Assembly: GCA_012520995.1 (NCBI GenBank)
Contig: JAAYNI010000013.1
Coordinates: 1-64,000 of the forward strand
DNA length: 64,000 nt
From: Candidatus Rifleibacteriota bacterium
GTDB taxonomy: Bacteria; Muiribacteriota; Ozemobacteria; Ozemobacterales; Ozemobacteraceae
Reading direction: 5' to 3'
Made by a program: the position numbers and the translations under genes. A model generated the notes under the pieces. The model did not search any database, was not told the DNA's origin, and saw only the letters and a list, made by a program, of their open reading frames with translations. How positions within the stretch are numbered: the stretch's first letter is position 1; each line of letters opens with the position of its first letter. Shown here piece by piece: positions 1 to 64,000 of the stretch.

Positions 1-37
1 GAGTTGAATTGTTTAGCTCCCCCTAGCATCGAACATC

Positions 38-94
38 AGCATCTGTCCTTAATCAGAGGCTAGGGCAAAAATTGTGATTATGCGGTAGCAGAAT
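38..94 (-). repeat. Dispersed repeat family D, copy 1
   Basis: Read on the minus strand, this segment matches 55977-56033 at nearly every base (TTCTGCT-CCG-ATAATCACAATTTTTGCC and the following CTCTG/AGGACAGA blocks). It lies in a spacer next to other repeats. It contains the left arm of the inverted repeat at 63-107. The start of the window (1-30) also resembles the end of the hairpin/G-run element core. No function can be read from it. Confidence 0.7.
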
Positions 95-107
95 GCAATT
101 TTTGCCC
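63..107. repeat. 12-bp perfect inverted repeat (possible terminator)
   Basis: GGGCAAAAATTG (63-74) pairs perfectly with CAATTTTTGCCC (96-107) around a 21-base loop. It could end transcription entering from the left edge, but there is no clean T-run after it on either strand. It may simply be a palindrome of the repeat in which it sits. Confidence 0.45.
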
Positions 108-117
108 AATTTTGCCC

Positions 118-139
118 TCATCTGTGTAATCTGTGGATA
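118..139 (-). repeat. CACAGATTACACAGAT repeat, left bracket of the ncRNA locus
   Basis: This 22-bp copy is the exact reverse complement of 1258-1279, so the two form perfect inverted repeats around the large RNA locus. The core ATCCACAGATTACACAGAT recurs, exactly or with few changes, at about ten places in the window. It also forms one end of both GxxExxY cassettes. Confidence 0.85.
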
Positions 140-192
140 ATAAAGGATAATAATTTTTTATAAAAAATATTATTTATTTATAAAAAAAAGTA

Positions 193-221
193 TTGACATT
201 ATTTTACTTAGGTGTTATATT
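193..221 (+). promoter_or_regulatory. Sigma-70-type promoter of the large ncRNA
   Basis: TTGACA (193-198) is followed after exactly 17 bases by TATATT (216-221). The predicted start is about base 228, which is the first base of the 9-bp helix that closes the downstream RNA. It is among the best-matching promoters in the window and serves no protein gene. Confidence 0.85.
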
Positions 222-227
222 TATATT

Positions 228-1246
228 GTGAACTTAGCGACAGTTAAGACAAGTTCTTTAACAACGAAATAACCGGTCAGCCGCAAAATTGCAAGCTTGG
301 CAGCTACGGCAGGGCTCTGAAACATACCGCTTAAGATTCGTACAGGTGTTTGGTGACAAGCAAACCGACGGGTCGGAGAAACAATAATCCGTGCGTGTTC
401 GTTCAGCTCTAATGTCAAGATGCAGTATAAGGCAAAAAGTCCATGGGGGGAGGCATCCCTGGGAGCAATTTCAGGAATGTTAACTCTGACGCATATTATA
501 CTCCGGGACAGCGTCAAAAACTGTGTGGGAGGAAGAAAAGGGTGCGTCACTGTGCGATACCCCGAAGGACATAAAAATCAAGAGAGCCGACCTGTCACGT
601 CGGGCGAGTGAAATCGCTTGCCGTATCACAGGCACTTTGAAGCGGGAGCAAAGCTTCAAGGCGGATCGAAGCTCATGACGGGAACTGGCGGATAAAGAGC
701 AATCTTTGCCGCAAAGGGCGCAAGACTGAATGGTCGGGCGACGCTTAAGCGTCGGCGGTCGCTGCGGATATTGAAAGCCGCAAAAGGTACTGCGAAGAAA
801 TCCGTGGAGGGCAGACAACCGCGAAGAAGCATGGCAAACGGGAACGCTTGTTTGTCGCATCATGGCGGTGATGGCGCTGAGAGGGCCGAAACCTAGGAAG
901 GCGCTTGGAATTTCAAACCAATGGAGTAAATGCGTCGAACCTTGAAGCAGGCTGAAGCTCATAAGAGGATATAAAGTTTCCCTATTAACATTTAGGAACT
1001 TTGTGGTCATGGCTTATAAGCCTCATAGTCGTAGAAACGGCAGAGGGGCTTCCCATACTAACCGATAGGTATGGAGAGCATGGTCATGCCAACACTCTAG
1101 AGGGCATGTAACTGCAAGAAGGGGCTGGATTTGAATGGCGACATTCATCTTCAACCGTATTTATGAAAGTCTTCGGATAGGAAAACCGGTTAATTAAGTT
1201 CACAGGAACCCTCGGGCGGAGTAAAATCCTCTCGAGGGTTCTTTCT
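228..1246 (+). ncRNA. Large structured non-coding RNA (~1 kb), class not recognised
   Basis: The segment has no credible coding frame but looks like a compact transcript. The predicted +1 begins GTGAACTTA (228-236), which pairs perfectly with TAAGTTCAC (1195-1203). Many local helices follow: 603-610/615-622 (8 bp with one-two wobbles), 637-643/653-659 (7 bp), 688-712, the palindrome at 740-753, 973-1002, 1011-1022, 1053-1058/1069-1074, 1085-1090/1103-1108, and 1132-1147, which is capped by a GCGA (GNRA) tetraloop. It ends in an intrinsic terminator. Base composition is clearly richer in G+C than the A/T-rich DNA on both sides. Its size puts it with the giant bacterial RNAs (OLE, GOLLD and ROOL classes), but no phage genes, tRNA cluster or OLE partner gene is nearby. 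I see no group II intron domain V, tmRNA or RNase P signature. The function is unknown. The existence of a transcript is inferred. Confidence 0.8.
1206..1246 (+). terminator. Intrinsic terminator of the large ncRNA
   Basis: GAACCCTCG (1206-1214) and CGAGGGTTC (1233-1241) form a perfect 9-bp stem, extended inside by GGCGGA/TCCT pairing and followed by a T-rich tail (TTTCTTTT). It stands two bases after the closing helix of the RNA and sets its 3' end. Confidence 0.85.
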
Positions 1247-1275
1247 TTTAGAAAAACTATCCACAGATTACACAG

Positions 1276-1605
1276 ATGAACACAGATATTTTTAAAAGAG
1301 ACGAACGAACTTATAAAATTAGCGGTTTCTTGGAAGCATTAACGTTAGAGTTTCAAGCAAGAGGTATTCCATTTGAGCGTGAGAAAGAGTTGCCCCTATA
1401 TTTTCGAGGGAATAAACTCAAAACCTTTTACAAAGCAGATTTTCTTTGCTTTGACTCAGTTATAGTAGAAATAAAAGCTTTAGATAAAACAACTTCCAAG
1501 GAAGAAGCTCAGGTCATTAACTATCTTAAAGCACCTAGTCTTAAAAAGGCTTTACTGCTTAATTTCGGAACTACTGCTCTCAAATTTAAAAGATTTGTAT
1601 TGTAA
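1276..1605 (+). pseudogene. GxxExxY family protein, internally deleted copy
   Basis: This 109-residue frame is nearly identical to the intact 126-residue copy at 6977-7357 but carries two in-frame deletions. A 36-base loss removes the helix IGAAIAVHSELG-like segment. A 15-base loss between two GGAAGCA direct repeats removes the tyrosine end of the name-giving GxxExxY motif (GFLEAVY becomes GFLEALT). The PD-(D/E)xK-like part (ADFLCFD, then VEIKA) remains. The family belongs to a PDDEXK nuclease-like fold and has no firmly known function. The loss of its defining motif suggests decay, although the frame stays open. Confidence 0.75.
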
Positions 1606-1667
1606 ACTCTCAGTGAAAAGTATATTAAAAATTCTCTCATTTAATCAGATTATTTATTATAAATTAA

Positions 1668-1716
1668 GAAACCAATTGGAGGAAAAACAACTTTTGATTT
1701 TCCTCCAATTGGTTTC
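1668..1716 (+). terminator. 19-bp perfect hairpin after the GxxExxY frame
   Basis: The 19-base arm 1668-1686 pairs perfectly with 1698-1716 around an 11-base loop rich in T. It follows the frame by about 60 bases. The second cassette keeps only a 14-bp inner version of this hairpin. It probably ends the cassette transcript, though no T-run follows. Confidence 0.55.
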
Positions 1717-1758
1717 TTCATCTGTGTAAATCTGTGTCCATCTGTGGATAAATTTTTT

Positions 1759-2604
1759 TCAGTTTTTAGTAGCTACGTATAGCGCTTTTTTATGGATGTA
1801 GGGCAAGATGAGCTGGCCGTCTGATTCTGCCAGTTCGCGGGCGAGTTGTTGCTTGATTGCTTCTATCTCGTTGTTAGAAAGCTTTTTCTCGGCTCTTTCA
1901 AGCAAAAACTCCAAAGCTTCATCTTTGTTCTGAAAGGCGTGAAAAGCCGGAGTTTCAAGTATTTTCAGCTCAGGCAGCATTCCGCAGTAAATCATCGCCA
2001 TGTAAAAATAAGCTATCCGTTGACGTTCAATAGGAGCAGGGTAAAGCCCCATAATCTGTTGAAGTTCTTCACTGAAGAGAGAGTCGGCATGAGGTATGAG
2101 AATCACAAGCTTTTTTCTGGCATAGGAGTAAAGCTTAGTCAATGTTTCTTCCAAGCGAGGCTGTAACTCCGCGTCAAGACTCAAAACCCCGAGACAGTTC
2201 ATAGCTAAAACATTGTCAAATGTTTCTTTTGTTTCATAGTCAAGCCAACGGCTATGGACAGTCTCTATATTGCTGACACCTCGATTCTTGGCTTCTTTTT
2301 CAAGCTCTGAAAGCATGCCTTTTGAAAAATCCAAGGCGGTGACTTTTTTTATCCGTTCAGCAAGCGGGAGAGCAAATATTCCTGCTCCGCAGGCGGTATC
2401 CAGAGCGGTCTCATCTTTGGAAAAGGCCAGAAAGTCCAAAAGTTTTTCGGCAGAAGCTTTCGTTTCAGGAGCAAAGGACCTTTTAGCGTAACTGCCGCTT
2501 CTTTGATCCCAAAATTCAGGCATCAATTTTTCAGGAGAATCCCCGCAGTTCATTGCGGGGTTCTTCGCTGCTGTCTCTTTGAAAAAATTTAAAATCTCGA
2601 ACAT
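1759..2604 (-). CDS. Class I SAM-dependent methyltransferase
   Basis: A 281-residue protein with a Rossmann-type SAM-binding site. Motif I reads ALDTACGAGIFALPLA near residues 92-107, followed by an acidic strand end (VTALDFSKGML). The conserved order fits small-molecule or tRNA-type methyltransferases of the Methyltransf_11/25 kind. The N-terminal 50 residues (with WDQRSGSYAKR) resemble the substrate cap of such enzymes. The substrate cannot be told. It is the last gene of the leftward murJ-transporter-PfkB run but is separated from pfkB by about 160 bases of repeat sequence, so co-transcription is uncertain. No strong ribosome-binding site precedes the ATG. It ends only eight bases from cassette 1. 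Confidence 0.8.
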   Translation of the reverse strand: MFEILNFFKETAAKNPAMNCGDSPEKLMPEFWDQRSGSYAKRSFAPETKASAEKLLDFLAFSKDETALDTACGAGIFALPLAERIKKVTALDFSKGMLSELEKEAKNRGVSNIETVHSRWLDYETKETFDNVLAMNCLGVLSLDAELQPRLEETLTKLYSYARKKLVILIPHADSLFSEELQQIMGLYPAPIERQRIAYFYMAMIYCGMLPELKILETPAFHAFQNKDEALEFLLERAEKKLSNNEIEAIKQQLARELAESDGQLILPYIHKKALYVATKN

Positions 2605-2610
2605 CTTACA

Positions 2611-2745
2611 AACAGTGGGTAGTGGTTGGTGGGTAGCGGGTAGAAAGAACCGAAGATCTACTTACACAATTTATAGTATTTTGCATGTTTTTTGTCTTTT
2701 TCCGTGTATTCTGTGTGTTCTGTGGTTTAGAAAATATTTTTCAGT
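2611..2745. repeat. Repeat-filled spacer (G-run border plus CACAGAACACACAGAAT block)
   Basis: Bases 2611-2650 carry AACAGTGGGTAGTGG-type runs ending in AGAAAGAACC, matching 59189-59230 and resembling 25081-25115 and 56037-56065. Bases 2690-2735 are the reverse of the CACAGAACACACAGAATACACGG block seen at 24768-24795 and 25585-25612. No gene is visible here. Confidence 0.65.
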
Positions 2746-2763
2746 GGTCTTAGTTTGCGGTTT

Positions 2764-3693
2764 TCAGATTGAAATCATCTTCTTGATTTCTTCAAAGCGC
2801 TGTTCGATCTTTTCGGGTGACAAGGTCTTATAAACATCTATGCTGAAGCCTTCTACGGTTAATGAACCCATGACGCTGCCATAGAGCATGCTGCGGCGTA
2901 TATTGGCCTCGGAAATGTCGCCTGTTCTGGCAAGATTGCCCATGAATCCGCCGCCGAAAGAGTCGCCTGCGCCTGTAGGGTCGGTGAGATTCTTTGAGGG
3001 GAAGGCTGGCACGAAGAAGCGTGAATCGGCAGTCGCTGTCATAGCGCCTAATTCGCCAAGTTTAATGACTATTCTGGGAGCTCCCATTTTAAGCAATGTT
3101 TCGACTGATTTTGCGAAGGTTTTCTCGCCTGAAAGTTGCAGAGCTTCTTGGCGGTTCACAAAGAGTATGTCGGTCATGGAAATGGCTTCTCTTAAGGCAT
3201 CCGGCTCGCTGTCGATCCAGAAGTTCATAGTATCAAGGCCTATAATTTTCGGATTTTTTACTGACTTTATGATTTGAATTTGAAGAGCCGGATGAATATT
3301 GGCCAAGAAGAGAAAGTCGGCATTTTTGTATTCTTCCGTTAAAACAGGGTCGAAGTTTTCAAACACGTTAAGGCAGGTGCTGTGAGTGGTAGCATCGCCG
3401 AAATTGGCTCCGTATTCGCCTTTCCATCTGAAGGTAGGGCCATTTTTGTCCAGAGCCAAACCGTCGAGGTTTATCTTTCTGGAGCGCAAAAAGTCTCTGT
3501 CTGACTCTTCAAAGTCGTTGCCAGCGACACCTACCATGCCGACCGGAGCAAAGAAACTTGCAACTGTTGAAAAATAAACGGCAGAACCGCCAAGTGATTT
3601 TTCACGCACGCCCTTTGGAGTGGCCAGATCGTCATAAGCGACTGAACCGGCTGCAACCAGTTTAACTTTTTTTTCTGCTTTATCCGATGTCAT
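2764..3693 (-). CDS. PfkB-family carbohydrate/nucleoside kinase
   Basis: This 309-residue ribokinase-family enzyme should phosphorylate a sugar or nucleoside with ATP. The N-terminal LGGSAVYFSTVASFF matches the substrate-binding PfkB signature 1. The C-terminal DPTGAGDSFGGGFMGNL matches signature 2, with the catalytic Asp in GAGD. An ATG at 3693 preceded by GGGAGAAATAATTG is preferred over the TTG three bases upstream. The start overlaps the end of the transporter gene by 14 bp, so the two are probably translationally coupled. The substrate is unknown. The neighbour resembles nucleotide carriers, which makes a nucleoside possible, but that is only inference. Confidence 0.88.
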   Translation of the reverse strand: MTSDKAEKKVKLVAAGSVAYDDLATPKGVREKSLGGSAVYFSTVASFFAPVGMVGVAGNDFEESDRDFLRSRKINLDGLALDKNGPTFRWKGEYGANFGDATTHSTCLNVFENFDPVLTEEYKNADFLFLANIHPALQIQIIKSVKNPKIIGLDTMNFWIDSEPDALREAISMTDILFVNRQEALQLSGEKTFAKSVETLLKMGAPRIVIKLGELGAMTATADSRFFVPAFPSKNLTDPTGAGDSFGGGFMGNLARTGDISEANIRRSMLYGSVMGSLTVEGFSIDVYKTLSPEKIEQRFEEIKKMISI

Positions 3694-5113
3694 CAATTAT
3701 TTCTCCCTTGTGAGTTTGGCGGCTGTTTTTTAGATGTTTGAGATATTCTCTGCCCGCCGCGAACAGAATGTACAGCTGTGCAAGCATTATTAGTATTATA
3801 CAAATATTTATCCATTTTCCATAGCCAAAATAACGCATAGCTGCAAATAGCAGCAGTGCTGAAACACCGCTTCCGACTCTGAACATGACAGTATCTATGA
3901 AGTTTTTGCCTTGATATCTTGCGTCATAAGGCAATGGCACATAAATAGACTCTCTCAGAATACGTCCTGTAGAAAACTCTATTGCGCGCACGGCTATCAT
4001 AGTGTAAGAAACGGTTGTTAAAACGCTTCCTGGAGTCATGGAGGTCAATAAAATGAAAACAGAAGGCACAAGCTGAATGATGCTCATGACCATCAGCCCT
4101 GTCACTGGAGCCGATAAAAATCTCATGCAAAGCCAAGTGAGCAAACCTTGGGAGACAAGGGATAATAGGTTGGTCCAAAATTCTATAGTGGCGAAAAATT
4201 CAGTGCGTTTTGGTCCTCTTTCCACCAACTTTTCTACAAGGCTGTTAAACTGCTGTCCATAGAGGGAAGAGCTGGCGGTATAGGTGAACATCTCCAAAGC
4301 CATAAGTATCAGCAGAGGCGTGCTTATAACTGTGATAAGGCCGCTCATAAAATCTTTTGTCTTGGAAGAATCTGTTTCGTTTTCAGGTTTTTCTTTATCA
4401 GCTTTGTCAAATTCTGATTTTTTTTCTATTCTTGCGACTTCCTGTTCTCTCAAGCCGGGATCCATTTTATTTAGGAGTATAGCCAGAAAAACTGTAGGCA
4501 AGTGGCATAAAAAGGCAATATATAAGAGATTTGATGAATCTGTTATTATTCCGCTTAAATTTTTCATGGCATAGCTGCCTGCTATACCGCCTAAAAGTCC
4601 GCCATAACCTATAAGGGCATAATATTTTTTACTCATTTCCAATGTAAAAATATCATGCAAAAGAGACCAAAAAATAGAAATATTCAAAACGGAGAATATG
4701 CTTACATAGATATAAAACAATAAAGATAGAAAAAATTGCAGAGAAGTTGCGCTGGCGGGAGTGCAAGACTCTATATTCAAGGATCCTAAGGAAAATTTGA
4801 AGGCAGGAATGCAAAGGGAGATGGCCAAGGTTATCAAGGGAACAAAATATTCTCTCTTAAATCTTTTAGCTATAAAGCTGTATATTGCATTAAGAGGTAT
4901 GAGGCTAAGCATGGTGGCTATGTTAAAGAGAGAGAGGTTTTTTGACTCTGAGACGCACAAAAAATAGGTGCTCCTTAACGGCCTCATAAAATAATAGGAA
5001 CCTATAATCAAAAAGAAATAGAAAAAACCGGTAGCTACAAGCCAAAGCGTATTTTTGCCAGTTTGAACAGTCTTTGGAAGTTCTTGCTCCATTTGCTCAT
5101 CTTCTTTTGTCAC
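3680..5113 (-). CDS. MFS/nucleotide-carrier-like membrane transporter
   Basis: A 477-residue polytopic membrane protein with about 12 hydrophobic segments. The first one reads FYFFLIIGSYYFMRPLRSTYFL. The YYFMRPLR motif after the first helix and the total length resemble the ATP:ADP antiporter (TLC/NTT-like) branch of the major facilitator fold that is found in many free-living bacteria. An acidic, lysine-rich loop (about residues 220-245) lies in the middle. The start is GTG in a GTGA overlap with the murJ stop; an ATG seven codons later is an alternative. The order murJ-transporter-PfkB implies one operon. The transported compound cannot be deduced. Confidence 0.72.
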   Translation of the reverse strand: MTKEDEQMEQELPKTVQTGKNTLWLVATGFFYFFLIIGSYYFMRPLRSTYFLCVSESKNLSLFNIATMLSLIPLNAIYSFIAKRFKREYFVPLITLAISLCIPAFKFSLGSLNIESCTPASATSLQFFLSLLFYIYVSIFSVLNISIFWSLLHDIFTLEMSKKYYALIGYGGLLGGIAGSYAMKNLSGIITDSSNLLYIAFLCHLPTVFLAILLNKMDPGLREQEVARIEKKSEFDKADKEKPENETDSSKTKDFMSGLITVISTPLLILMALEMFTYTASSSLYGQQFNSLVEKLVERGPKRTEFFATIEFWTNLLSLVSQGLLTWLCMRFLSAPVTGLMVMSIIQLVPSVFILLTSMTPGSVLTTVSYTMIAVRAIEFSTGRILRESIYVPLPYDARYQGKNFIDTVMFRVGSGVSALLLFAAMRYFGYGKWINICIILIMLAQLYILFAAGREYLKHLKNSRQTHKGEIIDDIG

Positions 5114-6735
5114 TTTTTAGCCAACTTTCGTTTAAATTTCACAAGAAACATATCGGCAGCGCTTTTCACTTCTTTTATGTTAGCTGCCAGAGAAAGAGCG
5201 TAAAGAAGAAGAGTTGAGGCCAATACAGCCAATGATATGGAAGCAATCGCGTTCATCAAGGAAGCTTCTGCAAAAAGGAATGTCAGTTTTGAGGCGCAAA
5301 AGTTGTATGCTATGCCTGAGAATGCTCCTGCTATTACAGTTACCAATGAAAGCTTCAGAAAGCCAAAGTAAAAGCTGTCTTTTTTTAGAATATCGAATTT
5401 CTTGGTAAGCATAACAAATAATATTGCGGCATTGATAAGCGAAGCTATGCTGTTGGAGAAGGCAAGTCCTCTATAGCCCATTGGTTTGATTAAAAGGAGA
5501 TTTAAAACTATGCAAGAAACAACTGAAAGCACAGAGGAAATTGCTGGCACTGCGGTTTCTCCGAAAGTATAGAAGACAGGCCCCATGAGTTTGACAAGAG
5601 AGAAGAAGACGAGTCCCAAGGAATACAGACGTAAAACTGATGCTGTAGCTTGGGTGTCAGTTGCTGTAAAGTTGCCTCTTTGGTAAATAATTCGGATAAT
5701 AGGCTCGGCTAATACCACCATTAAAACGCAGGAAAAAATGTTAATGAAATATGAAAGTCTCATGGAATCCGCCAAAGTATTGCCCATTTCATCTCTGGCA
5801 TCTCTGGCAGCAAGCTTTGACATTACGGGCAAAGAAGCTTGAGCAACGGCTACTCCGAAAAGCCCTATAGGCAGCTGAACCAGCCTGAAAGCGTAGCTTA
5901 AATAGCTTACTGCTCCGCTGCCTTGGGATGTGCCCAGCATTGTGCTTATAGCCACGTTAATTTGAGTGGCCGCAAGGCCTATAATACCTGGAATCATGAT
6001 TTTTACTATTCGTTTTATCCCTGGATCCAGAAAATCCAGTATAAACCTGAATTTAAAGCCTTTTTTATATAAAAGAGGCACCTGAACTCCGAACTGCAAA
6101 GCTCCGCCGATCATTGCTCCTATAGCCATGCCTACTATAGGAGGCATACCGAAAAGGCGTTCCATATAAGGGCAAATGAGCCATCCTGCAGCAATCATTG
6201 AAAAGTTGAAGAAGGCCGGCGCTACAGAAGGCATAAAAAAGACACCCATAGAGTTTAAAAGACCCATGGAAATGGCTGCCCAAGAGACAAGCAATAAAAA
6301 AGGCGACATTATGCGGGTCATTATAACGGTGACTTTGAACTGTTCAGGATCTTGTGTGAATTTAGGCGCCAAGAAAGCTACTATTTCAGGTGTGAAGATC
6401 ATGCCAAGCAACACTAACAAACCGGCTATGATAAATACGGAGTTGTAGGTCAAGTTGGCAAGGCGAAAAGCTTTCTCTTTGCCTTCCTTTTCAAGAGCCA
6501 GATTAAAAGTTGGAACAAAAGCGGAACTTAGAGCGCCTTCTGCGAACAGGTCTCTCAACATGTTTGGAATTCTGAAGGCTACATTGAATGAGTCGGTCCA
6601 TTTGCCTGCGCCAAAGACATAAGCGAAAGTCTGCTCTCTGAGGAGGCCGGCTATTCTGCTCAAGAAAGTTGCGGCTCCCATTAAAGCCGCCGATTTTGTT
6701 ACCTTTTTAGATTGTGTTCCTGTTAACTCGGACAT
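5110..6735 (-). CDS. murJ: Lipid II flippase MurJ
   Basis: This 541-residue inner-membrane protein of the MOP superfamily moves lipid II to the periplasmic side for peptidoglycan synthesis. It shows the family hallmarks: an N-terminal helix with RIAGLLREQTFAYVFG, then TDSFNVAFRIPNMLRDLFAEGALSSAF (residues about 46-72), and some 14 hydrophobic segments. Length is normal. It heads the leftward murJ-transporter-PfkB run. Its ATG lies only about 15 bp inside the end of GxxExxY cassette 2, so the cassette has displaced or supplied its upstream region and any original promoter is no longer visible. Confidence 0.95.
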   Translation of the reverse strand: MSELTGTQSKKVTKSAALMGAATFLSRIAGLLREQTFAYVFGAGKWTDSFNVAFRIPNMLRDLFAEGALSSAFVPTFNLALEKEGKEKAFRLANLTYNSVFIIAGLLVLLGMIFTPEIVAFLAPKFTQDPEQFKVTVIMTRIMSPFLLLVSWAAISMGLLNSMGVFFMPSVAPAFFNFSMIAAGWLICPYMERLFGMPPIVGMAIGAMIGGALQFGVQVPLLYKKGFKFRFILDFLDPGIKRIVKIMIPGIIGLAATQINVAISTMLGTSQGSGAVSYLSYAFRLVQLPIGLFGVAVAQASLPVMSKLAARDARDEMGNTLADSMRLSYFINIFSCVLMVVLAEPIIRIIYQRGNFTATDTQATASVLRLYSLGLVFFSLVKLMGPVFYTFGETAVPAISSVLSVVSCIVLNLLLIKPMGYRGLAFSNSIASLINAAILFVMLTKKFDILKKDSFYFGFLKLSLVTVIAGAFSGIAYNFCASKLTFLFAEASLMNAIASISLAVLASTLLLYALSLAANIKEVKSAADMFLVKFKRKLAKK

Positions 6736-6750
6736 CTAAAAAAACCTTTT

Positions 6751-7375
6751 TATCCACAGATGGACACAGATTTACACAGATGAAGAAATCAATGACAAAA
6801 ATTTTGTCTTACGTTGATGATTCAAAGCCCAACTGACCAAATAAATTCGCTCTGTCTGGCTTTGTATCATCGACTTGAGGAAAAACAAAAGTTGTTTTTC
6901 CTCAAATTGGTTTCTTAATTTAGAATAAATAAGCTGATTAAATGAGAGAATTTTTAATATACTTTTCACTGAGAGTTTACAATACACATCTTTTAAATTT
7001 GAGAGCAGTAGTTCCGAAATTAAGTAGTAAAGCTTTTTTTAGACTAGATGCTTTAAGATAGTTAATGACCTGAGCTTCTTCCTTGGAAGTTGTTTTATCT
7101 AAAGCTTTTATTTCTACCATAACTAAGTCAAAGCAAAGAAAATCTGCTTTGTAAAAGGTTTTGAGTTTATTCCCTCGATAATATAGGGGCAACTCTTTCT
7201 CACGCTCAAATGGAATACCTCTTGCTTGAAACTCTAACGTTAATGCTTCCTGATAAACTGCTTCCAAGAAACCGCAACCAAGTTCAGAGTGAACAGCGAT
7301 AGCAGCCCCTATAATTTTATAAGTTCGTTCGTCTCTTTTAAAAATATCTGTGTTCATCTGTGTAATCTGTGGATA
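6751..7375 (-). mobile_element. GxxExxY cassette, copy 2 (intact gene)
   Basis: This 625-bp unit is in opposite orientation to copy 1. Its ends (6751-6783 and 7346-7375) equal those of copy 1 base for base. It contains an intact GxxExxY gene, the same 3' flank, and about 95 extra bases (6803-6890) in place of the outer half of the copy-1 hairpin. It sits exactly between the stop codon of one gene (7380) and the start of murJ (6735). Copies 1 and 2 bracket the methyltransferase-PfkB-transporter-murJ block in a composite-like arrangement. Confidence 0.6.
6977..7357 (-). CDS. GxxExxY family protein (PDDEXK-like fold)
   Basis: A 126-residue protein with the motif GFLEAVY (GxxExxY) at residues 31-37, then KTFYKADFLCFD and VMVEIKA. 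The D...E-x-K spacing fits a PD-(D/E)xK nuclease core. Length is typical of the family. The ATG at 7357 is embedded in the CACAGAT repeat. Reading could extend 22 codons upstream, but that part is translated repeat and the end of another gene. The family is widespread, often multi-copy, and of unproven function. The nuclease-like core plus repeat-bounded packaging hints at a role in spreading or maintaining the repeat, which is inference. Confidence 0.8.
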   Translation of the reverse strand: MNTDIFKRDERTYKIIGAAIAVHSELGCGFLEAVYQEALTLEFQARGIPFEREKELPLYYRGNKLKTFYKADFLCFDLVMVEIKALDKTTSKEEAQVINYLKASSLKKALLLNFGTTALKFKRCVL

Positions 7376-7379
7376 GAAA

Positions 7380-8633
7380 TCAGGTTTTTCTTTCTTTTTG
7401 TTTGGCTGCAGGGAAGAGCACATTATTCAGTATTAGCCTGTAACCCGGGCTGTTCTTATGGAGAGCCAAGTTTGTCGGTCCCTCGCCGACCAAGTGGCTT
7501 ACGTCGGCCGGGTCGTGCCCGCCGTAGAAGCAGAAAAAGCCTTTGCCGTAATCGCCTCTTAAGTATTTGACAGAGACTCCGTCATTGTTTTCAGCAAGTA
7601 TAGTGATATTTGATTTAACGAGACTCTTTCGGAAAGCGGTTGTCTGACCGAAAAATCCGGCTATGACGTTTCTGTGGTTTTGATTAAGCATTGTAGGGAT
7701 TGGATCAAGTTTGGCGGAGAAGTCAAAGAGCATAAAGGTGCCAGGCTCAGAGACGTAGTTGTTGGAGGTATCTATGTCCGAATATTCGTAAATCATAGGG
7801 TTTGTAATCAATTTGAAGTTCTCGAAAGCCAAGCTTTTTGAGTAGTCGAGCTTGCTTTGTGCCAAGGGATCTATTGAGTCGCCGTCTATTTCGGGCGCAA
7901 CTATGTCAACTCCGTCTGCGGCCAAGGCTATGTCAAAAGTGTCCGCGGCTGAACACATAGCAAATAGAAAGCCGCCGTCAGCAATGAATTGCTTGAATTT
8001 TCTGGCTACGGCCAACTTAAGCTGAGGAATCTTCTTGAAGCCGAACTTTTGAGCTTCCAGAAGTTCTCGTGAGACTTCGGCTCTATACCAGGAAGCATTT
8101 CTGTAAGCGGCATAGAATTTGCCCAGCTGGCCTGTAAAATCTTCGTGGTGAAGATGTATCCAGTCAAATTTGTTTATGGCATCGGCCATAACTTCGCGGT
8201 CGTAGAACTTGTCATGGGGAATCTTTGCATAATCCAGAACCAGTAAAACCGCGTCATCCCAAGGCTTTTCATCCGGCGGTGAGTAAACTCCGATTTTAGG
8301 AGCTTTTTCAAGGAGAACTTTTTCCATGTTCTCTTCTTCGATGGTTGCTAAAATAGAGGCATATTCAGAGTCTGAGACAGGCTTTGTCGTTATGCCCCAG
8401 AGGTTGGCTTGTTTTTCTATTCTGCCGTCGGAGTCAAACATGAAGGAACCGCCTCTGTAATTGAGGAGCCACTCAACATTTTCTTTGAGCTCGTCAAGAA
8501 CCCAGTAGGCCAAGCCGTAGGCTCTGAGGTGGTCGTTTTGAGTGTCATCCATTGGAACCATAAGCTTTCCGGCTTGAAGAACGCTAGCGGAAAGCATTAT
8601 AAATAGCAATGCTAAAGCTGCGGTTTTTTTCAT
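7380..8633 (-). CDS. Secreted amidotransferase-fold protein (often labelled asparagine synthetase B)
   Basis: This 417-residue protein has a clear signal peptide (MKKTAALALLFIMLSASVLQAG) followed by KLMVPMDDTQNDHLRAYGLAYW. That opening is typical of exported proteins in Bacteroidetes-like genomes that databases call asparagine synthetase B. No synthetase domain is evident. The body, with GGFLFAMCSAADTFDIALAADGVDIV and later GFFCFYGGHDP, resembles a class I glutamine-amidotransferase/DUF4159-like flavodoxin fold. It starts five bases after the TPR gene and is probably the last gene of the MoxR-Bat operon. That places it at the cell envelope with the vWA and TPR proteins. Its biochemical role is unknown. 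Confidence 0.7.
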   Translation of the reverse strand: MKKTAALALLFIMLSASVLQAGKLMVPMDDTQNDHLRAYGLAYWVLDELKENVEWLLNYRGGSFMFDSDGRIEKQANLWGITTKPVSDSEYASILATIEEENMEKVLLEKAPKIGVYSPPDEKPWDDAVLLVLDYAKIPHDKFYDREVMADAINKFDWIHLHHEDFTGQLGKFYAAYRNASWYRAEVSRELLEAQKFGFKKIPQLKLAVARKFKQFIADGGFLFAMCSAADTFDIALAADGVDIVAPEIDGDSIDPLAQSKLDYSKSLAFENFKLITNPMIYEYSDIDTSNNYVSEPGTFMLFDFSAKLDPIPTMLNQNHRNVIAGFFGQTTAFRKSLVKSNITILAENNDGVSVKYLRGDYGKGFFCFYGGHDPADVSHLVGEGPTNLALHKNSPGYRLILNNVLFPAAKQKERKT

Positions 8634-8638
8634 TTTAT

Positions 8639-11020
8639 TTATCCGTTCTCAATTATTTTTTTATAAGCGGCGGTTCTAAGATCGTCCGGGAAAGAGTTGA
8701 CGAAAGTTAGCAACTGTTCTTTGTATCTGGAGTCAGTTATTCCGTTTATCTGATAATAGCTGATTTTAAGCGCTTCGGCATCAGCCTTCTGCTCAGGATA
8801 CTGGCACTTTTGGAGATATAAATCAGTTTCTTTTATGAAGTCCTTGCTGCCTGATTTCAGTCTGAATTCAAGCATTTCGGCTCCTATGTTTGCCCACAGC
8901 CATGGAGAGAGACCTTCGCTTTTTATGAGCAACGCCTTCAGAATATCTGCCGCTTCTGCATGTTTGCCTTGCATTGCCAGAGTTTTTGCTTGTACTCTGG
9001 TGTTTAAAGTGGCGAATTTGTCGGATGACAAATCCTTCGCGGTCGAGTTTGAAGTCAGGAAAAGGGCAAGTTCCAGGGCATCATTTATGCGGCTTCCCTC
9101 GCCTTTTGTTTCTATTAACATGTTTAAAATATTCAGGGCTTCTTGATACTGTTGTTTGACTGTTGCCAATTTAGCTCTCAGATAATCGGTCAAAACAAGA
9201 GTTTCTTCTATAGCAGATGCATCCAGCCGCATGTTGGTTCTTCCTTCATCTTCAGCTGTCAGAGCAAGTTCTTTGAGAGTTTTTTCAGCCTTGTCAAAGT
9301 CTCCGCGCCAGAATAGTATCTCGGCCATATAGGCTTGCCCGGCGAACCAATAGAGGTCGTTTTCGTTGTTTTGTCTGCCGACTCTGAGCAATGCGTTGGC
9401 AAAGGTTTCGGCTTTAGTCAAATCGTTTATGTCATTGAGGCTGACTTCAGCCAAGTCAGCATAGAGATCAAAGCGGCTTTGCACAAAGCCCTTGCTTGAG
9501 CTGTTAGCTATAACAGTTGCCAGCTCATAGGTTTCTTGTTTAAGAGCCAGGTTTGAGGAGCCCATTTTTAAGGCGATTCTTCCAAGGTTATATTGCAGAT
9601 TTCTCTCTGAAGCAAAAGGAATCATGGATTTTAGCAAGAAGAAGTGGAAGTTTTCAGGGGTTATCATAGCTTCTCTTTCAAGACTTGCTATGAGATAAGT
9701 ATCGAAAAAGCCCATAGAACTCTGCCAAACTTCTATTATTGAGTCTACCGAAGAAATTTTCTTTTCTCTGAGATAGAGCTCTATCAATGCTTGTTCAGCA
9801 GATGTGATATCGCTTTTTCTGAGTATTGCTTTTAATTTTGTTTCCAGATTGAATTTTTTGCGGTCAGCGTAGAGTTTGTCAAAGATATTCTGCTTATATG
9901 AACCGCTTTGTATGACGTTCAGATATTCATCGTAGGCTTCGCTGTCGCGTCCCAATGCGCTTAAAACTCCGGCTTTTTCCTCAGCAAGAGCAGTTTCATC
10001 CATCAATGCTATTCTGGCTTCATCAAAGGCATCCAGAGCTTCATTTGGATAGTTGTTTTCTATAAGCACGTTTATGTATTTTACGTATCTTTCGGCGCTT
10101 CTGCTGTAGGCTCCGCCCAGTATCTTTCTCCACCATGTTAAAGCGGCCAGTTTATCGCCTTCCGCATTAAAGCAGTTGCCCATAAGAATAAGAGCCCTTT
10201 GGTTATATTTGTCTTTTTTGAGAAACATATCCAAGTAATAGATAGCTCTTTTGTTGTCATTCTTGGCTACCAGCATTTCTATAAATGTAAGAAAATAGTC
10301 TGGAGATATGTCTATAGAAGGGTTTTCTTCTATGAGTTTAACGGCCTCATCCAGATGATTCATGGCAACGCGGCATCTGAACATGAAGTCAAGGTAATCT
10401 TTGGTTCTCATGGAGAGTCTGCGTTCATCAAGAATTTGCATGAGAGATCTTATGTCTCCGCTTTTTAAAGCGTAATCAAGAAGATCCGCGAAAGCCTCTT
10501 TATTGCCGGAAGTAACAAATTTGCCTAAAAGCAGCCAAGCTTCGTCTTTGCGTCCGCTTAGCATGTAAGTTTTGGCTAGAAGCCTTGCAGCTTCTGCATG
10601 CATAGAGTTTGAATTGAGATATTTCTCGAGAATTTCTGAAGCGTCTCTGTAACGCAGCAGATCTATGTAGATTTCCGCCAAGAAGGATATATATTTATAT
10701 TCTTCGTAGCTTTGGAGACCCTTCTCAATTTCGTCCTTTATTAGATTTGCCGCCTTAATGTTTTCACCTGTGAGTTTATAGATCTCAGCAAGTTGCCACT
10801 TGATTTCTTTAGCTCTGAAGTCATCGGGGTAATCTACAACTGCTTTTTCAAGAAGTTTTTTTCCTAAGTTTATATGGCCGCTCTTAAATGCGGTAAGAGC
10901 ATCTTTATAAAGTTTTGTGGCTTCAATTGAGGTCTTGAAATCGGCTCTGACGGCAGCGGCAGAGAAAGATACGAGCAGAATAGCTATGGCGGCTGATATA
11001 AACAGTCTTGTTTTACTCAT
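8639..11020 (-). CDS. Exported TPR-repeat protein
   Basis: This 793-residue protein has an N-terminal signal sequence (about residues 7-26, ending in AAAVRADF). Helical TPR-like repeats fill much of its length. Examples are ALTAFKSGHINLGKKLLEKAVVDYPDD near residue 42, AARLLAKTYMLSGRKDEAWLLL near 148 and RALILMGNCFNAEGDKLAALTWW near 275. It probably scaffolds protein contacts in the periplasm. Its ATG overlaps the stop of the DUF4175 gene (ATGA) and a GGAG site precedes it, so translation is coupled. TPR proteins commonly accompany Bat operons. No enzyme motif is visible. Confidence 0.85.
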   Translation of the reverse strand: MSKTRLFISAAIAILLVSFSAAAVRADFKTSIEATKLYKDALTAFKSGHINLGKKLLEKAVVDYPDDFRAKEIKWQLAEIYKLTGENIKAANLIKDEIEKGLQSYEEYKYISFLAEIYIDLLRYRDASEILEKYLNSNSMHAEAARLLAKTYMLSGRKDEAWLLLGKFVTSGNKEAFADLLDYALKSGDIRSLMQILDERRLSMRTKDYLDFMFRCRVAMNHLDEAVKLIEENPSIDISPDYFLTFIEMLVAKNDNKRAIYYLDMFLKKDKYNQRALILMGNCFNAEGDKLAALTWWRKILGGAYSRSAERYVKYINVLIENNYPNEALDAFDEARIALMDETALAEEKAGVLSALGRDSEAYDEYLNVIQSGSYKQNIFDKLYADRKKFNLETKLKAILRKSDITSAEQALIELYLREKKISSVDSIIEVWQSSMGFFDTYLIASLEREAMITPENFHFFLLKSMIPFASERNLQYNLGRIALKMGSSNLALKQETYELATVIANSSSKGFVQSRFDLYADLAEVSLNDINDLTKAETFANALLRVGRQNNENDLYWFAGQAYMAEILFWRGDFDKAEKTLKELALTAEDEGRTNMRLDASAIEETLVLTDYLRAKLATVKQQYQEALNILNMLIETKGEGSRINDALELALFLTSNSTAKDLSSDKFATLNTRVQAKTLAMQGKHAEAADILKALLIKSEGLSPWLWANIGAEMLEFRLKSGSKDFIKETDLYLQKCQYPEQKADAEALKISYYQINGITDSRYKEQLLTFVNSFPDDLRTAAYKKIIENG

Positions 11021-14000
11021 TTCTTTTCTCCGTAGATATTGAGGGATTTGAAGTAATCATTTATCAGGTTTTTGTATTCAGGCGGGTAATCTTCAGGAAG
11101 ATCGCTTAAGAAGTCTTTTGAAAGGTCTTGTTGCAGGTTTCCTGAATCATCTACAGGAGTATCTGCCTGGACTTGTTTGATTGAGGATTCGGGCGTAACA
11201 GCCTTGCGTTCTTCGCTTTCTTCTTCGTCGTCGCGTCTTCTAAGTGATTTTTGGGCCTTGAGCATTTTTTCGTAGACTTCTTTTTGTTTTTCGGCTACTT
11301 CTCGCTTAAGAGCAGGATCCAGTATTTCAGTCTCTATATCTTCCATTTCTTGAGTGATATCGTTGAGTCTGCCTCTGGTGCTGCCGGTTTGTCTTAGACT
11401 TTGCATTATTTGCTCAAGGGACTGTCTGATATGCTGCTGCTCAATGGCCAGCTGTTGAAGCTCTTCTTGACTTTGGACACCGAGCTGCATTTGTTGGCGC
11501 ATGTTTTTCTGGTATAGCTGCAGTTGTCTTCTGGTGAGATTTTGGAATTGTTGGAATGGGCTGTCGGAAGAACCGCCTGAAGAGTCTTCTCCCATGTTTT
11601 CTTGGGTTCGCATAAGTTCGGCGGCAAGTTTATTATACATATTAATTATGATGTATTGATCCAGCCGCGCTTTGGCGAGTTGGCGGTTTTCGAGGTTGAC
11701 TATTATGTCTGCGAACAGCTCAGGAGCCTTTTCTGTGATGCGTGTCAAGGACATATCAGCGGAGAAGGTTTGGGTAACCATTTCCTTTACGTGCCTGTCG
11801 AGTCTTTCTGCCTGTTTCCGTAAACTCAGCTGTTTTACAGACAGAAAGTCTATTATAGGTTCTATTTGCGGCATATGTCCGCGCATGAAGCTGTCCGGGT
11901 AGCTTGTTATGTCCATAAGTATCTCTTCTTGGACTCTTGAGATTTTCAGAGCTTTTTTTATAAGAGGCGAGAAATCTGCTTCTTGCTGATTGGCGCCTGC
12001 TTGCATTTGCATGTCTATGTTGTTTGCGTCTTCTTTCAGGCGTTGCAGGAATTTAAGCATTTCCTGTTGATTTTCCAAGGACTTCTCCAAGTTTTTTTCT
12101 TTCATATTCTTGGTGATTTCCTGCCCTTTTTGCTCGAAATCCATGTTTTTCATGCGATCCAAGATGTTTTTTAAGTCTTCTTGGAAGGGTTTTGGCTGAT
12201 TCAAGAAGCTGTCTTTGTTTTCTTCTTTTGTAAGCTTGTCTGTTTGTTCTTCAAGCTGCTTCAGCTCTTGGTTAATTTTTTCTTGCTGTTGTTTTAGGTC
12301 TTCTAAAAGGTCGTTTTCTTCTTGAGACAGCTCTCCTGCCTTTTGTTTGTCTATGAGCTCTTGAGTTTGAGAGGCAATATTTTCCTGTCGTTTTGCAAGG
12401 TCTTTTATGGCTTCGTTGATGGAGTTGACCTGTTGCAGTTCTTTTACCTGCTTCAGCAATTCTATTGTGCGGTCGAGTTTGTCTATGTAATCATCCATTC
12501 GGAAGTTTTTTTGATATTCCTCTATGGCAGCCGGGTCGATATTCACTTTTTCCAAAGTTTTTTGAAGCTCTTGCATAAACTGGCGTGTTTCATCGTCCAA
12601 GACTTCTTGGAAGAGCTTTTCAACAGTTTGCATTTTTTCTATGGCTTCTGTTGATGTGAAAGGGTTCTTCCTCATATCCTGGTTCAGTTTTTTGAATTGC
12701 TCATATAGTTCTTGAGCGTCTTTTGCGGCTTTTTGAGACTTTTCAAGGGCCTGTTCAAGGGCTTTTTTATTTTCAAAATCTAGGGTGCCTTCATGTTTGA
12801 TTTTTTCGTAGACTTCTTTCAGGGCTTCGTTTTGGAGCCTTCGCTCTTGCGCAAAGTCTTTAAGTTTATTTGAGATCTGTTCTTGAATGCCGTCTTCGCC
12901 CATATAAACGTCATACATTGAGGGCATGTTAACGAAATAGATGGGAGTGGAGGCTATATTTGGCTGAGGCTCTTTTGCGTCATCAGACTCAACGTAGTAG
13001 CGAATTTTTGTGCCGGGAGCAATATGCAAGGTGTCTAAAAGCCAAGGGTAGTCAACCTCAAATTCTTTTTTGGGAGTGAAGTCGGACTTCATGTTGAGCG
13101 GAATGAAAGTTTCTCTGGCGCCTACCGCATAGTGGAGAATGACACTTTTAACGCCAAAGTCGTCTTTTGCGGCGACTTTTAGATTGAGCATCTTGGATTT
13201 TGGGAAAGGCACGTCTTGCCCTGGGCTTAGAATTTCGACTTGAGGCTTTTCGTCTTCAAGGGCTTTAATACTGTAGCTGAGAGGGTCTTTGTTAGTTATG
13301 CCTTCATTGTTTTTGATAGTAAAGCTGAATACAGTGTCTGTAGCTACGGCAAATTCATAAGAAAAAGCAAAATCATCTTTTATTTCACATGGGGAGACAG
13401 AATCTTCTCCGAAAACAACTTCTGCAGTTTTCAGTTCCTGTGAGGACATACCCTCTGCTTTGAGAAGGCTTCCGGCTAAGATTGTCGCGTCAGTTTCGCC
13501 TTCAGGAAGAACTTGATGTTCTTTTGATATATAGGCAGGCTGAATGAGGGTAATTTGCATGGTTTTGATTTCAGGGCGAGGAACTGCATTTATCAAATAT
13601 TCCGGTGATTCCGCTTTGCCGCAGATTACCTTGTATTTCATGGGTTCACGCACGTTTTCCAGCACAAAAGCATGAGTAAGATCTTTAAGAGTGTCTCTGT
13701 ACATCTCTACTCTTGAGGGTTCGTTTTCGCCTGTTTTTGTTAAAAGGAAAACAGGTTTTTGTGGAAAAGATTCGAATTCTGCTTTGATTTCCAAGCTTTC
13801 TCCGGCGGGCAGGGTTATGTCGCCCGGGAGAACTTTCATGGTCATGGGAGTCCAAGGACTGATACGCGCGAATGGTATAATCATGCGTTTAGCGGCTGAA
13901 ATGATTTCTCCGGGGGATATAAGTGTCCAAACGAGAATAGGTATAAGAATGGCGGTTAGAGCCTTTGAAACTCTTTTAATCGAGATTTTTTGCAAGGCTT

Positions 14001-14460
14001 TTTCGGAATCCTCCTCGGTGAGGAGAGGGGCAGCCGAGCAGACCGTAAGCTTTTTCATAACAGCTTCAAGGCTGTTTTTGCCTGAGCTTTCGTTCAGAGC
14101 GAAGTCGGCTGCGCTCAAAAGAGCTGAATTGAATCTGCCGGAGCTTTTTTCAATTTCCGAGGAAAGTTCGGTTGCGTGCGTTTGAGATTTAAAGATTTTG
14201 ACGAGTCCGTAAACGGCCAGAATAACGGCTGCGTAGAAAACAACGTTTACAGCGAAACGGAGAAGTTCGGACTGAAATGGAGTACGCTCTGCTAACAGAA
14301 ACAGCAGGAATATGATGAAAAAAGCAAAAATCGAGCGCATAAGGTGTTTGGCTGCGAATTTCAGTTTTCGCTTCTTTTCATATTTTGAAAGAGCGAGCAA
14401 CAGAGCCTGTTTGGAGGCTTCGTATTTGGATAAATTCAAGTTTTGCTGGTTATTTTCCAT
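11017..14460 (-). CDS. DUF4175-type large membrane-anchored coiled-coil protein
   Basis: An 1147-residue protein. Two N-terminal membrane helices (about residues 40-90) and another near 165-190 are followed by an extracytoplasmic beta-rich part. From about residue 510 to 1090 there is a very long stretch rich in Glu, Gln, Lys and Leu that must be coiled coil (for example QEENDLLEDLKQQQEKINQEL). This plan matches DUF4175 proteins encoded beside DUF4159 in many Gram-negative phyla. The function is unknown, and a role in envelope stress or integrity with the MoxR/vWA system is likely. The gene starts four bases after the DUF4159 stop and overlaps the TPR gene by four bases. Confidence 0.8.
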   Translation of the reverse strand: MENNQQNLNLSKYEASKQALLLALSKYEKKRKLKFAAKHLMRSIFAFFIIFLLFLLAERTPFQSELLRFAVNVVFYAAVILAVYGLVKIFKSQTHATELSSEIEKSSGRFNSALLSAADFALNESSGKNSLEAVMKKLTVCSAAPLLTEEDSEKALQKISIKRVSKALTAILIPILVWTLISPGEIISAAKRMIIPFARISPWTPMTMKVLPGDITLPAGESLEIKAEFESFPQKPVFLLTKTGENEPSRVEMYRDTLKDLTHAFVLENVREPMKYKVICGKAESPEYLINAVPRPEIKTMQITLIQPAYISKEHQVLPEGETDATILAGSLLKAEGMSSQELKTAEVVFGEDSVSPCEIKDDFAFSYEFAVATDTVFSFTIKNNEGITNKDPLSYSIKALEDEKPQVEILSPGQDVPFPKSKMLNLKVAAKDDFGVKSVILHYAVGARETFIPLNMKSDFTPKKEFEVDYPWLLDTLHIAPGTKIRYYVESDDAKEPQPNIASTPIYFVNMPSMYDVYMGEDGIQEQISNKLKDFAQERRLQNEALKEVYEKIKHEGTLDFENKKALEQALEKSQKAAKDAQELYEQFKKLNQDMRKNPFTSTEAIEKMQTVEKLFQEVLDDETRQFMQELQKTLEKVNIDPAAIEEYQKNFRMDDYIDKLDRTIELLKQVKELQQVNSINEAIKDLAKRQENIASQTQELIDKQKAGELSQEENDLLEDLKQQQEKINQELKQLEEQTDKLTKEENKDSFLNQPKPFQEDLKNILDRMKNMDFEQKGQEITKNMKEKNLEKSLENQQEMLKFLQRLKEDANNIDMQMQAGANQQEADFSPLIKKALKISRVQEEILMDITSYPDSFMRGHMPQIEPIIDFLSVKQLSLRKQAERLDRHVKEMVTQTFSADMSLTRITEKAPELFADIIVNLENRQLAKARLDQYIIINMYNKLAAELMRTQENMGEDSSGGSSDSPFQQFQNLTRRQLQLYQKNMRQQMQLGVQSQEELQQLAIEQQHIRQSLEQIMQSLRQTGSTRGRLNDITQEMEDIETEILDPALKREVAEKQKEVYEKMLKAQKSLRRRDDEEESEERKAVTPESSIKQVQADTPVDDSGNLQQDLSKDFLSDLPEDYPPEYKNLINDYFKSLNIYGEKK

Positions 14461-14464
14461 AGTA

Positions 14465-15148
14465 TTACTGTGTCATCGCATAAAAGACGATGTTTATTGC
14501 CATTTTCATGGCTTTTTCTCTTATTTCGGGGGTGTCGGCTTTGTGTATGCCTGCGTCTTCAAGACCGTCGCCTATGTCTGATTCAAAGAGGTAAAGGATT
14601 TTCATTTTGCCGTCGCGGAATATTGCCAAGCCTTCGGGCGGTTTGGCATCATGCTCGTGAATTTTCGGCAGACCGTCAGGGAAATGGTAAACATTGTTGT
14701 AGATAGGATGATCGGCAGGCAAAAGCTGCAGTTGTTCATCAGGATATATTTTTTTTATTTCTCTTTTTACGAATCTTTCCAAGCCGTAGCTATCGTTAAT
14801 CCAGAGAAAACCGCCGTTTTCAAGATACTTCATCAGAGCTGAAGCTTCGGAATCTGTAAGTTTGAAATGGCCGTGTCCCGTCATGTAAAGCATAGGGTAT
14901 CTGAAAAGCTCAGGGTCGGTCAGAGAAACAGAGATATCTTCATATCTTGCGGGAATGCCGAATCTTTCGTTAAGAGCTCTCAGAAGGTTTGGCATTGAGG
15001 TCGGGCCTGTATACCAGTCGCCGCCGCCGCTGTATTTGAGACGTGGAATTATGAGCTGCTCGGTATAAGCGTTCAATGTATTGGGAGAAAAGAGAATATA
15101 GGCTTGCAAAAGGGTTATAATAGCAAGCTGCAAGATATTTTTTTTCAT
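14465..15148 (-). CDS. DUF4159 domain protein, exported
   Basis: This 227-residue protein starts MKKNILQLAIITLLQAYILFSPNTLNA, a signal peptide. The mature part shows the DUF4159 pattern: LIIPRLKYSGGGDWYTGPTSMPNLLRAL, then YPMLYMTGHGHFKLTDSEASALMKYLENGGFLWIND. The last part recalls an amidotransferase-like fold. The chosen ATG (15148) overlaps the preceding stop in TGATG and has GGAGG upstream. A longer reading of 25 more codons would run into the upstream gene and lacks a site. It belongs to the Bat-type operon. No catalytic residue is established for the family. Confidence 0.85.
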   Translation of the reverse strand: MKKNILQLAIITLLQAYILFSPNTLNAYTEQLIIPRLKYSGGGDWYTGPTSMPNLLRALNERFGIPARYEDISVSLTDPELFRYPMLYMTGHGHFKLTDSEASALMKYLENGGFLWINDSYGLERFVKREIKKIYPDEQLQLLPADHPIYNNVYHFPDGLPKIHEHDAKPPEGLAIFRDGKMKILYLFESDIGDGLEDAGIHKADTPEIREKAMKMAINIVFYAMTQ

Positions 15149-17418
15149 CAGCTCAAACCTCCGGTTCTGCGCAGATACCACTCGGCAATAGGAAGCAAAG
15201 CCATCCAAAGGAAGAGGAACCACAAGTCGGTGAAGTCGGTATAGGCTGTTTCAAGTTTTGTTGCGGCGGTTACTTCCATTTTATCGAAAATATCGGAAAA
15301 GTTCACGTCATAAGCGAAATATCCGCCGGATTGTTCGGCGAGCTTCGAAAGCAGCTCGTGATCTATTTGCGGGTTCTCAAATTCAGCTGTGGGCATTTCA
15401 ACGTATAGCTCTGTAGTCGATGTGCCCAAAAAGGCTCCTTTATGGTAGGCGGAAGCTTCTATTTTGTGAGTTCCTTCTGCAACAGCGGTAAAAGAGGCTT
15501 CATAACAGCCTGTTTGAGAGGTTTCGCGGCAAACTATTTTGGTTTCTGCGCCTTCCGGCTCGGTGATTTTAAGATGTACTTGAGCTGAAGAAAGGAGTTT
15601 GTTTGCGGAGTCCATAACCCAAACGTTTATTTTGGCAGGTTTAGATATGAAAGCTTTTCCGCCTGGAATTTCGATTGATACTTGGGCATCTTCTTTGCGG
15701 TTTGCCAACCATTTAGCCATATTGACTATGAAAGCCGTGTATTCTTTGAGGCTGCCTGAAATCGGAACAGTTCTGAAGCCCATAGGCCATACAGGGCCGC
15801 CTGTGAACATAAGCACGTTGCCCATGCCTGCTCTGGAATGCAAAAGGAAGGGCAGTTCTGAATTTTTGCCTCTTACGGTTGATGAAATAAGTATTTGAGC
15901 GGCAGGTTTTATTTCGGAAAATTCGAATATGCCGTTAAACTTGGGAGCTGAAGAGAATAGAGCTTCATTTTTAAACCTGTCGGCTTGCAGTTTCAAGAAG
16001 GAATATTCAGGGTCGCCTGGCGGCAATTTCATATTGCCTGAAATTGAGTGCCATTTTGAACCAGCCAAGTTTACAGGCAGAAGTTTTGCAAATGGGGTTG
16101 ATGCGTAAGCAGGGTGATAAACTGTTGAGCCTGAAGGCAGAAGCAAGAGACCCGCTTTTCCTGATTCTATCTTGGTTACAAGAGCATCTTGGAATTGTCT
16201 GAGGTTTTCATATGAGAGTTCTTGAAGAATTATTGCGTCAGCTGCTTCTATTTCTTTTGCGAAGTCAGGCATTTGAATGGCTTTTTGAGGCTTAAAGCTC
16301 TTGGAATGCGCCCATTTTTCGCCTGCTTTTATATACATTGTCATATCGGTGTTGGGGTCAGATGAAAGAGCGTGAAGAATGAATTTCAAATCCCAGGATG
16401 GCTTTCCGGCAATAGCCAAAACATTTATGCGCTCTTTTACTACTTTAAGCATAAAACCTGTTTTATTGTTTTCGGTTGTAAGCTCATTTGCCGAGACAGG
16501 AAGAGAAAACTCGTATCGGAATAGTCCTTCTTCTTCGCAGGCAAGGTTATATGCAAAGGGAGTTGTGAGCCCTTCTTTGTTCAACGCGATTTTGATGCTG
16601 TCATGGATTTGGCCGTCTTTTTTGACTGTTATTTCTACTTCGCTTGTGTTGGGATTTCTTGCCGTAATCTCGCCGTTTATTGCCATGGCGGAGTTGAGAA
16701 AGCCGATAGAAGGTTTTCCGGGTATTTTGATTCCAAGGTCGGAAATATCTCCGTCTGTGCCTGGCGCAATGGGATAGAGAGGGACTCGGGTATTTCTTAG
16801 GGCTATCAGCGGATTTTCGCCTGCATTGTTGGCGCCGTCTGTAATTATGATTGCTCCAAGCATATTTGTTTCGCCCAAGTAAGATGTTACATTTTTGACA
16901 GCATCGCCCAGATTTGTATAGTTGCCTGAGGCGTTGATAGAGAAGTTTTCAATCTCATGTCTGGAGATAGGAGAAACTGTATCAGAGAAGGCAAAGACTT
17001 CAGCAGGTGAGCCTGTTTTTTTGAGAACTTTGTCCAGGAGGCCTTTTTTGAAAATTTTCTCGACTCTTTGCATTCTTGTTTCGTCATCAACTTTTATCTC
17101 CATACTTTTGGAGACATCCAATATAACGGCTAATTTGTTCTGCTTGGGAACGTATCCTGATACGACTATGCCAGGTGATGAGCAGAGGAAGATGAGTCCT
17201 GCTGCCCAAAGAAGTCTTATAGACATTAGGATTTTTTGTTTTTTAGGAGAAACGGGCTTGCCTTCAAAGCGTTTTGTCAAAAACCAAATAAAAGGCAAAA
17301 AGGCTGCCGAAGCTAATAAGATGCCTGCCCAGCCCCATTGTGAAGAGAAAGCCAGATTTCTTATGTTTCTGATGTTTCCTGTTTTTATGCCTATAAGGCT
17401 CAGCAATTTTGCAAACAT
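15148..17418 (-). CDS. vWA-domain membrane protein with amidotransferase-like part
   Basis: A 756-residue protein. Two N-terminal hydrophobic segments (about residues 30-55 and 68-90) precede a von Willebrand A domain with the metal-binding motif DVSKS (VILDVSKSMEI) near residue 107. A middle section contains an amidotransferase-like fold (LLLLPSGSTVYHPAY). A beta-sandwich-rich region and a C-terminal membrane segment (LWFLFLWMALLPIAEWYL) follow. The ATG at 17418, preceded by AAGAGG and one base after the BatA stop, is preferred over an upstream start inside that gene. Such proteins act with MoxR ATPases at the membrane. The exact client is unknown. Confidence 0.82.
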   Translation of the reverse strand: MFAKLLSLIGIKTGNIRNIRNLAFSSQWGWAGILLASAAFLPFIWFLTKRFEGKPVSPKKQKILMSIRLLWAAGLIFLCSSPGIVVSGYVPKQNKLAVILDVSKSMEIKVDDETRMQRVEKIFKKGLLDKVLKKTGSPAEVFAFSDTVSPISRHEIENFSINASGNYTNLGDAVKNVTSYLGETNMLGAIIITDGANNAGENPLIALRNTRVPLYPIAPGTDGDISDLGIKIPGKPSIGFLNSAMAINGEITARNPNTSEVEITVKKDGQIHDSIKIALNKEGLTTPFAYNLACEEEGLFRYEFSLPVSANELTTENNKTGFMLKVVKERINVLAIAGKPSWDLKFILHALSSDPNTDMTMYIKAGEKWAHSKSFKPQKAIQMPDFAKEIEAADAIILQELSYENLRQFQDALVTKIESGKAGLLLLPSGSTVYHPAYASTPFAKLLPVNLAGSKWHSISGNMKLPPGDPEYSFLKLQADRFKNEALFSSAPKFNGIFEFSEIKPAAQILISSTVRGKNSELPFLLHSRAGMGNVLMFTGGPVWPMGFRTVPISGSLKEYTAFIVNMAKWLANRKEDAQVSIEIPGGKAFISKPAKINVWVMDSANKLLSSAQVHLKITEPEGAETKIVCRETSQTGCYEASFTAVAEGTHKIEASAYHKGAFLGTSTTELYVEMPTAEFENPQIDHELLSKLAEQSGGYFAYDVNFSDIFDKMEVTAATKLETAYTDFTDLWFLFLWMALLPIAEWYLRRTGGLS

Positions 17419-17419
17419 T

Positions 17420-19546
17420 TTAAAACCTCTTATCAGCCGGCAGGTTAGCAAACCAGCTTTCAGCTGCCACTAAGAGAATCAGCAATAACATGCAGAATGG
17501 TGTGAGATCCCATCCCTGACGGATTTTTTGCGCATCTTTTCTCGATTGGGAAGCTGATTCGGTATTAAATACTAAAAATCTCGGAATATCTTTGATTCTT
17601 ATTCTTTCCAAGTCGCTTTCTGAAGCTTCCGGATTTACTGCGAAGACAGAAAGTCTTTTTTCATTTTGCAGAAGCTCATAGAAACCTGTTTTATCAGTTT
17701 CTGTTATATAGAGCTGAGCCAAGTCGTCAGAAAGTTTTTCATGTTCTAAGTTGATAATTTTATTATCAGGTGTTTTAAGCGAAAATTTGTCGCCTTGGTT
17801 GCAGTGTGCGCTAAGCGATATTGCATAACCAGGCTTGGGGTCGGCCAAAAGCAGATCGCCTGAAGTAACCGCATATGAGAAAATTGAGTGTATGAACGGC
17901 ACCCATATAGGTCTTAAAGGAAGTTCGGTCCAGCCTGTTTCTGCGGGGAAAGAAAATAGGATGGACAAGCCTTTGCCTCTTTTTTCTTCCACTATTCCAG
18001 GGAATCCGTGTGACATTTTTGCCAAGACAATGGCAGCAGGATTTGGCTGAACTTGAAAGAATTCATAAGCGGCTCCTCTTGCTAAAGCTCTGCCGTCGTC
18101 TTTTTCAAAGAGTTTTAAGGCCGGATGCGAAAAATCCAAGTCTGTAAGGCGGTATGTAACGCTTCTGCTGACTGAGTTTCCAACACGGTTGAAAACTCGT
18201 CCGGGCAATATATAGCCGCCGCCCAAGTTGTCATGGAGCTCTTCGTTATGCCATTCAGGCTTGCATCTGGAGGCCATGAATGTGAATATATTTCCGCCTT
18301 TGAGAAGAAACTCGGAGAGTGACTTAATAAAGGCCGGAGATAAATAATCTGTGTCGAGCAGGGCAACAGCCTTATATTTTTTAAGATCAATATTCCCAAG
18401 TTCTTCAGGGAAGCGGCTTTCTACGGCAAATATATTGCCGGAAGATTTAGACAAAGGATTCAAGGCAAATTTTAAAAAAATATCGCCTGTGTAATTGCTG
18501 AGAGATTTGGCTGATGAAGGCTTGATTATTAGGACTTTGCAGGTTTCATAAACCTTAAGGGCAAGATGTCTCCGGTTATCCAAAGGGAGAAGATCGTCAG
18601 GTAGAGAAGCGGTTATCTGTATATTTCCTGGTTCAGAGAATCTCAGTTCTGTTTGAATTTCTTTTTCAGAGTCGGCTTCTATTTCAAAGGGAATATCAGC
18701 TTTTTTATAGCCGTTTACATAAAGGCTCAGTGTGTTTTTTTCAGGTCTTTTTGAACCGTTTTTGACAGTTACTTTAATTTTTGCTGAAGTGCCTTCTGAA
18801 AGCATTGTATCAGGGGCTTTTATATCTGTCACTGCCATATTGGGAATGTCAGCATTGCCTATGGGCACGAGAGCCAAGTCAATGTCAGGGTCTATTCTCT
18901 CTAAGTCGTAGATATCCAAGAGATGCTTCCATGAAGAAGCAGTCATGTCAGTAATCAGATAAATTGTTTTTTTGTATTGTTTGGGCAAAGGCTGCAAGAG
19001 CTTGAGAGCTGATACTAAGGCTGAAGGCAGGTCGGTGCCTCCTGAAGAAATCTCAAGTTCGTTTATGGCTCTTGTCAGAGCGTCTTTATCCCAAGTCAGC
19101 TGAGAAAAGAGCATTTTGCCAGGGCTGCCTGCTGTACCCAAGTTGCCTTTGTCATCAGGTCTCATGGAGCTTAGAATTTCAATGGCTGAAGATTTTGCCG
19201 CATTGAAAACAGAAATGCCTTGATAAACGGCTCCCATAGACATGGAGTTATCTATGAGTATTACAAAAGCACTTTGAGCTCCAGCTGACTTCTTTGCACT
19301 GGCCGAGCTCCCTATGTATGGTTTGGCAAAAATGAAGGAAAGGAGAAGCAGTATTAAAATGCGCAAAATCAGGAGTATTATGTTTTTAAGCTTTTGCTTT
19401 CTGGCGATGTAATCAATGGATTTCTGTATCAGCATCAAGCTTGGAAATAGCTTGAGAATAGGCTGTCTTTTGAAAACCAAGTGCAGGTAGACTGGTACTG
19501 CAATAAAGGCAAGACCTAACAAGAAAAGAGGATTTGTAAAGCCCAT
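17420..19546 (-). CDS. BatA/vWA-domain membrane protein
   Basis: A 708-residue protein opening with the BatA N-terminal pattern MGFTNPLFLLGLAFIAVPVYLHL and a KLFPSLMLIQ-type segment, then a second membrane helix (IILLILRILILLLLSFIFAKPYI). A vWA domain begins with ILIDNSMSMGA, so the DxSxS metal site is intact. A C-terminal region with a final membrane helix (FCMLLLILLVAAESWF) ends the protein. The start is coupled to DUF58 by TAATG. Aerotolerance-type (Bat) proteins form envelope complexes with MoxR-like ATPases; their substrate here is not evident. Confidence 0.87.
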   Translation of the reverse strand: MGFTNPLFLLGLAFIAVPVYLHLVFKRQPILKLFPSLMLIQKSIDYIARKQKLKNIILLILRILILLLLSFIFAKPYIGSSASAKKSAGAQSAFVILIDNSMSMGAVYQGISVFNAAKSSAIEILSSMRPDDKGNLGTAGSPGKMLFSQLTWDKDALTRAINELEISSGGTDLPSALVSALKLLQPLPKQYKKTIYLITDMTASSWKHLLDIYDLERIDPDIDLALVPIGNADIPNMAVTDIKAPDTMLSEGTSAKIKVTVKNGSKRPEKNTLSLYVNGYKKADIPFEIEADSEKEIQTELRFSEPGNIQITASLPDDLLPLDNRRHLALKVYETCKVLIIKPSSAKSLSNYTGDIFLKFALNPLSKSSGNIFAVESRFPEELGNIDLKKYKAVALLDTDYLSPAFIKSLSEFLLKGGNIFTFMASRCKPEWHNEELHDNLGGGYILPGRVFNRVGNSVSRSVTYRLTDLDFSHPALKLFEKDDGRALARGAAYEFFQVQPNPAAIVLAKMSHGFPGIVEEKRGKGLSILFSFPAETGWTELPLRPIWVPFIHSIFSYAVTSGDLLLADPKPGYAISLSAHCNQGDKFSLKTPDNKIINLEHEKLSDDLAQLYITETDKTGFYELLQNEKRLSVFAVNPEASESDLERIRIKDIPRFLVFNTESASQSRKDAQKIRQGWDLTPFCMLLLILLVAAESWFANLPADKRF

Positions 19547-20463
19547 TATCTGCTCCTGCCTGTTTGCGAGTGTCCTGTAAAGAAGCTTTTAACCGCTTTT
19601 ATAGGAGGATTGGAAGTGTCAGTCAGAATATAGTCTATTCCGGTTTTTCTTGAGGCATTTCTGAAAGCTGATATCATGGTTTCTATTTTTTTTCTGTATT
19701 CGTTTTTTAGCAAGAAAGCATCGACAGTGACTTCGGAGTTGGTTTCCATGTCGCGGAAGATTGCCGGCTGATCGAATGGGAAGAAAAGCTCGTCGCTGTC
19801 GAGAACTTGGTAAAGGACAACTTCGTGTTTAGCGGTTTTAAGCTGTCTCAGCTTCTCCATTGTGGCTTCAGCGTTATCCATCAGGTCGGAAATGATAATG
19901 AAAAGACCTCTTTTTCGCATGGCTCTGGCGGCTGTGTCTATAGCAGAGGCTATATCAGTTTTGCCTGCCAGCTTTGCTTGCTCAAGATGGTTACATACTG
20001 TTTTGAGGTGCTGCATGCCGCCTCTTGAAGGCAATATGCTTTGAACCTGATCCGAGAAGATCGCTAAGCCCAATGAGTCTTGCTGCTTGAGTATCAGATA
20101 GGCGAAAGAAGCAGCCAATGTAGCTGCATAGTCGTATTTGCTCATGGAGCTCTTGTCACCTTTATAATTCATGGAGGTGCTTGAGTCGAGTATGATATAT
20201 CCGTTCAGGTTGGTTTCCTGCTCGTGTTCTTTTATGTACAGCTTGTCGCTTCTGGCATAGACTTTCCAGTCTATGTCCTTAACCGGGTCGCCTTTGGCAT
20301 ATTGCCTGTAGGAAGAAAACTCGACATTGAAACCTTTGTAAGGGCTTTTATGTCGGCCTTCTATGGTTCCTTCGGAAAGGTTTCTGGTTCTGACGGTTAA
20401 ATTTGAGATAGCCGCCAAAAGCTCCGGAGCAAGATATTTGGATATTCTAGTGCTGTTTTCCAT
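19546..20463 (-). CDS. DUF58 domain protein
   Basis: A 305-residue cytoplasmic protein with the DUF58 signature. It reads GRHKSPYKGFNVEFSSYRQYAKGDPVKDIDWKVYARSDKLYIKEHE at about residues 36-82 and is followed by a vWA-like fold with the DSSTS metal motif (YIILDSSTSMNYKG). DUF58 proteins are the usual middle partner between MoxR ATPases and vWA membrane proteins. A 165-bp repeat-bearing spacer separates it from moxR. It overlaps batA by one base. The sequence is intact. Confidence 0.92.
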   Translation of the reverse strand: MENSTRISKYLAPELLAAISNLTVRTRNLSEGTIEGRHKSPYKGFNVEFSSYRQYAKGDPVKDIDWKVYARSDKLYIKEHEQETNLNGYIILDSSTSMNYKGDKSSMSKYDYAATLAASFAYLILKQQDSLGLAIFSDQVQSILPSRGGMQHLKTVCNHLEQAKLAGKTDIASAIDTAARAMRKRGLFIIISDLMDNAEATMEKLRQLKTAKHEVVLYQVLDSDELFFPFDQPAIFRDMETNSEVTVDAFLLKNEYRKKIETMISAFRNASRKTGIDYILTDTSNPPIKAVKSFFTGHSQTGRSR

Positions 20464-20480
20464 TTATATTTATTTTATAT

Positions 20481-20628
20481 TATCCACAGATTACACAGAT
20501 TCACACAGATGAGAAGATTGTCTGTTTCTTAATTATGAGAAATTTTCATGTTTATTTCTAAAATAATTTCACTTGCTGCTGCGGGCGTTAAATTATTTCT
20601 ACACTCTACTCTCTACTCCCTTTTTAAG
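20481..20628 (-). repeat. Composite repeat between moxR and DUF58
   Basis: Bases 20481-20512 are a CACAGATTACACAGAT copy. Bases 20570-20628 hold AATTTCACT, then C-rich CTACTCTCTACTCCC and a half hairpin (TTTTTAAG) reaching the moxR stop codon. The layout resembles the right part of the hairpin/G-run elements at 25664-25840 and 40203-40323. It lies inside an otherwise contiguous operon and may separate moxR from the rest. Confidence 0.6.
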
Positions 20629-21666
20629 TTAGACGGGTTTGGTAACAGTTTGGAGTATTTTGGCGATGAGCGCGTCTGTATTCATGCCTTCTGCTTCAGC
20701 TGTGAAGTTGAGAAGAATTCTGTGTCTGAGGACTGCATAAGCCAAGGCTTCTATATCTTCGCAGGAAACGAAGAATCTGCCTTTCAAAAGAGCTCTGGCT
20801 TTTGCGCCCAATATCAGATATTGCCCGGCTCTTGGACCTGCTCCCCAAGTGACATAGGAGTTGATGAAGTCTTTGGAGTTTGGAAGACCCGGTCTTGTAG
20901 CTTCAGCCAACATAACAGCATAAGAGAGAACTTTGTCTGAGACGGGCACTGAACGGACAATTTCTTGAATCTGGAGAATCTGCTCGGCAGTTACTATAGG
21001 TTTGAGGTCTTCAGGAGTCGTTGTGGTGGTAGCCTTGACCATGGCTATTTCTTCGTTCAGGGGCGGGTAGTTCATTTTTATGTTGAACATGAAGCGGTCC
21101 AGCTGAGCTTCAGGCAATGGATAGGTGCCTTCCTGCTCTATAGGGTTTTGGGTAGCCAATACGAAGAAGGGTTCTTGCAGCGTATAGGTCTCAGTGCCGC
21201 TAGTTACTTTGCGTTCCTGCATGGCTTGAAGAAGAGCAGCTTGCGTTTTAGGAGGGGTTCGGTTGATTTCGTCAGCAAGCAAAAGCTGTGTGAAGAGAGG
21301 GCCTTTCATGAATTTGAAATATCTTTCCCCTGTTTTTACGTTCTCTTCAATGATGTCAGTGCCTATAATATCTGTAGGCATAAGGTCTGGAGTAAACTGA
21401 ACTCGTTTAAATTCAAGGTTCAGAAGTTTGGCTATGCTGTTTACCAGAAGGGTTTTACCCAAGCCGGGCACGCCTATCAAAAGAACGTGTCCCTTTGCCA
21501 TAAGAGCAATAAGGACTTCTTCAACAGTCTGGTTTTGTCCTATGAAGACTTTGGACAGTTCTTTGCTGAGGGCTGTACCGATTTTTTTTATTTCTTGTAT
21601 TGCAGCTGTTTCGCCGCCAGGAAAAGAAGTAGTCGCTTGCGGGGCGTTTGCGGTGGTTTGCGCCAT
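20629..21666 (-). CDS. MoxR-family AAA+ ATPase
   Basis: A 345-residue ATPase of the MoxR family. Walker A is GVPGLGKT, Walker B LLADEINR, and the sensor region reads ATQNPIEQEGTYPLPEAQLDRF, as in typical MoxR proteins. The ATG at 21666 with GAGAGGG upstream is preferred over one 25 codons earlier, which would put the promoter inside the gene. MoxR ATPases act as chaperone-like remodelers for vWA proteins; the downstream DUF58 and two vWA genes are the expected partners. It is first in the operon. Confidence 0.94.
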   Translation of the reverse strand: MAQTTANAPQATTSFPGGETAAIQEIKKIGTALSKELSKVFIGQNQTVEEVLIALMAKGHVLLIGVPGLGKTLLVNSIAKLLNLEFKRVQFTPDLMPTDIIGTDIIEENVKTGERYFKFMKGPLFTQLLLADEINRTPPKTQAALLQAMQERKVTSGTETYTLQEPFFVLATQNPIEQEGTYPLPEAQLDRFMFNIKMNYPPLNEEIAMVKATTTTTPEDLKPIVTAEQILQIQEIVRSVPVSDKVLSYAVMLAEATRPGLPNSKDFINSYVTWGAGPRAGQYLILGAKARALLKGRFFVSCEDIEALAYAVLRHRILLNFTAEAEGMNTDALIAKILQTVTKPV

Positions 21667-21700
21667 AATTACCCTCTCTATGTGATATTTTAACAGGGAC

Positions 21701-21729
21701 AGAATAACATAAAGCACGGTTTCTGTAAA
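21701..21729 (-). promoter_or_regulatory. Promoter of the MoxR-Bat operon
   Basis: On the minus strand TTTACA (21729-21724) and TATTCT (21706-21701) are 17 bases apart, about 35 bases before the chosen ATG. A CACAGAT repeat (21745-21765) begins just upstream, so the promoter has escaped the repeat insertion by a few bases. Confidence 0.65.
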
Positions 21730-21744
21730 ACGTGAGGGCATATT

Positions 21745-21900
21745 TATCCACAGATGGACAGAGATAGGATTTTTAAACTGGCTTAAAAATCAGTGCCGCG
21801 TGGCGGGTGGCGAGTGTTGGGTGAGAATCGACATCCAGAAGATACGATGTTTCATAAGGCGTTTTGGGTTCGTGTTTTTCGTGTGTTTTGTGCTTTGAAA
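21745..21900. repeat. Repeat-filled spacer upstream of moxR
   Basis: A short CACAGAT copy (21745-21765) is followed by a degenerate hairpin/G-run segment (CTTAAAAATCAGTGCC, then GGCGGGTGGCGAGTG) and by a reversed CGTGTTTTTCGTGTGTTTTGTG block (21872-21893), the counterpart of CACGAAAAACACGAAC at 23323-23339. No gene is visible. Confidence 0.55.
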
Positions 21901-21920
21901 ATGTCTTATCGGGAATGAAA

Positions 21921-21944
21921 AAAGGGCTTTTTGCAAAGCCCTTT
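21921..21944 (-). terminator. Intrinsic terminator of the IPT/TIG lipoprotein gene
   Basis: AAAGGGCTTT (21921-21930) and AAAGCCCTTT (21935-21944) form a perfect 10-bp stem with a four-base loop. On the minus strand the stem is followed by TTTCATTC, giving a short U-tract after the lipoprotein stop at 21986. Confidence 0.85.
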
Positions 21945-21985
21945 TGGAGTTGCTTTTGGACAGTCCTTTTCTGCCTTATTATGGG

Positions 21986-23230
21986 TTACTTGTAGGTGCC
22001 TTCCGCAAATTGCGTGCTTTCAATTCCGTTTACATATACTCTCATTTGGAAAGGTTTTTCACCGCCAAATAGGCCTGTGGTTTCATTCCAGACAAAGCTA
22101 ATCATATTGTTCGACCAGCTTGTATAAGTGATTGGATAGACCAAGCTGGAACCTTGGAGATAAATATGTACGCGACCGTCTCCTTGTGTTGAACCAAAGT
22201 TATTGCCGACTATAGTTACAGTGTCGCCTTTTTCAAGAGCTTTATTGCCTGGATACCAATATGCAATAGCTGGAATTTGTACTATTTTAATTTCAGGTTG
22301 ATATTCTTGCTCAAGGTCTCCAAACAATATAACCACTTTGTAGGTGCCTGCAGGTATATTATTAGGAATTATCCATCTATAACTGCCAGAGCTCCAAGAT
22401 AGCTGTCCTTGGTGGTAGTAAGAAGATGGCTCTGTATTTACAAGCTTAATGGTAGGAGCTGCTTGGAAAGGATTGCTTGTTCCTGTAAAGACAATTTCGT
22501 TTCCAGGAAAGAAATATCCGTTTATATTGCCTGAATACATAGGAATCAGGTGCGAGGGTTTTTGGTAGGTTATATGTCCCAAGACTCGGGTAGGGTTATT
22601 CTTGAGGTGGATTCTCAAATATTGTCCGCCAGAGCTGTTGTCGAAGCTAGGCATTTTTGTTCCGTCAAGGGTGAAACTTATATAGTTGTCTCTCCAAATG
22701 CCAGGGGTGAATTCATAATATTGGACAAAGTTATTAAAGTCAGCCAGAACCAATGGCTGGGGTTTGGTGCCGAAGCCTGAACCAGTAACGGTAAATAATT
22801 TGTGTCCTGTAAATGGCATGATTTGAGAAGGTTCAATTGCTGTGTCAGAAAATGCGAGATCAGAAGAGAACTCCGCGCTGTGGTTGGAGGTTCTGTCTCC
22901 TACTCTTACAACAAAATAACCCGAAGGGTAATTTGCAAGAGTATTGTCGTAAAGACGGACTGAGATCGAGGTGTCGCTCCAATGGTCAGGTCTAAGGCGT
23001 TGTGAGCCTTGCCCTGTAGCGCTATGGAAGATTATCTCGCTAGCATCCGTTTTGTGGCTGCCGAAATACATTCCGCGAACTTCTATCTGGGTGTTGCTGT
23101 CTCCTGTCTGAGGAGTAATGTTCGTTATGACAGGTCCGTTTGCATTTCCCGAAGTAGTTTTACTCACGGTGGCGCAGCCGATCAATAAGATAACGAAGCA
23201 CACTAGAGCTAATGATAGATGTTTTTTCAT
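21986..23230 (-). CDS. IPT/TIG-domain lipoprotein
   Basis: A 414-residue exported lipoprotein. A signal sequence ends in the lipobox LLIGC (Cys about residue 19). The body contains several immunoglobulin-like IPT/TIG repeats, recognisable from openings such as PVITNITPQTGDSNTQIEVRG, PSQIMPFTGHKLFTVTGSGFG and PAIAYWYPGNKALEKGDTVTIVGNNFG. It probably sits at the outer membrane or cell surface and binds a ligand or partner. No enzymatic motif is present. It is a single gene with its own terminator; repeat-rich DNA lies on both sides. Confidence 0.85.
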   Translation of the reverse strand: MKKHLSLALVCFVILLIGCATVSKTTSGNANGPVITNITPQTGDSNTQIEVRGMYFGSHKTDASEIIFHSATGQGSQRLRPDHWSDTSISVRLYDNTLANYPSGYFVVRVGDRTSNHSAEFSSDLAFSDTAIEPSQIMPFTGHKLFTVTGSGFGTKPQPLVLADFNNFVQYYEFTPGIWRDNYISFTLDGTKMPSFDNSSGGQYLRIHLKNNPTRVLGHITYQKPSHLIPMYSGNINGYFFPGNEIVFTGTSNPFQAAPTIKLVNTEPSSYYHQGQLSWSSGSYRWIIPNNIPAGTYKVVILFGDLEQEYQPEIKIVQIPAIAYWYPGNKALEKGDTVTIVGNNFGSTQGDGRVHIYLQGSSLVYPITYTSWSNNMISFVWNETTGLFGGEKPFQMRVYVNGIESTQFAEGTYK

Positions 23231-23358
23231 AGTACTCTAAAGTATATGTACCGATCCGCGAAGCGTCAAGGGGTAACGCCTTTATGGGTACGGTTTTGCT
23301 CAGTTTTTGAACAATTTTGCAACCACGAAAAACACGAACTGAGAGCCAAAAACCTTTC

Positions 23359-23629
23359 TATCCGCAGATTACACAGACGGGATTTTAAGCATAGCTTAAA
23401 ATCAGGGGGTAGGGGTTAGGGCGTAGGGAGTAGAAATGACAACAATACAGATAAGGGACAAGAACCTCCTTTTTTGATTTCTCTTGATTTATGCCATATA
23501 ATATTATCAGGATTTTTTTAAAACATGTGAGTTACAGCTATTTGCCAGCATCTCAAAGCAGTTATTAGTTTCAGCGGTTGAGTCTAAACAATTTCACTGC
23601 CCACTACCCACCAACCACTACCCACTCTA
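23359..23629. repeat. CACAGAT repeat plus hairpin/G-run element E1, with G-quadruplex motif
   Basis: After a CACAGATTACACAGA copy (23359-23380) comes a perfect 10-bp hairpin GATTTTAAGC-ATA-GCTTAAAATC (23381-23403). Next are runs of 5, 4, 3 and 3 guanines separated by 2-4 bases (23405-23428), a canonical G-quadruplex pattern. About 110 bases later comes the core that ends TTGAGTCTAAACAATTTCACTG, then C-rich CCCACTACCCACC (ends about 23629). The same plan recurs at 25081-25237 and 25664-25840. The rest of this 560-base spacer to 23797 holds only the family-E repeat and the glutaminase leader. Confidence 0.7.
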
Positions 23630-23681
23630 GTGAGGCGGCAAATTTTACATGCAACATTTAGTTTATGAACTTGAAGAATAG

Positions 23682-23713
23682 AATACGCAATTTTTAGATG
23701 TTACACAGCACTA
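23682..23713 (+). repeat. Dispersed repeat family E, copy 1
   Basis: AATACGCAATTTTTAGATG followed by TTACACAGCACTA matches 56110-56141 with four or five changes. Reverse or partial copies are at 40203-40221 and 25061-25078 (AGTGCTGTGTT). In each case it lies beside a hairpin/G-run element or its remnant, so it may be a further part of that unit. Confidence 0.6.
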
Positions 23714-23797
23714 GTATTTCTTATTGATTGCTTGAAAGAGGAGTGCTATTATTGATGTGAAGAGGCTCTATAAAAGAAAAACGGGGAATGCTTGAAC

Positions 23798-24715
23798 ATG
23801 GCTGATTATCAAAAACATTTAGAAGAAATTTATCAAGAGACCATTCACTTGCAGGGGAAAGGCAAGGTGGCCGATTATATTCCGGCTCTTGCGGAAACAG
23901 AACCAACCAAATACGGTATAACCGTATGTACGCTCGACGGAGGACTGTACAGGGTTGGCGATGCGGATGAGACCTTTTCTATTCAAAGCATTTCCAAGGT
24001 TTTTACTTTTGCTATGGTTTTCAATGCTATGGGTGACAAGCTTTGGAAGCGCATGGGGAAAGAGCCTTCTGGCACTTCTTTCAACTCTCTTATTCAGCTC
24101 GAAAAAGAAAACGGCATACCCAGAAATCCTTTTATCAATGCAGGCGCTCTTGTTTGCGTGGATTGTCTGGTTTCTCTTACGAAAAATCCTTTGAAAGAAA
24201 TTTTATCCTTTGTGAGAAAGCTTTCTGGAAACCCCAAAGTAAATTATGACAGCGTAATAGCTGATTCTGAACGGAAGACAGGCTTCAGAAATGCCGCATT
24301 GGCCAACTTTATGAAGAGCTTCGGAAATATAGAAAATGATGTTGAAGAAGTGTTAAACGCTTATTTTCATCAATGTTCTCTGATGATGTCTTGCACCGAT
24401 TTGGCCAAGGCTTTTTCTTTCTTGGCTAATGGCGGAGTGAATCCTCAGACAGGAGAAAGGCACTTAACAGAAAGCCAGTGCAAGCGTATGAATGCTCTTT
24501 TGCAGACTTGCGGCATGTATGATGAATCAGGGGAATTTGCTTTTTCGACCGGCTTGCCTGGCAAAAGCGGTGTGGGAGGCGGTATAGCTGCTGTATTGCC
24601 AAGAAGCTTAAGTATTTGTTCATGGGCGCCTGAATTGAACAGCTATGGCAATTCGCTTATAGGTATGAAAGCAATGGAGCTTTTTACCACTAAAACCGGA
24701 ATCTCTATTTTCTGA
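23798..24715 (+). CDS. glsA: Glutaminase A
   Basis: A 305-residue glutaminase of the beta-lactamase-like serine-dependent family, converting glutamine to glutamate and ammonia. The nucleophile motif S-x-x-K is seen in FSIQSISKVF, followed by EKENGIPRNPFINAGAL with the substrate-binding Asn and later GKSGVGGGIAAVLP. Length is normal. The ATG at 23798 is preferred to a TTG two codons earlier; GGGG about ten bases upstream is a weak ribosome site. It is monocistronic, between two repeat-rich spacers. Its possible terminator lies far downstream at 24967-25009. Confidence 0.95.
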   Translation: MADYQKHLEEIYQETIHLQGKGKVADYIPALAETEPTKYGITVCTLDGGLYRVGDADETFSIQSISKVFTFAMVFNAMGDKLWKRMGKEPSGTSFNSLIQLEKENGIPRNPFINAGALVCVDCLVSLTKNPLKEILSFVRKLSGNPKVNYDSVIADSERKTGFRNAALANFMKSFGNIENDVEEVLNAYFHQCSLMMSCTDLAKAFSFLANGGVNPQTGERHLTESQCKRMNALLQTCGMYDESGEFAFSTGLPGKSGVGGGIAAVLPRSLSICSWAPELNSYGNSLIGMKAMELFTTKTGISIF

Positions 24716-24763
24716 AACACCTTTTGAAATCACGAAAAGTACGAAAAAAATCCAAAATCCTCT

Positions 24764-24857
24764 TTAAACCACAGAACACACAGAATACACGGAAAAACTG
24801 CCAAACAGCACATAACATCGGATCTATCTACAGATTACACAGATTGACGCAGATGGA
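24764..24857 (+). repeat. Tandem block of two dispersed repeats
   Basis: AAACCACAGAACACACAGAA and ACACGGAAAAACTGCCAAAC are followed by CATAACATCGGATCTATC and a CACAGATTACACAGATTGACGCAGAT copy. The same order, with the same spacing, recurs at 25584-25663, so the two blocks form one longer repeat unit there. Confidence 0.7.
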
Positions 24858-24966
24858 GGACCGATAAAGGTTAAAAATTATGCCAAAACTTTGTTTTTGC
24901 TAGTCTCCGATTAAAGCGAGCCATTTATCAAATAACTTTGCTAAATAGCTTCTTAAATCTGAGACC

Positions 24967-25009
24967 TGAGTAAAATCTTATTTCATTGCATTGCCTAAGA
25001 TTTTACTCA
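24967..25009 (+). terminator. Strong intrinsic terminator downstream of glsA
   Basis: TGAGTAAAATCTTA (24967-24980) and TAAGATTTTACTCA (24996-25009) form a perfect 14-bp stem around 15 bases, followed by ATTTTTATCC. It could end the glsA transcript, about 250 bases past the stop, or an unannotated short transcript from the 24860-24960 interval. I see no gene in that interval. Confidence 0.7.
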
Positions 25010-25080
25010 ATTTTTATCCTAAAACCGAAATCTTAAAAACATAAACTATAGGTAAAGTAGTGCTGTGTTTTACACTAATA

Positions 25081-25237
25081 CTTTGCTCAGTGGGCAGTGG
25101 ATGATGGATAGAAAGGACAAAAACAACGCATATTTGTTAGCATCTTAAAGCAGTTATTTGTTTCAAGAATTGAATTGAAAAGAATTTCACTGCCCCCGAT
25201 CCCCTACCCCCTGATTTTTAACCTGCGGTTAAAAATC
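25081..25237. repeat. Hairpin/G-run element E2
   Basis: It runs from GGGCAGTGGATGATGG through the shared core (AGCATCTTAAAGCAGTTAT, then AATTTCACTGCCCCC) to a perfect 11-bp hairpin GATTTTTAACC-TGC-GGTTAAAAATC (25213-25237). The last hairpin base is part of the stop codon of the PII-like gene. C-runs (CCCCC, CCCC, CCCCC) precede the hairpin. It matches E1 and E3. Confidence 0.7.
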
Positions 25238-25527
25238 TAAAGCATGCTTTGCAGTTGAAGGGTGAAGACTTGCAGTCCTTCTCTGATGGATTCTTCTCTG
25301 TAATGTTTTCCCCATTTGCGAATTATGTCGGCTTTTTCCGGATCGCAGGCTACCATGAAAACGGTGTTTTCACCTGGCCATACTTCTGTGTTCATACGTT
25401 TTCCGCCGCCTTCTCCTGAACCCATGACCTGAGTAAAGAGAGTGTAATTTTTTATATTGTGCTTTTTGAATAGCGTTAAAACATCTGTTTGTATTGTTGA
25501 GCTTACTGCTATTATCAAGAATTCCAT
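25237..25527 (-). CDS. PII-like transporter-associated protein (PG0541-type)
   Basis: A 96-residue protein MEFLIIAVSSTIQTDVLTLF... with the size and strand pattern of PII-like trimeric regulators. The central GSGEGGGKRMNTEVWPGENTVFMVACD occupies the position of the T-loop region. Proteins like this (PG0541 family) are encoded beside RND or cation pumps. The ATG at 25527 with AGGAG seven bases upstream is preferred over reading another 23 codons into repeat DNA. It follows the RND gene on the same strand, separated by a 310-base repeat block. A regulatory role on the pump is inferred from this context and not shown. Confidence 0.65.
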   Translation of the reverse strand: MEFLIIAVSSTIQTDVLTLFKKHNIKNYTLFTQVMGSGEGGGKRMNTEVWPGENTVFMVACDPEKADIIRKWGKHYREESIREGLQVFTLQLQSML

Positions 25528-25583
25528 TTTCATCTCCTGCATTTTAATAACGAAAAACGCGAACAGAACCAAAAACCTTTTGA

Positions 25584-25663
25584 AACCACAGAACACACAG
25601 AATACACGGAAAAACTACCAAACGAGCCATAACATCCGATCTATCCACAGATTATACAGACGG
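25584..25663 (+). repeat. Tandem block of two dispersed repeats, second copy
   Basis: This is the same order as 24764-24857: the CCACAGAACACACAGAAT block, CATAACATCCGATCTATC, then CCACAGATTATACAGACGG. It runs directly into element E3. Confidence 0.7.
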
Positions 25664-25840
25664 GATTTTAAGCGGAGCTTAAAATCAGGGGTTAGGGTGT
25701 AGGGAGTAGAGAAAAACTAAACAATAACCTATATTTATTAACATCTAATAGCGGTTATCAGTTTCAGCGATTGAGTCTAAACATTTTTACTACCCCCTCC
25801 GCCCTACTCCCTGTGCTTTTTAACCGCAGGTTAAAAAGCA
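25664..25840. repeat. Hairpin/G-run element E3 (177 bp, hairpins at both ends)
   Basis: This is the most complete copy. A left hairpin GATTTTAAGC-GGA-GCTTAAAATC (25664-25686) is followed by G-runs (GGGGTTAGGGTGTAGGGAG). The core (TTATTAACATCTAATAGCGG, then GATTGAGTCTAAAC) and C-runs (CCCCCTCCGCCCTACTCCC) come next. A right 12-bp hairpin TGCTTTTTAACC-GCA-GGTTAAAAAGCA (25814-25840) ends one base before the RND stop codon. It looks like a small non-autonomous repeat with inverted ends and has no coding capacity. Confidence 0.72.
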
Positions 25841-28800
25841 TTACATGCGTTGTTCTTCAGGCACGAGCCATTTTTGGAAGAGACTGTATAGTGTGGGCAT
25901 GAGAAGAAGCGTCATGAGAGTTGAGACAATCAGACCGCCGACGACTGACCAGCCGATGGGCTGCCAGACTTCTGCTCCGTCACCAGTTGAAATAGCCATA
26001 GGGAGCATGCCTACCACGGTTGTGATTGTGGTTGCAAGAATAGGTCTGAATCTGTTTCTGGCACCTGCCAAGAGGGCATTTTTACTGTTGTAACCTCTTT
26101 CTATCAACATGTTTACATAGCTGATAAGAACAATCCCGTTGTTGACGACTATACCGACCAGTATGATCAGACCTATGAAGGTAAGAACCGATAGAGTTTG
26201 TCCGGAAAGATATATCGCCAGTATGGAGCCGCTGAAGCCGAAAGGCAGCGAAAGGGCTATGATAAAGGGAGCCAGAAATGATTCAAACTGGGAGGCCATG
26301 ACCATGTAAACCAGCAAAATGCCGATTATTGTAGCTTGGGCAAGAAGGATAAAAGCGTCGACTCTTTCCTTTTCGTCGCCACCGAATTCCCAAGTGAATC
26401 CCGAGGGAGCAGGTATTTCATTTATGATTGTTTCAGCTTCTTTAACAGCCTGTCCAGGAGTGATGCCGTAGACCGAAGCTGTAACCTGCATATATCTGGT
26501 TTGCTCGCTGCGATTGATTTTAGTTGGACCTTTGGCTTCGGATATAGTTGCGAGGTTGCTCAATGGCATTTGCTCGCCTGTGGGAGTCTGGATGTAGATA
26601 GAACCTAACCCCTTAATGCTTTGGCGGTCTTCAGGTCTGAGTTTTACGAGAATATCGTATTCATCGCCGCCTTCACGGTATTTTACAGTGGAGTCGCCGC
26701 TGTAGTAAAGCTCGACCAAGGATGCTATTGAGGAGACGTTTATGCCAAGGCTTGAAGCTTTTTCTCTGTCGACTCTGACAACTATTTCGGGTCTTGCGAG
26801 TTTTTGTGAGATTTCAAGGTCATGGAAGTGAGGATTATTCTTAAGGCGAGAGACTATTTCTTCACTGTATTCTACGCCTTTTTCCAAATCGTGCCCGTAG
26901 ATATTAAGAGTGAAGTTGGCAGAGCCGCCCATGCTCATTCCACCGCTGCTTGCTGAGAATCTGGCTTCCATTCCGGGAATTGCTTCTATCTCAGGTCTGA
27001 CTCTGGCAATTATGTCTTTGATTGAGTGAAAACGTTTATCAGCGGAATATTGCGCTCTGGTATCTTTTGAATGGAGTTTGACATTTATTGTGCCCGTATT
27101 TGATGCTTTGCTTTGGTTAAAGAGCATAGACGTAGCGTTTTCTGTGTCGCTTCCGTAAGAGAGCATTATCTGTTGAGCTTCAGGCACAAGTTTTTCAACG
27201 ATTTTGGCGGCATGTGTGCAGATTTTTCCAGTTTCTTCATATCTGGTGCCTGTCGGCAATTCAATATTTATGCTGAATCTGCCTTGATCCTGTTCGGGCA
27301 TGAACTCGGTGCCTACCACTTTAAAGAGGAAGAGTGATAGAAAGCCTAGACCAAAGATAATTGCGACCGTTATCCCCCTGTTTTTAAGCGTTAAGTCGAG
27401 GAATGAGACGTAAGCATCTTCCAGTTTGCTGAGCCAGCTGTGCTTTTCTTTTTCTTGAAGTTCCCTGACTTCGTCTGGAGTGTTTCCTTTTAGGAACTTA
27501 GCAGAAAGCGTAGGCACAAGCAGAAGTGCGGAAATTATGGATGCTAAAAGAGCCATGGAAACTATAATTGCAAGTTGTCCGAATATTATTTTTGTAAGGC
27601 CTGTTGCGAAAAGAATAGGAATAAAAACCGCAACTGTTGTAAGCGAGGATGCCATAACTGAGGCATTCATTTCGCCTGCACCCCAAACTGACGCTTCTCT
27701 TGGTTTTACGCCCCTGTCTGTATACCGTTTAATATTATCAATAACAACAATGGAGTTGTCGACCACCATTCCTATTGCAATGACAAGAGATGAAAGTGAA
27801 ATTTGGTTTATGGTGTAATTATTGAGATACATTAAAAGGAAGGTGATAATCAGAGATGTAGGTATTGATGTCGCGATTATCAAGCTTGCTTTGAAGTCTT
27901 TGATAAAGATCAAAATAACGAGAAGAACAGTTATGCCGCCCAGTATTAGAGATTCTTTCAGGTTATCAATTGAGTTCTGGATGTATATAGAGGAGTCCAT
28001 GAATTCATTGACTGAAACGTCTTTGGGCAAATCCTTTATAATGCCAGGCATTGCTTTTTTTACCGCATTCGCGACTGCGACTGTGTTTCCGCCGCTTTGC
28101 TTTTGAACTATAAGAGCATAGATCTTTTTGCCGTTGATAAAGGATTCTTCACTTCTTTCGCCTGGTCCGTCAACGATTTGAGCTACGTCTTTTACACGGA
28201 TTATACCGTTAGAGGTGCTTCTCAAAACGACTTCGCCTATTTGATCCACAGAAGTGAAGAGTTCGGGAACTCTGAGGAGGTAGTCGATGGAATCGCTTTT
28301 GATGTTTCCGCCTGGGTTCATAAGGTTTTGAGCTCTGAGAGCTGCTACTATTTCATGACCGGTTATGCCTGTTGCGGCCATACGTTCTTTATCGAGATAT
28401 ACACTTATTTTTCTAGTGTCTCCGCCCATAGCAAGAACTGATGCAACTCCGTCTACGCGTTTGAGTTTTTCGGTTATTCCTTCTTCTATGATTTTTTCAA
28501 GATTTTTCCAGCTGTCGGTAGCTGAAACGCCGTAGATGAGAACTGGAAAAGCAGAAGGGTCGATTTTGAAGAGAAGAGGGGTTTCGGCAGCATCCGGGAG
28601 CATTCTTTTTACAATTTCAAGTTTGTCTCTGATGTCATTTGAGGCTTCGTTCATATCTGTGCCCCAATTAAACTTTACTGTGACGATTGAAACACCTTCT
28701 GCAGATATAGATGTAACCTCGTCGACGTTTTCGACAGATGAGACCATGGATTCTACCGCTTCAGTTATTCTGCTTTCAACTTCCTGAGGTCCTGCCCCTC

Positions 28801-28948
28801 TATATGAAGTTATAACGCTTAGAACTGGTATGTCCATATCCGGCATAAGGTCTATGCCTATTCTTGTGTAGGCAAATCCGCCCAGTACGATAATGGCCAA
28901 AAAGATCATCAAGGTTGTTACAGGATTTTTAACTCCAAATTTAGGCAT
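25841..28948 (-). CDS. RND multidrug efflux pump, HAE-1/AcrB type
   Basis: A 1035-residue inner-membrane proton antiporter with the usual AcrB plan: 12 membrane helices and two large periplasmic loops. The first helix begins NPVTTLMIFLAIIVLGGFAYTRIGIDLMPDMDIPV. The proton-relay region AIGMVVDNSIVVIDNI (helix 4) keeps the Asp residues, and the second half repeats GIVVNNGIVLISY. Length is normal. The start is three bases after the fusion-protein stop, with GGAG upstream. The gene lies in the tetR-outer-membrane-channel-fusion-RND operon, so it should form a tripartite pump. Its substrates are unknown. Confidence 0.95.
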   Translation of the reverse strand: MPKFGVKNPVTTLMIFLAIIVLGGFAYTRIGIDLMPDMDIPVLSVITSYRGAGPQEVESRITEAVESMVSSVENVDEVTSISAEGVSIVTVKFNWGTDMNEASNDIRDKLEIVKRMLPDAAETPLLFKIDPSAFPVLIYGVSATDSWKNLEKIIEEGITEKLKRVDGVASVLAMGGDTRKISVYLDKERMAATGITGHEIVAALRAQNLMNPGGNIKSDSIDYLLRVPELFTSVDQIGEVVLRSTSNGIIRVKDVAQIVDGPGERSEESFINGKKIYALIVQKQSGGNTVAVANAVKKAMPGIIKDLPKDVSVNEFMDSSIYIQNSIDNLKESLILGGITVLLVILIFIKDFKASLIIATSIPTSLIITFLLMYLNNYTINQISLSSLVIAIGMVVDNSIVVIDNIKRYTDRGVKPREASVWGAGEMNASVMASSLTTVAVFIPILFATGLTKIIFGQLAIIVSMALLASIISALLLVPTLSAKFLKGNTPDEVRELQEKEKHSWLSKLEDAYVSFLDLTLKNRGITVAIIFGLGFLSLFLFKVVGTEFMPEQDQGRFSINIELPTGTRYEETGKICTHAAKIVEKLVPEAQQIMLSYGSDTENATSMLFNQSKASNTGTINVKLHSKDTRAQYSADKRFHSIKDIIARVRPEIEAIPGMEARFSASSGGMSMGGSANFTLNIYGHDLEKGVEYSEEIVSRLKNNPHFHDLEISQKLARPEIVVRVDREKASSLGINVSSIASLVELYYSGDSTVKYREGGDEYDILVKLRPEDRQSIKGLGSIYIQTPTGEQMPLSNLATISEAKGPTKINRSEQTRYMQVTASVYGITPGQAVKEAETIINEIPAPSGFTWEFGGDEKERVDAFILLAQATIIGILLVYMVMASQFESFLAPFIIALSLPFGFSGSILAIYLSGQTLSVLTFIGLIILVGIVVNNGIVLISYVNMLIERGYNSKNALLAGARNRFRPILATTITTVVGMLPMAISTGDGAEVWQPIGWSVVGGLIVSTLMTLLLMPTLYSLFQKWLVPEEQRM

Positions 28949-28950
28949 GT

Positions 28951-30285
28951 TTATTCTCCAGTTGCTGTAGAGATTACGGACATGCCGTCTTGCAAGAATT
29001 CCAGGCCTCTGTAAACTATTGTTTCATCTCCGTTAATACCCGAAATTATTTCAACTGTTGTGCCTTCGGTAATACCAGTTGTAACTGAACGTCTTTCCAA
29101 TCGGTTATCAGGCTTTACAACGAAAACAAAGTTGCCGTCTTGAGAATCGCCTATTGAATCTCTGGAGAGGGTTATGGCGTTATCTTGGCTTGTAAGCGTG
29201 AGATATACATTTGCGAACATGCCAGCCTTGATTGCGTAATCATGGTTATCCACGTGAATTTCTACTTTTCCGGTTCTTGTTTGTCTGTCGATAGTCGGAT
29301 ATATTTTGGCTATTTCGCCTTCAAAGGTGCCTTTTTCTCCCAGAACATCTATTTTGATAAGAGCTTTTGTTTGCTCGCTGATTTTCGGCATATCTTTTTC
29401 TGCCAAGCTGCAAACGACTTTTACAGGGTTTGTTTGTTCAACTCTGAAAATTGGGACTCCAGGCGAAGCCATGGCTCCAGGATCAGCATGTCTGGCTGTA
29501 ATTATGCCGTCAAAGGGAGCTTCGACTTGAGTAGCTTCATATTGAACTAAAAGTATGTTTGCATTGGCTTTGGCTGTTTCAAGCTCAGCTTTTCTCATTT
29601 CTAATGCCATTTCAGCAGTGGTTATCATATCTCTGGCTTTGGCGACACCTGTTTTGGATCTGGCAAGATCGGCTTGAGCTGCATCATATTGAGATATGAT
29701 GTTGTCCAGGTCTTGTCTTGCTAATGCGCCTTCGTTGAAGAGCTTTTCTAATCGGTCTTTCGTGAGTTTTAGATTGTTTAAGCGTGATTCGGAAGCTTTT
29801 TCGGATGCTATGTCGGCAGCCAGAGCAGTTTTTGAGCTAGCAATAGTTACTTCCTGCATGCGTATGGAGGCTTTGGCTACTTCAAGACCTGCTAGAGCCT
29901 GTTTGTATTGAGCTTGCTGTATTTCATCTTTAATTTGTGCCAGTTTGGCTTTTTTGTTTACTGTGTCGCCTACGTCAACATATATTTCTTTAATGATTCC
30001 AGAAGTTTCAGGTGCAAGATCTACCGCCAGATTAGGTTTAATTTCAGCAAAGGTTACCAAATTGCTTTGAATATTGCGTCTGACAGGTTTGGTGACTACA
30101 ACCGGCACAGCTCGTTCTTGTCTGACAACAGTTCTTGAGGAAGAGCGGGAGGCTGCAGAAGAGGCTATCTTCTCATCTTTCATGGGGTTTGCCTTTATAG
30201 AGGTCACCACGAAGAATATCAACAAGGAAAATACAGCTATTGCGGTTACTTTGAGCAGAAGTCGAGAATCTTTAGGTTTAGGCAT
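28951..30285 (-). CDS. RND efflux membrane-fusion (periplasmic adaptor) protein
   Basis: A 444-residue HlyD/AcrA-like adaptor. One N-terminal membrane helix (LLLKVTAIAVFSLLIFFVVTS) is followed by a lipoyl half (LAPETSGIIKEIYVDVGDTVNKKAKLAQI), a long coiled-coil hairpin of about 130 residues, the second lipoyl half (VEAPFDGIITARHADPGAMASPG) and beta-barrel parts. It bridges the RND pump at 25841-28948 and the TolC-like channel. Gene spacing of a few bases to the pump and 15 to the channel supports one transcript. Confidence 0.93.
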   Translation of the reverse strand: MPKPKDSRLLLKVTAIAVFSLLIFFVVTSIKANPMKDEKIASSAASRSSSRTVVRQERAVPVVVTKPVRRNIQSNLVTFAEIKPNLAVDLAPETSGIIKEIYVDVGDTVNKKAKLAQIKDEIQQAQYKQALAGLEVAKASIRMQEVTIASSKTALAADIASEKASESRLNNLKLTKDRLEKLFNEGALARQDLDNIISQYDAAQADLARSKTGVAKARDMITTAEMALEMRKAELETAKANANILLVQYEATQVEAPFDGIITARHADPGAMASPGVPIFRVEQTNPVKVVCSLAEKDMPKISEQTKALIKIDVLGEKGTFEGEIAKIYPTIDRQTRTGKVEIHVDNHDYAIKAGMFANVYLTLTSQDNAITLSRDSIGDSQDGNFVFVVKPDNRLERRSVTTGITEGTTVEIISGINGDETIVYRGLEFLQDGMSVISTATGE

Positions 30286-30300
30286 GTTCTTGCTCCTTTG

Positions 30301-31845
30301 TTATTTGGATCTTGGCTGCAGGTTTAATTCTTGTCCTAGCACTCCAGCGGAGAGAAGGTAAGAAAGTCTGGCTTGATGGTGGCCGAAGATAGCGGCCAAA
30401 AGTCTGAGTTTGCTATTGGAAAAGGCGTTTTCAGCATCAAACAGGTCGACTTGAGTGAAAAGGCCGTTTTCGTATCTTACGTTTGCAAGCCTGAGAGTTT
30501 CTTCGGCTTGTTTTACGTCTTCTGTTTGAGCCAGAACCATTTCTCTGGCGGTGTTAAGAGAGAGGAATGATTTGTGAATGTCAGTTTCCGCCTTTTCAAG
30601 AGTTTCAAGATATTCTTGTTTGGCAGTTTCTTTCTCGGCCAAAGCAGCTTTGATCTTGCCGCTGGTTGAGCCTCCGTCATAGAAATCCCAACCGAGGGCT
30701 ATGCCTGCCTTCCAAGAGGTGTCTCCTGAAGTGCTGCCTTTCATAGGAGTAGGTTTGTCGTATCCGTAGTTTCCGAACAGAGAAACGTTGGGGGTATTGT
30801 TTGCTTTTGCTGCTCTATAAGAGTGTTCGGCAATATCATATGAGGCTTTTTTGATTTTGAGATCAGCTCTCAGATTTTTAGCTGATTCGATTGCTCTTTT
30901 GGGATTGGCATCTATTTTTTCGATTTGCAGCTTTTCAGAAGTTGAAATCTTGGTATCAGGAGAGAGAGCTAGAAGATTTAACAGATCCAGTTCGGCAAGC
31001 TTGGTGCTGTTTTGGCTTTTCATCCAAGCTGTTTTACACTGATTGACTCTGACTTCGGCACGCAGAACTTCATATTGTGATGCTTGCTGAGCTTTGAGTT
31101 TTTTATTTACCAATTCAAGGTGAGCTTTGCTCAGTTCCAGATCAAAAAGAGAAACTTTTTCTACTTCAGCCGCATAGAGCCAAGAGTAGTAAGTCATGCT
31201 GACTTGCAGAATAACATTCTGCTTTGTGTAGTAATCAGCTGTATCGGCTATTTTTTTGCCGAGTTTTGCGCTTTTTACAGCTATTTTGTCTTTTTCGCCA
31301 AGATAAATGGGCAGGTTAAGGTTAAGAGCGGCGGAAGAGTTTACGTCTTCGCCTGGCACAATGTCTTCGTTGAGCTTGGTCAAAGTTCCGGAAATTGAAA
31401 GTTTGGGGGCTGATATTGATTGAGCCTGCTCAAGAGAGCCATCGGCTTTTTTTATGTTCTGTCTGGCTTTAATTATTTGCCTGTTATTTGTCAGAGCCAG
31501 ATTAATAGCTTGTTCAAGAGTGAAGTTTTTAAAGTTTGCTTCAGGTGTCAGCGAAGAGGGAGTGGGCTGCGGTTGTGTGGCGATTGTTTCTTCTGCTGCG
31601 CTTATTTCAGAAGCTGCTATAAGCTCTGCTTGTTCTGCAGCTTTTGGTTTCGTGAGCATTTTATATTCATCATCTTCAAGCTGTTGAACTCCCCTGGAGC
31701 GGAGCAGTTGCCTTGTTTTTGCAAGTTTTTCTGCGGCTTTTTCCAGATCAGTCTTTTCAGAAGCCATCAAAAAGTTTTGAAAACCTGAAAGCGTAAGAAA
31801 TATTGCTGCGATTAGTAATGCGATTTTGTGGTTTGATAATTTCAT
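30301..31845 (-). CDS. TolC-type outer-membrane efflux channel
   Basis: A 514-residue outer-membrane factor. A signal peptide (about residues 8-28) is followed by a 60-residue charged linker and two OEP repeats. The first is marked by FTLEQAINLALTNNRQIIKARQNIKKADGSLEQAQS. The second ends in AREMVLAQTEDVKQAEETLRLANVRYENGLFTQVDLFDAENAFSNSKL, the classical TolC pattern. It is the exit duct of the tripartite pump. It lies directly after the broken tetR gene, 27 bases away. Confidence 0.93.
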   Translation of the reverse strand: MKLSNHKIALLIAAIFLTLSGFQNFLMASEKTDLEKAAEKLAKTRQLLRSRGVQQLEDDEYKMLTKPKAAEQAELIAASEISAAEETIATQPQPTPSSLTPEANFKNFTLEQAINLALTNNRQIIKARQNIKKADGSLEQAQSISAPKLSISGTLTKLNEDIVPGEDVNSSAALNLNLPIYLGEKDKIAVKSAKLGKKIADTADYYTKQNVILQVSMTYYSWLYAAEVEKVSLFDLELSKAHLELVNKKLKAQQASQYEVLRAEVRVNQCKTAWMKSQNSTKLAELDLLNLLALSPDTKISTSEKLQIEKIDANPKRAIESAKNLRADLKIKKASYDIAEHSYRAAKANNTPNVSLFGNYGYDKPTPMKGSTSGDTSWKAGIALGWDFYDGGSTSGKIKAALAEKETAKQEYLETLEKAETDIHKSFLSLNTAREMVLAQTEDVKQAEETLRLANVRYENGLFTQVDLFDAENAFSNSKLRLLAAIFGHHQARLSYLLSAGVLGQELNLQPRSK

Positions 31846-31872
31846 TGTTGTTTTCTCCTCCCTCTTAGATAA

Positions 31873-32468
31873 TCAGGGGGTAAAAAGTCTCTTGACTACA
31901 AGGAATATAGCTTCATTGGACATGGTTTTTTCGCCGATTGCTGCGAGTCTGAAATTGGTGCCTATTATGTCTATAATTATTGCTCCCATCTGTGCGGAGG
32001 TTATTTTCTTGTTTTTTACAGGGCAGAATTTTGAACCGGTCTCGCAAAAATTGCCCATTATTGTGATTAGATCTTTTAAATTCTGCAAAGACTTTCCTTT
32101 ATAAGTTTTGTTTGGTTTCACATTATCGTCTAAATAAGCGATTTGTTCGGTGAATTTGACGATTCGTTCTATGTATGGCAAAAAGGCAGATATCAGATCC
32201 TGAAGTATATTCAGAAAATCCTCTTTGGAGTTCATAACACCTTTGGAGATTACTTCTTCGACAGCTGTAATGCCTTCTGTAAATGAGTCAGCCATAAGGG
32301 TGAAAAGTATATCTTCCTTGCGGTCGAAGTAAGTGTAGATATTGCCCTTGCCGACTTTGGCTTTTTTAGCTATTTCGGACAGAGTTACCTGCTCATAACT
32401 TTTTTCAAGGAAAAGCTCACTGGATGCGTCTAGTATAGCTTTTTTTTTTCTTCTTTTTTAACTTGCAT
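31873..32468 (-). pseudogene. TetR-family repressor, frameshifted in an A10 tract
   Basis: From the ATG at 32468 (GGAG upstream) the reading is MQVKKEEKKKLY then stop, because the coding A-tract at 32449-32440 has ten A. Adding one base, or removing two, restores AILDASSELFLEKSYEQVTL, SEIAKKAKVGKGNIYTYFDRKEDI and the C-terminal 140 residues. That is a complete TetR with a normal helix-turn-helix. The rest of the gene is intact. The break may be an assembly or sequencing error, phase variation or transcriptional slippage. An operator-like palindrome overlaps the transcription start just upstream, so the product, if made, should repress this efflux operon. Confidence 0.8.
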
Positions 32469-32488
32469 TTAATTACTCCACTTTTAAA

Positions 32489-32502
32489 ACCGAACGGTCG
32501 GT
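32489..32502 (-). promoter_or_regulatory. TetR/AcrR-type operator
   Basis: ACCGAACGGTCGGT is an imperfect palindrome (12 of 14 positions symmetric) of the kind bound by many TetR regulators. It lies seven bases after the -10 box and 21 bases before the tetR ATG, where binding would block transcription of tetR and the efflux genes. Confidence 0.8.
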
Positions 32503-32508
32503 ATTGGA

Positions 32509-32537
32509 ATTATACGGCTATAAAAGCTTGATGTCAA
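32509..32537 (-). promoter_or_regulatory. Consensus promoter of the tetR-efflux operon
   Basis: On the minus strand TTGACA (32537-32532), 17 bases and TATAAT (32514-32509) match the sigma-70 consensus in both boxes and spacing. With the repressor gene frameshifted, this promoter would be expected to run at full strength. Confidence 0.88.
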
Positions 32538-32544
32538 TAGAATA

Positions 32545-32573
32545 TTGAAAATTGAATAGCAGGGTGTTACTAT
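32545..32573 (+). promoter_or_regulatory. Probable promoter of the SPFH gene cluster
   Basis: TTGAAA (32545-32550), 17 bases and TACTAT (32568-32573) place the expected start at about the ATG (32580). The mRNA may therefore be leaderless. The region partly faces the tetR promoter, so the two transcription units are divergent and only a few bases apart. Confidence 0.5.
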
Positions 32574-32579
32574 GCTGTT

Positions 32580-34265
32580 ATGCATTCGCTATTAAAAGTC
32601 AACGTTATATTTGTTCTGCTGCTTGCCGGATCTTTTTTTCTTGGTACCGACAAATTTTTAGCTTTGGCAGTTTTTCTTTCCGCAGTCACATTGATAATGC
32701 TTTTCAATAGATTTTCCAAATCGGGAAAAGAGCTAAGCATAAAGAAGGCAAATAGTCTCTTTGCTTTTTCTTTGTTATTTTTAGCTTTCCTTCTTTGGAA
32801 GGTTCTAAGCTATATTTATTCAAACAATTTTATAGTTCACGACCCTTTAAATATGCGTATAGCCAGCGCTTCGGCAGGCTTAGTTTTTGTGTTTTATGGG
32901 CTTTATGCGGTTAGGGTTTTGTCTGCCTTCTCAGATGAATCGAAAGAACGCGGTGATAACTCTGCGGTTTTAGAGGCGAATGAGCTTTCAATTGTGTACA
33001 GGTTTTTAATTTATCTGTCTTCTTGGCAGCTTTTTTTTGGATTAGTCTTCATATGGATGTATTACAAAGATGCCGAGAACAGCGGATTGATGGATGCCAT
33101 TTATGATTGGTCTATATTTTTGCCTCTTGCTTATCTCTTGCTTATTTTGTCGGAGTTGTTTTCCGAACTTTTCCGAAAATGGCAAGATTATCGTAAGACT
33201 GGCGAGATTATCTCTTTCCGTGCTTCGTTTTTTATATCTGCAATTGCCCGCGATACAACTCCCGTGAAGAGTTTGGTTTCGGCATTTGAAGGAATTTCTG
33301 GCTTAAACCTGGCGAATTCCTCACTTATAAAATATTTGTTTAAAATAACAGAACCTTCTGTTTTAACAGCCTTGCTGGCTTTGGCGCTTTTGTCTTCCGT
33401 AGTGATAGTGCCTCCGGAACAAGAAGTTATAGTGAGAACTTTGGGTAAAATTTCAAGCGGAGCTTCCATAAAACCGGGGTTGTCTTTCAAATTACCCTGG
33501 CCTCTTGCCAAAGCTGAGTTCTATGAGCCTTTGAAAATGAAGGTTATGAATATAGGTTTTACTCCTGATCCTGATGCTAAGCATATTCTTTGGTCTAAAG
33601 CCCACGCGGCGCAGACCTTTAATTTGCTGACCGGAAACGGTGTGGAGCTTCTTTCAGTAGATTGCCAGGTTCTTTATCGCATAGGCGATTTGTATAAATA
33701 CGTGACTAGTTACGGCAATCCAGAGGCTATGTTAGAAGCTTCGATGTACCGTTTGATGACTGAAATTGTTTCTGCTTCCAGCTTTGACAGAATTGTCTCG
33801 GAAGACAGAGCCGAGTTCTCGCAATATCTGAAAGATGCCGCTCAACGTATTTCAGATGAGTCGGGCTTGGGCTTTGATATAGCGGAGGTTCTTATACTGA
33901 CTATACATCCGCCGCTTGAAATATCTGACGCATATGAAGATGTAATAAGTTCTCAGATTGATAAAGAAACCTATATTATGACCGCAGAGACAGAAAATAC
34001 CCATAAAATGCGCATGAATGAAGCTTTTGCTCAGAACACTCTGGATGTTGCTCAGGCTTATGCGTATGAGGGCGTTTCGGGAGCTTATGGTGAAGCGGCT
34101 GCTTTCAGAAGCAGATATGAAGGCTTCAATCATAATCCGGAATTGGAAAAATTCCGTTTGCGCACAGATCTTTTACAAAAATTGCTTGCAAACAAGACTC
34201 TCTATATTCTTGACGGCTCATTGACGGACGGCAAGAACAGATTCATATTAGATTGGAATAAATAA
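32580..34265 (+). CDS. SPFH/Band 7 protein with multi-helix N-terminus (HflK-like)
   Basis: A 561-residue protein with five or six N-terminal membrane helices (residues about 1-210) and a further one near 265. A Band 7 domain follows, starting VPPEQEVIVRTLGKISSGASIKPGLSFKLPWPLAKAEFYEP. The C-terminal helical part (residues about 430-540) is rich in Ala, Glu and Gln. It resembles HflK-type protease modulators but the extra membrane region is unusual. It is first of three adjacent SPFH genes, nine bases from the next, so they probably form one heteromeric membrane assembly. A role in membrane-protein quality control is inferred from the family. Confidence 0.82.
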   Translation: MHSLLKVNVIFVLLLAGSFFLGTDKFLALAVFLSAVTLIMLFNRFSKSGKELSIKKANSLFAFSLLFLAFLLWKVLSYIYSNNFIVHDPLNMRIASASAGLVFVFYGLYAVRVLSAFSDESKERGDNSAVLEANELSIVYRFLIYLSSWQLFFGLVFIWMYYKDAENSGLMDAIYDWSIFLPLAYLLLILSELFSELFRKWQDYRKTGEIISFRASFFISAIARDTTPVKSLVSAFEGISGLNLANSSLIKYLFKITEPSVLTALLALALLSSVVIVPPEQEVIVRTLGKISSGASIKPGLSFKLPWPLAKAEFYEPLKMKVMNIGFTPDPDAKHILWSKAHAAQTFNLLTGNGVELLSVDCQVLYRIGDLYKYVTSYGNPEAMLEASMYRLMTEIVSASSFDRIVSEDRAEFSQYLKDAAQRISDESGLGFDIAEVLILTIHPPLEISDAYEDVISSQIDKETYIMTAETENTHKMRMNEAFAQNTLDVAQAYAYEGVSGAYGEAAAFRSRYEGFNHNPELEKFRLRTDLLQKLLANKTLYILDGSLTDGKNRFILDWNK

Positions 34266-34273
34266 AGGCGGAT

Positions 34274-35152
34274 ATGATGAAATATACACTCAGACTGCTC
34301 TTAGCTCTATCGCTTGTCGGGCTTATATTTTTCAGGATGGCGGTTCTGCCACTTAAGGACGGTTATCAGGCGGTTATTACTCACTTTGGCAAGCCTACGA
34401 GGGTTGTTTCTGAAGCGGGTCCTCATCTTCACTGGCCTTGGCCAATCGATAAGGTCTATGAATTTGATTGCAGAAAACGGGTTTATAACACCAAGTTTAC
34501 TCAGACTCTTACAAAAGACAAAAAGTCTTTGATACTTTTGACTTATATAGTATGGCAAGTTAAAGATCCTCTCTTGTTTTTGCAGGCTCTAGGTGATGAT
34601 AAAAATGCTCAGAGCAAGATTGAAGGCCTTGTTTCCAGCTCAAAAAATAATATTCTGGGCGATTATTATCTGAGCAATCTGGTTTCTGATGATATTTCAC
34701 AACTTAAAACAGACGAGATAGAGGCCAAGATCTTGGCTTCAGTCCAGAAACCGGCTATGGAAAAGCTGGGAATTGAAATATCAGAGCTTGCTTTCAAACG
34801 TATTGCTTATCCTGAAAATAATATAGATGCTATTTTTAATCAGATGCGCGCAGAACGAGGAAAATATGCGGCAGAATATCGTGCTGAGGGACGCAAAAGA
34901 GCTTCTATTATAATGTCCAATACTGATGTGGAAATTGCCAAAATTAACGCGGAAAGTATCAAAAAAGCTGCTGAAATCAAGGGAGATGCAGACAGACAAG
35001 CTGCTGAAATCTATGCTAAAGCGCATAAAGATGGAGCGGAGTTCTATAAGTTTTCACGTTCGCTTGAGGCGTTAGAGCAGATAGTTAACAAAAATGCCGT
35101 GTTTATTTTGAGGAGCGACAAACCTCCTTTTGACAAACTTTACGATGAATAA
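34274..35152 (+). CDS. SPFH/Band 7 protein, HflC-like
   Basis: A 292-residue protein with one N-terminal membrane anchor (residues about 5-25) followed at once by a Band 7 domain (PLKDGYQAVITHFGKPTRVVSEAGPHLHWPWPIDKVYEFDCR). A long helical tail comes after, with RAEGRKRASIIMSNTDVEIAKINAESIKKAAEIKGDADRQAAEIYA. That tail is characteristic of HflC, a subunit of the complex that surrounds FtsH. Size is as usual for HflC. Its end overlaps the next gene by eight bases. Confidence 0.88.
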   Translation: MMKYTLRLLLALSLVGLIFFRMAVLPLKDGYQAVITHFGKPTRVVSEAGPHLHWPWPIDKVYEFDCRKRVYNTKFTQTLTKDKKSLILLTYIVWQVKDPLLFLQALGDDKNAQSKIEGLVSSSKNNILGDYYLSNLVSDDISQLKTDEIEAKILASVQKPAMEKLGIEISELAFKRIAYPENNIDAIFNQMRAERGKYAAEYRAEGRKRASIIMSNTDVEIAKINAESIKKAAEIKGDADRQAAEIYAKAHKDGAEFYKFSRSLEALEQIVNKNAVFILRSDKPPFDKLYDE

Positions 35153-36263
35153 GAAGAATCAAGAAAACGAACTTGTAAAAATAGGAAAAGCCGATACGCC
35201 TCTCATAAGAACCGTAAGAGACGCGATGTTCCTTGTGAAACTTTTGCTTGTGGTGCTGGCTGTGGGCTATTTTTTCTCCGGTATTACCCTCATTGAGCCT
35301 GATCAGACAGCCGTAATTTACAGACTGGGCAGAATAGCAGGTTCAACTCCCTCAGAAAAAATTCATGAGCCAGGCTGGCTTTTTGCTTTGCCCAAGCCTT
35401 TTGACTATGTGGTAAGAATCCCATCCGGCAGAATTTTGCAGCTTAGAATTAGAGAGCTGGCTGCGATTTCGTCTCCCGAAACAGCTTCCGCCACTATAGA
35501 TCCTGTGAAAGAAGGCTATTGCATAAGCGGCGATCTTAATGTGTTTCAAGTAAGCATGGATGTAAAATTCCAGATACTCGACTCCTTGGCTGCTTTACTA
35601 TCTTTTGAAGGCAATGGGCAAAACCTTTTTGCGGCTGTTAATGATATAGTTGTTTCTGAATTTGTAAAGGTTTCCGCCGGATATTTGATTGATGATGTCC
35701 TGACGGAAGCAAAGGAAGCTATGGCTGCAGAGGTGAAAGCTCGGGCAGAAGCTAAACTTGCAAAGCTGAACGCAGGAATTAATTTGATTTCTATTGAAAT
35801 CAGCGAAGTTTTGCCTCCTTCAAGGCTGGCATCAGACTTCGAGGACGTTCAGACGGCTTTTATAGATAGCGAGCATTTTGTAAGCAGAGCTCAAAGCATG
35901 AGAAGCAGCACTTTGCCGGCAGCTGTCAGCAAAGCTGAGGAAACTATTAACGAAGCCAAAAGTTATTCTGAGCAGGTTATAGCTAAAGCGGTGGCAGATA
36001 CTGAAAGTTTTAAAAAATTGTTGGAAGTTTACAAGTCGGATCCTGATGAAATCAAAATGCAAATGAGAAGTGATACCTTTTCTAAGATGTTCAAAAATAT
36101 GGGCGGGCTTGTTTTGGCACCTTCCGAAAAAGACTTTAAATCAGGCATGACACTTTTGTTGAACGGCAATTTGGGGGGAGTCTCCGGAAATAGCATTTAT
36201 ACAACTCTCTATTCAGAGAGTGACGAGCAATACGGTTATGGTAATCCCTTAGATGAATACTAA
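35145..36263 (+). CDS. SPFH/Band 7 protein, HflK-like
   Basis: A 372-residue protein with one membrane helix near residues 30-50 (AMFLVKLLLVVLAVGYFFSGITLI), then a Band 7 domain (EPDQTAVIYRLGRIAGSTPSEKIHEPGWLFALPKPFDYVVRIP) and a long helical region. The ATG at 35145 lies inside the end of the preceding gene; a TTG at 35130 is the alternative. There is no good ribosome site, so coupling is likely. It is the third SPFH protein of the cluster and is followed after 20 bases by the metal ATPase. Confidence 0.85.
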   Translation: MNKKNQENELVKIGKADTPLIRTVRDAMFLVKLLLVVLAVGYFFSGITLIEPDQTAVIYRLGRIAGSTPSEKIHEPGWLFALPKPFDYVVRIPSGRILQLRIRELAAISSPETASATIDPVKEGYCISGDLNVFQVSMDVKFQILDSLAALLSFEGNGQNLFAAVNDIVVSEFVKVSAGYLIDDVLTEAKEAMAAEVKARAEAKLAKLNAGINLISIEISEVLPPSRLASDFEDVQTAFIDSEHFVSRAQSMRSSTLPAAVSKAEETINEAKSYSEQVIAKAVADTESFKKLLEVYKSDPDEIKMQMRSDTFSKMFKNMGGLVLAPSEKDFKSGMTLLLNGNLGGVSGNSIYTTLYSESDEQYGYGNPLDEY

Positions 36264-36283
36264 CGGAAAGCAGTTGTTTTTTT

Positions 36284-38317
36284 ATGAGTTCTGAAGCAAA
36301 AGAAAAACATAACGGATCTTCTCAAAATTCAGGTTCTCCTCATTCCTCTTTGAAAGTTTTTGAAAATGATGTGGAAAAGAGCGGATGTTCTCACGGCACA
36401 GGATGTGCCTGTTCCTCTTTTTTAAACACAGATCCTGATGATAAGAGGTTTAATGAAATTTCTTCTGACGCTCCCTTAGGCGGGCTTCTTAAGATGCGGC
36501 TGGTGAATTCAGTTTTAGCTTTGGTATTGCTTACAGCCGGCTATATTTATAAAAGATTGTCTCCCGAACAGGCTCAGAGCGGTGAGCTTTTAATGGCTTT
36601 GGCTTCTCTTATAGTTGCTTTCCCGGTTCTTGTAGAGGGTCTTAAGGGTCTTTTCTCCAAAGAACCCAAGTTTATGACAGAGCAGCTTGTAAGCTTGGCT
36701 ATTTTGGCTTCTATGTCGCAGGGCGAGTTTGCCGCTGCCACTTTTATACCTGTGATATTGGTATTCGGTCATGTTTTAGAAGAAAAAAGCATAATGGGCA
36801 TAGAAAAAGCGGTTGCTTCTTTCAAAAAGTTAGCTGCGAGAGAAGCCGCTATTGTTGAAAATGGCAAAGAGCGCAAGGTCGGAATAGAAACTATAAAAGT
36901 TGGAGATGTAGTTGTTTGCTATCCTGGCGAAGTGATTCCGGTAGACGGAGTTATAGTTGAAGGCGACTCTTTTGTTGACCAAGCGACTATGACAGGCGAA
37001 TCTGTGCCTTTGGAAGTTTATAAAGGAGTTTCGGTTTTTGCGGGAACGGCAAACATGAGCGGAAAGCTTCTTATAAAGACTGTAAAGCTTTCCAAGGATT
37101 TCCTTTTTAACCGCATTATAAGCTTGCTCAAAGAAGCGGAAAAATCAAAGGCTCCTATAGTAAAGCTTATAGAGAAGTATGTTTACATGTATTTTCCTTT
37201 TGTTATTGCCACGGCTGCTATAACTCTTTTTGTCACCGGTTCTATAGGCAGAGCTGTAGCAATTTTGGTTTTGAGCTGTCCATGCGCCTTGGTATTGGCC
37301 AGTCCTACGGCTATGATAAGCGCTTTGGTGACAGCCTCCAGAAATGGCATAATGATTAAAAATACAGCTTTTCTGGAAAAGGTCAGTGAAATAGATACGG
37401 TTGTTTTCGACAAAACTGGTACCGTGACTTTCGGAAAACTGGATCTGGAAGAAATTTATCCTTTTAATGATTCAATTTCCCCGGATGAGGTTTTAAAGGC
37501 TGCGGCCAATTCGGCGGTAGGTTCAATGCATCCTGTTTCAGCAGCCATAGTCGGCTATTTGCATGCCAATAGTATGGAGATTCCTCTCTCAGGCGGTTTG
37601 GAAGAAGTTCCTGGAAACGGTGTTAAAAGCGAAATCGACGGAAAGGTATATTATTTAGGCAAAATCGCTTGGATCTCTGAAGCTTTGGGTATTAAGGCTC
37701 CTGAGAGCTTAGCTCCCTCACATGGTATTTCGGTATGGGTAGCGGGTGAAGGCAAGATTTTCGGACAGATTTCTTTCAGTGACAAGCCAAGGCCTGAGAT
37801 GGCTGATGCAATTGCTGCAATAAAGGATTGCGGTGTTAAGCGTTTTGCTTTGCTTACAGGCGATAAAAAGGAGATAGGCGAAGAGGTCGGCAATAAACTT
37901 GGTTTTGACGAAGTAATTACCGAATGCTTGCCCAACGATAAGCTTAACTATATAAACAAGCTCAAGGAAGGCGGCAGCAAGGTTTTGTTCGTAGGTGACG
38001 GTGTTAATGACGCCTTGGCATTGAAAGCCGGCGATGTCGGAGTAGCTATGGGCAAAGGCGGTTCTGATGTTTCTATACAGAATTCTGATATAACTTTGAA
38101 CACTTCTGATATGATGGCTTTGCATAAAATGTTTGTTCTTTCCGCCAAAACGCGTTCAATTATAAATCAGAATATTTTTATAGCTACAGGTTTTACTTTC
38201 TTTATGATGCTTTTGGCAAGCGCAGGCTTTTTAGGGCCAGTTGCTGGCGCAATAGTACACAATTTGGGCGGTGTTTTCGTTGCTATGAATAGCGCGAGGC
38301 TGCTCAAGGAGTTTTAA
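36284..38317 (+). CDS. Heavy-metal P1B-type ATPase
   Basis: A 677-residue metal-transporting P-type ATPase. The short N-terminus has a Cys/His cluster (SGCSHGTGCACSS) in place of a normal HMA domain. The usual pieces follow: TMTGESVP, the intramembrane CPC site (SCPCALVLASPTAMI), the phosphorylated Asp in DKTGTVTF, SMHPVSAAI, and GDGVNDALALKAGDVGVAMG. The last helix reads HNLGGVFVAMNSARLL. CPC with this C-terminus fits zinc/cadmium/lead or copper pumps; the metal cannot be fixed by eye. It sits directly behind three SPFH genes and overlaps the next gene by one base, so a shared membrane function is likely. Confidence 0.93.
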   Translation: MSSEAKEKHNGSSQNSGSPHSSLKVFENDVEKSGCSHGTGCACSSFLNTDPDDKRFNEISSDAPLGGLLKMRLVNSVLALVLLTAGYIYKRLSPEQAQSGELLMALASLIVAFPVLVEGLKGLFSKEPKFMTEQLVSLAILASMSQGEFAAATFIPVILVFGHVLEEKSIMGIEKAVASFKKLAAREAAIVENGKERKVGIETIKVGDVVVCYPGEVIPVDGVIVEGDSFVDQATMTGESVPLEVYKGVSVFAGTANMSGKLLIKTVKLSKDFLFNRIISLLKEAEKSKAPIVKLIEKYVYMYFPFVIATAAITLFVTGSIGRAVAILVLSCPCALVLASPTAMISALVTASRNGIMIKNTAFLEKVSEIDTVVFDKTGTVTFGKLDLEEIYPFNDSISPDEVLKAAANSAVGSMHPVSAAIVGYLHANSMEIPLSGGLEEVPGNGVKSEIDGKVYYLGKIAWISEALGIKAPESLAPSHGISVWVAGEGKIFGQISFSDKPRPEMADAIAAIKDCGVKRFALLTGDKKEIGEEVGNKLGFDEVITECLPNDKLNYINKLKEGGSKVLFVGDGVNDALALKAGDVGVAMGKGGSDVSIQNSDITLNTSDMMALHKMFVLSAKTRSIINQNIFIATGFTFFMMLLASAGFLGPVAGAIVHNLGGVFVAMNSARLLKEF

Positions 38318-40206
38318 TGAAAAAAGAATGGCTTAGCCGAAAAGGTTTTGCGGCTCTTTTCCTCTTAGGATTTTTTTATACATTGCTTTATACAACTGAA
38401 TCAGGTATGAAGCCTTTGGGAATGGCGCCAGTTCTTGATACTGCTGAAAATGTGCGTTTGGCTGAGCAGATAGTCGATGGCTCTTTACCTTCCGAATCTT
38501 TTTTCAGGTCTATGCAATATCCGTTTATGCTTGCTTTTATGAGCAAGATAACAGGTTGTAGGGGCAATAGCCTATTTGTTTTGGCAAGGAATTTAGGAGT
38601 TTTTTTTCATGTGGGCATAGCTGTGCTAGCGGCTATCGCTTCTTTTATGCTTTGGGGCAAAAAGGGCGCTTTTATGACGCTTTTTTTGTGCCTTTTTTAT
38701 CCTCCTTTGCTTTTTTTTGCGATAGACGCTTTTGACATAGCTCCGGCGACATTTTTTCTTGTTGCTTCTTTTACCTTGTGGTTAGCTGCTTTTAGAACAC
38801 AAAAACCGAAATATTTATTCTACGGCGCTTTTCTGCTCGGAGTTGCGGCTCTTTTAAGAAGTTCCGTTTTGCCTTTCGGAATTATTTTTACTCTGATTTT
38901 GTTTATTTGCCCTGCTTCTTTCGGCAAGAGGCTGAAACTTTGCGTGATTTCTTGCTTTTTGTGTTGTATGCCTTTGCTTTTTGGAGGTCTTTGCTCTGCG
39001 GCTTATTCAGGTGAATTCAGGCTTTTGCCTTGGCAGGGCTCTTCAAATCTTTATTGTGCCAACAAAATAGGAGCCAATGGCAAGTATTTCTCAAATAACT
39101 CAAACTTGAAATTGAAAAGCTCTTATGGGATGAATCCTATGAGAACTGAGACTGATTACATTTTTAAACAAAAAACCGGCCTTGATGCGGCTTCAGCTAT
39201 TGATGAATATTCCGCTTTCTGGAAAAACAAGCTGAAAGAGGAAATCAAAGCCAAGCCTGAAGTTTTTATTAAGCTATGTATTAAAAAGATTTATTATCTT
39301 TTTAATAATTTTGAGCAGCACAACAATAAAACTTTTTCTTTTCATAAGAAACGCTCTCCAGTGTTGCGTTATAACCCGCTTTCATTTGGTTTTATTTTTG
39401 TCTTGTTAATCCTTTCTTTGTCTTTTTCAACTGTTTACGGACTTAGACAGCGCAAGATTTTAGGATCTCTTCTTTTTGGATTGGCATTTTTAGCTGCGGG
39501 AGTTCTAATGTTCTACGTGAGCGCACGTTTCCGAATTATTATGCTTCCATTTATGATTATTGCAGCATCAGGAATAGCTACGATTCCGCCGAAAACACTT
39601 TTAAGGTCTAGAAAGTTGATTTTGATAGCTATTGCTTCCTTTTTAACATTTTCATCCTTTGCCGATGCCAATTCCACGGAGACATATGTAACGGATAAAC
39701 GTTTACTTGCCCATGTGTCTTTAAAAAGCCAAAATTATGCGGAAAGCCGTTATTGGGCGGAAGAAGTGTTAAAAGAATTGCCAGAAAATTATGAAGCTCG
39801 TTGGCTTAAGCTCTCTGCTTTCTGTAACCTAGTTTTATCTGGGGAATTTCCGCCAATAGAAGAATATGAAGGTCTTGGCGAGGATTTTAAGCTGCTCAAG
39901 AAAAGCGGTTTGCCCTTTGAAAACTTGGCTGTTCTAGAAGGTTGTTGGCTGTGGAAGTTTGAAAAGAACCACAAGAAAGCCAGAAATATTTGGAAAAACA
40001 CAGAAGATCCCTATAATGACTTGATACTCAAGGCAATGTTGATTTTAACAGGAACAAAAAAGGAAGCCTTAGAGATAGCTAAGCCGTTAGATGCAGGAGT
40101 AAACCCTATTTTAGACTATGCTTTTTTTAAGCGAGGGTTTATGGAAAGCTATTCCGAAAAACTTTTTATCCTATATGAGAAAGTTTTCGCTTATTTGCTT
40201 TACTAG
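38317..40206 (+). CDS. Membrane GT-C-like glycosyltransferase
   Basis: A 629-residue polytopic protein. About ten hydrophobic helices (residues 10 to about 455) are followed by a soluble tail of some 170 residues with TPR-like helices (HVSLKSQNYAESRYWAEEVLKELPENYEARWLKLSAFCNL). The first loop contains LDTAENVRLAEQIVDGSLPSESFFRS, in the place where GT39/PMT-like enzymes carry their acidic catalytic residue. It would use a polyprenyl-phosphate sugar. The start is coupled to the ATPase gene in TAATG. Its acceptor is unknown. Confidence 0.68.
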   Translation: MKKEWLSRKGFAALFLLGFFYTLLYTTESGMKPLGMAPVLDTAENVRLAEQIVDGSLPSESFFRSMQYPFMLAFMSKITGCRGNSLFVLARNLGVFFHVGIAVLAAIASFMLWGKKGAFMTLFLCLFYPPLLFFAIDAFDIAPATFFLVASFTLWLAAFRTQKPKYLFYGAFLLGVAALLRSSVLPFGIIFTLILFICPASFGKRLKLCVISCFLCCMPLLFGGLCSAAYSGEFRLLPWQGSSNLYCANKIGANGKYFSNNSNLKLKSSYGMNPMRTETDYIFKQKTGLDAASAIDEYSAFWKNKLKEEIKAKPEVFIKLCIKKIYYLFNNFEQHNNKTFSFHKKRSPVLRYNPLSFGFIFVLLILSLSFSTVYGLRQRKILGSLLFGLAFLAAGVLMFYVSARFRIIMLPFMIIAASGIATIPPKTLLRSRKLILIAIASFLTFSSFADANSTETYVTDKRLLAHVSLKSQNYAESRYWAEEVLKELPENYEARWLKLSAFCNLVLSGEFPPIEEYEGLGEDFKLLKKSGLPFENLAVLEGCWLWKFEKNHKKARNIWKNTEDPYNDLILKAMLILTGTKKEALEIAKPLDAGVNPILDYAFFKRGFMESYSEKLFILYEKVFAYLLY

Positions 40207-40323
40207 TGCTGTGTTGCAACTAAAACCTCTCTATTCAATGACAAGCAGTCAACATGGACTATTCATGGTTATTTGATGTAACAATCGCCCTACTCCCTGA
40301 TTTTTAAGCTTTGCTTAAAAATC
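40203..40323. repeat. Partial hairpin/G-run element E4 with family-E repeat
   Basis: AGTGCTGTGTTGCAACTA (40204-40221) is a family-E piece. The right end carries CGCCCTACTCCC and a perfect 11-bp hairpin GATTTTTAAGC-TTT-GCTTAAAAATC (40299-40323) whose last base belongs to the amylase stop codon. It lies between convergent genes and may act as a bidirectional terminator. Confidence 0.6.
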
Positions 40324-41858
40324 TAGTATATTCTGCTGTAGCGATTGTAGCCCATAGGATGGTCGGCTGTGTCTACTTTCAGAACCATTATTGTTTGCGG
40401 AGGGACTTCAGCATGTATGAATCCCGTATGAACATTGAATTTGGCATCTGAGAACAGATCGAAAAGTACAGATGAATCTTGGAATTTGCTTTCACGCAGC
40501 TGTATCATTTCTTCGACCTTTTTGTCTGTTGGATTGGCGAGAACCAATATTGTATCTCTGACTGAAATAGTCTTGCGCATAAATGCTAAAAGTTTTTCTG
40601 TATGGAGCAGTCTGAAGTCTCCATATCTGAGAGCTGGTTCATTCTTTCTAATAGAGAGCAATTTCTTATGAAGTTTAAGAATTTCATTTTCGCTGTTAAC
40701 CAGATCCCATCTCATTGGGGCTCTCTGCTCAGGGTCTATGCCGCCAGTCATACCCAATTCGCTTCCGTAGTAGAGGCAGACAGCGCCAGGAAATGTGAAT
40801 TGAAGAATGCGAGCCATTTTTTGTTGCCAAGGCTCGGAAAGAATGTTGGTCAATCGTGCTGTGTCATGGTTGTCGAGCAGCAGCCATGTTTTAAGGATAT
40901 GATCCATTCCTGCGTCTTCAATTGCGGTTTCCCACATTTTTCCGCATATGGGAGCTGATATTTTGCCTTCAAGCATAGATAATATAGTCCTTCGGCCGTG
41001 CATGTTCATAACACCGTCGACTGCCGGGTGCCATTCCTCAGGGTAGCTCCATATTTCGCCTATAATCACTGATTCAGGATTAGCTTCATGAGCGAATTCG
41101 GTGAGGTCTTCAAGATATTTAAAGCCTAAGTCATAGGCAACGTCAAGACGCCATCCGTCGATTTTTTCTTTTCGTAAATAAGATTGGACAATGGAGTCAG
41201 GCTTTGCGTATAGATAGTCTCGAACAGCTGGATTTTCTAAGTTCAGCTCAGGCAGATTTTCTACGTCAAGCCAGCTGATGTAGCCTCGAGGCGATTTGTT
41301 GCTGAAGGTAAAGAACTTGCGCCATGGACTTTTTTCATCAGCAATAGCTTCTTGGAAAAAAGGGCTTTGTTTTCCCATGTGGTTAAATACGCCATCTAAT
41401 ATGAGCCTTATTCCTTGTCTGTGAAGATTTTCGGAAAGCTTGCCTAAGTCTTCGCGAGTTCCGTAAACAGGGTCTACTTGGCTGTAATCCCAAGCGTCAT
41501 ACTTGTGATTTGTAAGAGAGAGGAAAATCGGATTTAGATAGAGAGCGTCTATTTTAAGTGCTTTAAGATAGTCAAGTTTTTCGCTTAACGAGTCGATGTC
41601 TCCGCCCCAAAAATCTACTTCATGAGACCATACTCCGGCCTCTTTTAAATATTCTCCTCTTTTTGGAGTTTCATCCCATGTTCTGAGTTTTTGCGGTTCT
41701 TTGTAAAGGTGTTTTTTGCTTTCTAAATTTCTGGAAGGAGCGAATCTGTCTAGCAAAACTTGATAAACAACAGGTCCGTTTCTCCAGTCTTCTGCTCTTT
41801 TGCTGAATTCTTCTTCCCTTGCTTTGTCATGAATATTTATGAGTTTTTTCACAGTCAT
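40323..41858 (-). CDS. GH13 alpha-amylase-family glycosidase, cytoplasmic form
   Basis: A 511-residue GH13 enzyme acting on alpha-glucans or maltodextrins. Motifs in order are DGVFNHMG, DGWRLDVA (nucleophile Asp), GEIW (acid/base Glu) and LLDNHDTARL (third Asp). A C-terminal beta domain ends in DTADHPMGYNRYSRIY. There is no signal peptide: the ATG at 41858, with GGAG five bases upstream, begins MTVKKLINIHDKAREEEF. The remnant just upstream has an exported version of this N-terminus and the same C-terminus, so the gene is the surviving copy of a tandem duplication. It may have lost its signal sequence. Confidence 0.9.
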   Translation of the reverse strand: MTVKKLINIHDKAREEEFSKRAEDWRNGPVVYQVLLDRFAPSRNLESKKHLYKEPQKLRTWDETPKRGEYLKEAGVWSHEVDFWGGDIDSLSEKLDYLKALKIDALYLNPIFLSLTNHKYDAWDYSQVDPVYGTREDLGKLSENLHRQGIRLILDGVFNHMGKQSPFFQEAIADEKSPWRKFFTFSNKSPRGYISWLDVENLPELNLENPAVRDYLYAKPDSIVQSYLRKEKIDGWRLDVAYDLGFKYLEDLTEFAHEANPESVIIGEIWSYPEEWHPAVDGVMNMHGRRTILSMLEGKISAPICGKMWETAIEDAGMDHILKTWLLLDNHDTARLTNILSEPWQQKMARILQFTFPGAVCLYYGSELGMTGGIDPEQRAPMRWDLVNSENEILKLHKKLLSIRKNEPALRYGDFRLLHTEKLLAFMRKTISVRDTILVLANPTDKKVEEMIQLRESKFQDSSVLFDLFSDAKFNVHTGFIHAEVPPQTIMVLKVDTADHPMGYNRYSRIY

Positions 41859-41871
41859 TTTCTCCAAAGCG

Positions 41872-42123
41872 CTAGTAGATTCTGTCGTATCTGTTGTAGC
41901 CCATAGGATAGTCATCTGTGCCTACTTTCAACATCATTACGGAATGGGGCGGCACTTCAACATCTATGGTTCCGGCGTAAATAGTAAACTTTGCTCTTTC
42001 ATGTATTTCAGGAGACTTTATTGTGTCGTGAATGCTCATAAAGTCTCTGGAGATGTGTTTTGCATCAGCGGATAGTGTAAATGAAGTGAATAGGGCTAAT
42101 AATAAGATGGTCAAAAAAGTCAT
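41872..42123 (-). pseudogene. Remnant of a secreted GH13 amylase (catalytic core deleted)
   Basis: This 83-residue frame has a signal peptide (MTFLTILLLALFTSFTLSADA). The sequence SIHDTIKSPEIHERAKF that follows resembles residues 7-22 of the intact amylase (NIHDKAREEEF). The ending DVEVPPHSVMMLKVGTDDYPMGYNRYDRIY is nearly the amylase C-terminus. The whole catalytic barrel is missing. Nucleotides 41872-41993 also match 40323-40445 closely. The stop is 13 bases before the start of the intact gene. It looks like a tandem duplicate that lost its core. A short exported peptide could still be made (GGAG before the ATG). Confidence 0.75.
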
Positions 42124-42205
42124 GCGTATATTCTCCACAGCTATATTTATTAAGAGAGTAAGGCTTAAGTTGTTTTTTATCAAGAGAATTAAGGGATAAA
42201 AAAAA

Positions 42206-42225
42206 CCGCTTCCGATAGGAAGCGG
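42206..42225 (-). terminator. Terminator after the basic/acidic secreted protein gene
   Basis: CCGCTTCC (42206-42213) and GGAAGCGG (42218-42225) form an 8-bp stem with a GATA loop. A-rich and T-rich flanks extend it on both sides. On the minus strand the stem is followed by TTTTTTTT, so it ends the gene at 42251; it may also work on the other strand. Confidence 0.85.
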
Positions 42226-42250
42226 CTTTTTAATCAGTTAGCGATTCAGA

Positions 42251-43393
42251 TTAGTATCTTTCCATTTCGCCAAGTCTCTGACCATACTGAGCTTTTTCAG
42301 CTTCGTCAGAAGCGTGACCTGCATCGTGTCTGATGCCGTCTTTGATTCTTTCTACTACGTCACCTATAAGCAGTCTCTGGTCTTCTGACATTCCGTCCAT
42401 TCTGCCTACGAAGTAGTTGTAGTATTTGCCTGTTCCGCCGTCATTGCCTTCAAGATCCCATACTATAACCCTGATAAGAGTCTGAGCATTTTCTTCTCTG
42501 CTCTTATAGAGCGAGTTGATATTTTCCTGAATTTCTTCTGAATATACTGCGTTAGGATCGGCTCCGCGTTTGAACTCAGTGATATCTTGTGATTCGCGGA
42601 TGAGTTCTGACATGAGCTGACCTATAGTCTGAGAGTTTGCAGAGTAGTCGATGTAAGCAAATTCTTCAGTCATAGCAACCTGACTAGCTTGTCCTGCTTG
42701 ATCTGCTTGGCCAGCTTGATCTGCCTGACCAGCCTGATCTGCTTGACCGCCTTGGTCTGCTTCGTCTACTGGGGGAAGATCGGGAAGCACAGGATCTGCA
42801 CCAGGATCTGCGGGAGCTTCATCGCCTGAGAAGCTGCCATCGGGCATGCCTATGCCGTCGCCGGGCATTCCAGGATCATCCATCGGAGGAGCGGGTTCTG
42901 CAATAGGATCGTAAGGAGTGTAGTCTCCGCCTGCAAATTCGCCTGACTGTGAGAAGTCACCGCCGCCAGCAGACTGACCTGGATTGTTTCCGCCCTTTTT
43001 AGCAGGCAACTTTTTCCAGTGTCCTTTTGTCCATTTGCCGTTTTTATCGTAGTGACCAACAACCCATGTTTTCTTCTGTTTGCCTGTGAGAGCTTTTTTG
43101 AATGCTGTCCAGCTGTCCATGCCAGCGTTAACAATCTTGGCTCCGCCAGATTTTATTGCCATGCCAGTCTTTTTGGCAGCCGTTTTGATAGCATTGCCAG
43201 TCTTTTTGACAGCTTTTTTGACTGAAGTGGTTACTTTATTGGCGGCTTTTTTGAGAGCTTGACTGATTTTGGTGAAAAAGCCGACTTTTTTCTTTTTCTT
43301 CTTGCCTCCTGGACCAGCATAAGATGCTGTGCTGGGGAGCAACATGCAGAAAACTGTGAAGATGGCTACTAATTTAGAAAATCTTTTTGCCAT
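42251..43393 (-). CDS. Secreted protein with histone-H1-like basic region and acidic repeat region
   Basis: A 380-residue protein of unrecognised family. The ATG at 43393 has a near-perfect GGAGGAAG site. A signal peptide ends near TASYAG. Residues about 32-100 are strongly basic (KKKKKK, then AVKKTGNAIKTAAKKTG) and read like the lysine/alanine tails of histone H1-like proteins. Residues about 148-240 are acidic and rich in Pro, Gly and Asp, with about four copies of QADQAG. The final 140 residues look globular (MSELIRESQDITEFKRG). It is a single gene between terminators. It might bind polyanions such as DNA or surface polymers outside the cell; this is inference from charge only. Confidence 0.75.
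   Translation of the reverse strand: MAKRFSKLVAIFTVFCMLLPSTASYAGPGGKKKKKKVGFFTKISQALKKAANKVTTSVKKAVKKTGNAIKTAAKKTGMAIKSGGAKIVNAGMDSWTAFKKALTGKQKKTWVVGHYDKNGKWTKGHWKKLPAKKGGNNPGQSAGGGDFSQSGEFAGGDYTPYDPIAEPAPPMDDPGMPGDGIGMPDGSFSGDEAPADPGADPVLPDLPPVDEADQGGQADQAGQADQAGQADQAGQASQVAMTEEFAYIDYSANSQTIGQLMSELIRESQDITEFKRGADPNAVYSEEIQENINSLYKSREENAQTLIRVIVWDLEGNDGGTGKYYNYFVGRMDGMSEDQRLLIGDVVERIKDGIRHDAGHASDEAEKAQYGQRLGEMERY
42685..42763 (-). repeat. In-frame 18-bp tandem repeats (QADQAG)
   Basis: About four imperfect 18-base units encode QADQAG inside the 42251-43393 gene. Copies differ by silent changes, so the array is not freshly expanded. Confidence 0.8.
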
Positions 43394-43534
43394 GTTTCTT
43401 CCTCCGTTTGTATTATTTACAATTATCATGTCTCAGAATAAGCAATATATGTACCAGTTAAACTAAAAACTTTTTTTTACATGAAATTACCTATTAGAAG
43501 GTAATATAGAGATTGTAGTTTCTAAATTAAAAAT

Positions 43535-43576
43535 GCCGAAAATTTGGCAAATTTTTAAAAATGCTAAATTTTCGGC
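43535..43576 (-). terminator. Terminator of the AsmA-like gene
   Basis: The 15-base arm 43535-43549 (GCCGAAAATTTGGCA) pairs with 43562-43576 with a single G-T wobble, around a 12-base loop. It starts 16 bases after the AsmA-like stop codon. An A/T-rich tract follows on the minus strand. Confidence 0.8.
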
Positions 43577-43591
43577 GCTTAAATACAATTT

Positions 43592-46500
43592 TTAATCTTT
43601 TTTCAGAAAGTTTCTCAGCATTTTTTTGGCTGCGCCTTTCAAACTGTCTTTGGCTTTTTCTTTGACAAGATTTTCTATGTCAAAACTGACAGATGGGGAC
43701 ATAAGAGCTCCTTTAAGTCCTGCTTGGAGTTTTAAATTTCCGCCTGAAGGAGAAATCTTCTTCAGAACTTCGTTGCTGGCACAGATTTCAGGGGAAAGTT
43801 CTATTGAGAGTTCACCGTCAAGTCCTCCGTCTAACCCTAAAAAGCCCTTGTATCCTAAATTGCCTTCAGTTGTAGCAAATTTGGCATTTTCAGAATAGAT
43901 TCTGCCTTGTTTAAGCATAAGGGCTCCCTTCAGGTTTTCTATAGTGCCTGAGGCAATTTCAGGAGTATTGAGCTTAGCAGCGATTGTTTTGAAGATGTTT
44001 GGCATATGATAGGTTCCTGTAGAAATTCTCAGTTCCCCTTCTCCGTCCAGACTGGAAAGTCCTGCAGAGTTGCCTCTTATATTAAAGAATCCTTGGGTTT
44101 CTCCGGTAACCATATTTTTTCGTTCTTCTCCAAAATTGGTCCCGATAAAACGTTCAGATTTTATTTTATTTAGCGAGGTCTTGAAGTCGTAGCTTATAGG
44201 TTCGCTTGCCAAAAAGACTTTGCCGGCAACGGCTACTTGACCTTCAAATATATCAAAGGTGCCAGAAGATATTTCTAATATGCCATCTTGATATATGATG
44301 TCTGTCTTCATGTTTTGGTATGGAAACTTGATAGGCGGGAGTTTTTCAAGAGTTGCCGCATTAATAGAACCTTCCGGTACAGTCGCTTTGGCTTCAAGTC
44401 TTACTTTTGTCAAAGGTCCGAAAAGCTTGCCTTGTCCGCCTCCGCCTGTTCCAGTAACTTTCAAGCCGGTGTCAGAAAGGAAAAAGCCTGCCGCGTCAGT
44501 AAGATCCAGAGGCTCGGCTTTAAAGTCGAAGTAGGTTTTGAGTTCGCTCCAGCTTTCGATTTTACCTTTGGCTTTAAGCACGCTGGTTCCCCAGTTTGCT
44601 CTGACTTCTTCTGTTGAAAGTCCTTTGTTGTTAAAAGCGATTTTGCCGTTTATTTTATCAAATTTTCTGAAAGTCAAGGGATGGAAGAAGAATATGTCCA
44701 TCAGCTCAGCTTCTCCCGCTACAGCCAACTTGTCGAATTCTCCTTTTAATGTCATTGAGAGGTCAGCTTTGCCGCCAAGATCGACTTCAGCAGGAAAATT
44801 GGCATTCTTGCTTATAATTTGCTTGATATCACTCAAATCTGCTCCTTTGATGCCTAGTTTCATGTCAGCATTGAATTTTTTGAAGTTGCTTAAGGAGCCG
44901 TCAAGAGAGATTGCGGTCTTGGCTGTCTCGCCTTTTAGTTCTTTAAGTAAAGCCTTTTCTTTGTCCAGTTCAAGTGTTCCGCTTACATTTTTGAAATCTA
45001 GTCCGTATTCAGGCAAAAGAACTGAAACCTTGTTAATTGTGAAAGTTCCTTGAGGCAAGGGCTGGGCAACTGTTCCCGTGACTTTGGCTTGCACTTTGGC
45101 TTCACCTGCAATCTTGTGATTCTTGGGATCAAGTTTCAAAATCGGGTAAACAACAGGTAACAATTCTTCCAGAACTGCTTTTCCGGAAATTTGAGTGTTT
45201 AGGCTTATGTCTTTTGCGAGAGTGAGATCTCCTGATGCGCTGAGAGACGTTCCGGAAGTTTTTGCTTCAAGGGCAGATATTATGAGTTTGCCTTTGTTTT
45301 TTCCAATTCCGTCAAGTTTGACGCTTATAGCTGGGAATTCTGCTTGCGCATTTATTTTGGAGTGAGAAACTTTCAAACCTTTAGAGCTGATATTGCCGCT
45401 GACTTTTACGGTTTCAGCTGCTTTCGAGCCTTTGCCTGAAACTTGCAAGTCGCTGCTCAGGGAGCCTTTTATGAGGAGATCTTTTGCGTCTTTTCCAGCC
45501 AGATTTGCAAGTTTTGCCCAAGATTTGTCGAAATCAAGAGCGATTTGAAGTTTTCCTTTGAAGTCTGATGTAGAGTAAACATAAGTAAGCTCTTCTGAAT
45601 TAACTTTGGAGTTTGCAATGGCCAAATCCAAACCGGAGACTTGCGCTTCTTGATCGTCAAACTTGACAACAGCTTTGTTCAAAAGGATATCCAAAGGAAA
45701 CTCTTTAACGGAAACTTCCAGTTTGTCAGGCAGAGCTTCGCCGCTGAAAGCCAAGTCTTTGTCTTTTTCTTTTATAATAAGGGCTTTCAGAGTGATTGCG
45801 CCATTAATAAAAGAAACTGGCAGTTGCTCTTCTATAAGAGCTTTAAGGAAAATGTTCAGATCTTTTGTTTGCAAGGGTGACGATTCTACTTGCAGTTTCA
45901 TCGCCAAAGGCTCAAGAGAAGAAACGTCTGTTTTTAAGGCTAATTTCAGGTTGTTTGCGGTTTCTAAGCTTGTTTTGTCGAGTGACAGACTTTTTTGCTT
46001 TGCGTCATATGCAAAAGCTGTCTTGCCGTTTAAATAAGGCACAAGCTTTAAATAGTCTCTTTTATCTTTTTCTAAAAATTCAGATAAGAACTTTGTATCC
46101 TTGATTTGAAGAGAGACTTGTCCGTCGATTTTTTTATCTCGTTCGGCTATTTTTCCAGCAGCTTTTATGGAAGCTAATTCAGAAATTTCCCCTTCAAGAT
46201 CATATGTCAAATCCTGAGAAAATAGAGGTGTATCAAGAAGAACTTTAAGCTCGCCTTTCCAAACTTTGCCGGACTTACGGTCTTTAATGTTAAGTGCAAG
46301 CTTTTCAAGCTTTACTTTGTCAATGTCGGCTTTAAATTCGGATTTATCCGTCTTAGGCTTGCTTTCCTCTCCTTTTACTAAAAGAGCGAGTCCCTTTGCT
46401 TCTGCTATTTCACCTTCAAGCGAGCTGTTGCCTATATATAAGCTTTTAACAGCTAATTCCTTCTTAAAGAGTTTCATCCATTGCAGGTTCAAGTCTATTT

Positions 46501-46825
46501 GTGAAATTGCGGCCTGTAATTTATAGTCAATTGTTTCTGTTGCTAATTTGCAGTTTATAACAGATATAGTCGGAAATTTTACTTTTATGCCATCGAATGC
46601 CAGATCTAAGCCTGCGGCTTCTTTTACGCTAGCTTTAATCATGTCAGTGATTTTACCGGAACCTGAATTGAGTTCTTTTTGGATCTTGTAAACAGCAATG
46701 CTTGCTATAGCTGCTATTATTAAAATAATTGCCAAAAAGATTTTTAAATAAAAGCTCAGCTTTTTTGGAGCTTTTTTATTTTCAGGATTCTCAGTTTGAT
46801 CTATTTTCTCATTAGCCGTTGCCAT
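43592..46825 (-). CDS. AsmA-family (TamB/YhdP-like) envelope protein
   Basis: A 1077-residue protein. One N-terminal membrane helix (KIFLAIILIIAAIASIAVYKI, residues about 28-48) is followed by an AsmA-like start (LDLAFDGIKVKFPTISVINCKL). Nearly a thousand residues of beta-strand-rich sequence follow. The final 100 residues (GLDGGLDGELSIELSPEICAS, then a LKLQAGLKGALMSPSVSFD-like stretch) match the AsmA_2 C-terminal region. Such proteins span the periplasm and support lipid transport to the outer membrane. The ATG at 46825 has a perfect GGAGG; the frame is open for 72 more codons upstream, but that overlaps the divergent mnmA. Confidence 0.85.
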   Translation of the reverse strand: MATANEKIDQTENPENKKAPKKLSFYLKIFLAIILIIAAIASIAVYKIQKELNSGSGKITDMIKASVKEAAGLDLAFDGIKVKFPTISVINCKLATETIDYKLQAAISQIDLNLQWMKLFKKELAVKSLYIGNSSLEGEIAEAKGLALLVKGEESKPKTDKSEFKADIDKVKLEKLALNIKDRKSGKVWKGELKVLLDTPLFSQDLTYDLEGEISELASIKAAGKIAERDKKIDGQVSLQIKDTKFLSEFLEKDKRDYLKLVPYLNGKTAFAYDAKQKSLSLDKTSLETANNLKLALKTDVSSLEPLAMKLQVESSPLQTKDLNIFLKALIEEQLPVSFINGAITLKALIIKEKDKDLAFSGEALPDKLEVSVKEFPLDILLNKAVVKFDDQEAQVSGLDLAIANSKVNSEELTYVYSTSDFKGKLQIALDFDKSWAKLANLAGKDAKDLLIKGSLSSDLQVSGKGSKAAETVKVSGNISSKGLKVSHSKINAQAEFPAISVKLDGIGKNKGKLIISALEAKTSGTSLSASGDLTLAKDISLNTQISGKAVLEELLPVVYPILKLDPKNHKIAGEAKVQAKVTGTVAQPLPQGTFTINKVSVLLPEYGLDFKNVSGTLELDKEKALLKELKGETAKTAISLDGSLSNFKKFNADMKLGIKGADLSDIKQIISKNANFPAEVDLGGKADLSMTLKGEFDKLAVAGEAELMDIFFFHPLTFRKFDKINGKIAFNNKGLSTEEVRANWGTSVLKAKGKIESWSELKTYFDFKAEPLDLTDAAGFFLSDTGLKVTGTGGGGQGKLFGPLTKVRLEAKATVPEGSINAATLEKLPPIKFPYQNMKTDIIYQDGILEISSGTFDIFEGQVAVAGKVFLASEPISYDFKTSLNKIKSERFIGTNFGEERKNMVTGETQGFFNIRGNSAGLSSLDGEGELRISTGTYHMPNIFKTIAAKLNTPEIASGTIENLKGALMLKQGRIYSENAKFATTEGNLGYKGFLGLDGGLDGELSIELSPEICASNEVLKKISPSGGNLKLQAGLKGALMSPSVSFDIENLVKEKAKDSLKGAAKKMLRNFLKKD

Positions 46826-46918
46826 AGCTAACCTCCGTGTCTCTAGAGATAGTCGCACCTTAGCACAAATAAAGAAGATTGTACAGACATCTTGAAAAGC
46901 ATGTGATAAAATACGCAA

Positions 46919-48016
46919 ATGGATAAAAATATGAAAACTTCGCCAGTTGCGGTTGTTGCTATGAGCGGCGGTGTGGACTCTACTGTGGCTGCGGCAATGT
47001 ATGTAAAAAAAGGCTACAGAGTAATAGGTCTGACACTTCAAATGACAGACTTTTCAGCTGAGGATATAAGCGCAAAATCTTGTTGTTCAGCTTCTGATAG
47101 CGAGAAGTTTTCTAAGATAGCTTCAATTCTGGGAATTGAGCATCATTTTTTAAGCTTGGGCAACGACTTTGAAAAATATGTTCTCAAGCCTTCCGAAGAA
47201 GCATACAGCAGCGGAAAAACGCCCAATCCTTGCATACTTTGCAATAAGCATATAAAGTTCGGCAAAGCTGTCCAAAACTTTATGAGAGAGCATGGAGCCT
47301 CAGTGTACGTTACTGGTCATTATGCTGTTATAGACAAAAGCTTGGAAGGCTGTCCGCGGCTTTTGAGGGGAAGCAACTTGCAAAAAGATCAGACTTATTT
47401 TTTGTCTGCTTTGAGCAGAGAGCAGCTTCTTTTTACAGAGATGCCTCTTGGAAATATCGAAAAATCTGAAGTTAGAGCCGCGGCTGATTGCTTGGGTTTG
47501 CCAAACGCAAAACAGAAGGATTCGCAGGATGCTTGCTTTACCTATTCCGGAGAAACTTTTCCTCTAACTTTGGCAAGATATTTTGAAAAACCTCTGAAGC
47601 CAGGATTTATTACAGCTAAAGACGGCAAAGTTTTAGGCCGTCATCCAGGTATACAAAAATATACCTTGGGACAACGTAAAGGCTTAGGTGTAGCATTAGG
47701 CAAGCCTGGCTATGTTCTAGAAATAGATGCAGAAAATGACAAAGTGGTGATAACCGATAATCCGGAAGATCTTAATTGCTCTGAATTTTACGCTGCAGAA
47801 ATGAATTGGTTGAATTTTGCTGAAAGCGGAGAAAAAGCATGCTTTGTTCAAACTCGCTACAGGCAAAAACCGCAAAGGGCCATAGTTTCTAGGCTTTCAG
47901 ACGGCAGAGCTAAGGTTATGCTGGAAAAACCCTTGGCAGCCGTTACTCCGGGGCAGAGATTGGCGGTTTATTCTGAAAATGAGCTTTTAGCTGCTGGAGA
48001 GATTATTCTTCTTTGA
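46919..48016 (+). CDS. mnmA: tRNA-specific 2-thiouridylase MnmA
   Basis: This 365-residue enzyme thiolates uridine 34 of tRNA Lys, Glu and Gln. The ATP-pyrophosphatase loop is AMSGGVDSTVAAA. The two catalytic cysteines are in NPCILCNKHIKF (about residue 100) and DSQDACF (about residue 195). The latter is usually SQDICF. The C-terminal domain is normal. The ATG at 46919 has no clear ribosome site and lies about seven bases after a TAAAAT box, so a leaderless mRNA is possible. An ATG four codons later is the alternative. It converges on the Hsp70 gene with a 14-bp overlap. Confidence 0.93.
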   Translation: MDKNMKTSPVAVVAMSGGVDSTVAAAMYVKKGYRVIGLTLQMTDFSAEDISAKSCCSASDSEKFSKIASILGIEHHFLSLGNDFEKYVLKPSEEAYSSGKTPNPCILCNKHIKFGKAVQNFMREHGASVYVTGHYAVIDKSLEGCPRLLRGSNLQKDQTYFLSALSREQLLFTEMPLGNIEKSEVRAAADCLGLPNAKQKDSQDACFTYSGETFPLTLARYFEKPLKPGFITAKDGKVLGRHPGIQKYTLGQRKGLGVALGKPGYVLEIDAENDKVVITDNPEDLNCSEFYAAEMNWLNFAESGEKACFVQTRYRQKPQRAIVSRLSDGRAKVMLEKPLAAVTPGQRLAVYSENELLAAGEIILL

Positions 48017-50711
48017 TCCAAGTAAACCCGGTCGGCAAGACTTCTCCGGTGAATTCCGCAAGCTCTGCTCCGCCTCTTTGTCCAGCTTTTTGTAAAGGCT
48101 TTATGAAAGAGTTTTTCAGATTCTTTTTGCGAAAAACTTCTATGATGAGCTTTCTTTGAGTTTCTTCAAGCTGAACCAGCCTGTCGCCAGTTTTTCTGCC
48201 AAGTTCGCGTAATGCTGTATCCAGCCAGGAACTGCCGGGAATAGCTTTTTTTAAGAGCGCATTGGTCCATTCGGAGGCCTTGTTTTGAGAAACTGCGACA
48301 GACATTGAGGCATACGCCAGTTCTCTGGCTCCTATACGTGAAAGGGCGGCCAGTGCGGTCTTGTCTGTGGCATAGCTCATCGGGTTCGCCACTATCATAT
48401 CTCCAAGACGTTCTTTTTCTGCAGGGGCAAGACGTTCAAGGTTGCCAAGCAGTCTCCAGAGACGATTTTTCTCGTGTTGGCTGATTTCACGGCCTTTTTT
48501 GCCTCTCTTCTGAGGAAAAAGCATAGGTTCTATGAAGTCTTTTATTTCAGACTGCTTTTCAAAAGATAATCCTGGAGCTATTCTTTTGAGCATTTCCCAG
48601 AGTTCTGACCAAAATTCAGGATTTTTAGAGTCGTATTCTTTTAAAGCCAGTTTCAGGACAAAATCCATTCTTTCTTGGTCGTTTGCTGACCCATAACCTG
48701 GTCTCAATGTGAAGCCCGCTATTCTGAAAAAGTTTGTCATGGCGTTTTCAGAGGTTTCAAAGCATGAGAAGTTTTCTTTCAGAAGATCAAAGATGCTTCT
48801 TAGAGTAGTTATATCCCAGTCGTTACGCTTAAGTTCGGTTATGGTTTCAAGCTCTTTGAATATAGCATTGAATTCCAGTTTTCCTTTAGCTGCATCCTTG
48901 GGAAGTTTGGCGATATCGGTAAGTTGCTTTTTGTTTAAGGGTACAGCTTTTTCAGTGTCAGGAGCATGAACTTCTTGCTCTTTGTCAGTCAGATCGAAGT
49001 GGAGCTCTTTCTTAAAGGGCCCGTTAATTTCCGAGCAGAAAATCTGGAAGTATCCCGTTTCGGATAGTTTGACTGATAGCGTTACTTCTTTGTCGGCGTT
49101 TGCGGTTGAAGCTTTTAATTTGAGAGGCGGCAAGGGTAAATATCGTTTTGAGTTAAACCTTATGACTCGGCCTCTTTTTTCCGTTTTGGGCGGATTAGGC
49201 GTGTAATAAAGGTAAACAGCCGAATCTTGGGAGAGGTTGATTCCCAAAACTCCGTTTTCCAAAGAATATTCCTTCTCTGTCTCTGTTCCTCTTGGCATAA
49301 GGCACATCAGCTTTTCGGGAAGATACAGCTTGCTGGTTGCGGATTTTGCTGTGCCTATTCCCAAGTAGATTGATACCGGCGTGGCGCTCAGAATTTTCTG
49401 CCCAAGGCCCAGAGATGCTGCCGCATAATAAGCCGCGCCTGCCGATACAGCCAATACTGGATGCGGATTGGCAAGAATTTTTGGAGCTTTTCCGTCATTC
49501 CAGAGTGCAAGAATTTCGAGAATACGTTCTTTCAGACATTCTGCTTTCATGGTGCCGCCATTGAATAGAACGGCATCCGGCATTGTGTTGTTGTTATTCA
49601 GAAATTCCGCCAAGTGTCGGCTTATGGCTACATCCTTTGTGTAAGGAAGACCTGCTTCGGAAATGCCGAAAGAAGATGACTTTTGCGGCTTTTCGGTGAT
49701 ATCGGCAAGGGGAAGAAAGCCTTCAAGAAGGGTTTCTTTTATTTCTTCTGTTTTTAGCTCGACTCTGACGGTTCCTGAGAGAACCTTGGAACCGGAACCT
49801 GCTATTGAGAAAACGGCTTCTTTTGGAGGATTTTCGGAAAGAATCTTTTCTTTTTCAGCCTTTGCTGTTGAAAGCAGGCTAAGCCATTGTTTTGCTTTAA
49901 GCTTTTTGCCTTTGTGTCTGAAGGCTTGTTCGGCAAGCATCAGAATGGTTAGATCTATATTGTCGCCGCCAATCAGCAGGTGAGGACCTACCGCTATTCT
50001 TTCAAAATTTGGCATTTTTGTGGCTGTGTCAAATGTCACTTTTATAAGGCTGAAGTCAGTTGTTCCGCCGCCAATATCGACTACAAGAACATTTTCAATT
50101 CCTTTAAGCTCCTCAGCTATCAGTCCCGGGTTCCTTTGTATGTAGTCATAGAAAGCAGCTTGAGGTTCTTCCAGAAGAGAACAGTTTGTCAGACCTGCTT
50201 CTTTGGCAGCTTGCAAAGTCATATTCGCAGCAGCGGGGTCGAATGAAGCCGGAACAGTGACTATGACTTTTTGATTCTCCAAAAGTGATGATTTGTCGTC
50301 AGCGGCAAAGGTTTCATTCCAGAGATCGCGCAAATATTTTAGTATTTTGGCAGCAGCTTCCTGAGGAGAAAGTTTAAAAGTGGATGGAGACTGCCAAGGC
50401 AGAATTTTTTGTGTTCTGTCGATTGTCGGATGACAGAGCCATGATTTGGAGCTGTGAATAAAATAGTCGGAATTAGCGGAGCCAAGTTCTAACGCATATT
50501 CGCCGAATAGAAGCTCGAAGTTGTTATCTTCATTTTCATTTATATAGAGAGCTGACGGTAAAACAGGAAGTGACTCTTCCATGTTGTGAGCGACAGGCTG
50601 TTTAATTTGAAGCCTGCGAATTTTCAGGTTTTTGTCCTCCAGGTCAACATAGGCTAACGAAGAGGTGGTAGTGCCGAGATCTATTCCGATTAAATATCTA
50701 TATTGGCTCAT
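48003..50711 (-). CDS. Hsp70-family protein with C-terminal extension
   Basis: A 902-residue Hsp70-like ATPase. The nucleotide-binding part is intact (IGIDLGTTTSSLAYVDL, VIVTVPASFDPAAANM, VLVVDIGGGTTDFSLI). After about residue 500 it lacks a normal substrate domain and continues as a long region (LFPQKRGKKGREISQHEKNRLWRLLGNLERLAP), matching the DUF3731-type extended members. It is the third gene of the DUF2760-Hsp70-Hsp70 operon, a conserved set with no firmly established client. A repeat element with a hairpin lies in the spacer before it. Confidence 0.88.
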   Translation of the reverse strand: MSQYRYLIGIDLGTTTSSLAYVDLEDKNLKIRRLQIKQPVAHNMEESLPVLPSALYINENEDNNFELLFGEYALELGSANSDYFIHSSKSWLCHPTIDRTQKILPWQSPSTFKLSPQEAAAKILKYLRDLWNETFAADDKSSLLENQKVIVTVPASFDPAAANMTLQAAKEAGLTNCSLLEEPQAAFYDYIQRNPGLIAEELKGIENVLVVDIGGGTTDFSLIKVTFDTATKMPNFERIAVGPHLLIGGDNIDLTILMLAEQAFRHKGKKLKAKQWLSLLSTAKAEKEKILSENPPKEAVFSIAGSGSKVLSGTVRVELKTEEIKETLLEGFLPLADITEKPQKSSSFGISEAGLPYTKDVAISRHLAEFLNNNNTMPDAVLFNGGTMKAECLKERILEILALWNDGKAPKILANPHPVLAVSAGAAYYAAASLGLGQKILSATPVSIYLGIGTAKSATSKLYLPEKLMCLMPRGTETEKEYSLENGVLGINLSQDSAVYLYYTPNPPKTEKRGRVIRFNSKRYLPLPPLKLKASTANADKEVTLSVKLSETGYFQIFCSEINGPFKKELHFDLTDKEQEVHAPDTEKAVPLNKKQLTDIAKLPKDAAKGKLEFNAIFKELETITELKRNDWDITTLRSIFDLLKENFSCFETSENAMTNFFRIAGFTLRPGYGSANDQERMDFVLKLALKEYDSKNPEFWSELWEMLKRIAPGLSFEKQSEIKDFIEPMLFPQKRGKKGREISQHEKNRLWRLLGNLERLAPAEKERLGDMIVANPMSYATDKTALAALSRIGARELAYASMSVAVSQNKASEWTNALLKKAIPGSSWLDTALRELGRKTGDRLVQLEETQRKLIIEVFRKKNLKNSFIKPLQKAGQRGGAELAEFTGEVLPTGFTWIKEE

Positions 50712-50734
50712 TTGTTTTTATGCTCCATAACAAC

Positions 50735-50850
50735 TAAAACAGCGGAAGCGGTCAGTGAAGAGTGAAATTGTTTAGATTCAATTGCTGAAACTTATAGTCG
50801 CTCTAAGTAACAGCATTCGCCACTGTTCATTTGCTGATTTGTCAGCAAAT
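50735..50850 (-). repeat. Hairpin/G-run element, core copy E7
   Basis: On the minus strand this reads AAGTTTCAGCAATTGAATCT then AAACAATTTCACTCTTCACTG, the conserved core of E1-E3. The right end (plus strand) carries a perfect 9-bp hairpin ATTTGCTGA-TTTG-TCAGCAAAT (50829-50850) a few bases from the stop codon of the Hsp70 gene at 50854. The G-run borders are degenerate. Confidence 0.6.
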
Positions 50851-50853
50851 TAA

Positions 50854-52647
50854 CTAGGCTGCTTCTCTAACGGAGAATTCAAGCTTCCATTTATGTTGAT
50901 CGTCAGGTGTTGTGCAGTAGACTTCCAAGGTGCCTATTTCGGTAATAAGTATCTGGAGTTTAACGTCAATCACGTCGCCTGGCTCCATGCCTTCATATGC
51001 GGGAAGTTCAACGATCATGGAGCTGGTTGTTTCAAAGGTTTCATCTATGTCTTCAATGAGATCGCCGAAGTTATCTTCTCTTCTCTGGTTTGATTTGAAA
51101 AACTTGAATTCGGCTTGCTTGCCTACTACCAAGCCGAAACGCTTGTTTGGAACTTCCAGTTCTGTACCTTCTTCTGTTCCCTGTTTTGCGACACAGAAAG
51201 CCTTAAGTGAAGGTCGGTGTCCAGGAACAGCGGGAAGAGCGGATTCAATGCCCAGATAGTAAGACTGTGAAACTCCGCCTCTGATTCTCAAACCTTCTCC
51301 TTCTTTTACGGCTCCGAAGTAAGTTGCCCCTGCGCTTACAGCATAGGAAAGATCATCGCCTTCAAGGAGACGCGCTTCTTCTTTTCCTGCTTCTTTCAGC
51401 CATCCGTTGAGAATTTCCATTAGCCTGTTTTTGAATATGTCAGATGAAAATACTCCGCCGTTGAGCAAGACTGCATTCGGGTAACCGTATTTTTTCGAGC
51501 CGCTGTTCTGGCTGTGCAAGAACTTTGCTAAATGACGTGTTATTGCGGGATCAGAAGCATACATGAGATTGAGTTCTCTCATGCCTATTTCCATCTCATC
51601 GTTTGGTTCATCATCGTAGCCGCATTCAGGGAAAAAGCCTTCCAGAAGAAGTTCGGATATTTCTTCGCGGGATATGTCAGTTTTCAAGGCTGATCTTATT
51701 ACACTGCTTCCTCTGCCTGAGACAACCACAGAAGCAGTTTTTTTACTTTCATCCGAAAGAAGTTGCTCTTTGGCTTTTCTTGCTTGATGTCCCAATTGTA
51801 TGGTTTGCCACTGAGAAACCTTTTTGTTTTTGGCTTCCAGTTTTCCTTTGGCCAAATATGCCAGCGTAAGATCCATGTTGTCGCCGCCTAGCAGTATATG
51901 GTTGCCGACTGCGACTCTCTCCAAAGTCAGTTCGCCGTTTTTTTCGCCTATCTCTATAAGGCTGAAGTCAGTAGTGCCGCCGCCAACGTCTACGACTAAT
52001 ACTATGTCGCCTTTTTTGGTCTGTTTGCGCCAAGGGCTTCCGGATTGGGCGATCCAAGAATAGAAAGCGGCTTGAGGCTCTTCAAGCAATGTTATTGATT
52101 TGAGTCCTGACATTTCGGCCGCTTCAGTTATCATGTTTCTGGCTGCTGCGTCGAAAGAGGCAGGAATTGTCACTGTAACAAGTTGGTCTTCCAGAGGGTT
52201 TTTTGGAAACTCCTGAAGCCAAGCATTTTTGAGATGTGTCAGGAACATTGCCATTGCTTCTAGGGGAGAGATTTTTTTCAGTTCTTCAGAAGCTCCCCAA
52301 GGCAAAATTTTGGCTTTTCGGTCAACTTTTGTGTTGCAAAGCCAAGATTTCGCGGAAGATATAATGCGTTCAGGAACATCTGAGTAACGTTCTCTGGCAT
52401 ATTCGCCTATTATAAAATCGCTGTTGTCTTCCCAAGGGAGAACAGAAGGTTCTTTGACTCTTTCCAATATGAAAGAAGGCAGATTTTTCAACTTTTCGGT
52501 TGTACCCTTATCGAGCTCTTGCAATACTGGAAAAGTCTCCAAACCGAATTTTTCGTCTTCTTTTTGTTGTTTGCCGATCTTTGCGTAGCTCAGAACAGTA
52601 TTTGTTGTGCCTAAGTCTATTCCTACAAAATAAGCTGGTTTTGCCAT
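50854..52647 (-). CDS. Hsp70-family protein, short form
   Basis: A 597-residue Hsp70-like protein. Its ATPase part is intact (VGIDLGTTNTVLSYAKI, VTVTIPASFDAAARNM, DIVLVVDVGGGTTDFSLI). A short beta-rich C-terminal domain (residues about 460-597) takes the place of the DnaK substrate and lid regions. It has no DnaJ or GrpE neighbour, unlike DnaK. It lies between DUF2760 and the long Hsp70; the pair is known to occur together and may form a heteromer. Start spacing of 13 bases to the DUF2760 stop supports co-transcription. Confidence 0.9.
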   Translation of the reverse strand: MAKPAYFVGIDLGTTNTVLSYAKIGKQQKEDEKFGLETFPVLQELDKGTTEKLKNLPSFILERVKEPSVLPWEDNSDFIIGEYARERYSDVPERIISSAKSWLCNTKVDRKAKILPWGASEELKKISPLEAMAMFLTHLKNAWLQEFPKNPLEDQLVTVTIPASFDAAARNMITEAAEMSGLKSITLLEEPQAAFYSWIAQSGSPWRKQTKKGDIVLVVDVGGGTTDFSLIEIGEKNGELTLERVAVGNHILLGGDNMDLTLAYLAKGKLEAKNKKVSQWQTIQLGHQARKAKEQLLSDESKKTASVVVSGRGSSVIRSALKTDISREEISELLLEGFFPECGYDDEPNDEMEIGMRELNLMYASDPAITRHLAKFLHSQNSGSKKYGYPNAVLLNGGVFSSDIFKNRLMEILNGWLKEAGKEEARLLEGDDLSYAVSAGATYFGAVKEGEGLRIRGGVSQSYYLGIESALPAVPGHRPSLKAFCVAKQGTEEGTELEVPNKRFGLVVGKQAEFKFFKSNQRREDNFGDLIEDIDETFETTSSMIVELPAYEGMEPGDVIDVKLQILITEIGTLEVYCTTPDDQHKWKLEFSVREAA

Positions 52648-52660
52648 GTCTCTTTCCTTT

Positions 52661-53761
52661 TTATTCGATTTCTATTTCTGCTTGGGCTACAACGTTGCTC
52701 TTCCAGCCGTCTGCCATTTCAGGGAGTTTGCATTTAACAAGACGCCAGCCTTTGTGTATGAGTTCGCCGGTATAAGGACCTTCTGCAGGAACTTTGCCTG
52801 AAAGTTTGAAGAGCTCGGGATCCGCTTTTTCTATAGTGACAGTGGTGCCTTCTTCTTCATCCAGAAGCGGTTCAAGTATAAGCCTGTCTTCAAATAGTTT
52901 TCGGCTGTCTTCTTGTATAGTTCTGACAGCTCCTCCAAGTGTTTCATCGTCCAAGTCGCTTACGTCTTCTTTGAGCAGGTCGATAAGTCTGCCTTCTTTT
53001 TGCAAAAGATAGAGGATCTGATAGGCGGCGGGCGGGACTGCTTCTGTTCCGCCTTTTTGATTTGCGTTCATGCTGGCGATTTCGCCTTTGGCTTCTTCCA
53101 GCTGTTTCAGCAGATCTTTGAGTTTTTCTTCTTTTTCTGCGGTTTCTTCTTCAGATTTTTTGAGCTTGCTTTTTAAGGAATCTGTTTCTTTTTTTGCGGC
53201 TTTGGCTGCTTTTTCTGCCTCGGCAGTCTTTTGTTCAGCTGTTTCTGCTTGAGCTTCAAGGTTCTGAACTTTGTCTTTCAGTTCGGATGTTTCAGACTGG
53301 AGACGCTCGCTTGCTGATTTGCTTTCTTCGAGTTCGCTGTCTTTTTCTTCCAGTTGAGCTTTTGTTTGCGATAATAGGTCTTCGGCTTCCGAGAGTTTCT
53401 GCTCTTTTTCTGCGGTCAGTTCCTTTTCTTTAAGTAAAAGCTGAGCTGTTTCTGCTTCTTTGTTTTTCAGTGTCTCAAGTTCGCTTTGGCTGTCTTTGTT
53501 TTTTTCCGCAAGTTTTGCATGCTCATCGCTGTCAGTAATAACCCAGAAGGCCAGATACAAAGTCATAAGATCGATTATGAAAAACAAAGCTGTGGAAAGT
53601 CGGTATGTTGAGTATCCGAGTATGTCTTTCAAGCTGGAAAATATATCTGCAAATATGTTTGCGTAAGGCTGAGTTTCAGTAAATACGAGTGCGATAAAAG
53701 CTATATGCAGAATCAGGCTCGATAAAAAAATTGTATAAGCAACTATGCGTTTGATTCCCAT
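52661..53761 (-). CDS. DUF2760-containing membrane coiled-coil protein
   Basis: A 366-residue protein. Two N-terminal membrane helices (about residues 5-30 and 52-75) are followed by a coiled coil of some 130 residues (KELTAEKEQKLSEAEDLLSQTKAQLEEKDSEL onwards). The C-terminal DUF2760 region begins VPPAAYQILYLLQKEGRLIDLLKEDVSDL and ends KSNVVAQAEIEIE. It probably tethers the two Hsp70-like proteins to the membrane; the family context supports this but no function is proven. A GGAG site lies ten bases before the ATG. Confidence 0.87.
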   Translation of the reverse strand: MGIKRIVAYTIFLSSLILHIAFIALVFTETQPYANIFADIFSSLKDILGYSTYRLSTALFFIIDLMTLYLAFWVITDSDEHAKLAEKNKDSQSELETLKNKEAETAQLLLKEKELTAEKEQKLSEAEDLLSQTKAQLEEKDSELEESKSASERLQSETSELKDKVQNLEAQAETAEQKTAEAEKAAKAAKKETDSLKSKLKKSEEETAEKEEKLKDLLKQLEEAKGEIASMNANQKGGTEAVPPAAYQILYLLQKEGRLIDLLKEDVSDLDDETLGGAVRTIQEDSRKLFEDRLILEPLLDEEEGTTVTIEKADPELFKLSGKVPAEGPYTGELIHKGWRLVKCKLPEMADGWKSNVVAQAEIEIE

Positions 53762-53793
53762 TAGATCTCTGCTCCAAGTCTTGAGTTTGTCAC

Positions 53794-53823
53794 ATTGTAC
53801 TTATTCTTAAGGTTAAATGTCAA
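53794..53823 (-). promoter_or_regulatory. Promoter of the DUF2760-Hsp70 operon
   Basis: On the minus strand TTGACA (53823-53818), 18 bases and TACAAT (53799-53794) stand about 35 bases before the DUF2760 ATG. No heat-shock (CIRCE or sigma-32-like) element is evident. Confidence 0.75.
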
Positions 53824-53866
53824 TAATAGAGGACTTTTCAAGAAGCAGAAATAAGGTTAATAGATG

Positions 53867-55597
53867 TTATTTGATTTTTTCTTGAAAGACTTTGAGAACG
53901 AAAACAGGGATTTTAGTCATGCGTCTGAATCGCGAAGGCTCAAGAATTAGCCTGAAAAGCCATTCTAGACCAAATCTTTGCATTATGACTGGAGCTCTTT
54001 GTATTTTGCCGGAAATGACATCAAAGCTTCCGCCTACACCTATTGCTATAGTGTTTTTTGCATAGCCTCTCAATTTGTTTATGAAAACTTCTTGTCTGGG
54101 TACTCCCAATGCTATCAAAGCAAAGTCTGCTTTGCTTTCTCCTATTTTTTCCAGAATTCTGTCTTCTTCTGAACTGTCCGGTTTGAAGTATCCATGCTCA
54201 ACGCCGGCTATTTTCATGCCGTATTTCTTGGCAAGTTTATCTGCCGCTTCTTGAGCTACGCCTGGTTGTGAGCCCATGAAGAAGATACTGTAGTTCTTCT
54301 TGGCGGCAATTTCGCAAATATCTGAAACTAAAGCTACTCCTGGTACTCGTTCAGGCAGAGGCGTTCCTAGAAAATCAGAAGCCCAAATAATGCCGGCTCC
54401 GTCTGGAACTATCATTTCCGCTTTTTCCATGAGTGTCTTGAAGTTTGGTTCTTCATTGGCTCTGATCACTGCGGAGGAGTCCGCGGTAATAACATGCATT
54501 AGCTTCTTTTCATTTTTGTCATCAAGGTAGTTTTGGAAAGCTTCCAAGACTTCTTTGTTGGTAAGGGTATTTATTTTTGCCCCTAGCACTTCTATTTTTC
54601 CATTTTCATTTTTTTCAGGTTCTTTTGCCGGAACCATAAAGGTTGTTATGAACTCGTATAAGGACAAAAGAAACATGACAGTCCATGCTACATAGCCCCA
54701 GTAGCTGGCTTTGGAAATTATCAAAAGAGGTAAAAATGCAAGTGCAAGGCAGATAATGGCTATAAAGCTTATGACTTGTTCACGTTGCAATATCCAGTCC
54801 CAACGTCTTTTGTCGCGATTTTCTGTGTCATACAGCTTGTTGCCCAGATAAGAGAAAACCAGGGCGGAAGCTGCCAAAATTACGGGCAGTAAAAATGCTG
54901 CTGCAGGGAGAAGCAGGCCAAATGCCATGATTTTAATATCTTGCTGGGAAAAGGATGTTATGCCTATGGCAAAAGCTAAAAGATAAAGGCCGCTGTCGCC
55001 TATGTAAAAACGTTTGCCTGCAAAAGAAAGAAAGAGAAATGAAAATGAAGCAGCAAAAACAGCGGAACTTGAGATTATTGCTAAAGGAGCTTGCTGGGAA
55101 GAAAAAACATAAAAAGTTTGAGAGAAAGCTGTGACACTCAATAGTATAAAAGGAAGCTCGTAGACTAGCGACGATGCTTTGAGAGCTGCAATGTTGAGGA
55201 GTGTCCAGAAAATGAAAAACAATAGAAAAGCGGATTCAGCAGAGAAACCTGAGGCTAAAAAACCAGAAAGAAGCATTAGGAAAAGATATGGAATAGCTCT
55301 GGTAAATGGGGCTCTGTGTATGTCTTTTATCAGGCCTAGCAAAGCCAGTAAAAAACCTATAAATGCAAAGCCTGTAAACTGTTTTATGGGAAAAACAGCT
55401 TCGTTTGAAGAGACAAATCCTACTGCTGAGCCAAAGATCGCGGTTAGAATAGGCAGAGCAGCTATATATGGGGTTTTGAAGCCGCTTGATTTTGAAAAAT
55501 ACTTGTTTGAAAGTTTAAAGCCCGCCCATATACCGATTTGGCAGAAAATGAAAGCTGCAAGCAGGCTCAGGTTCAAAGCTGAAAGAGACACTGGCAC
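53867..55597 (-). CDS. Fusion of degenerate WecA/MraY-like domain and WecG/TagA-type glycosyltransferase
   Basis: A 576-residue protein. Residues 1-300 are a polytopic domain with the plan of polyprenyl-phosphate sugar-1-phosphate transferases. The usual catalytic loop DD-x-x-D reads GLIKDIHR, the loop-3 DG-x-DGL is missing (LLNIAALKASSLVYE) and the His-rich loop is absent, though YIGDSG is kept. Residues about 340-576 are a GT26 enzyme like WecG/TagA/CpsF, with VITADSSAV, the conserved acidic VPDGAGIIWAS, GSQPGVAQEAADKL and LGVPRQEVFI. The second half looks active: it should add a sugar to an undecaprenyl-linked primer. The first half is probably a lipid-binding anchor. Confidence 0.85.
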   Translation of the reverse strand: MPVSLSALNLSLLAAFIFCQIGIWAGFKLSNKYFSKSSGFKTPYIAALPILTAIFGSAVGFVSSNEAVFPIKQFTGFAFIGFLLALLGLIKDIHRAPFTRAIPYLFLMLLSGFLASGFSAESAFLLFFIFWTLLNIAALKASSLVYELPFILLSVTAFSQTFYVFSSQQAPLAIISSSAVFAASFSFLFLSFAGKRFYIGDSGLYLLAFAIGITSFSQQDIKIMAFGLLLPAAAFLLPVILAASALVFSYLGNKLYDTENRDKRRWDWILQREQVISFIAIICLALAFLPLLIISKASYWGYVAWTVMFLLSLYEFITTFMVPAKEPEKNENGKIEVLGAKINTLTNKEVLEAFQNYLDDKNEKKLMHVITADSSAVIRANEEPNFKTLMEKAEMIVPDGAGIIWASDFLGTPLPERVPGVALVSDICEIAAKKNYSIFFMGSQPGVAQEAADKLAKKYGMKIAGVEHGYFKPDSSEEDRILEKIGESKADFALIALGVPRQEVFINKLRGYAKNTIAIGVGGSFDVISGKIQRAPVIMQRFGLEWLFRLILEPSRFRRMTKIPVFVLKVFQEKIK

Positions 55598-55707
55598 TCC
55601 TTAGTAACTATATTTTGATCAGCAGACCTTGAAGGAAAGGGGGGATGGTGGTGTGTGGGCAAAACAAAATCACTGTACGCAATCCGCTTCATGCTTCCCG
55701 CTGTTTT

Positions 55708-55932
55708 TCAGCCTTTACCTGACAAGACGGTATTTATAAGCCAATAGAGAAGCACGCCGAAATAAACAAGCTCAAATGCTGTTAATATATGCTTTGCAGG
55801 GGGCTCTACGTTATCCAGAAAGTTCCAAAAAAAGTTCAGAGCATCTGAAAGCTTGGTTAGAAGCCAAACAGATATATAAGCCATGCCAGTGGCTAAAGAA
55901 ATATAGAAAGGTATTAGATAGTAAGTGACCAT
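55708..55932 (-). CDS. Small two-helix membrane protein
   Basis: A 74-residue frame with two clear hydrophobic helices (YYLIPFYISLATGMAYISVWLL and FELVYFGVLLYWLINTVLSG) joined by an amphipathic loop with a NVEPPAKH turn. No family is recognised and there is no good ribosome site. It precedes the fused glycosyltransferase on the same strand by 111 bases, and may be co-transcribed. It could be a real short gene; it is also short enough to be chance. Confidence 0.45.
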   Translation of the reverse strand: MVTYYLIPFYISLATGMAYISVWLLTKLSDALNFFWNFLDNVEPPAKHILTAFELVYFGVLLYWLINTVLSGKG

Positions 55933-55976
55933 GGCGGCATCTTAGCGCTTTCGCCATAGCGGAGCAAGTTAATATT

Positions 55977-56033
55977 TTCTGCTGCCGTATAATCACAATT
56001 TTTGCCATAGCCTCTGTTCAAGGACAGACACCT
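55977..56033 (+). repeat. Dispersed repeat family D, copy 2
   Basis: The counterpart of the minus-strand copy at 38-94 at the left end of the window, about 56 kb away. A degenerate G-run border (AACAGTGGCAAGGGATTAGTGG) follows it immediately, linking it with the hairpin/G-run elements. Confidence 0.7.
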
Positions 56034-56109
56034 AAAAACAGTGGCAAGGGATTAGTGGATAGTTGCAATATCGGCAGCCATGAAGACATTATTGCCTTGG
56101 CTGAGATTA

Positions 56110-56141
56110 AATACGCAACTTTTAAATGTTGCACAGCATTA
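56110..56141 (+). repeat. Dispersed repeat family E, copy 2
   Basis: AATACGCAACTTTTAAATG then TTGCACAGCATTA, matching 23682-23713. It ends just before the prfC promoter. Confidence 0.6.
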
Positions 56142-56161
56142 TGCTTTACATTATTTTTTGT

Positions 56162-56190
56162 TTGCTTTTTAGGGGCTTGCCTCCTATAAT
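56162..56190 (+). promoter_or_regulatory. Promoter of prfC
   Basis: TTGCTT (56162-56167), 17 bases and TATAAT (56185-56190). The expected start is about 56197, giving a 17-base leader without a clear ribosome site before the ATG at 56214. Confidence 0.65.
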
Positions 56191-56213
56191 TCAGCCTGTA
56201 AAAAATCCAGCAG

Positions 56214-57827
56214 ATGAACGAGACTTCAATGACAATGCAAAAGAAATATTACGAAAAAGAAATAAACTCAAGACGCTGTTTCGGCATTATCAGCCACCCT
56301 GACGCAGGCAAAACTACTCTGACGGAAAAGCTTTTGCTTTTCGGCGGAGCTATACAGATGGCAGGAGCTATCAAGTCGCGAAAAACAGACAGATACGCTA
56401 CTAGTGACTGGATGAAGATAGAGCAGCAGCGCGGAATTTCAGTAACGACTTCTGTTATGAAGTTTCATTACAGAGATTATGAGATAAACTTGCTGGATAC
56501 TCCTGGACACAAAGACTTTTCTGAAGACACTTACAGGGTTCTGACTGCTGTTGACAGCGCTCTTATGGTTGTTGACAGTGTGGCAGGTGTTGAAACTCAG
56601 ACAGAAAAGCTGATGGGTGTTTGCCGTATCAGAAATACGCCCATAATGACTTTTATTAACAAAATGGACAGAGCGGGAAAAGAACCGCTTGATTTGATGC
56701 ACGAAATAGAAGATAAACTTCAGATCGAGTGTACTCCGCTTTCTTGGCCTATAGGTTCCGGCAAGGGATTTAAGGGCGTTTATAATATTTATCGCAATGA
56801 GCTGCTGCTTTATAGGGCAGGCAGCGCCAGAAAACCTACAGATCTTGTGCAAATCAAAGATTTGAATGATCCCAATTTAGACAAACTCTTGGGTAAAGAT
56901 GATACTGACTCTCTGAGAGATGATCTTGAGCTGATTCTGGGAGCTTCAGATCCCTTTGAGCTGGAACACTACCTGAAGGGCAGTCAAACACCTGTGTTTT
57001 TCGGCAGCGCATTGAACAACTTCGGGGTGCGCGAACTTTTGGATGCTTTTGTGGAGCTTGCGCCTCCTCCGAGAGAGGTCGAAGCTGAGACCAGAATGGT
57101 TTCACCTTATGAAAAAGACTTTACGGGATTTGCCTTCAAGATTCAGGCCAATATGGATTTGGCTCACAGAGACAGAATAGCTTTTGTCAGGATATGCTCG
57201 GGAAAGTTCGCCAGAGGTATGAAGCTGATGCAGCAAAGAACCGGAAAAGAAATGACTATTTCAAATGCTACCATTTTTATAGCACAAGACCGTCAAAATG
57301 TTGAAGAAGCTTATGCTGGCGATATTATAGGAATCCATAATCACGGCACTATACAAATAGGCGATACTTTTACAGTTAAAGAACCTCTTAAATTTGTGGG
57401 AATTCCCAGCTTTGCGCCTGAAATTTTCAAACGAATAATTCTTAAAAACCCGCTTAGAGCCAAGCAGCTGGACAAAGGTCTGACTCAACTTTCAGAAGAA
57501 GGCGCTATACAGGTTTTCCGTCCATTGCATGGCAATGATTATATAATAGGCGCTATAGGTATACTTCAGATTGATGTTACTGTTTCAAGGCTGAAAGAGG
57601 AATATTCAGTCGATGCTGTCTATGAAAACATGGAATATAGCGTAGCAAGATGGTTTTCTAGCTCCAATGCAAGCAAACTGGAAGAATTTAAGAGAAGATA
57701 TGCCTCGGATATAGCTCTGGATACTACGGGAGGCTTGACCTTTATGGCTTCCGATAAATGGCGGCTCAATTACATTATGAAAGAATGGCCTGAAATAGAG
57801 TTTTTCCAAACAAGAGAAATTCAATAG
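56214..57827 (+). CDS. prfC: Peptide chain release factor 3 (RF3)
   Basis: A 537-residue translational GTPase that recycles RF1 and RF2 from the ribosome. G1 is [17 protein letters not shown]2 has [12 protein letters not shown]3 is [16 protein letters not shown] and G4 FINKMDR, the RF3 pattern that differs from EF-G. The C-terminal region ([18 protein letters not shown]) is also typical. Length is normal. It is monocistronic, with the frameshifted small gene convergent 17 bases downstream. Confidence 0.96.
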
Positions 57828-57843
57828 GCTTTGCTTAAAGAAG

Positions 57844-58360
57844 TCATTCAGATTCTGCAATAAAGTTGATTTCTTTATGTGAGATACGGCCTAATCCAGG
57901 ATAATATACGGGTTCCTGCTCTTTCGTTGTTTCGTTGTCAAATATAATTATAGGCTTTTTGTTGCCTGCATAATAGGCGCCAATGTTTTTTTTGACTCCG
58001 TTTTTATCTGTAAAACTTCTTTTTGAAAGAGGCATTCCAAGTTTTTCTAAGTTGAGGACTCCAGGCTTTGCGTAAGGGAAATTTTGAGGTTCAAGTGTTT
58101 GCAGCTGTTTGGAGCCATTTGAGGCAAGGACTTCATTGAAATGTTGCATCCCGGCCAACTGTATGTCATAGAGCTTTTTTTTTCGCCAGCGTTTCCTTTA
58201 AATTTTCTGTCAGCTCTTCTTCCGGTGTTTTGATGGCTTGCTCGCTCTTTGCACGGTGAGGGACATATATGCTGAGAAAAATAAATATACTGAGAATGAT
58301 AAGAGAGATGAACAGCATATATACCGTTATTTGAGTTTTCCGTTCTTTCTCAGTTAACAT
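57844..58360 (-). pseudogene. Small membrane-anchored protein, frameshifted in an A9 tract
   Basis: The frame starts at 58360 with one membrane helix (VYMLFISLIILSIFIFLSIYV) and a charged linker, then stops at 58166 (AKKKAL). Removing one A from the nine-A tract at 58183-58175 continues KKLYDIQLAGMQHFNEVLAS to the stop at 57844. That gives one protein of about 170 residues with a globular C-terminus (GAYYAGNKKPIIIFDNE). The fused frame is better than either half. No family is recognised. The cause could be sequencing error or true slippage, as for tetR. Confidence 0.65.
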
Positions 58361-58456
58361 AATTATCCTCCGTGAGTTTAAAAAGTGCTTTCATATATTC
58401 AGAATGCATCAAAGCGGATATTCAGGTAAAGACTGTCGCCTGAGTTATAAGAAAAT

Positions 58457-58485
58457 TTGCAGTTGAAGGTATTTTATAGTAAAAT
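58457..58485 (+). promoter_or_regulatory. Promoter of the 58494 gene
   Basis: TTGCAG (58457-58462), 17 bases and TAAAAT (58480-58485). The expected start is at 58491-58494, at or beside the ATG, which suggests a leaderless message. Confidence 0.6.
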
Positions 58486-58493
58486 ATGGCTCA

Positions 58494-59186
58494 ATGGCTA
58501 ACACATATTCAATACAATATCGCTTCCCCGAGGGAGCTGTCTATTATTATGAAATCAGCACCAATGGCGGTGTTCGTATGGCGACGGCTGCAGGTTCCGT
58601 CGGCAGCGCTTTTACGCAGCACATGGTATGCAGGTGCCGTATTGTAGAAGGCAATTCCGAACGAGGTACAATAGAAATTACTGTAACTCCGTTTAAAAGC
58701 AAGGCTGATGTTCCGGCAGATTTTACCAACCTCAAGGGTGAAGTCTTTATAATGGGAATGGACAAGTTCGGGAGAATTATTTGGCCTGAAAAGGGACCAG
58801 TGTGGGAAAGTGCCGAACAGATTTTTTTGTCTTTTCCGGAATACCCGATAGAAATTGGCGATTCTTGGTTTTTGCCACGAAGAGATCTCCATATGCGAGA
58901 AGAAAAGCTTTATACCAAAGTCAGGCTTAATGGCAGAGATAGACAAAATGAAGATTGCGTGATTTTGGCATTTGAGACTTCAATAGGTGAGCCCGCCATG
59001 GATGGAAGCACAGATATAGGCTTCGGCACTGTGACTTTTAACTGCAAAGAATCTTGGGTGAGAGACGTTCAGTATAATTCCAAGTATCAAGAAAATATAT
59101 TGGTTCCGGAATTAAAAGGCAGAGCTTTGCCTGGCAGAGTTATGATGAACGTTGATATAATGCGTCTCTTCTTGGAGCAAGCATAA
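58494..59186 (+). CDS. Hypothetical protein
   Basis: A 230-residue protein of no recognised family. It has no signal peptide or membrane helix. The strand-rich sequence begins YSIQYRFPEGAVYYYEISTNGG and ends LPGRVMMNVDIMRLFLEQA. It contains an aromatic-rich middle (LSFPEYPIEIGDSWFLPRRD) suggesting a compact beta structure. The coding frame is long and has normal codon use. It is alone between the frameshifted gene and a repeat spacer. The opening resembles proteins that describe themselves as sugar- or lipid-binding beta folds, but I would not assign one. Confidence 0.7.
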   Translation: MANTYSIQYRFPEGAVYYYEISTNGGVRMATAAGSVGSAFTQHMVCRCRIVEGNSERGTIEITVTPFKSKADVPADFTNLKGEVFIMGMDKFGRIIWPEKGPVWESAEQIFLSFPEYPIEIGDSWFLPRRDLHMREEKLYTKVRLNGRDRQNEDCVILAFETSIGEPAMDGSTDIGFGTVTFNCKESWVRDVQYNSKYQENILVPELKGRALPGRVMMNVDIMRLFLEQA

Positions 59187-59187
59187 A

Positions 59188-59330
59188 AAAACAGTGGGTC
59201 GTGAGTAGTGGATAGTGGGCAGAAAGAAAACCTTAAAAACCACGAAATACACGAAAAAAAATTTCAAACCCCTCTTTAAACCACAGAATACGCAGACGGG
59301 ATTTTAAGCATAGATTAAAATCTGGTGCAG
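59188..59330. repeat. Repeat-filled spacer with hairpin/G-run element E6
   Basis: AACAGTGGGTCGTGAGTAGTGG is the G-run border type also seen at 2611. It is followed by a CCACGAAATACACGAAAA block, CCACAGAATACGCAGACGG (59281-59299) and a near-perfect hairpin ATTTTAAGC-ATA-G-TTAAAAT (59301-59322). The rest of the spacer to 59585 contains only a weak membrane-like frame on the minus strand. Confidence 0.6.
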
Positions 59331-59543
59331 GTGAGCTTGTCTGAAAACTAGAAAAAACTTAAACTTGAAACAGTGCGGCTTCAGAAACAGCCATAAACAG
59401 TAAGTTTTTAAAAATGATAAATCGAAGAAATTAGCAAAAAAAGACTTTTTGGACAGCCTGAGTGAGTAGATAGCAAAGAGTAGCAAGGGTAAAATATCCA
59501 AGACAGAGGACAAAAATACGGCAATAGCAGTTATGCTTAGCAT
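59304..59543 (-). CDS. Short hydrophobic frame, possible gene remnant
   Basis: A 79-residue frame with one strong hydrophobic stretch (AIAVFLSSVLDILPLLLFAIYSL) and a second, aromatic-rich stretch. The last dozen residues are translated repeat. It has only a weak AAGAAG site before its ATG. It may be the 5' part of a membrane-protein gene cut by the repeat element, or chance. It lies divergent from the restriction gene. Confidence 0.25.
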   Translation of the reverse strand: MLSITAIAVFLSSVLDILPLLLFAIYSLRLSKKSFFANFFDLSFLKTYCLWLFLKPHCFKFKFFLVFRQAHLHQILIYA

Positions 59544-59584
59544 AAATGTTCTTCTTATTCTGTTGTTAAAAGAATTGGAATGTG

Positions 59585-59652
59585 TGTCATATGCATAAGA
59601 AATATAGGAGAAACCGATTTGGAAAAGAATTTTAAATAATTGGCATATGACA
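59585..59652. promoter_or_regulatory. 10-bp inverted repeat around the restriction-modification promoter
   Basis: TGTCATATGC (59585-59594) and GCATATGACA (59643-59652) are perfect inverted repeats 48 bases apart, ending 19 bases before the restriction gene start. They could be paired operators or a binding site for one of the two proteins. No separate controller gene is seen. Confidence 0.55.
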
Positions 59653-59671
59653 GAAAGGAAATGAATAGGCA

Positions 59672-60526
59672 GTGAGCATTGTAGATGCGATTATTAATTT
59701 ATTAAAATATCCTCTTCTTGAGTTCAGCCAAGAGTATGTAAATGAAAGCAATCGTGCTAATAGCATGGGAGAAACTCTCGAGGAATATCTTAAAGACCTT
59801 TTTGCTGGAACGATGGAGATTACAGATTCTCAAGAACGCTTGAGAATTCATAAGGAAACATATTCTTGGCTTGGAAATCAGAATAATCCGCCAGATTTTA
59901 TTCTCAGAGGTGGCGATGCAATTGAAGTTAAGAAAATAGAAAATCCAGATTCCGCATTAGCTCTCAATTCTTCATATCCAAAACACAAACTTTATGCCGA
60001 TAGCCATATGATTACAAAGGCTTGCAGAAACTGTGAGGAATGGAAAGTAAAGGATATTCTCTATGCAGTCGGGGTGGTTGGAAAGGACAAAAAGACATTA
60101 AGCTCTTTAGCCTTCGTTTATGGCGAGGATTATGCAGCATCCAGGGAAATTTATGAAAGAATAAGATTGAAAATCAAAGATGGAATTTTAACAATTCCCA
60201 ATATAGAATTTGATGAAACAACTAAAGAGCTAGGCAGAGTTAACAGGGTAGATCCATTAGGGATTACTTATTTACGTATAAGAGGCATGTGGGGTATAGA
60301 AAACCCTTTTAAAGTTTTTGAATATCTGTTTCAGCGTGATAAAAAACGAAAGTTTAATTTTATGGCAATTATTGGCGAAAAAAAATGGAGAGCTCAGCCT
60401 AGAAATGAAGAACTTAGACAATTGGTTAAAGCTAATAAAAATGCTAAACTTACTAAAGTAGAAATTAAAGACCCGGATAATCCGGCGAAATTAAAGAAGG
60501 CATATCTTGTTACCTATCAAATATAG
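59672..60526 (+). CDS. Type II restriction endonuclease, NgoPII-like
   Basis: A 284-residue protein starting with GTG and resembling the NgoPII family, which cuts GGCC. The stretch NPPDFILRGGDAIEVKKIE gives the PD...ExK catalytic core. SSYPKHKLYADSHMITKACRNCE is a family-specific segment. The GTG follows AAAGGAAATGAATAGG. The methyltransferase gene starts nine bases downstream, so both form one operon. GGCC occurs freely in this window, so no avoidance is visible and recent acquisition is possible. Confidence 0.82.
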   Translation: MSIVDAIINLLKYPLLEFSQEYVNESNRANSMGETLEEYLKDLFAGTMEITDSQERLRIHKETYSWLGNQNNPPDFILRGGDAIEVKKIENPDSALALNSSYPKHKLYADSHMITKACRNCEEWKVKDILYAVGVVGKDKKTLSSLAFVYGEDYAASREIYERIRLKIKDGILTIPNIEFDETTKELGRVNRVDPLGITYLRIRGMWGIENPFKVFEYLFQRDKKRKFNFMAIIGEKKWRAQPRNEELRQLVKANKNAKLTKVEIKDPDNPAKLKKAYLVTYQI

Positions 60527-60535
60527 GGGATAAAA

Positions 60536-61591
60536 ATGGGTGAACTTACTTTAATCAGCTTGTTTGCAGGTGCTGGTGGACTGGATATTGGCTTTGAGAG
60601 AGCTGGATTTAAGGTCGCAATTGCTAATGAATTTGATAAAAGCATTTGGGAAACATACGAAAAGAATCATACTGCTGAGTTGCTAAAAGAAGACATCAAA
60701 TCAATACCATCGGATAGATTTCCTGATTGTGATGGCATTATAGGGGGACCACCCTGTCAATCATGGAGTGAAGCAGGTTCTTTAAAGGGGATTGCCGATC
60801 CGAGAGGGCAACTGTTTTTTGAATACATTCGTATTTTGAAAGATAAGCGACCTAAATTTTTCTTGGCAGAGAATGTAAGCGGAATGATGGCTCAAAGACA
60901 TAATAAGGCTGTACAGAGTATATTGGCTCAATTTGAAAGTGCTGGTTACGATGTTTTTATGAATCTTCTCAATGCAAGCGATTATGGAGTTCCCCAAGAC
61001 AGAAAAAGGGTGTTTTACGTGGGCTTCAGAAAGGATCTTAAGATCTCATATCATTTTCCTGAGCCTTATAATCATAAGCTCACTTTAAGAGATGCCATAT
61101 ATGATTTGCGAGAGACTGCCCTCCCCGCATTAGAAAATAATAAAACTAATGGAGATGATTGCAAGGTGTTAAATCATGAGTATTTTATAGGCAGCTATTC
61201 TCCTATTTTTATGAGCAGAAATAGGGTGAGAGATTGGGATGAACCGGCTTTTACGGTACAGGCATCTGGCAGACAGTGCCAATTGCACCCGCAGGCACCG
61301 AAAATGCTTAAAATTGAAGAAAATAAGCAAATTTTTGTTGAAGGAAAAGAAGAACTCTACAGACGCTTGACTGTTAGAGAGTGTGCCAGAATTCAAGGCT
61401 TCCCTGATGATTTTAAGTTTTATTATTCCAACCTCAACGATGGTTATAAAATGATTGGAAATGCGGTGCCAGTGAATTTGGCTTATGAAATGGGCAAATC
61501 TATTTATAGTGTTTTAATGGGAAAAGCCCCTGTTGTAAAACAACACAGGCAATTGCAATTTGCAGATTTGCTAGCAAATACCACTGCTTAG
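60536..61591 (+). CDS. DNA (cytosine-5) methyltransferase of the R-M pair
   Basis: A 351-residue C5-cytosine methyltransferase with all motifs: I ([17 protein letters not shown]), IV ([12 protein letters not shown] with the catalytic Cys), VI (AENVSGMM), VIII ([11 protein letters not shown]), IX ([13 protein letters not shown]) and X ([10 protein letters not shown]). It should protect the same site as the restriction enzyme upstream, probably GGCC by family match. The TAG stop is followed by 340 bases without a gene. Confidence 0.93.
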
Positions 61592-61930
61592 CATGGAGTT
61601 TTCGAATTTCAAAGTAGAATCAGCTGGACTTTTAAAAGAATTTATAATTATTTATTAACAGATTGAAGCATTTATTAGAGCTGTTTTTTTTTTAGTTATA
61701 AAAAATTTGTCTGCTCACTACTACTGAGGCTATCCGAAACCTCGATTTTCTTCTTGTTTCTGTAATTTTGTATTTTAAACCTTTAAGGAGAAGAAAAACT
61801 TGGAATGAGAGCAGATTTTTGTTTTGTTATGTTTTGATATCAGAGTTTTAGCCTTTTAACAGCTACTCAGAGCAGTTGTTGGCTGTAATATTGCTTTATT
61901 ACAGAGCAAGGATAAGTTTTAAAGGAATTT
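61592..61930. other. Non-coding spacer between convergent genes
   Basis: No gene is seen. A perfect 8-bp hairpin CTGTAATA-TTGCTT-TATTACAG (61883-61904) and a T10 run (about 61682-61691) could end transcription from the two sides. None of the repeat families found elsewhere is present. The DNA is strongly A+T-rich. Confidence 0.5.
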
Positions 61931-63205
61931 TTAGCTGTCGGGGTTTTCTGCTTTTACAATACGGTAGACCGCATCATTTACTCTGACTTCGCCTTCAAGC
62001 TTAACGCCTACAATTGCGGGAGCGGCAACTGATTCAATTTTCTGGTAATTTTCTTCTATTGAGAGAATTGTGTGGTTTTTTACGCCGGTTTTTGGACCTT
62101 GAAACATGAGAACTTCCCCCTCTTTCATGGAGCCTGCTTCAAGTTTAATTTCAGCGACCGAATGTTTTTTGAAGAAGTTCGTTACTTTGCCTACATGTTC
62201 TTTGCGATGGCTGGATTTAGAACCGTTTCCGCCAGCAAAATCGGCTATATCTCTGCCCATGTAATATCCCGGTGAAAAGCCGCGGTTGAAAACTGTATTC
62301 AGTTCTTGAACAAGGGAATCTTTTAGTTCTTGGAGTTCTTGCTCATCAGGCTTGTTTTTTTCGTTGCAATAGACATCGAGGAACTTTCTGTAGCATGAAA
62401 CAGTTGTATGAACATACTCCGGGCTTCTGCCTCTTCCTTCTATCTTAAGGCTGTTGGCTCCGGCCTCTATGATTTTGTCAAGAAAAGGCATTGTGCAGAG
62501 GTCTTTCGGTGACATCACATAATTATTGCCAATCACAAATTCTTTGCCGTCACGCAAGTCTCTGATTTCGTATTCGCGGCGGCAAGGCTGGCGGCATTCT
62601 CCTCTGTTTGCAGAAGTTCCGAACTGGAATTGAGACATGAAGCATCTGCCGCTGGTAGCTACGCACATGGCTCCATGTATAAACACTTCTATTGAAATTT
62701 GCTCGGCAGCTTCTCCCAAACGGGTTTTAAGGTTTTCTCGGATAAGCCTGATATCTTCAAGAGTGCATTCTCTGGCAAGCACAAAGCGTTTTATTCCGAA
62801 ATGTTTAAATAAAAATGCCATTGCAGCTGAATTGGAAACTGACATTTGAGTTGAAATAAAAGGCTCAAGTCCATATTTTTGCAACAGCTCTATAGCTGCA
62901 AAATCCCAGCAAATAACGGCATCGATCTTGGCTTCTTTAGCTAATATAACAGTTTTTTCAAGGAGCTCTAGTTCATTTTGATAAATTATTGTGTTAAGAG
63001 TAAGATAAGCTTTGGCGCCTGCTTTATGGATTCTTTCTGTTATTTCGTCCAATTGTTCAATGGAAAAGTTTTTTGCGCTTGAGCGCATGTTCAGGGGTCC
63101 AGCGCCAAAGTATACGGCATCAGCGCCAGCATCCAGTGCAGCTTGTAAGCTGATTTCGTTGCCCGCTGGAGCCATTAGTTCAACTTTTTTGGAAAAATTA
63201 TTCAT
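61931..63205 (-). CDS. Peptidase U32-family protein (tRNA hydroxylation-type)
   Basis: A 424-residue member of the U32 family. It shows the signature EVFIHGAMCVATSGRCFMSQFQFGTSANRGECRQPCRREYEI (residues about 165-206). The four cysteines there are the kind that hold an iron-sulfur cluster in TrhP/RlhA-like enzymes. The N-terminal barrel begins ELMAPAGNEISLQAALDAGADAVYFGAG. The C-terminal domain (GKVTNFFKKHSVAEIKLEAGSM) matches the longer, TrhP-like form, which uses prephenate to hydroxylate tRNA uridine 34. Despite the name it is unlikely to be a protease. It is a single gene. Confidence 0.88.
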   Translation of the reverse strand: MNNFSKKVELMAPAGNEISLQAALDAGADAVYFGAGPLNMRSSAKNFSIEQLDEITERIHKAGAKAYLTLNTIIYQNELELLEKTVILAKEAKIDAVICWDFAAIELLQKYGLEPFISTQMSVSNSAAMAFLFKHFGIKRFVLARECTLEDIRLIRENLKTRLGEAAEQISIEVFIHGAMCVATSGRCFMSQFQFGTSANRGECRQPCRREYEIRDLRDGKEFVIGNNYVMSPKDLCTMPFLDKIIEAGANSLKIEGRGRSPEYVHTTVSCYRKFLDVYCNEKNKPDEQELQELKDSLVQELNTVFNRGFSPGYYMGRDIADFAGGNGSKSSHRKEHVGKVTNFFKKHSVAEIKLEAGSMKEGEVLMFQGPKTGVKNHTILSIEENYQKIESVAAPAIVGVKLEGEVRVNDAVYRIVKAENPDS

Positions 63206-63267
63206 ACGGTAAAAAGCCTGTTTTGACGATTAGTAAATTGATATATCAAAGAGTTATAAGGAATAAA

Positions 63268-63726
63268 ATGAAAAAAATCAACTTCTTATTGATTACAGCA
63301 GTATTTGTTATTATTTCCGTCTTGGCTCTTTCCGCTCAAGAATTATATGAGGAGAACTTGGATTCGCTCCCTCTTTTCAGTCTTCAGGAAATAGATTTGC
63401 TTGTGGGTATTCCATCAGAGTCAGTTGAACCTTTGGATAAAAGGCGAAGCAGAGTGGATTTGTCCATAGGTCTTGAGGAAGCTGACAGATTAATGGTGGA
63501 TGAGTTTCCAATTGGCTCTGAAAACAGTCTTCAGGAAAACATTGCTACTTCATGGTATGATTTTTCTGAAGAAGAAATTACTCCTGAAGAATTGGAAGCG
63601 CAAATTTTAGATTTACTTGCAGAAACAGGCGATTTGGATGAAGTGGATGATTTTCTGCCTTATTCCGCAGATTCAGAGGAATTTTCAGAGGAAGATGAAG
63701 GCGAAGAATATTTATTTATGGATTGA
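63268..63726 (+). CDS. Small acidic exported protein
   Basis: A 152-residue protein of unknown family. The ATG at 63268 follows AAGGAATAAA; 15 codons upstream are also open but lack a site. A signal peptide (MKKINFLLITAVFVIISVLALSAQE) is followed by a strongly acidic mature part with clusters such as DFSEEEITPEELEAQILDLLAE and SADSEEFSEEDEGEEYLF. No cysteines are present in the mature region. It could bind cations or a basic partner. Confidence 0.65.
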   Translation: MKKINFLLITAVFVIISVLALSAQELYEENLDSLPLFSLQEIDLLVGIPSESVEPLDKRRSRVDLSIGLEEADRLMVDEFPIGSENSLQENIATSWYDFSEEEITPEELEAQILDLLAETGDLDEVDDFLPYSADSEEFSEEDEGEEYLFMD

Positions 63727-63807
63727 TATGACGCTTCTAATTGCAACTATTTCAAAGATGCGCTAGGTTTATTATATGAGCTTGTCACTTTGGAGGATCA
63801 AGAACCT

Positions 63808-64000
63808 ATGGCAAAAGCCAACAGAAGTATCTTTAATTTTGATGTAAAACTGGGCTTTAAACTGAAGTTCGCATTGATTTGTGTGATGATTTCGATTATC
63901 ACCGCTAATCTTGTAGGGGCTTTTGTTTATTTTATTTTCATAAGCAAAGTCATGAAGGAAATAACCCCTGTAGGAATGAGCGCTACATACGACATAGATG
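63808..64000 (+). CDS. Membrane protein, 5' part only
   Basis: The frame starts MAKANRSIFNFDVKLGFKLK after GGAGG (63792-63796), then has a membrane helix (FALICVMISIITANLVGAFVYFIFI) and runs to the window edge. The opening, a short cytoplasmic stretch then a long helix, is like many sensor or chemotaxis-type receptors, but 64 residues are not enough to tell. Confidence 0.6.
   Translation, partial: MAKANRSIFNFDVKLGFKLKFALICVMISIITANLVGAFVYFIFISKVMKEITPVGMSATYDID

Follow-up and report, generated by a model that had tools for sequence, protein, structure and literature searches.

The window, by which we mean the whole stretch of 64,000 nucleotides analysed, begins at the edge of its contig and carries near that edge a segment that we read, at a probability of roughly 0.7, as a stand-alone gene for a new class of RNA whose synthesis is aided by a boxA-like element and which lies at the core of a large housekeeping particle, either RNA-only or RNA-protein. 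The existence of this RNA as a class is near certain from the comparison of homologous sequences, and the same comparison establishes a non-coding gene with its own predicted promoter and terminator signals and a multi-domain fold closed by two helices, P1 and P2. Our best reading is that the RNA is vertically inherited and would work like the large RNA OLE, to which it appears to be unrelated. The features of the window copy are as follows.

193 to 221, + strand: sigma70-type promoter TTGACA-N17-TATATT, read from the sequence, with a counterpart in 24/24 homologues
228 to 1203, + strand: structured RNA, about 976 nt in the window copy, defined by covariance models R1 and R2 and a 300-pair consensus
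228 to 236, + strand: 5' strand GTGAACTTA of the outer closing helix P1, pairing with 1195-1203 in a perfect 9 bp
254 to 264, + strand: boxA-like element TTCTTTAACAA, aligned with a GATCTTTGANA-type element in 24/24 copies
270 to 277, + strand: 5' strand TAACCGGT of the inner closing helix P2, pairing with 1185-1192 in a perfect 8 bp
347 to 362, + strand: hairpin (helix 11) with a conserved GNRA tetraloop, GTGA (353-356); 5/6 pairs changed on both sides
487 to 549, + strand: domain closed by 487-493/543-549 (helix 17); two-sided change in 8/8 consensus pairs
598 to 623, + strand: long hairpin (helix 24), strands CGUCGGGCGA/UCGCUUGCCG, loop GUGAAA; two-sided change in 8/9 pairs
653 to 830, + strand: central domain closed by 653-657/826-830 (helices 27-34)
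845 to 846, strand not applicable: deletion junction in the alignments, where a domain of about 150 nt present in the other 23 copies is missing
928 to 1162, + strand: 3' domain (helices 48-52)
1138 to 1141, + strand: second conserved GNRA loop, GCGA in the window copy; GNRA in 22/24 copies
1185 to 1192, + strand: 3' strand ACCGGTTA of P2, complement of 270-277
1195 to 1203, + strand: 3' strand TAAGTTCAC of P1, perfect complement of 228-236
1206 to 1249, + strand: intrinsic terminator hairpin and T-rich tail, about -25.7 kcal/mol

A preliminary description of this DNA had claimed a promoter whose start point is the first base of a 9-bp perfect helix, with a strong terminator two bases after that helix closes, and a base-by-base check bore this out. 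The -35 hexamer TTGACA lies at 193-198 and the -10 hexamer TATATT at 216-221 with a spacer of 17 nt, which puts the expected +1 at 228, the G of GTGAACTTA, and the terminator hairpin GAACCCTCG...CGAGGGTTC occupies 1206-1241, starting two bases past P1, with the T-rich tail after it. When the promoter consensus was searched at 11/12 matches, just one further + strand site was found in the 64 kb. Directly upstream of the RNA, TTGAC[A/T] followed at 16-18 nt by a -10-like hexamer was present in 24/24 copies, and a terminator-like hairpin lies downstream of most homologues. The G+C content is 0.49 in the RNA gene and 0.30-0.32 in its flanks. The minimum folding energy of the window copy gave z values of -4.3 on the + strand and -4.4 on the - strand relative to shuffled sequence and, these being nearly equal, folding energy in this copy picks no strand and would not by itself prove the claim; in four homologues (L010, L018, L020 and L113) it clearly favours the + strand. 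Most homologues are about 1.07-1.2 kb long whereas the window copy is about 976 nt. Four things had been overlooked in the preliminary description, namely P2, the boxA-like element, a 22-nt inverted repeat outside the gene and the absence of the domain of about 150 nt.

The fold was derived from an alignment of 24 full-length copies (A3), for which RNAalifold gave a multi-branched consensus of 300 pairs in 59 helices. Paired cells made up 89.1% of this consensus compared to 76.8% in shuffled and 37-42% in slid alignments, pairs with changes on both sides numbered 212 against 141 expected, doubly changed cells numbered 1,067 against 363 expected, and in 0/500 shuffles was any of the observed pairing or covariation values attained. 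These counts are partly inflated since the consensus was drawn from the same alignment on which it was counted, and for this reason a structure-free scan was also run, in which an all-against-all stacking covariation score was compared with alignments evolved without structure on the inferred tree. Against this tree-based null 23 pairs in 14 groups were found at E<0.05, among them 662/821 and 672/811 in the central domain, 958/1104 and 959/1103 in the 3' domain, and pairs in the 347..362 hairpin, the 487..549 domain and the 598..623 hairpin. The plain all-against-all G-test, which has low power at 24 sequences, put 1 pair above every null value and 3 at E<=1. The 3' domain is built from the helices 928-934/1156-1162, 940-943/1119-1122, 947-950/1112-1115, 957-960/1102-1105 and 964-967/1095-1098. 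The closing helices covary as well: in P2 (helix 3) 7/10 consensus pairs changed on both sides among homologues, and P1 stays complementary despite divergence, being GTTGAAC/GTTCAAC in L009, GTTGAGTGATCGAT/ATCGGTCACTCAAC in L017, GTTGAATGACC/GGTCATTCAAC in L111 and GTGAACTTA/TAAGTTCAC in the window. The local helix that had been described as capped by a GNRA loop is the hairpin with GTGA at 353-356, and two more such loops are conserved, so that three hairpin loops have a GNRA sequence, in 23/23, 22/24 and 19/24 copies respectively. Thus the homologues and their covariation support the earlier claim of a stand-alone large structured RNA. In L010, seven symmetric 3x3 purine-rich internal loops lie between short helices and recur through the consensus; we identified no match between them and a known motif.

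The RNA is present in a single copy in its own genome (2.84-Mb assembly), and pieces in collinear order were detected by BLAST in 13 further genomes of its family. Covariance models R1 and R2, built respectively from A1 and A2, two neighbouring conserved blocks that lie within and beside the 3' domain, were searched in 40 genomes of the phylum, 24 from Ozemobacteraceae (Ca. Riflebacteria) and 16 from other families. R1 and R2 both matched, collinearly, the same 23/24 Ozemobacteraceae genomes, representing 11/11 genera, and matched 0/16 genomes of the other families; the sole family genome without a match, G019, is 78% complete. A strict core motif searched over 84,980 species matched 14 contigs, which come only from Ozemobacteraceae genomes, the records being labelled Ca. 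Riflebacteria, Ozemobacter and similar, with a few evidently mislabelled MAGs. On present evidence the class is therefore restricted to this family, and its occurrence in nearly all members suggests a basic cellular job. The RNA evolves faster than 16S rRNA (62% compared to 89% identity in one genome pair). The copy number is one in most genomes, two in G005 and up to four in genus g11. In g11 there are 3-4 copies (L113-L116 in G018 and L117-L119 in G014), several of them at contig ends, as expected for repeats, and the RNA of this genus has an extra hairpin at the start of its 5' end. The two G005 copies, L020 and L109, are clearly different and are not sisters in the tree, which points to an old duplication or a transfer. 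In phage, plasmid and viral collections no credible homologue was found, and two strict patterns gave no viral match; a looser pattern gave 6, which were judged to be chance because R1 finds none of them and R2 scores <=19.6 bits in these motif-selected stretches.

The boxA-like element sits between P1 and P2 in 24/24 copies with the consensus GATCTTTGANA, and it includes several invariant columns; few positions in the alignment are better conserved. It resembles the boxA of rRNA, which in E. coli is TGCTCTTTAACAA. A 16S search in the genome of the window recovered none, so the comparison was made in relatives: in G010 the 16S leader contains a similar sequence, GATCCTTTGACATC, and in the leader of G017 no clear or convincing boxA was found. 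In rRNA, NusB-S10 binds to boxA, which is held to keep Rho from terminating the untranslated transcript (PMC4807359), and active 30S cannot form without the leader-trailer helix (PMC10250234). A boxA-like element together with closing helices, as in pre-rRNA, leads us to infer a mode of synthesis. Judging from the sequence match, the element may, like its rRNA counterpart, recruit the antitermination complex of NusB-S10, and this would protect the 1-kb untranslated transcript from Rho. The complex would also keep the 5' end of the RNA close to the polymerase while about 1 kb more is made, and the 3' strands of P1 and P2, on emerging, would then close the molecule as the leader-trailer helix does in pre-16S rRNA.

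Could the segment instead be a protein gene, a mobile element or a relic? Its open reading frames are of 176 and 109 aa on the - strand and 63 aa on the + strand, and since the longest is antisense one could suppose that the antisense frames are a real gene and the RNA signal incidental. This we regard as practically negligible, as the Pfam search of these frames gave no match, the minus-strand frames of the homologues range erratically in length between 66 and 201 aa, the three codon positions show no difference in substitution rate, most indels have a length not divisible by 3, and the conservation is explained by the covarying structure; no coding homologue or coding signal was found, in keeping with the earlier statement that no protein frame is credible. 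That the RNA is a mobile or phage-derived element is very improbable. It would have as its ends the perfect 22-nt inverted repeat outside the gene (118-139/1258-1279), and the several copies in g11 and the two in G005 would fit it, but this sequence is part of an interspersed repeat, ATCTGTGT, that matches the window 9 times where 0 are expected and also lies near another PDDEXK_3 gene, and the single copy in most genomes, the lack of phage, plasmid or viral matches and the occurrence in all 11 genera, which fits vertical descent, all speak against it. Two nearly identical PDDEXK_3 (PF13366) genes, at 1276-1605 and 6977-7423, adjoin the ATCTGTGT repeat, and in the copy beside the RNA the domain's N-terminal part is missing, as are about 20 residues from the interior. 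Downstream of it, at 1663-1721, there is a 28-nt inverted repeat with a 3-nt loop and 93% complementarity. A further alternative accepts the family RNA as real and takes the window copy to be a decaying pseudogene, which is unlikely but has to be taken seriously. The window copy forms a divergent lineage of its own on a long branch, with 49-60% identity to the others; besides the domain of about 150 nt, the loss of which leaves 53 bases without partners, only 73% of its remaining consensus pairs are standard compared to 86-98% in most others, and orphaned strands such as GGCGCTGAGAGGG are still conserved, as after a recent deletion. These pairs and the missing domain may mean that the window copy is decaying or has a different fold. 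However, its promoter, boxA-like element, P1, P2 and terminator are all intact, 48 pairs show compensatory change with respect to the majority, and some of the missing pairs are misalignment, P2 being perfect when read by eye. The loss may be a recent deletion, a domain-reduced variant or an assembly fault; a separate RNA piece elsewhere was considered and rejected, as a conserved motif of the missing domain was not found elsewhere in the genome at <=3 mismatches. In g11, L117 (G014:C182) has a deletion unlike that of the window copy, the missing part being about 130 nt from the first domain, and the loss of a different domain suggests that parts of the RNA may be dispensable.

The remaining alternatives concern what kind of RNA this is. 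A search with Rfam 15 and a tRNA scan of the 64 kb found no family at gathering scores and no tRNA, and at lax thresholds, to E=10 in the window copy and E=5 in six divergent homologues, only chance matches were obtained; the models for OLE, GOLLD, ROOL, HEARO, group I/II introns, RNase P, tmRNA and rRNA gave no match in the window or the six homologues. RNase P or tmRNA in disguise was ruled out as both were located elsewhere in the genome. The known families are thus excluded at the sensitivity available. A divergent member of a known large class (OLE, GOLLD, ROOL, HEARO or raiA) missed by these models is still conceivable in that the size class, the ornate style and the GNRA loops are the same and classes of this kind may be difficult to recognise from one phylum to another, but with no match at these thresholds, a length nearly twice that of OLE and, unlike GOLLD and ROOL, no tRNAs beside the RNA in the window or at 23 homologous loci and no phage or viral homologues, we consider it quite improbable. 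The earlier suggestion offered a choice between a new class and a distant member of OLE, GOLLD or ROOL; the first half is the better supported, and for the second there is no Rfam match. Because the RNA fails every Rfam 15 covariance model as well as the GOLLD/ROOL context test, it is classed on its own. A literature search found no paper linking Riflebacteria with a noncoding RNA and no such large-RNA class, subscription journals and some preprints lying outside this search. It is also doubtful that the molecule is a large ribozyme or ribozyme derivative, with catalysis in place of scaffolding: the multi-domain fold, the conserved purine-rich internal loops, the GNRA loops and invariant nucleotides throughout the molecule would suit one, but the group I/II intron and RNase P models gave no match, the gene lies between a promoter and a terminator of its own and in no splice-site context, and no catalytic motif was found.

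As to function, synteny revealed no partner gene shared across all genera, the neighbours differing among genera, so that any proposal rests on analogy. Same-strand upstream genes cluster in 7 loci, 48-306 nt from the RNA in 6 of them. In L009, L011, L017, L019, L035 and L110, which represent several genera, the protein encoded on the same strand just upstream resembles, by eye, an outer-membrane beta-barrel with a C-terminal F. By elimination and analogy the mature RNA would have a housekeeping role, as the core of a large particle made of RNA only or of RNA and protein. For a particle-forming or OLE-like RNP-scaffold role specifically, also argued from elimination and analogy, we put the chances at about even, and we lean slightly towards the broader statement that this is a near-universal housekeeping RNA, made like rRNA, that stands outside the translation apparatus and forms either a large particle or a ribozyme. 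Few bacterial RNA classes near 1 kb with an ornate conserved fold exist, and their functions are mostly open. The Riflebacteria RNA exceeds OLE in length, occurs almost throughout its family, usually as a single copy, has no link to phages and carries a boxA-like element of the rRNA type beside its closing helix. It is an independent test case for the roles of giant RNAs in cells, and boxA is suggested as a mark of other untranslated transcripts that need completion and folding.

Among known systems OLE (Ornate Large Extremophilic) of Bacillota, an RNA of about 600 nt found within a ribonucleoprotein complex (PMC9723947, PMC12286853), is like the Riflebacteria RNA in being chromosomal and stand-alone with an ornate structure and highly conserved nucleotide stretches, the Riflebacteria RNA being apparently vertically inherited. 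It differs in that the Riflebacteria RNA, at about 1.07 kb, is nearly 2x as long, belongs to another phylum, has a boxA-like leader, has no covariance-model match to OLE and has no shared partner gene found nearby. GOLLD and ROOL are likewise large ornate RNAs, of unknown function, GOLLD being often over 800 nt, but they are encoded by phages or prophages, often near tRNAs (PMC12286853), whereas the Riflebacteria RNA has neither tRNA neighbours nor a phage or viral match and is near-universal in one family. OLE, GOLLD and ROOL all form homo-oligomers, those of GOLLD and ROOL being RNA-only (PMC12286853). The resemblance to an OLE-type large RNA, and likewise to synthesis of the pre-rRNA type, is offered as an analogy and is separate from class membership. 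Unlike in pre-16S rRNA, the RNA enclosed here gives no match to the Rfam SSU/LSU models, is something other than rRNA and has a higher rate of evolution; what the two have in common is the putative arrangement of the leader and trailer, in which a boxA follows soon after the promoter and stands beside long-range helices that join the ends (PMC4807359, PMC10250234).
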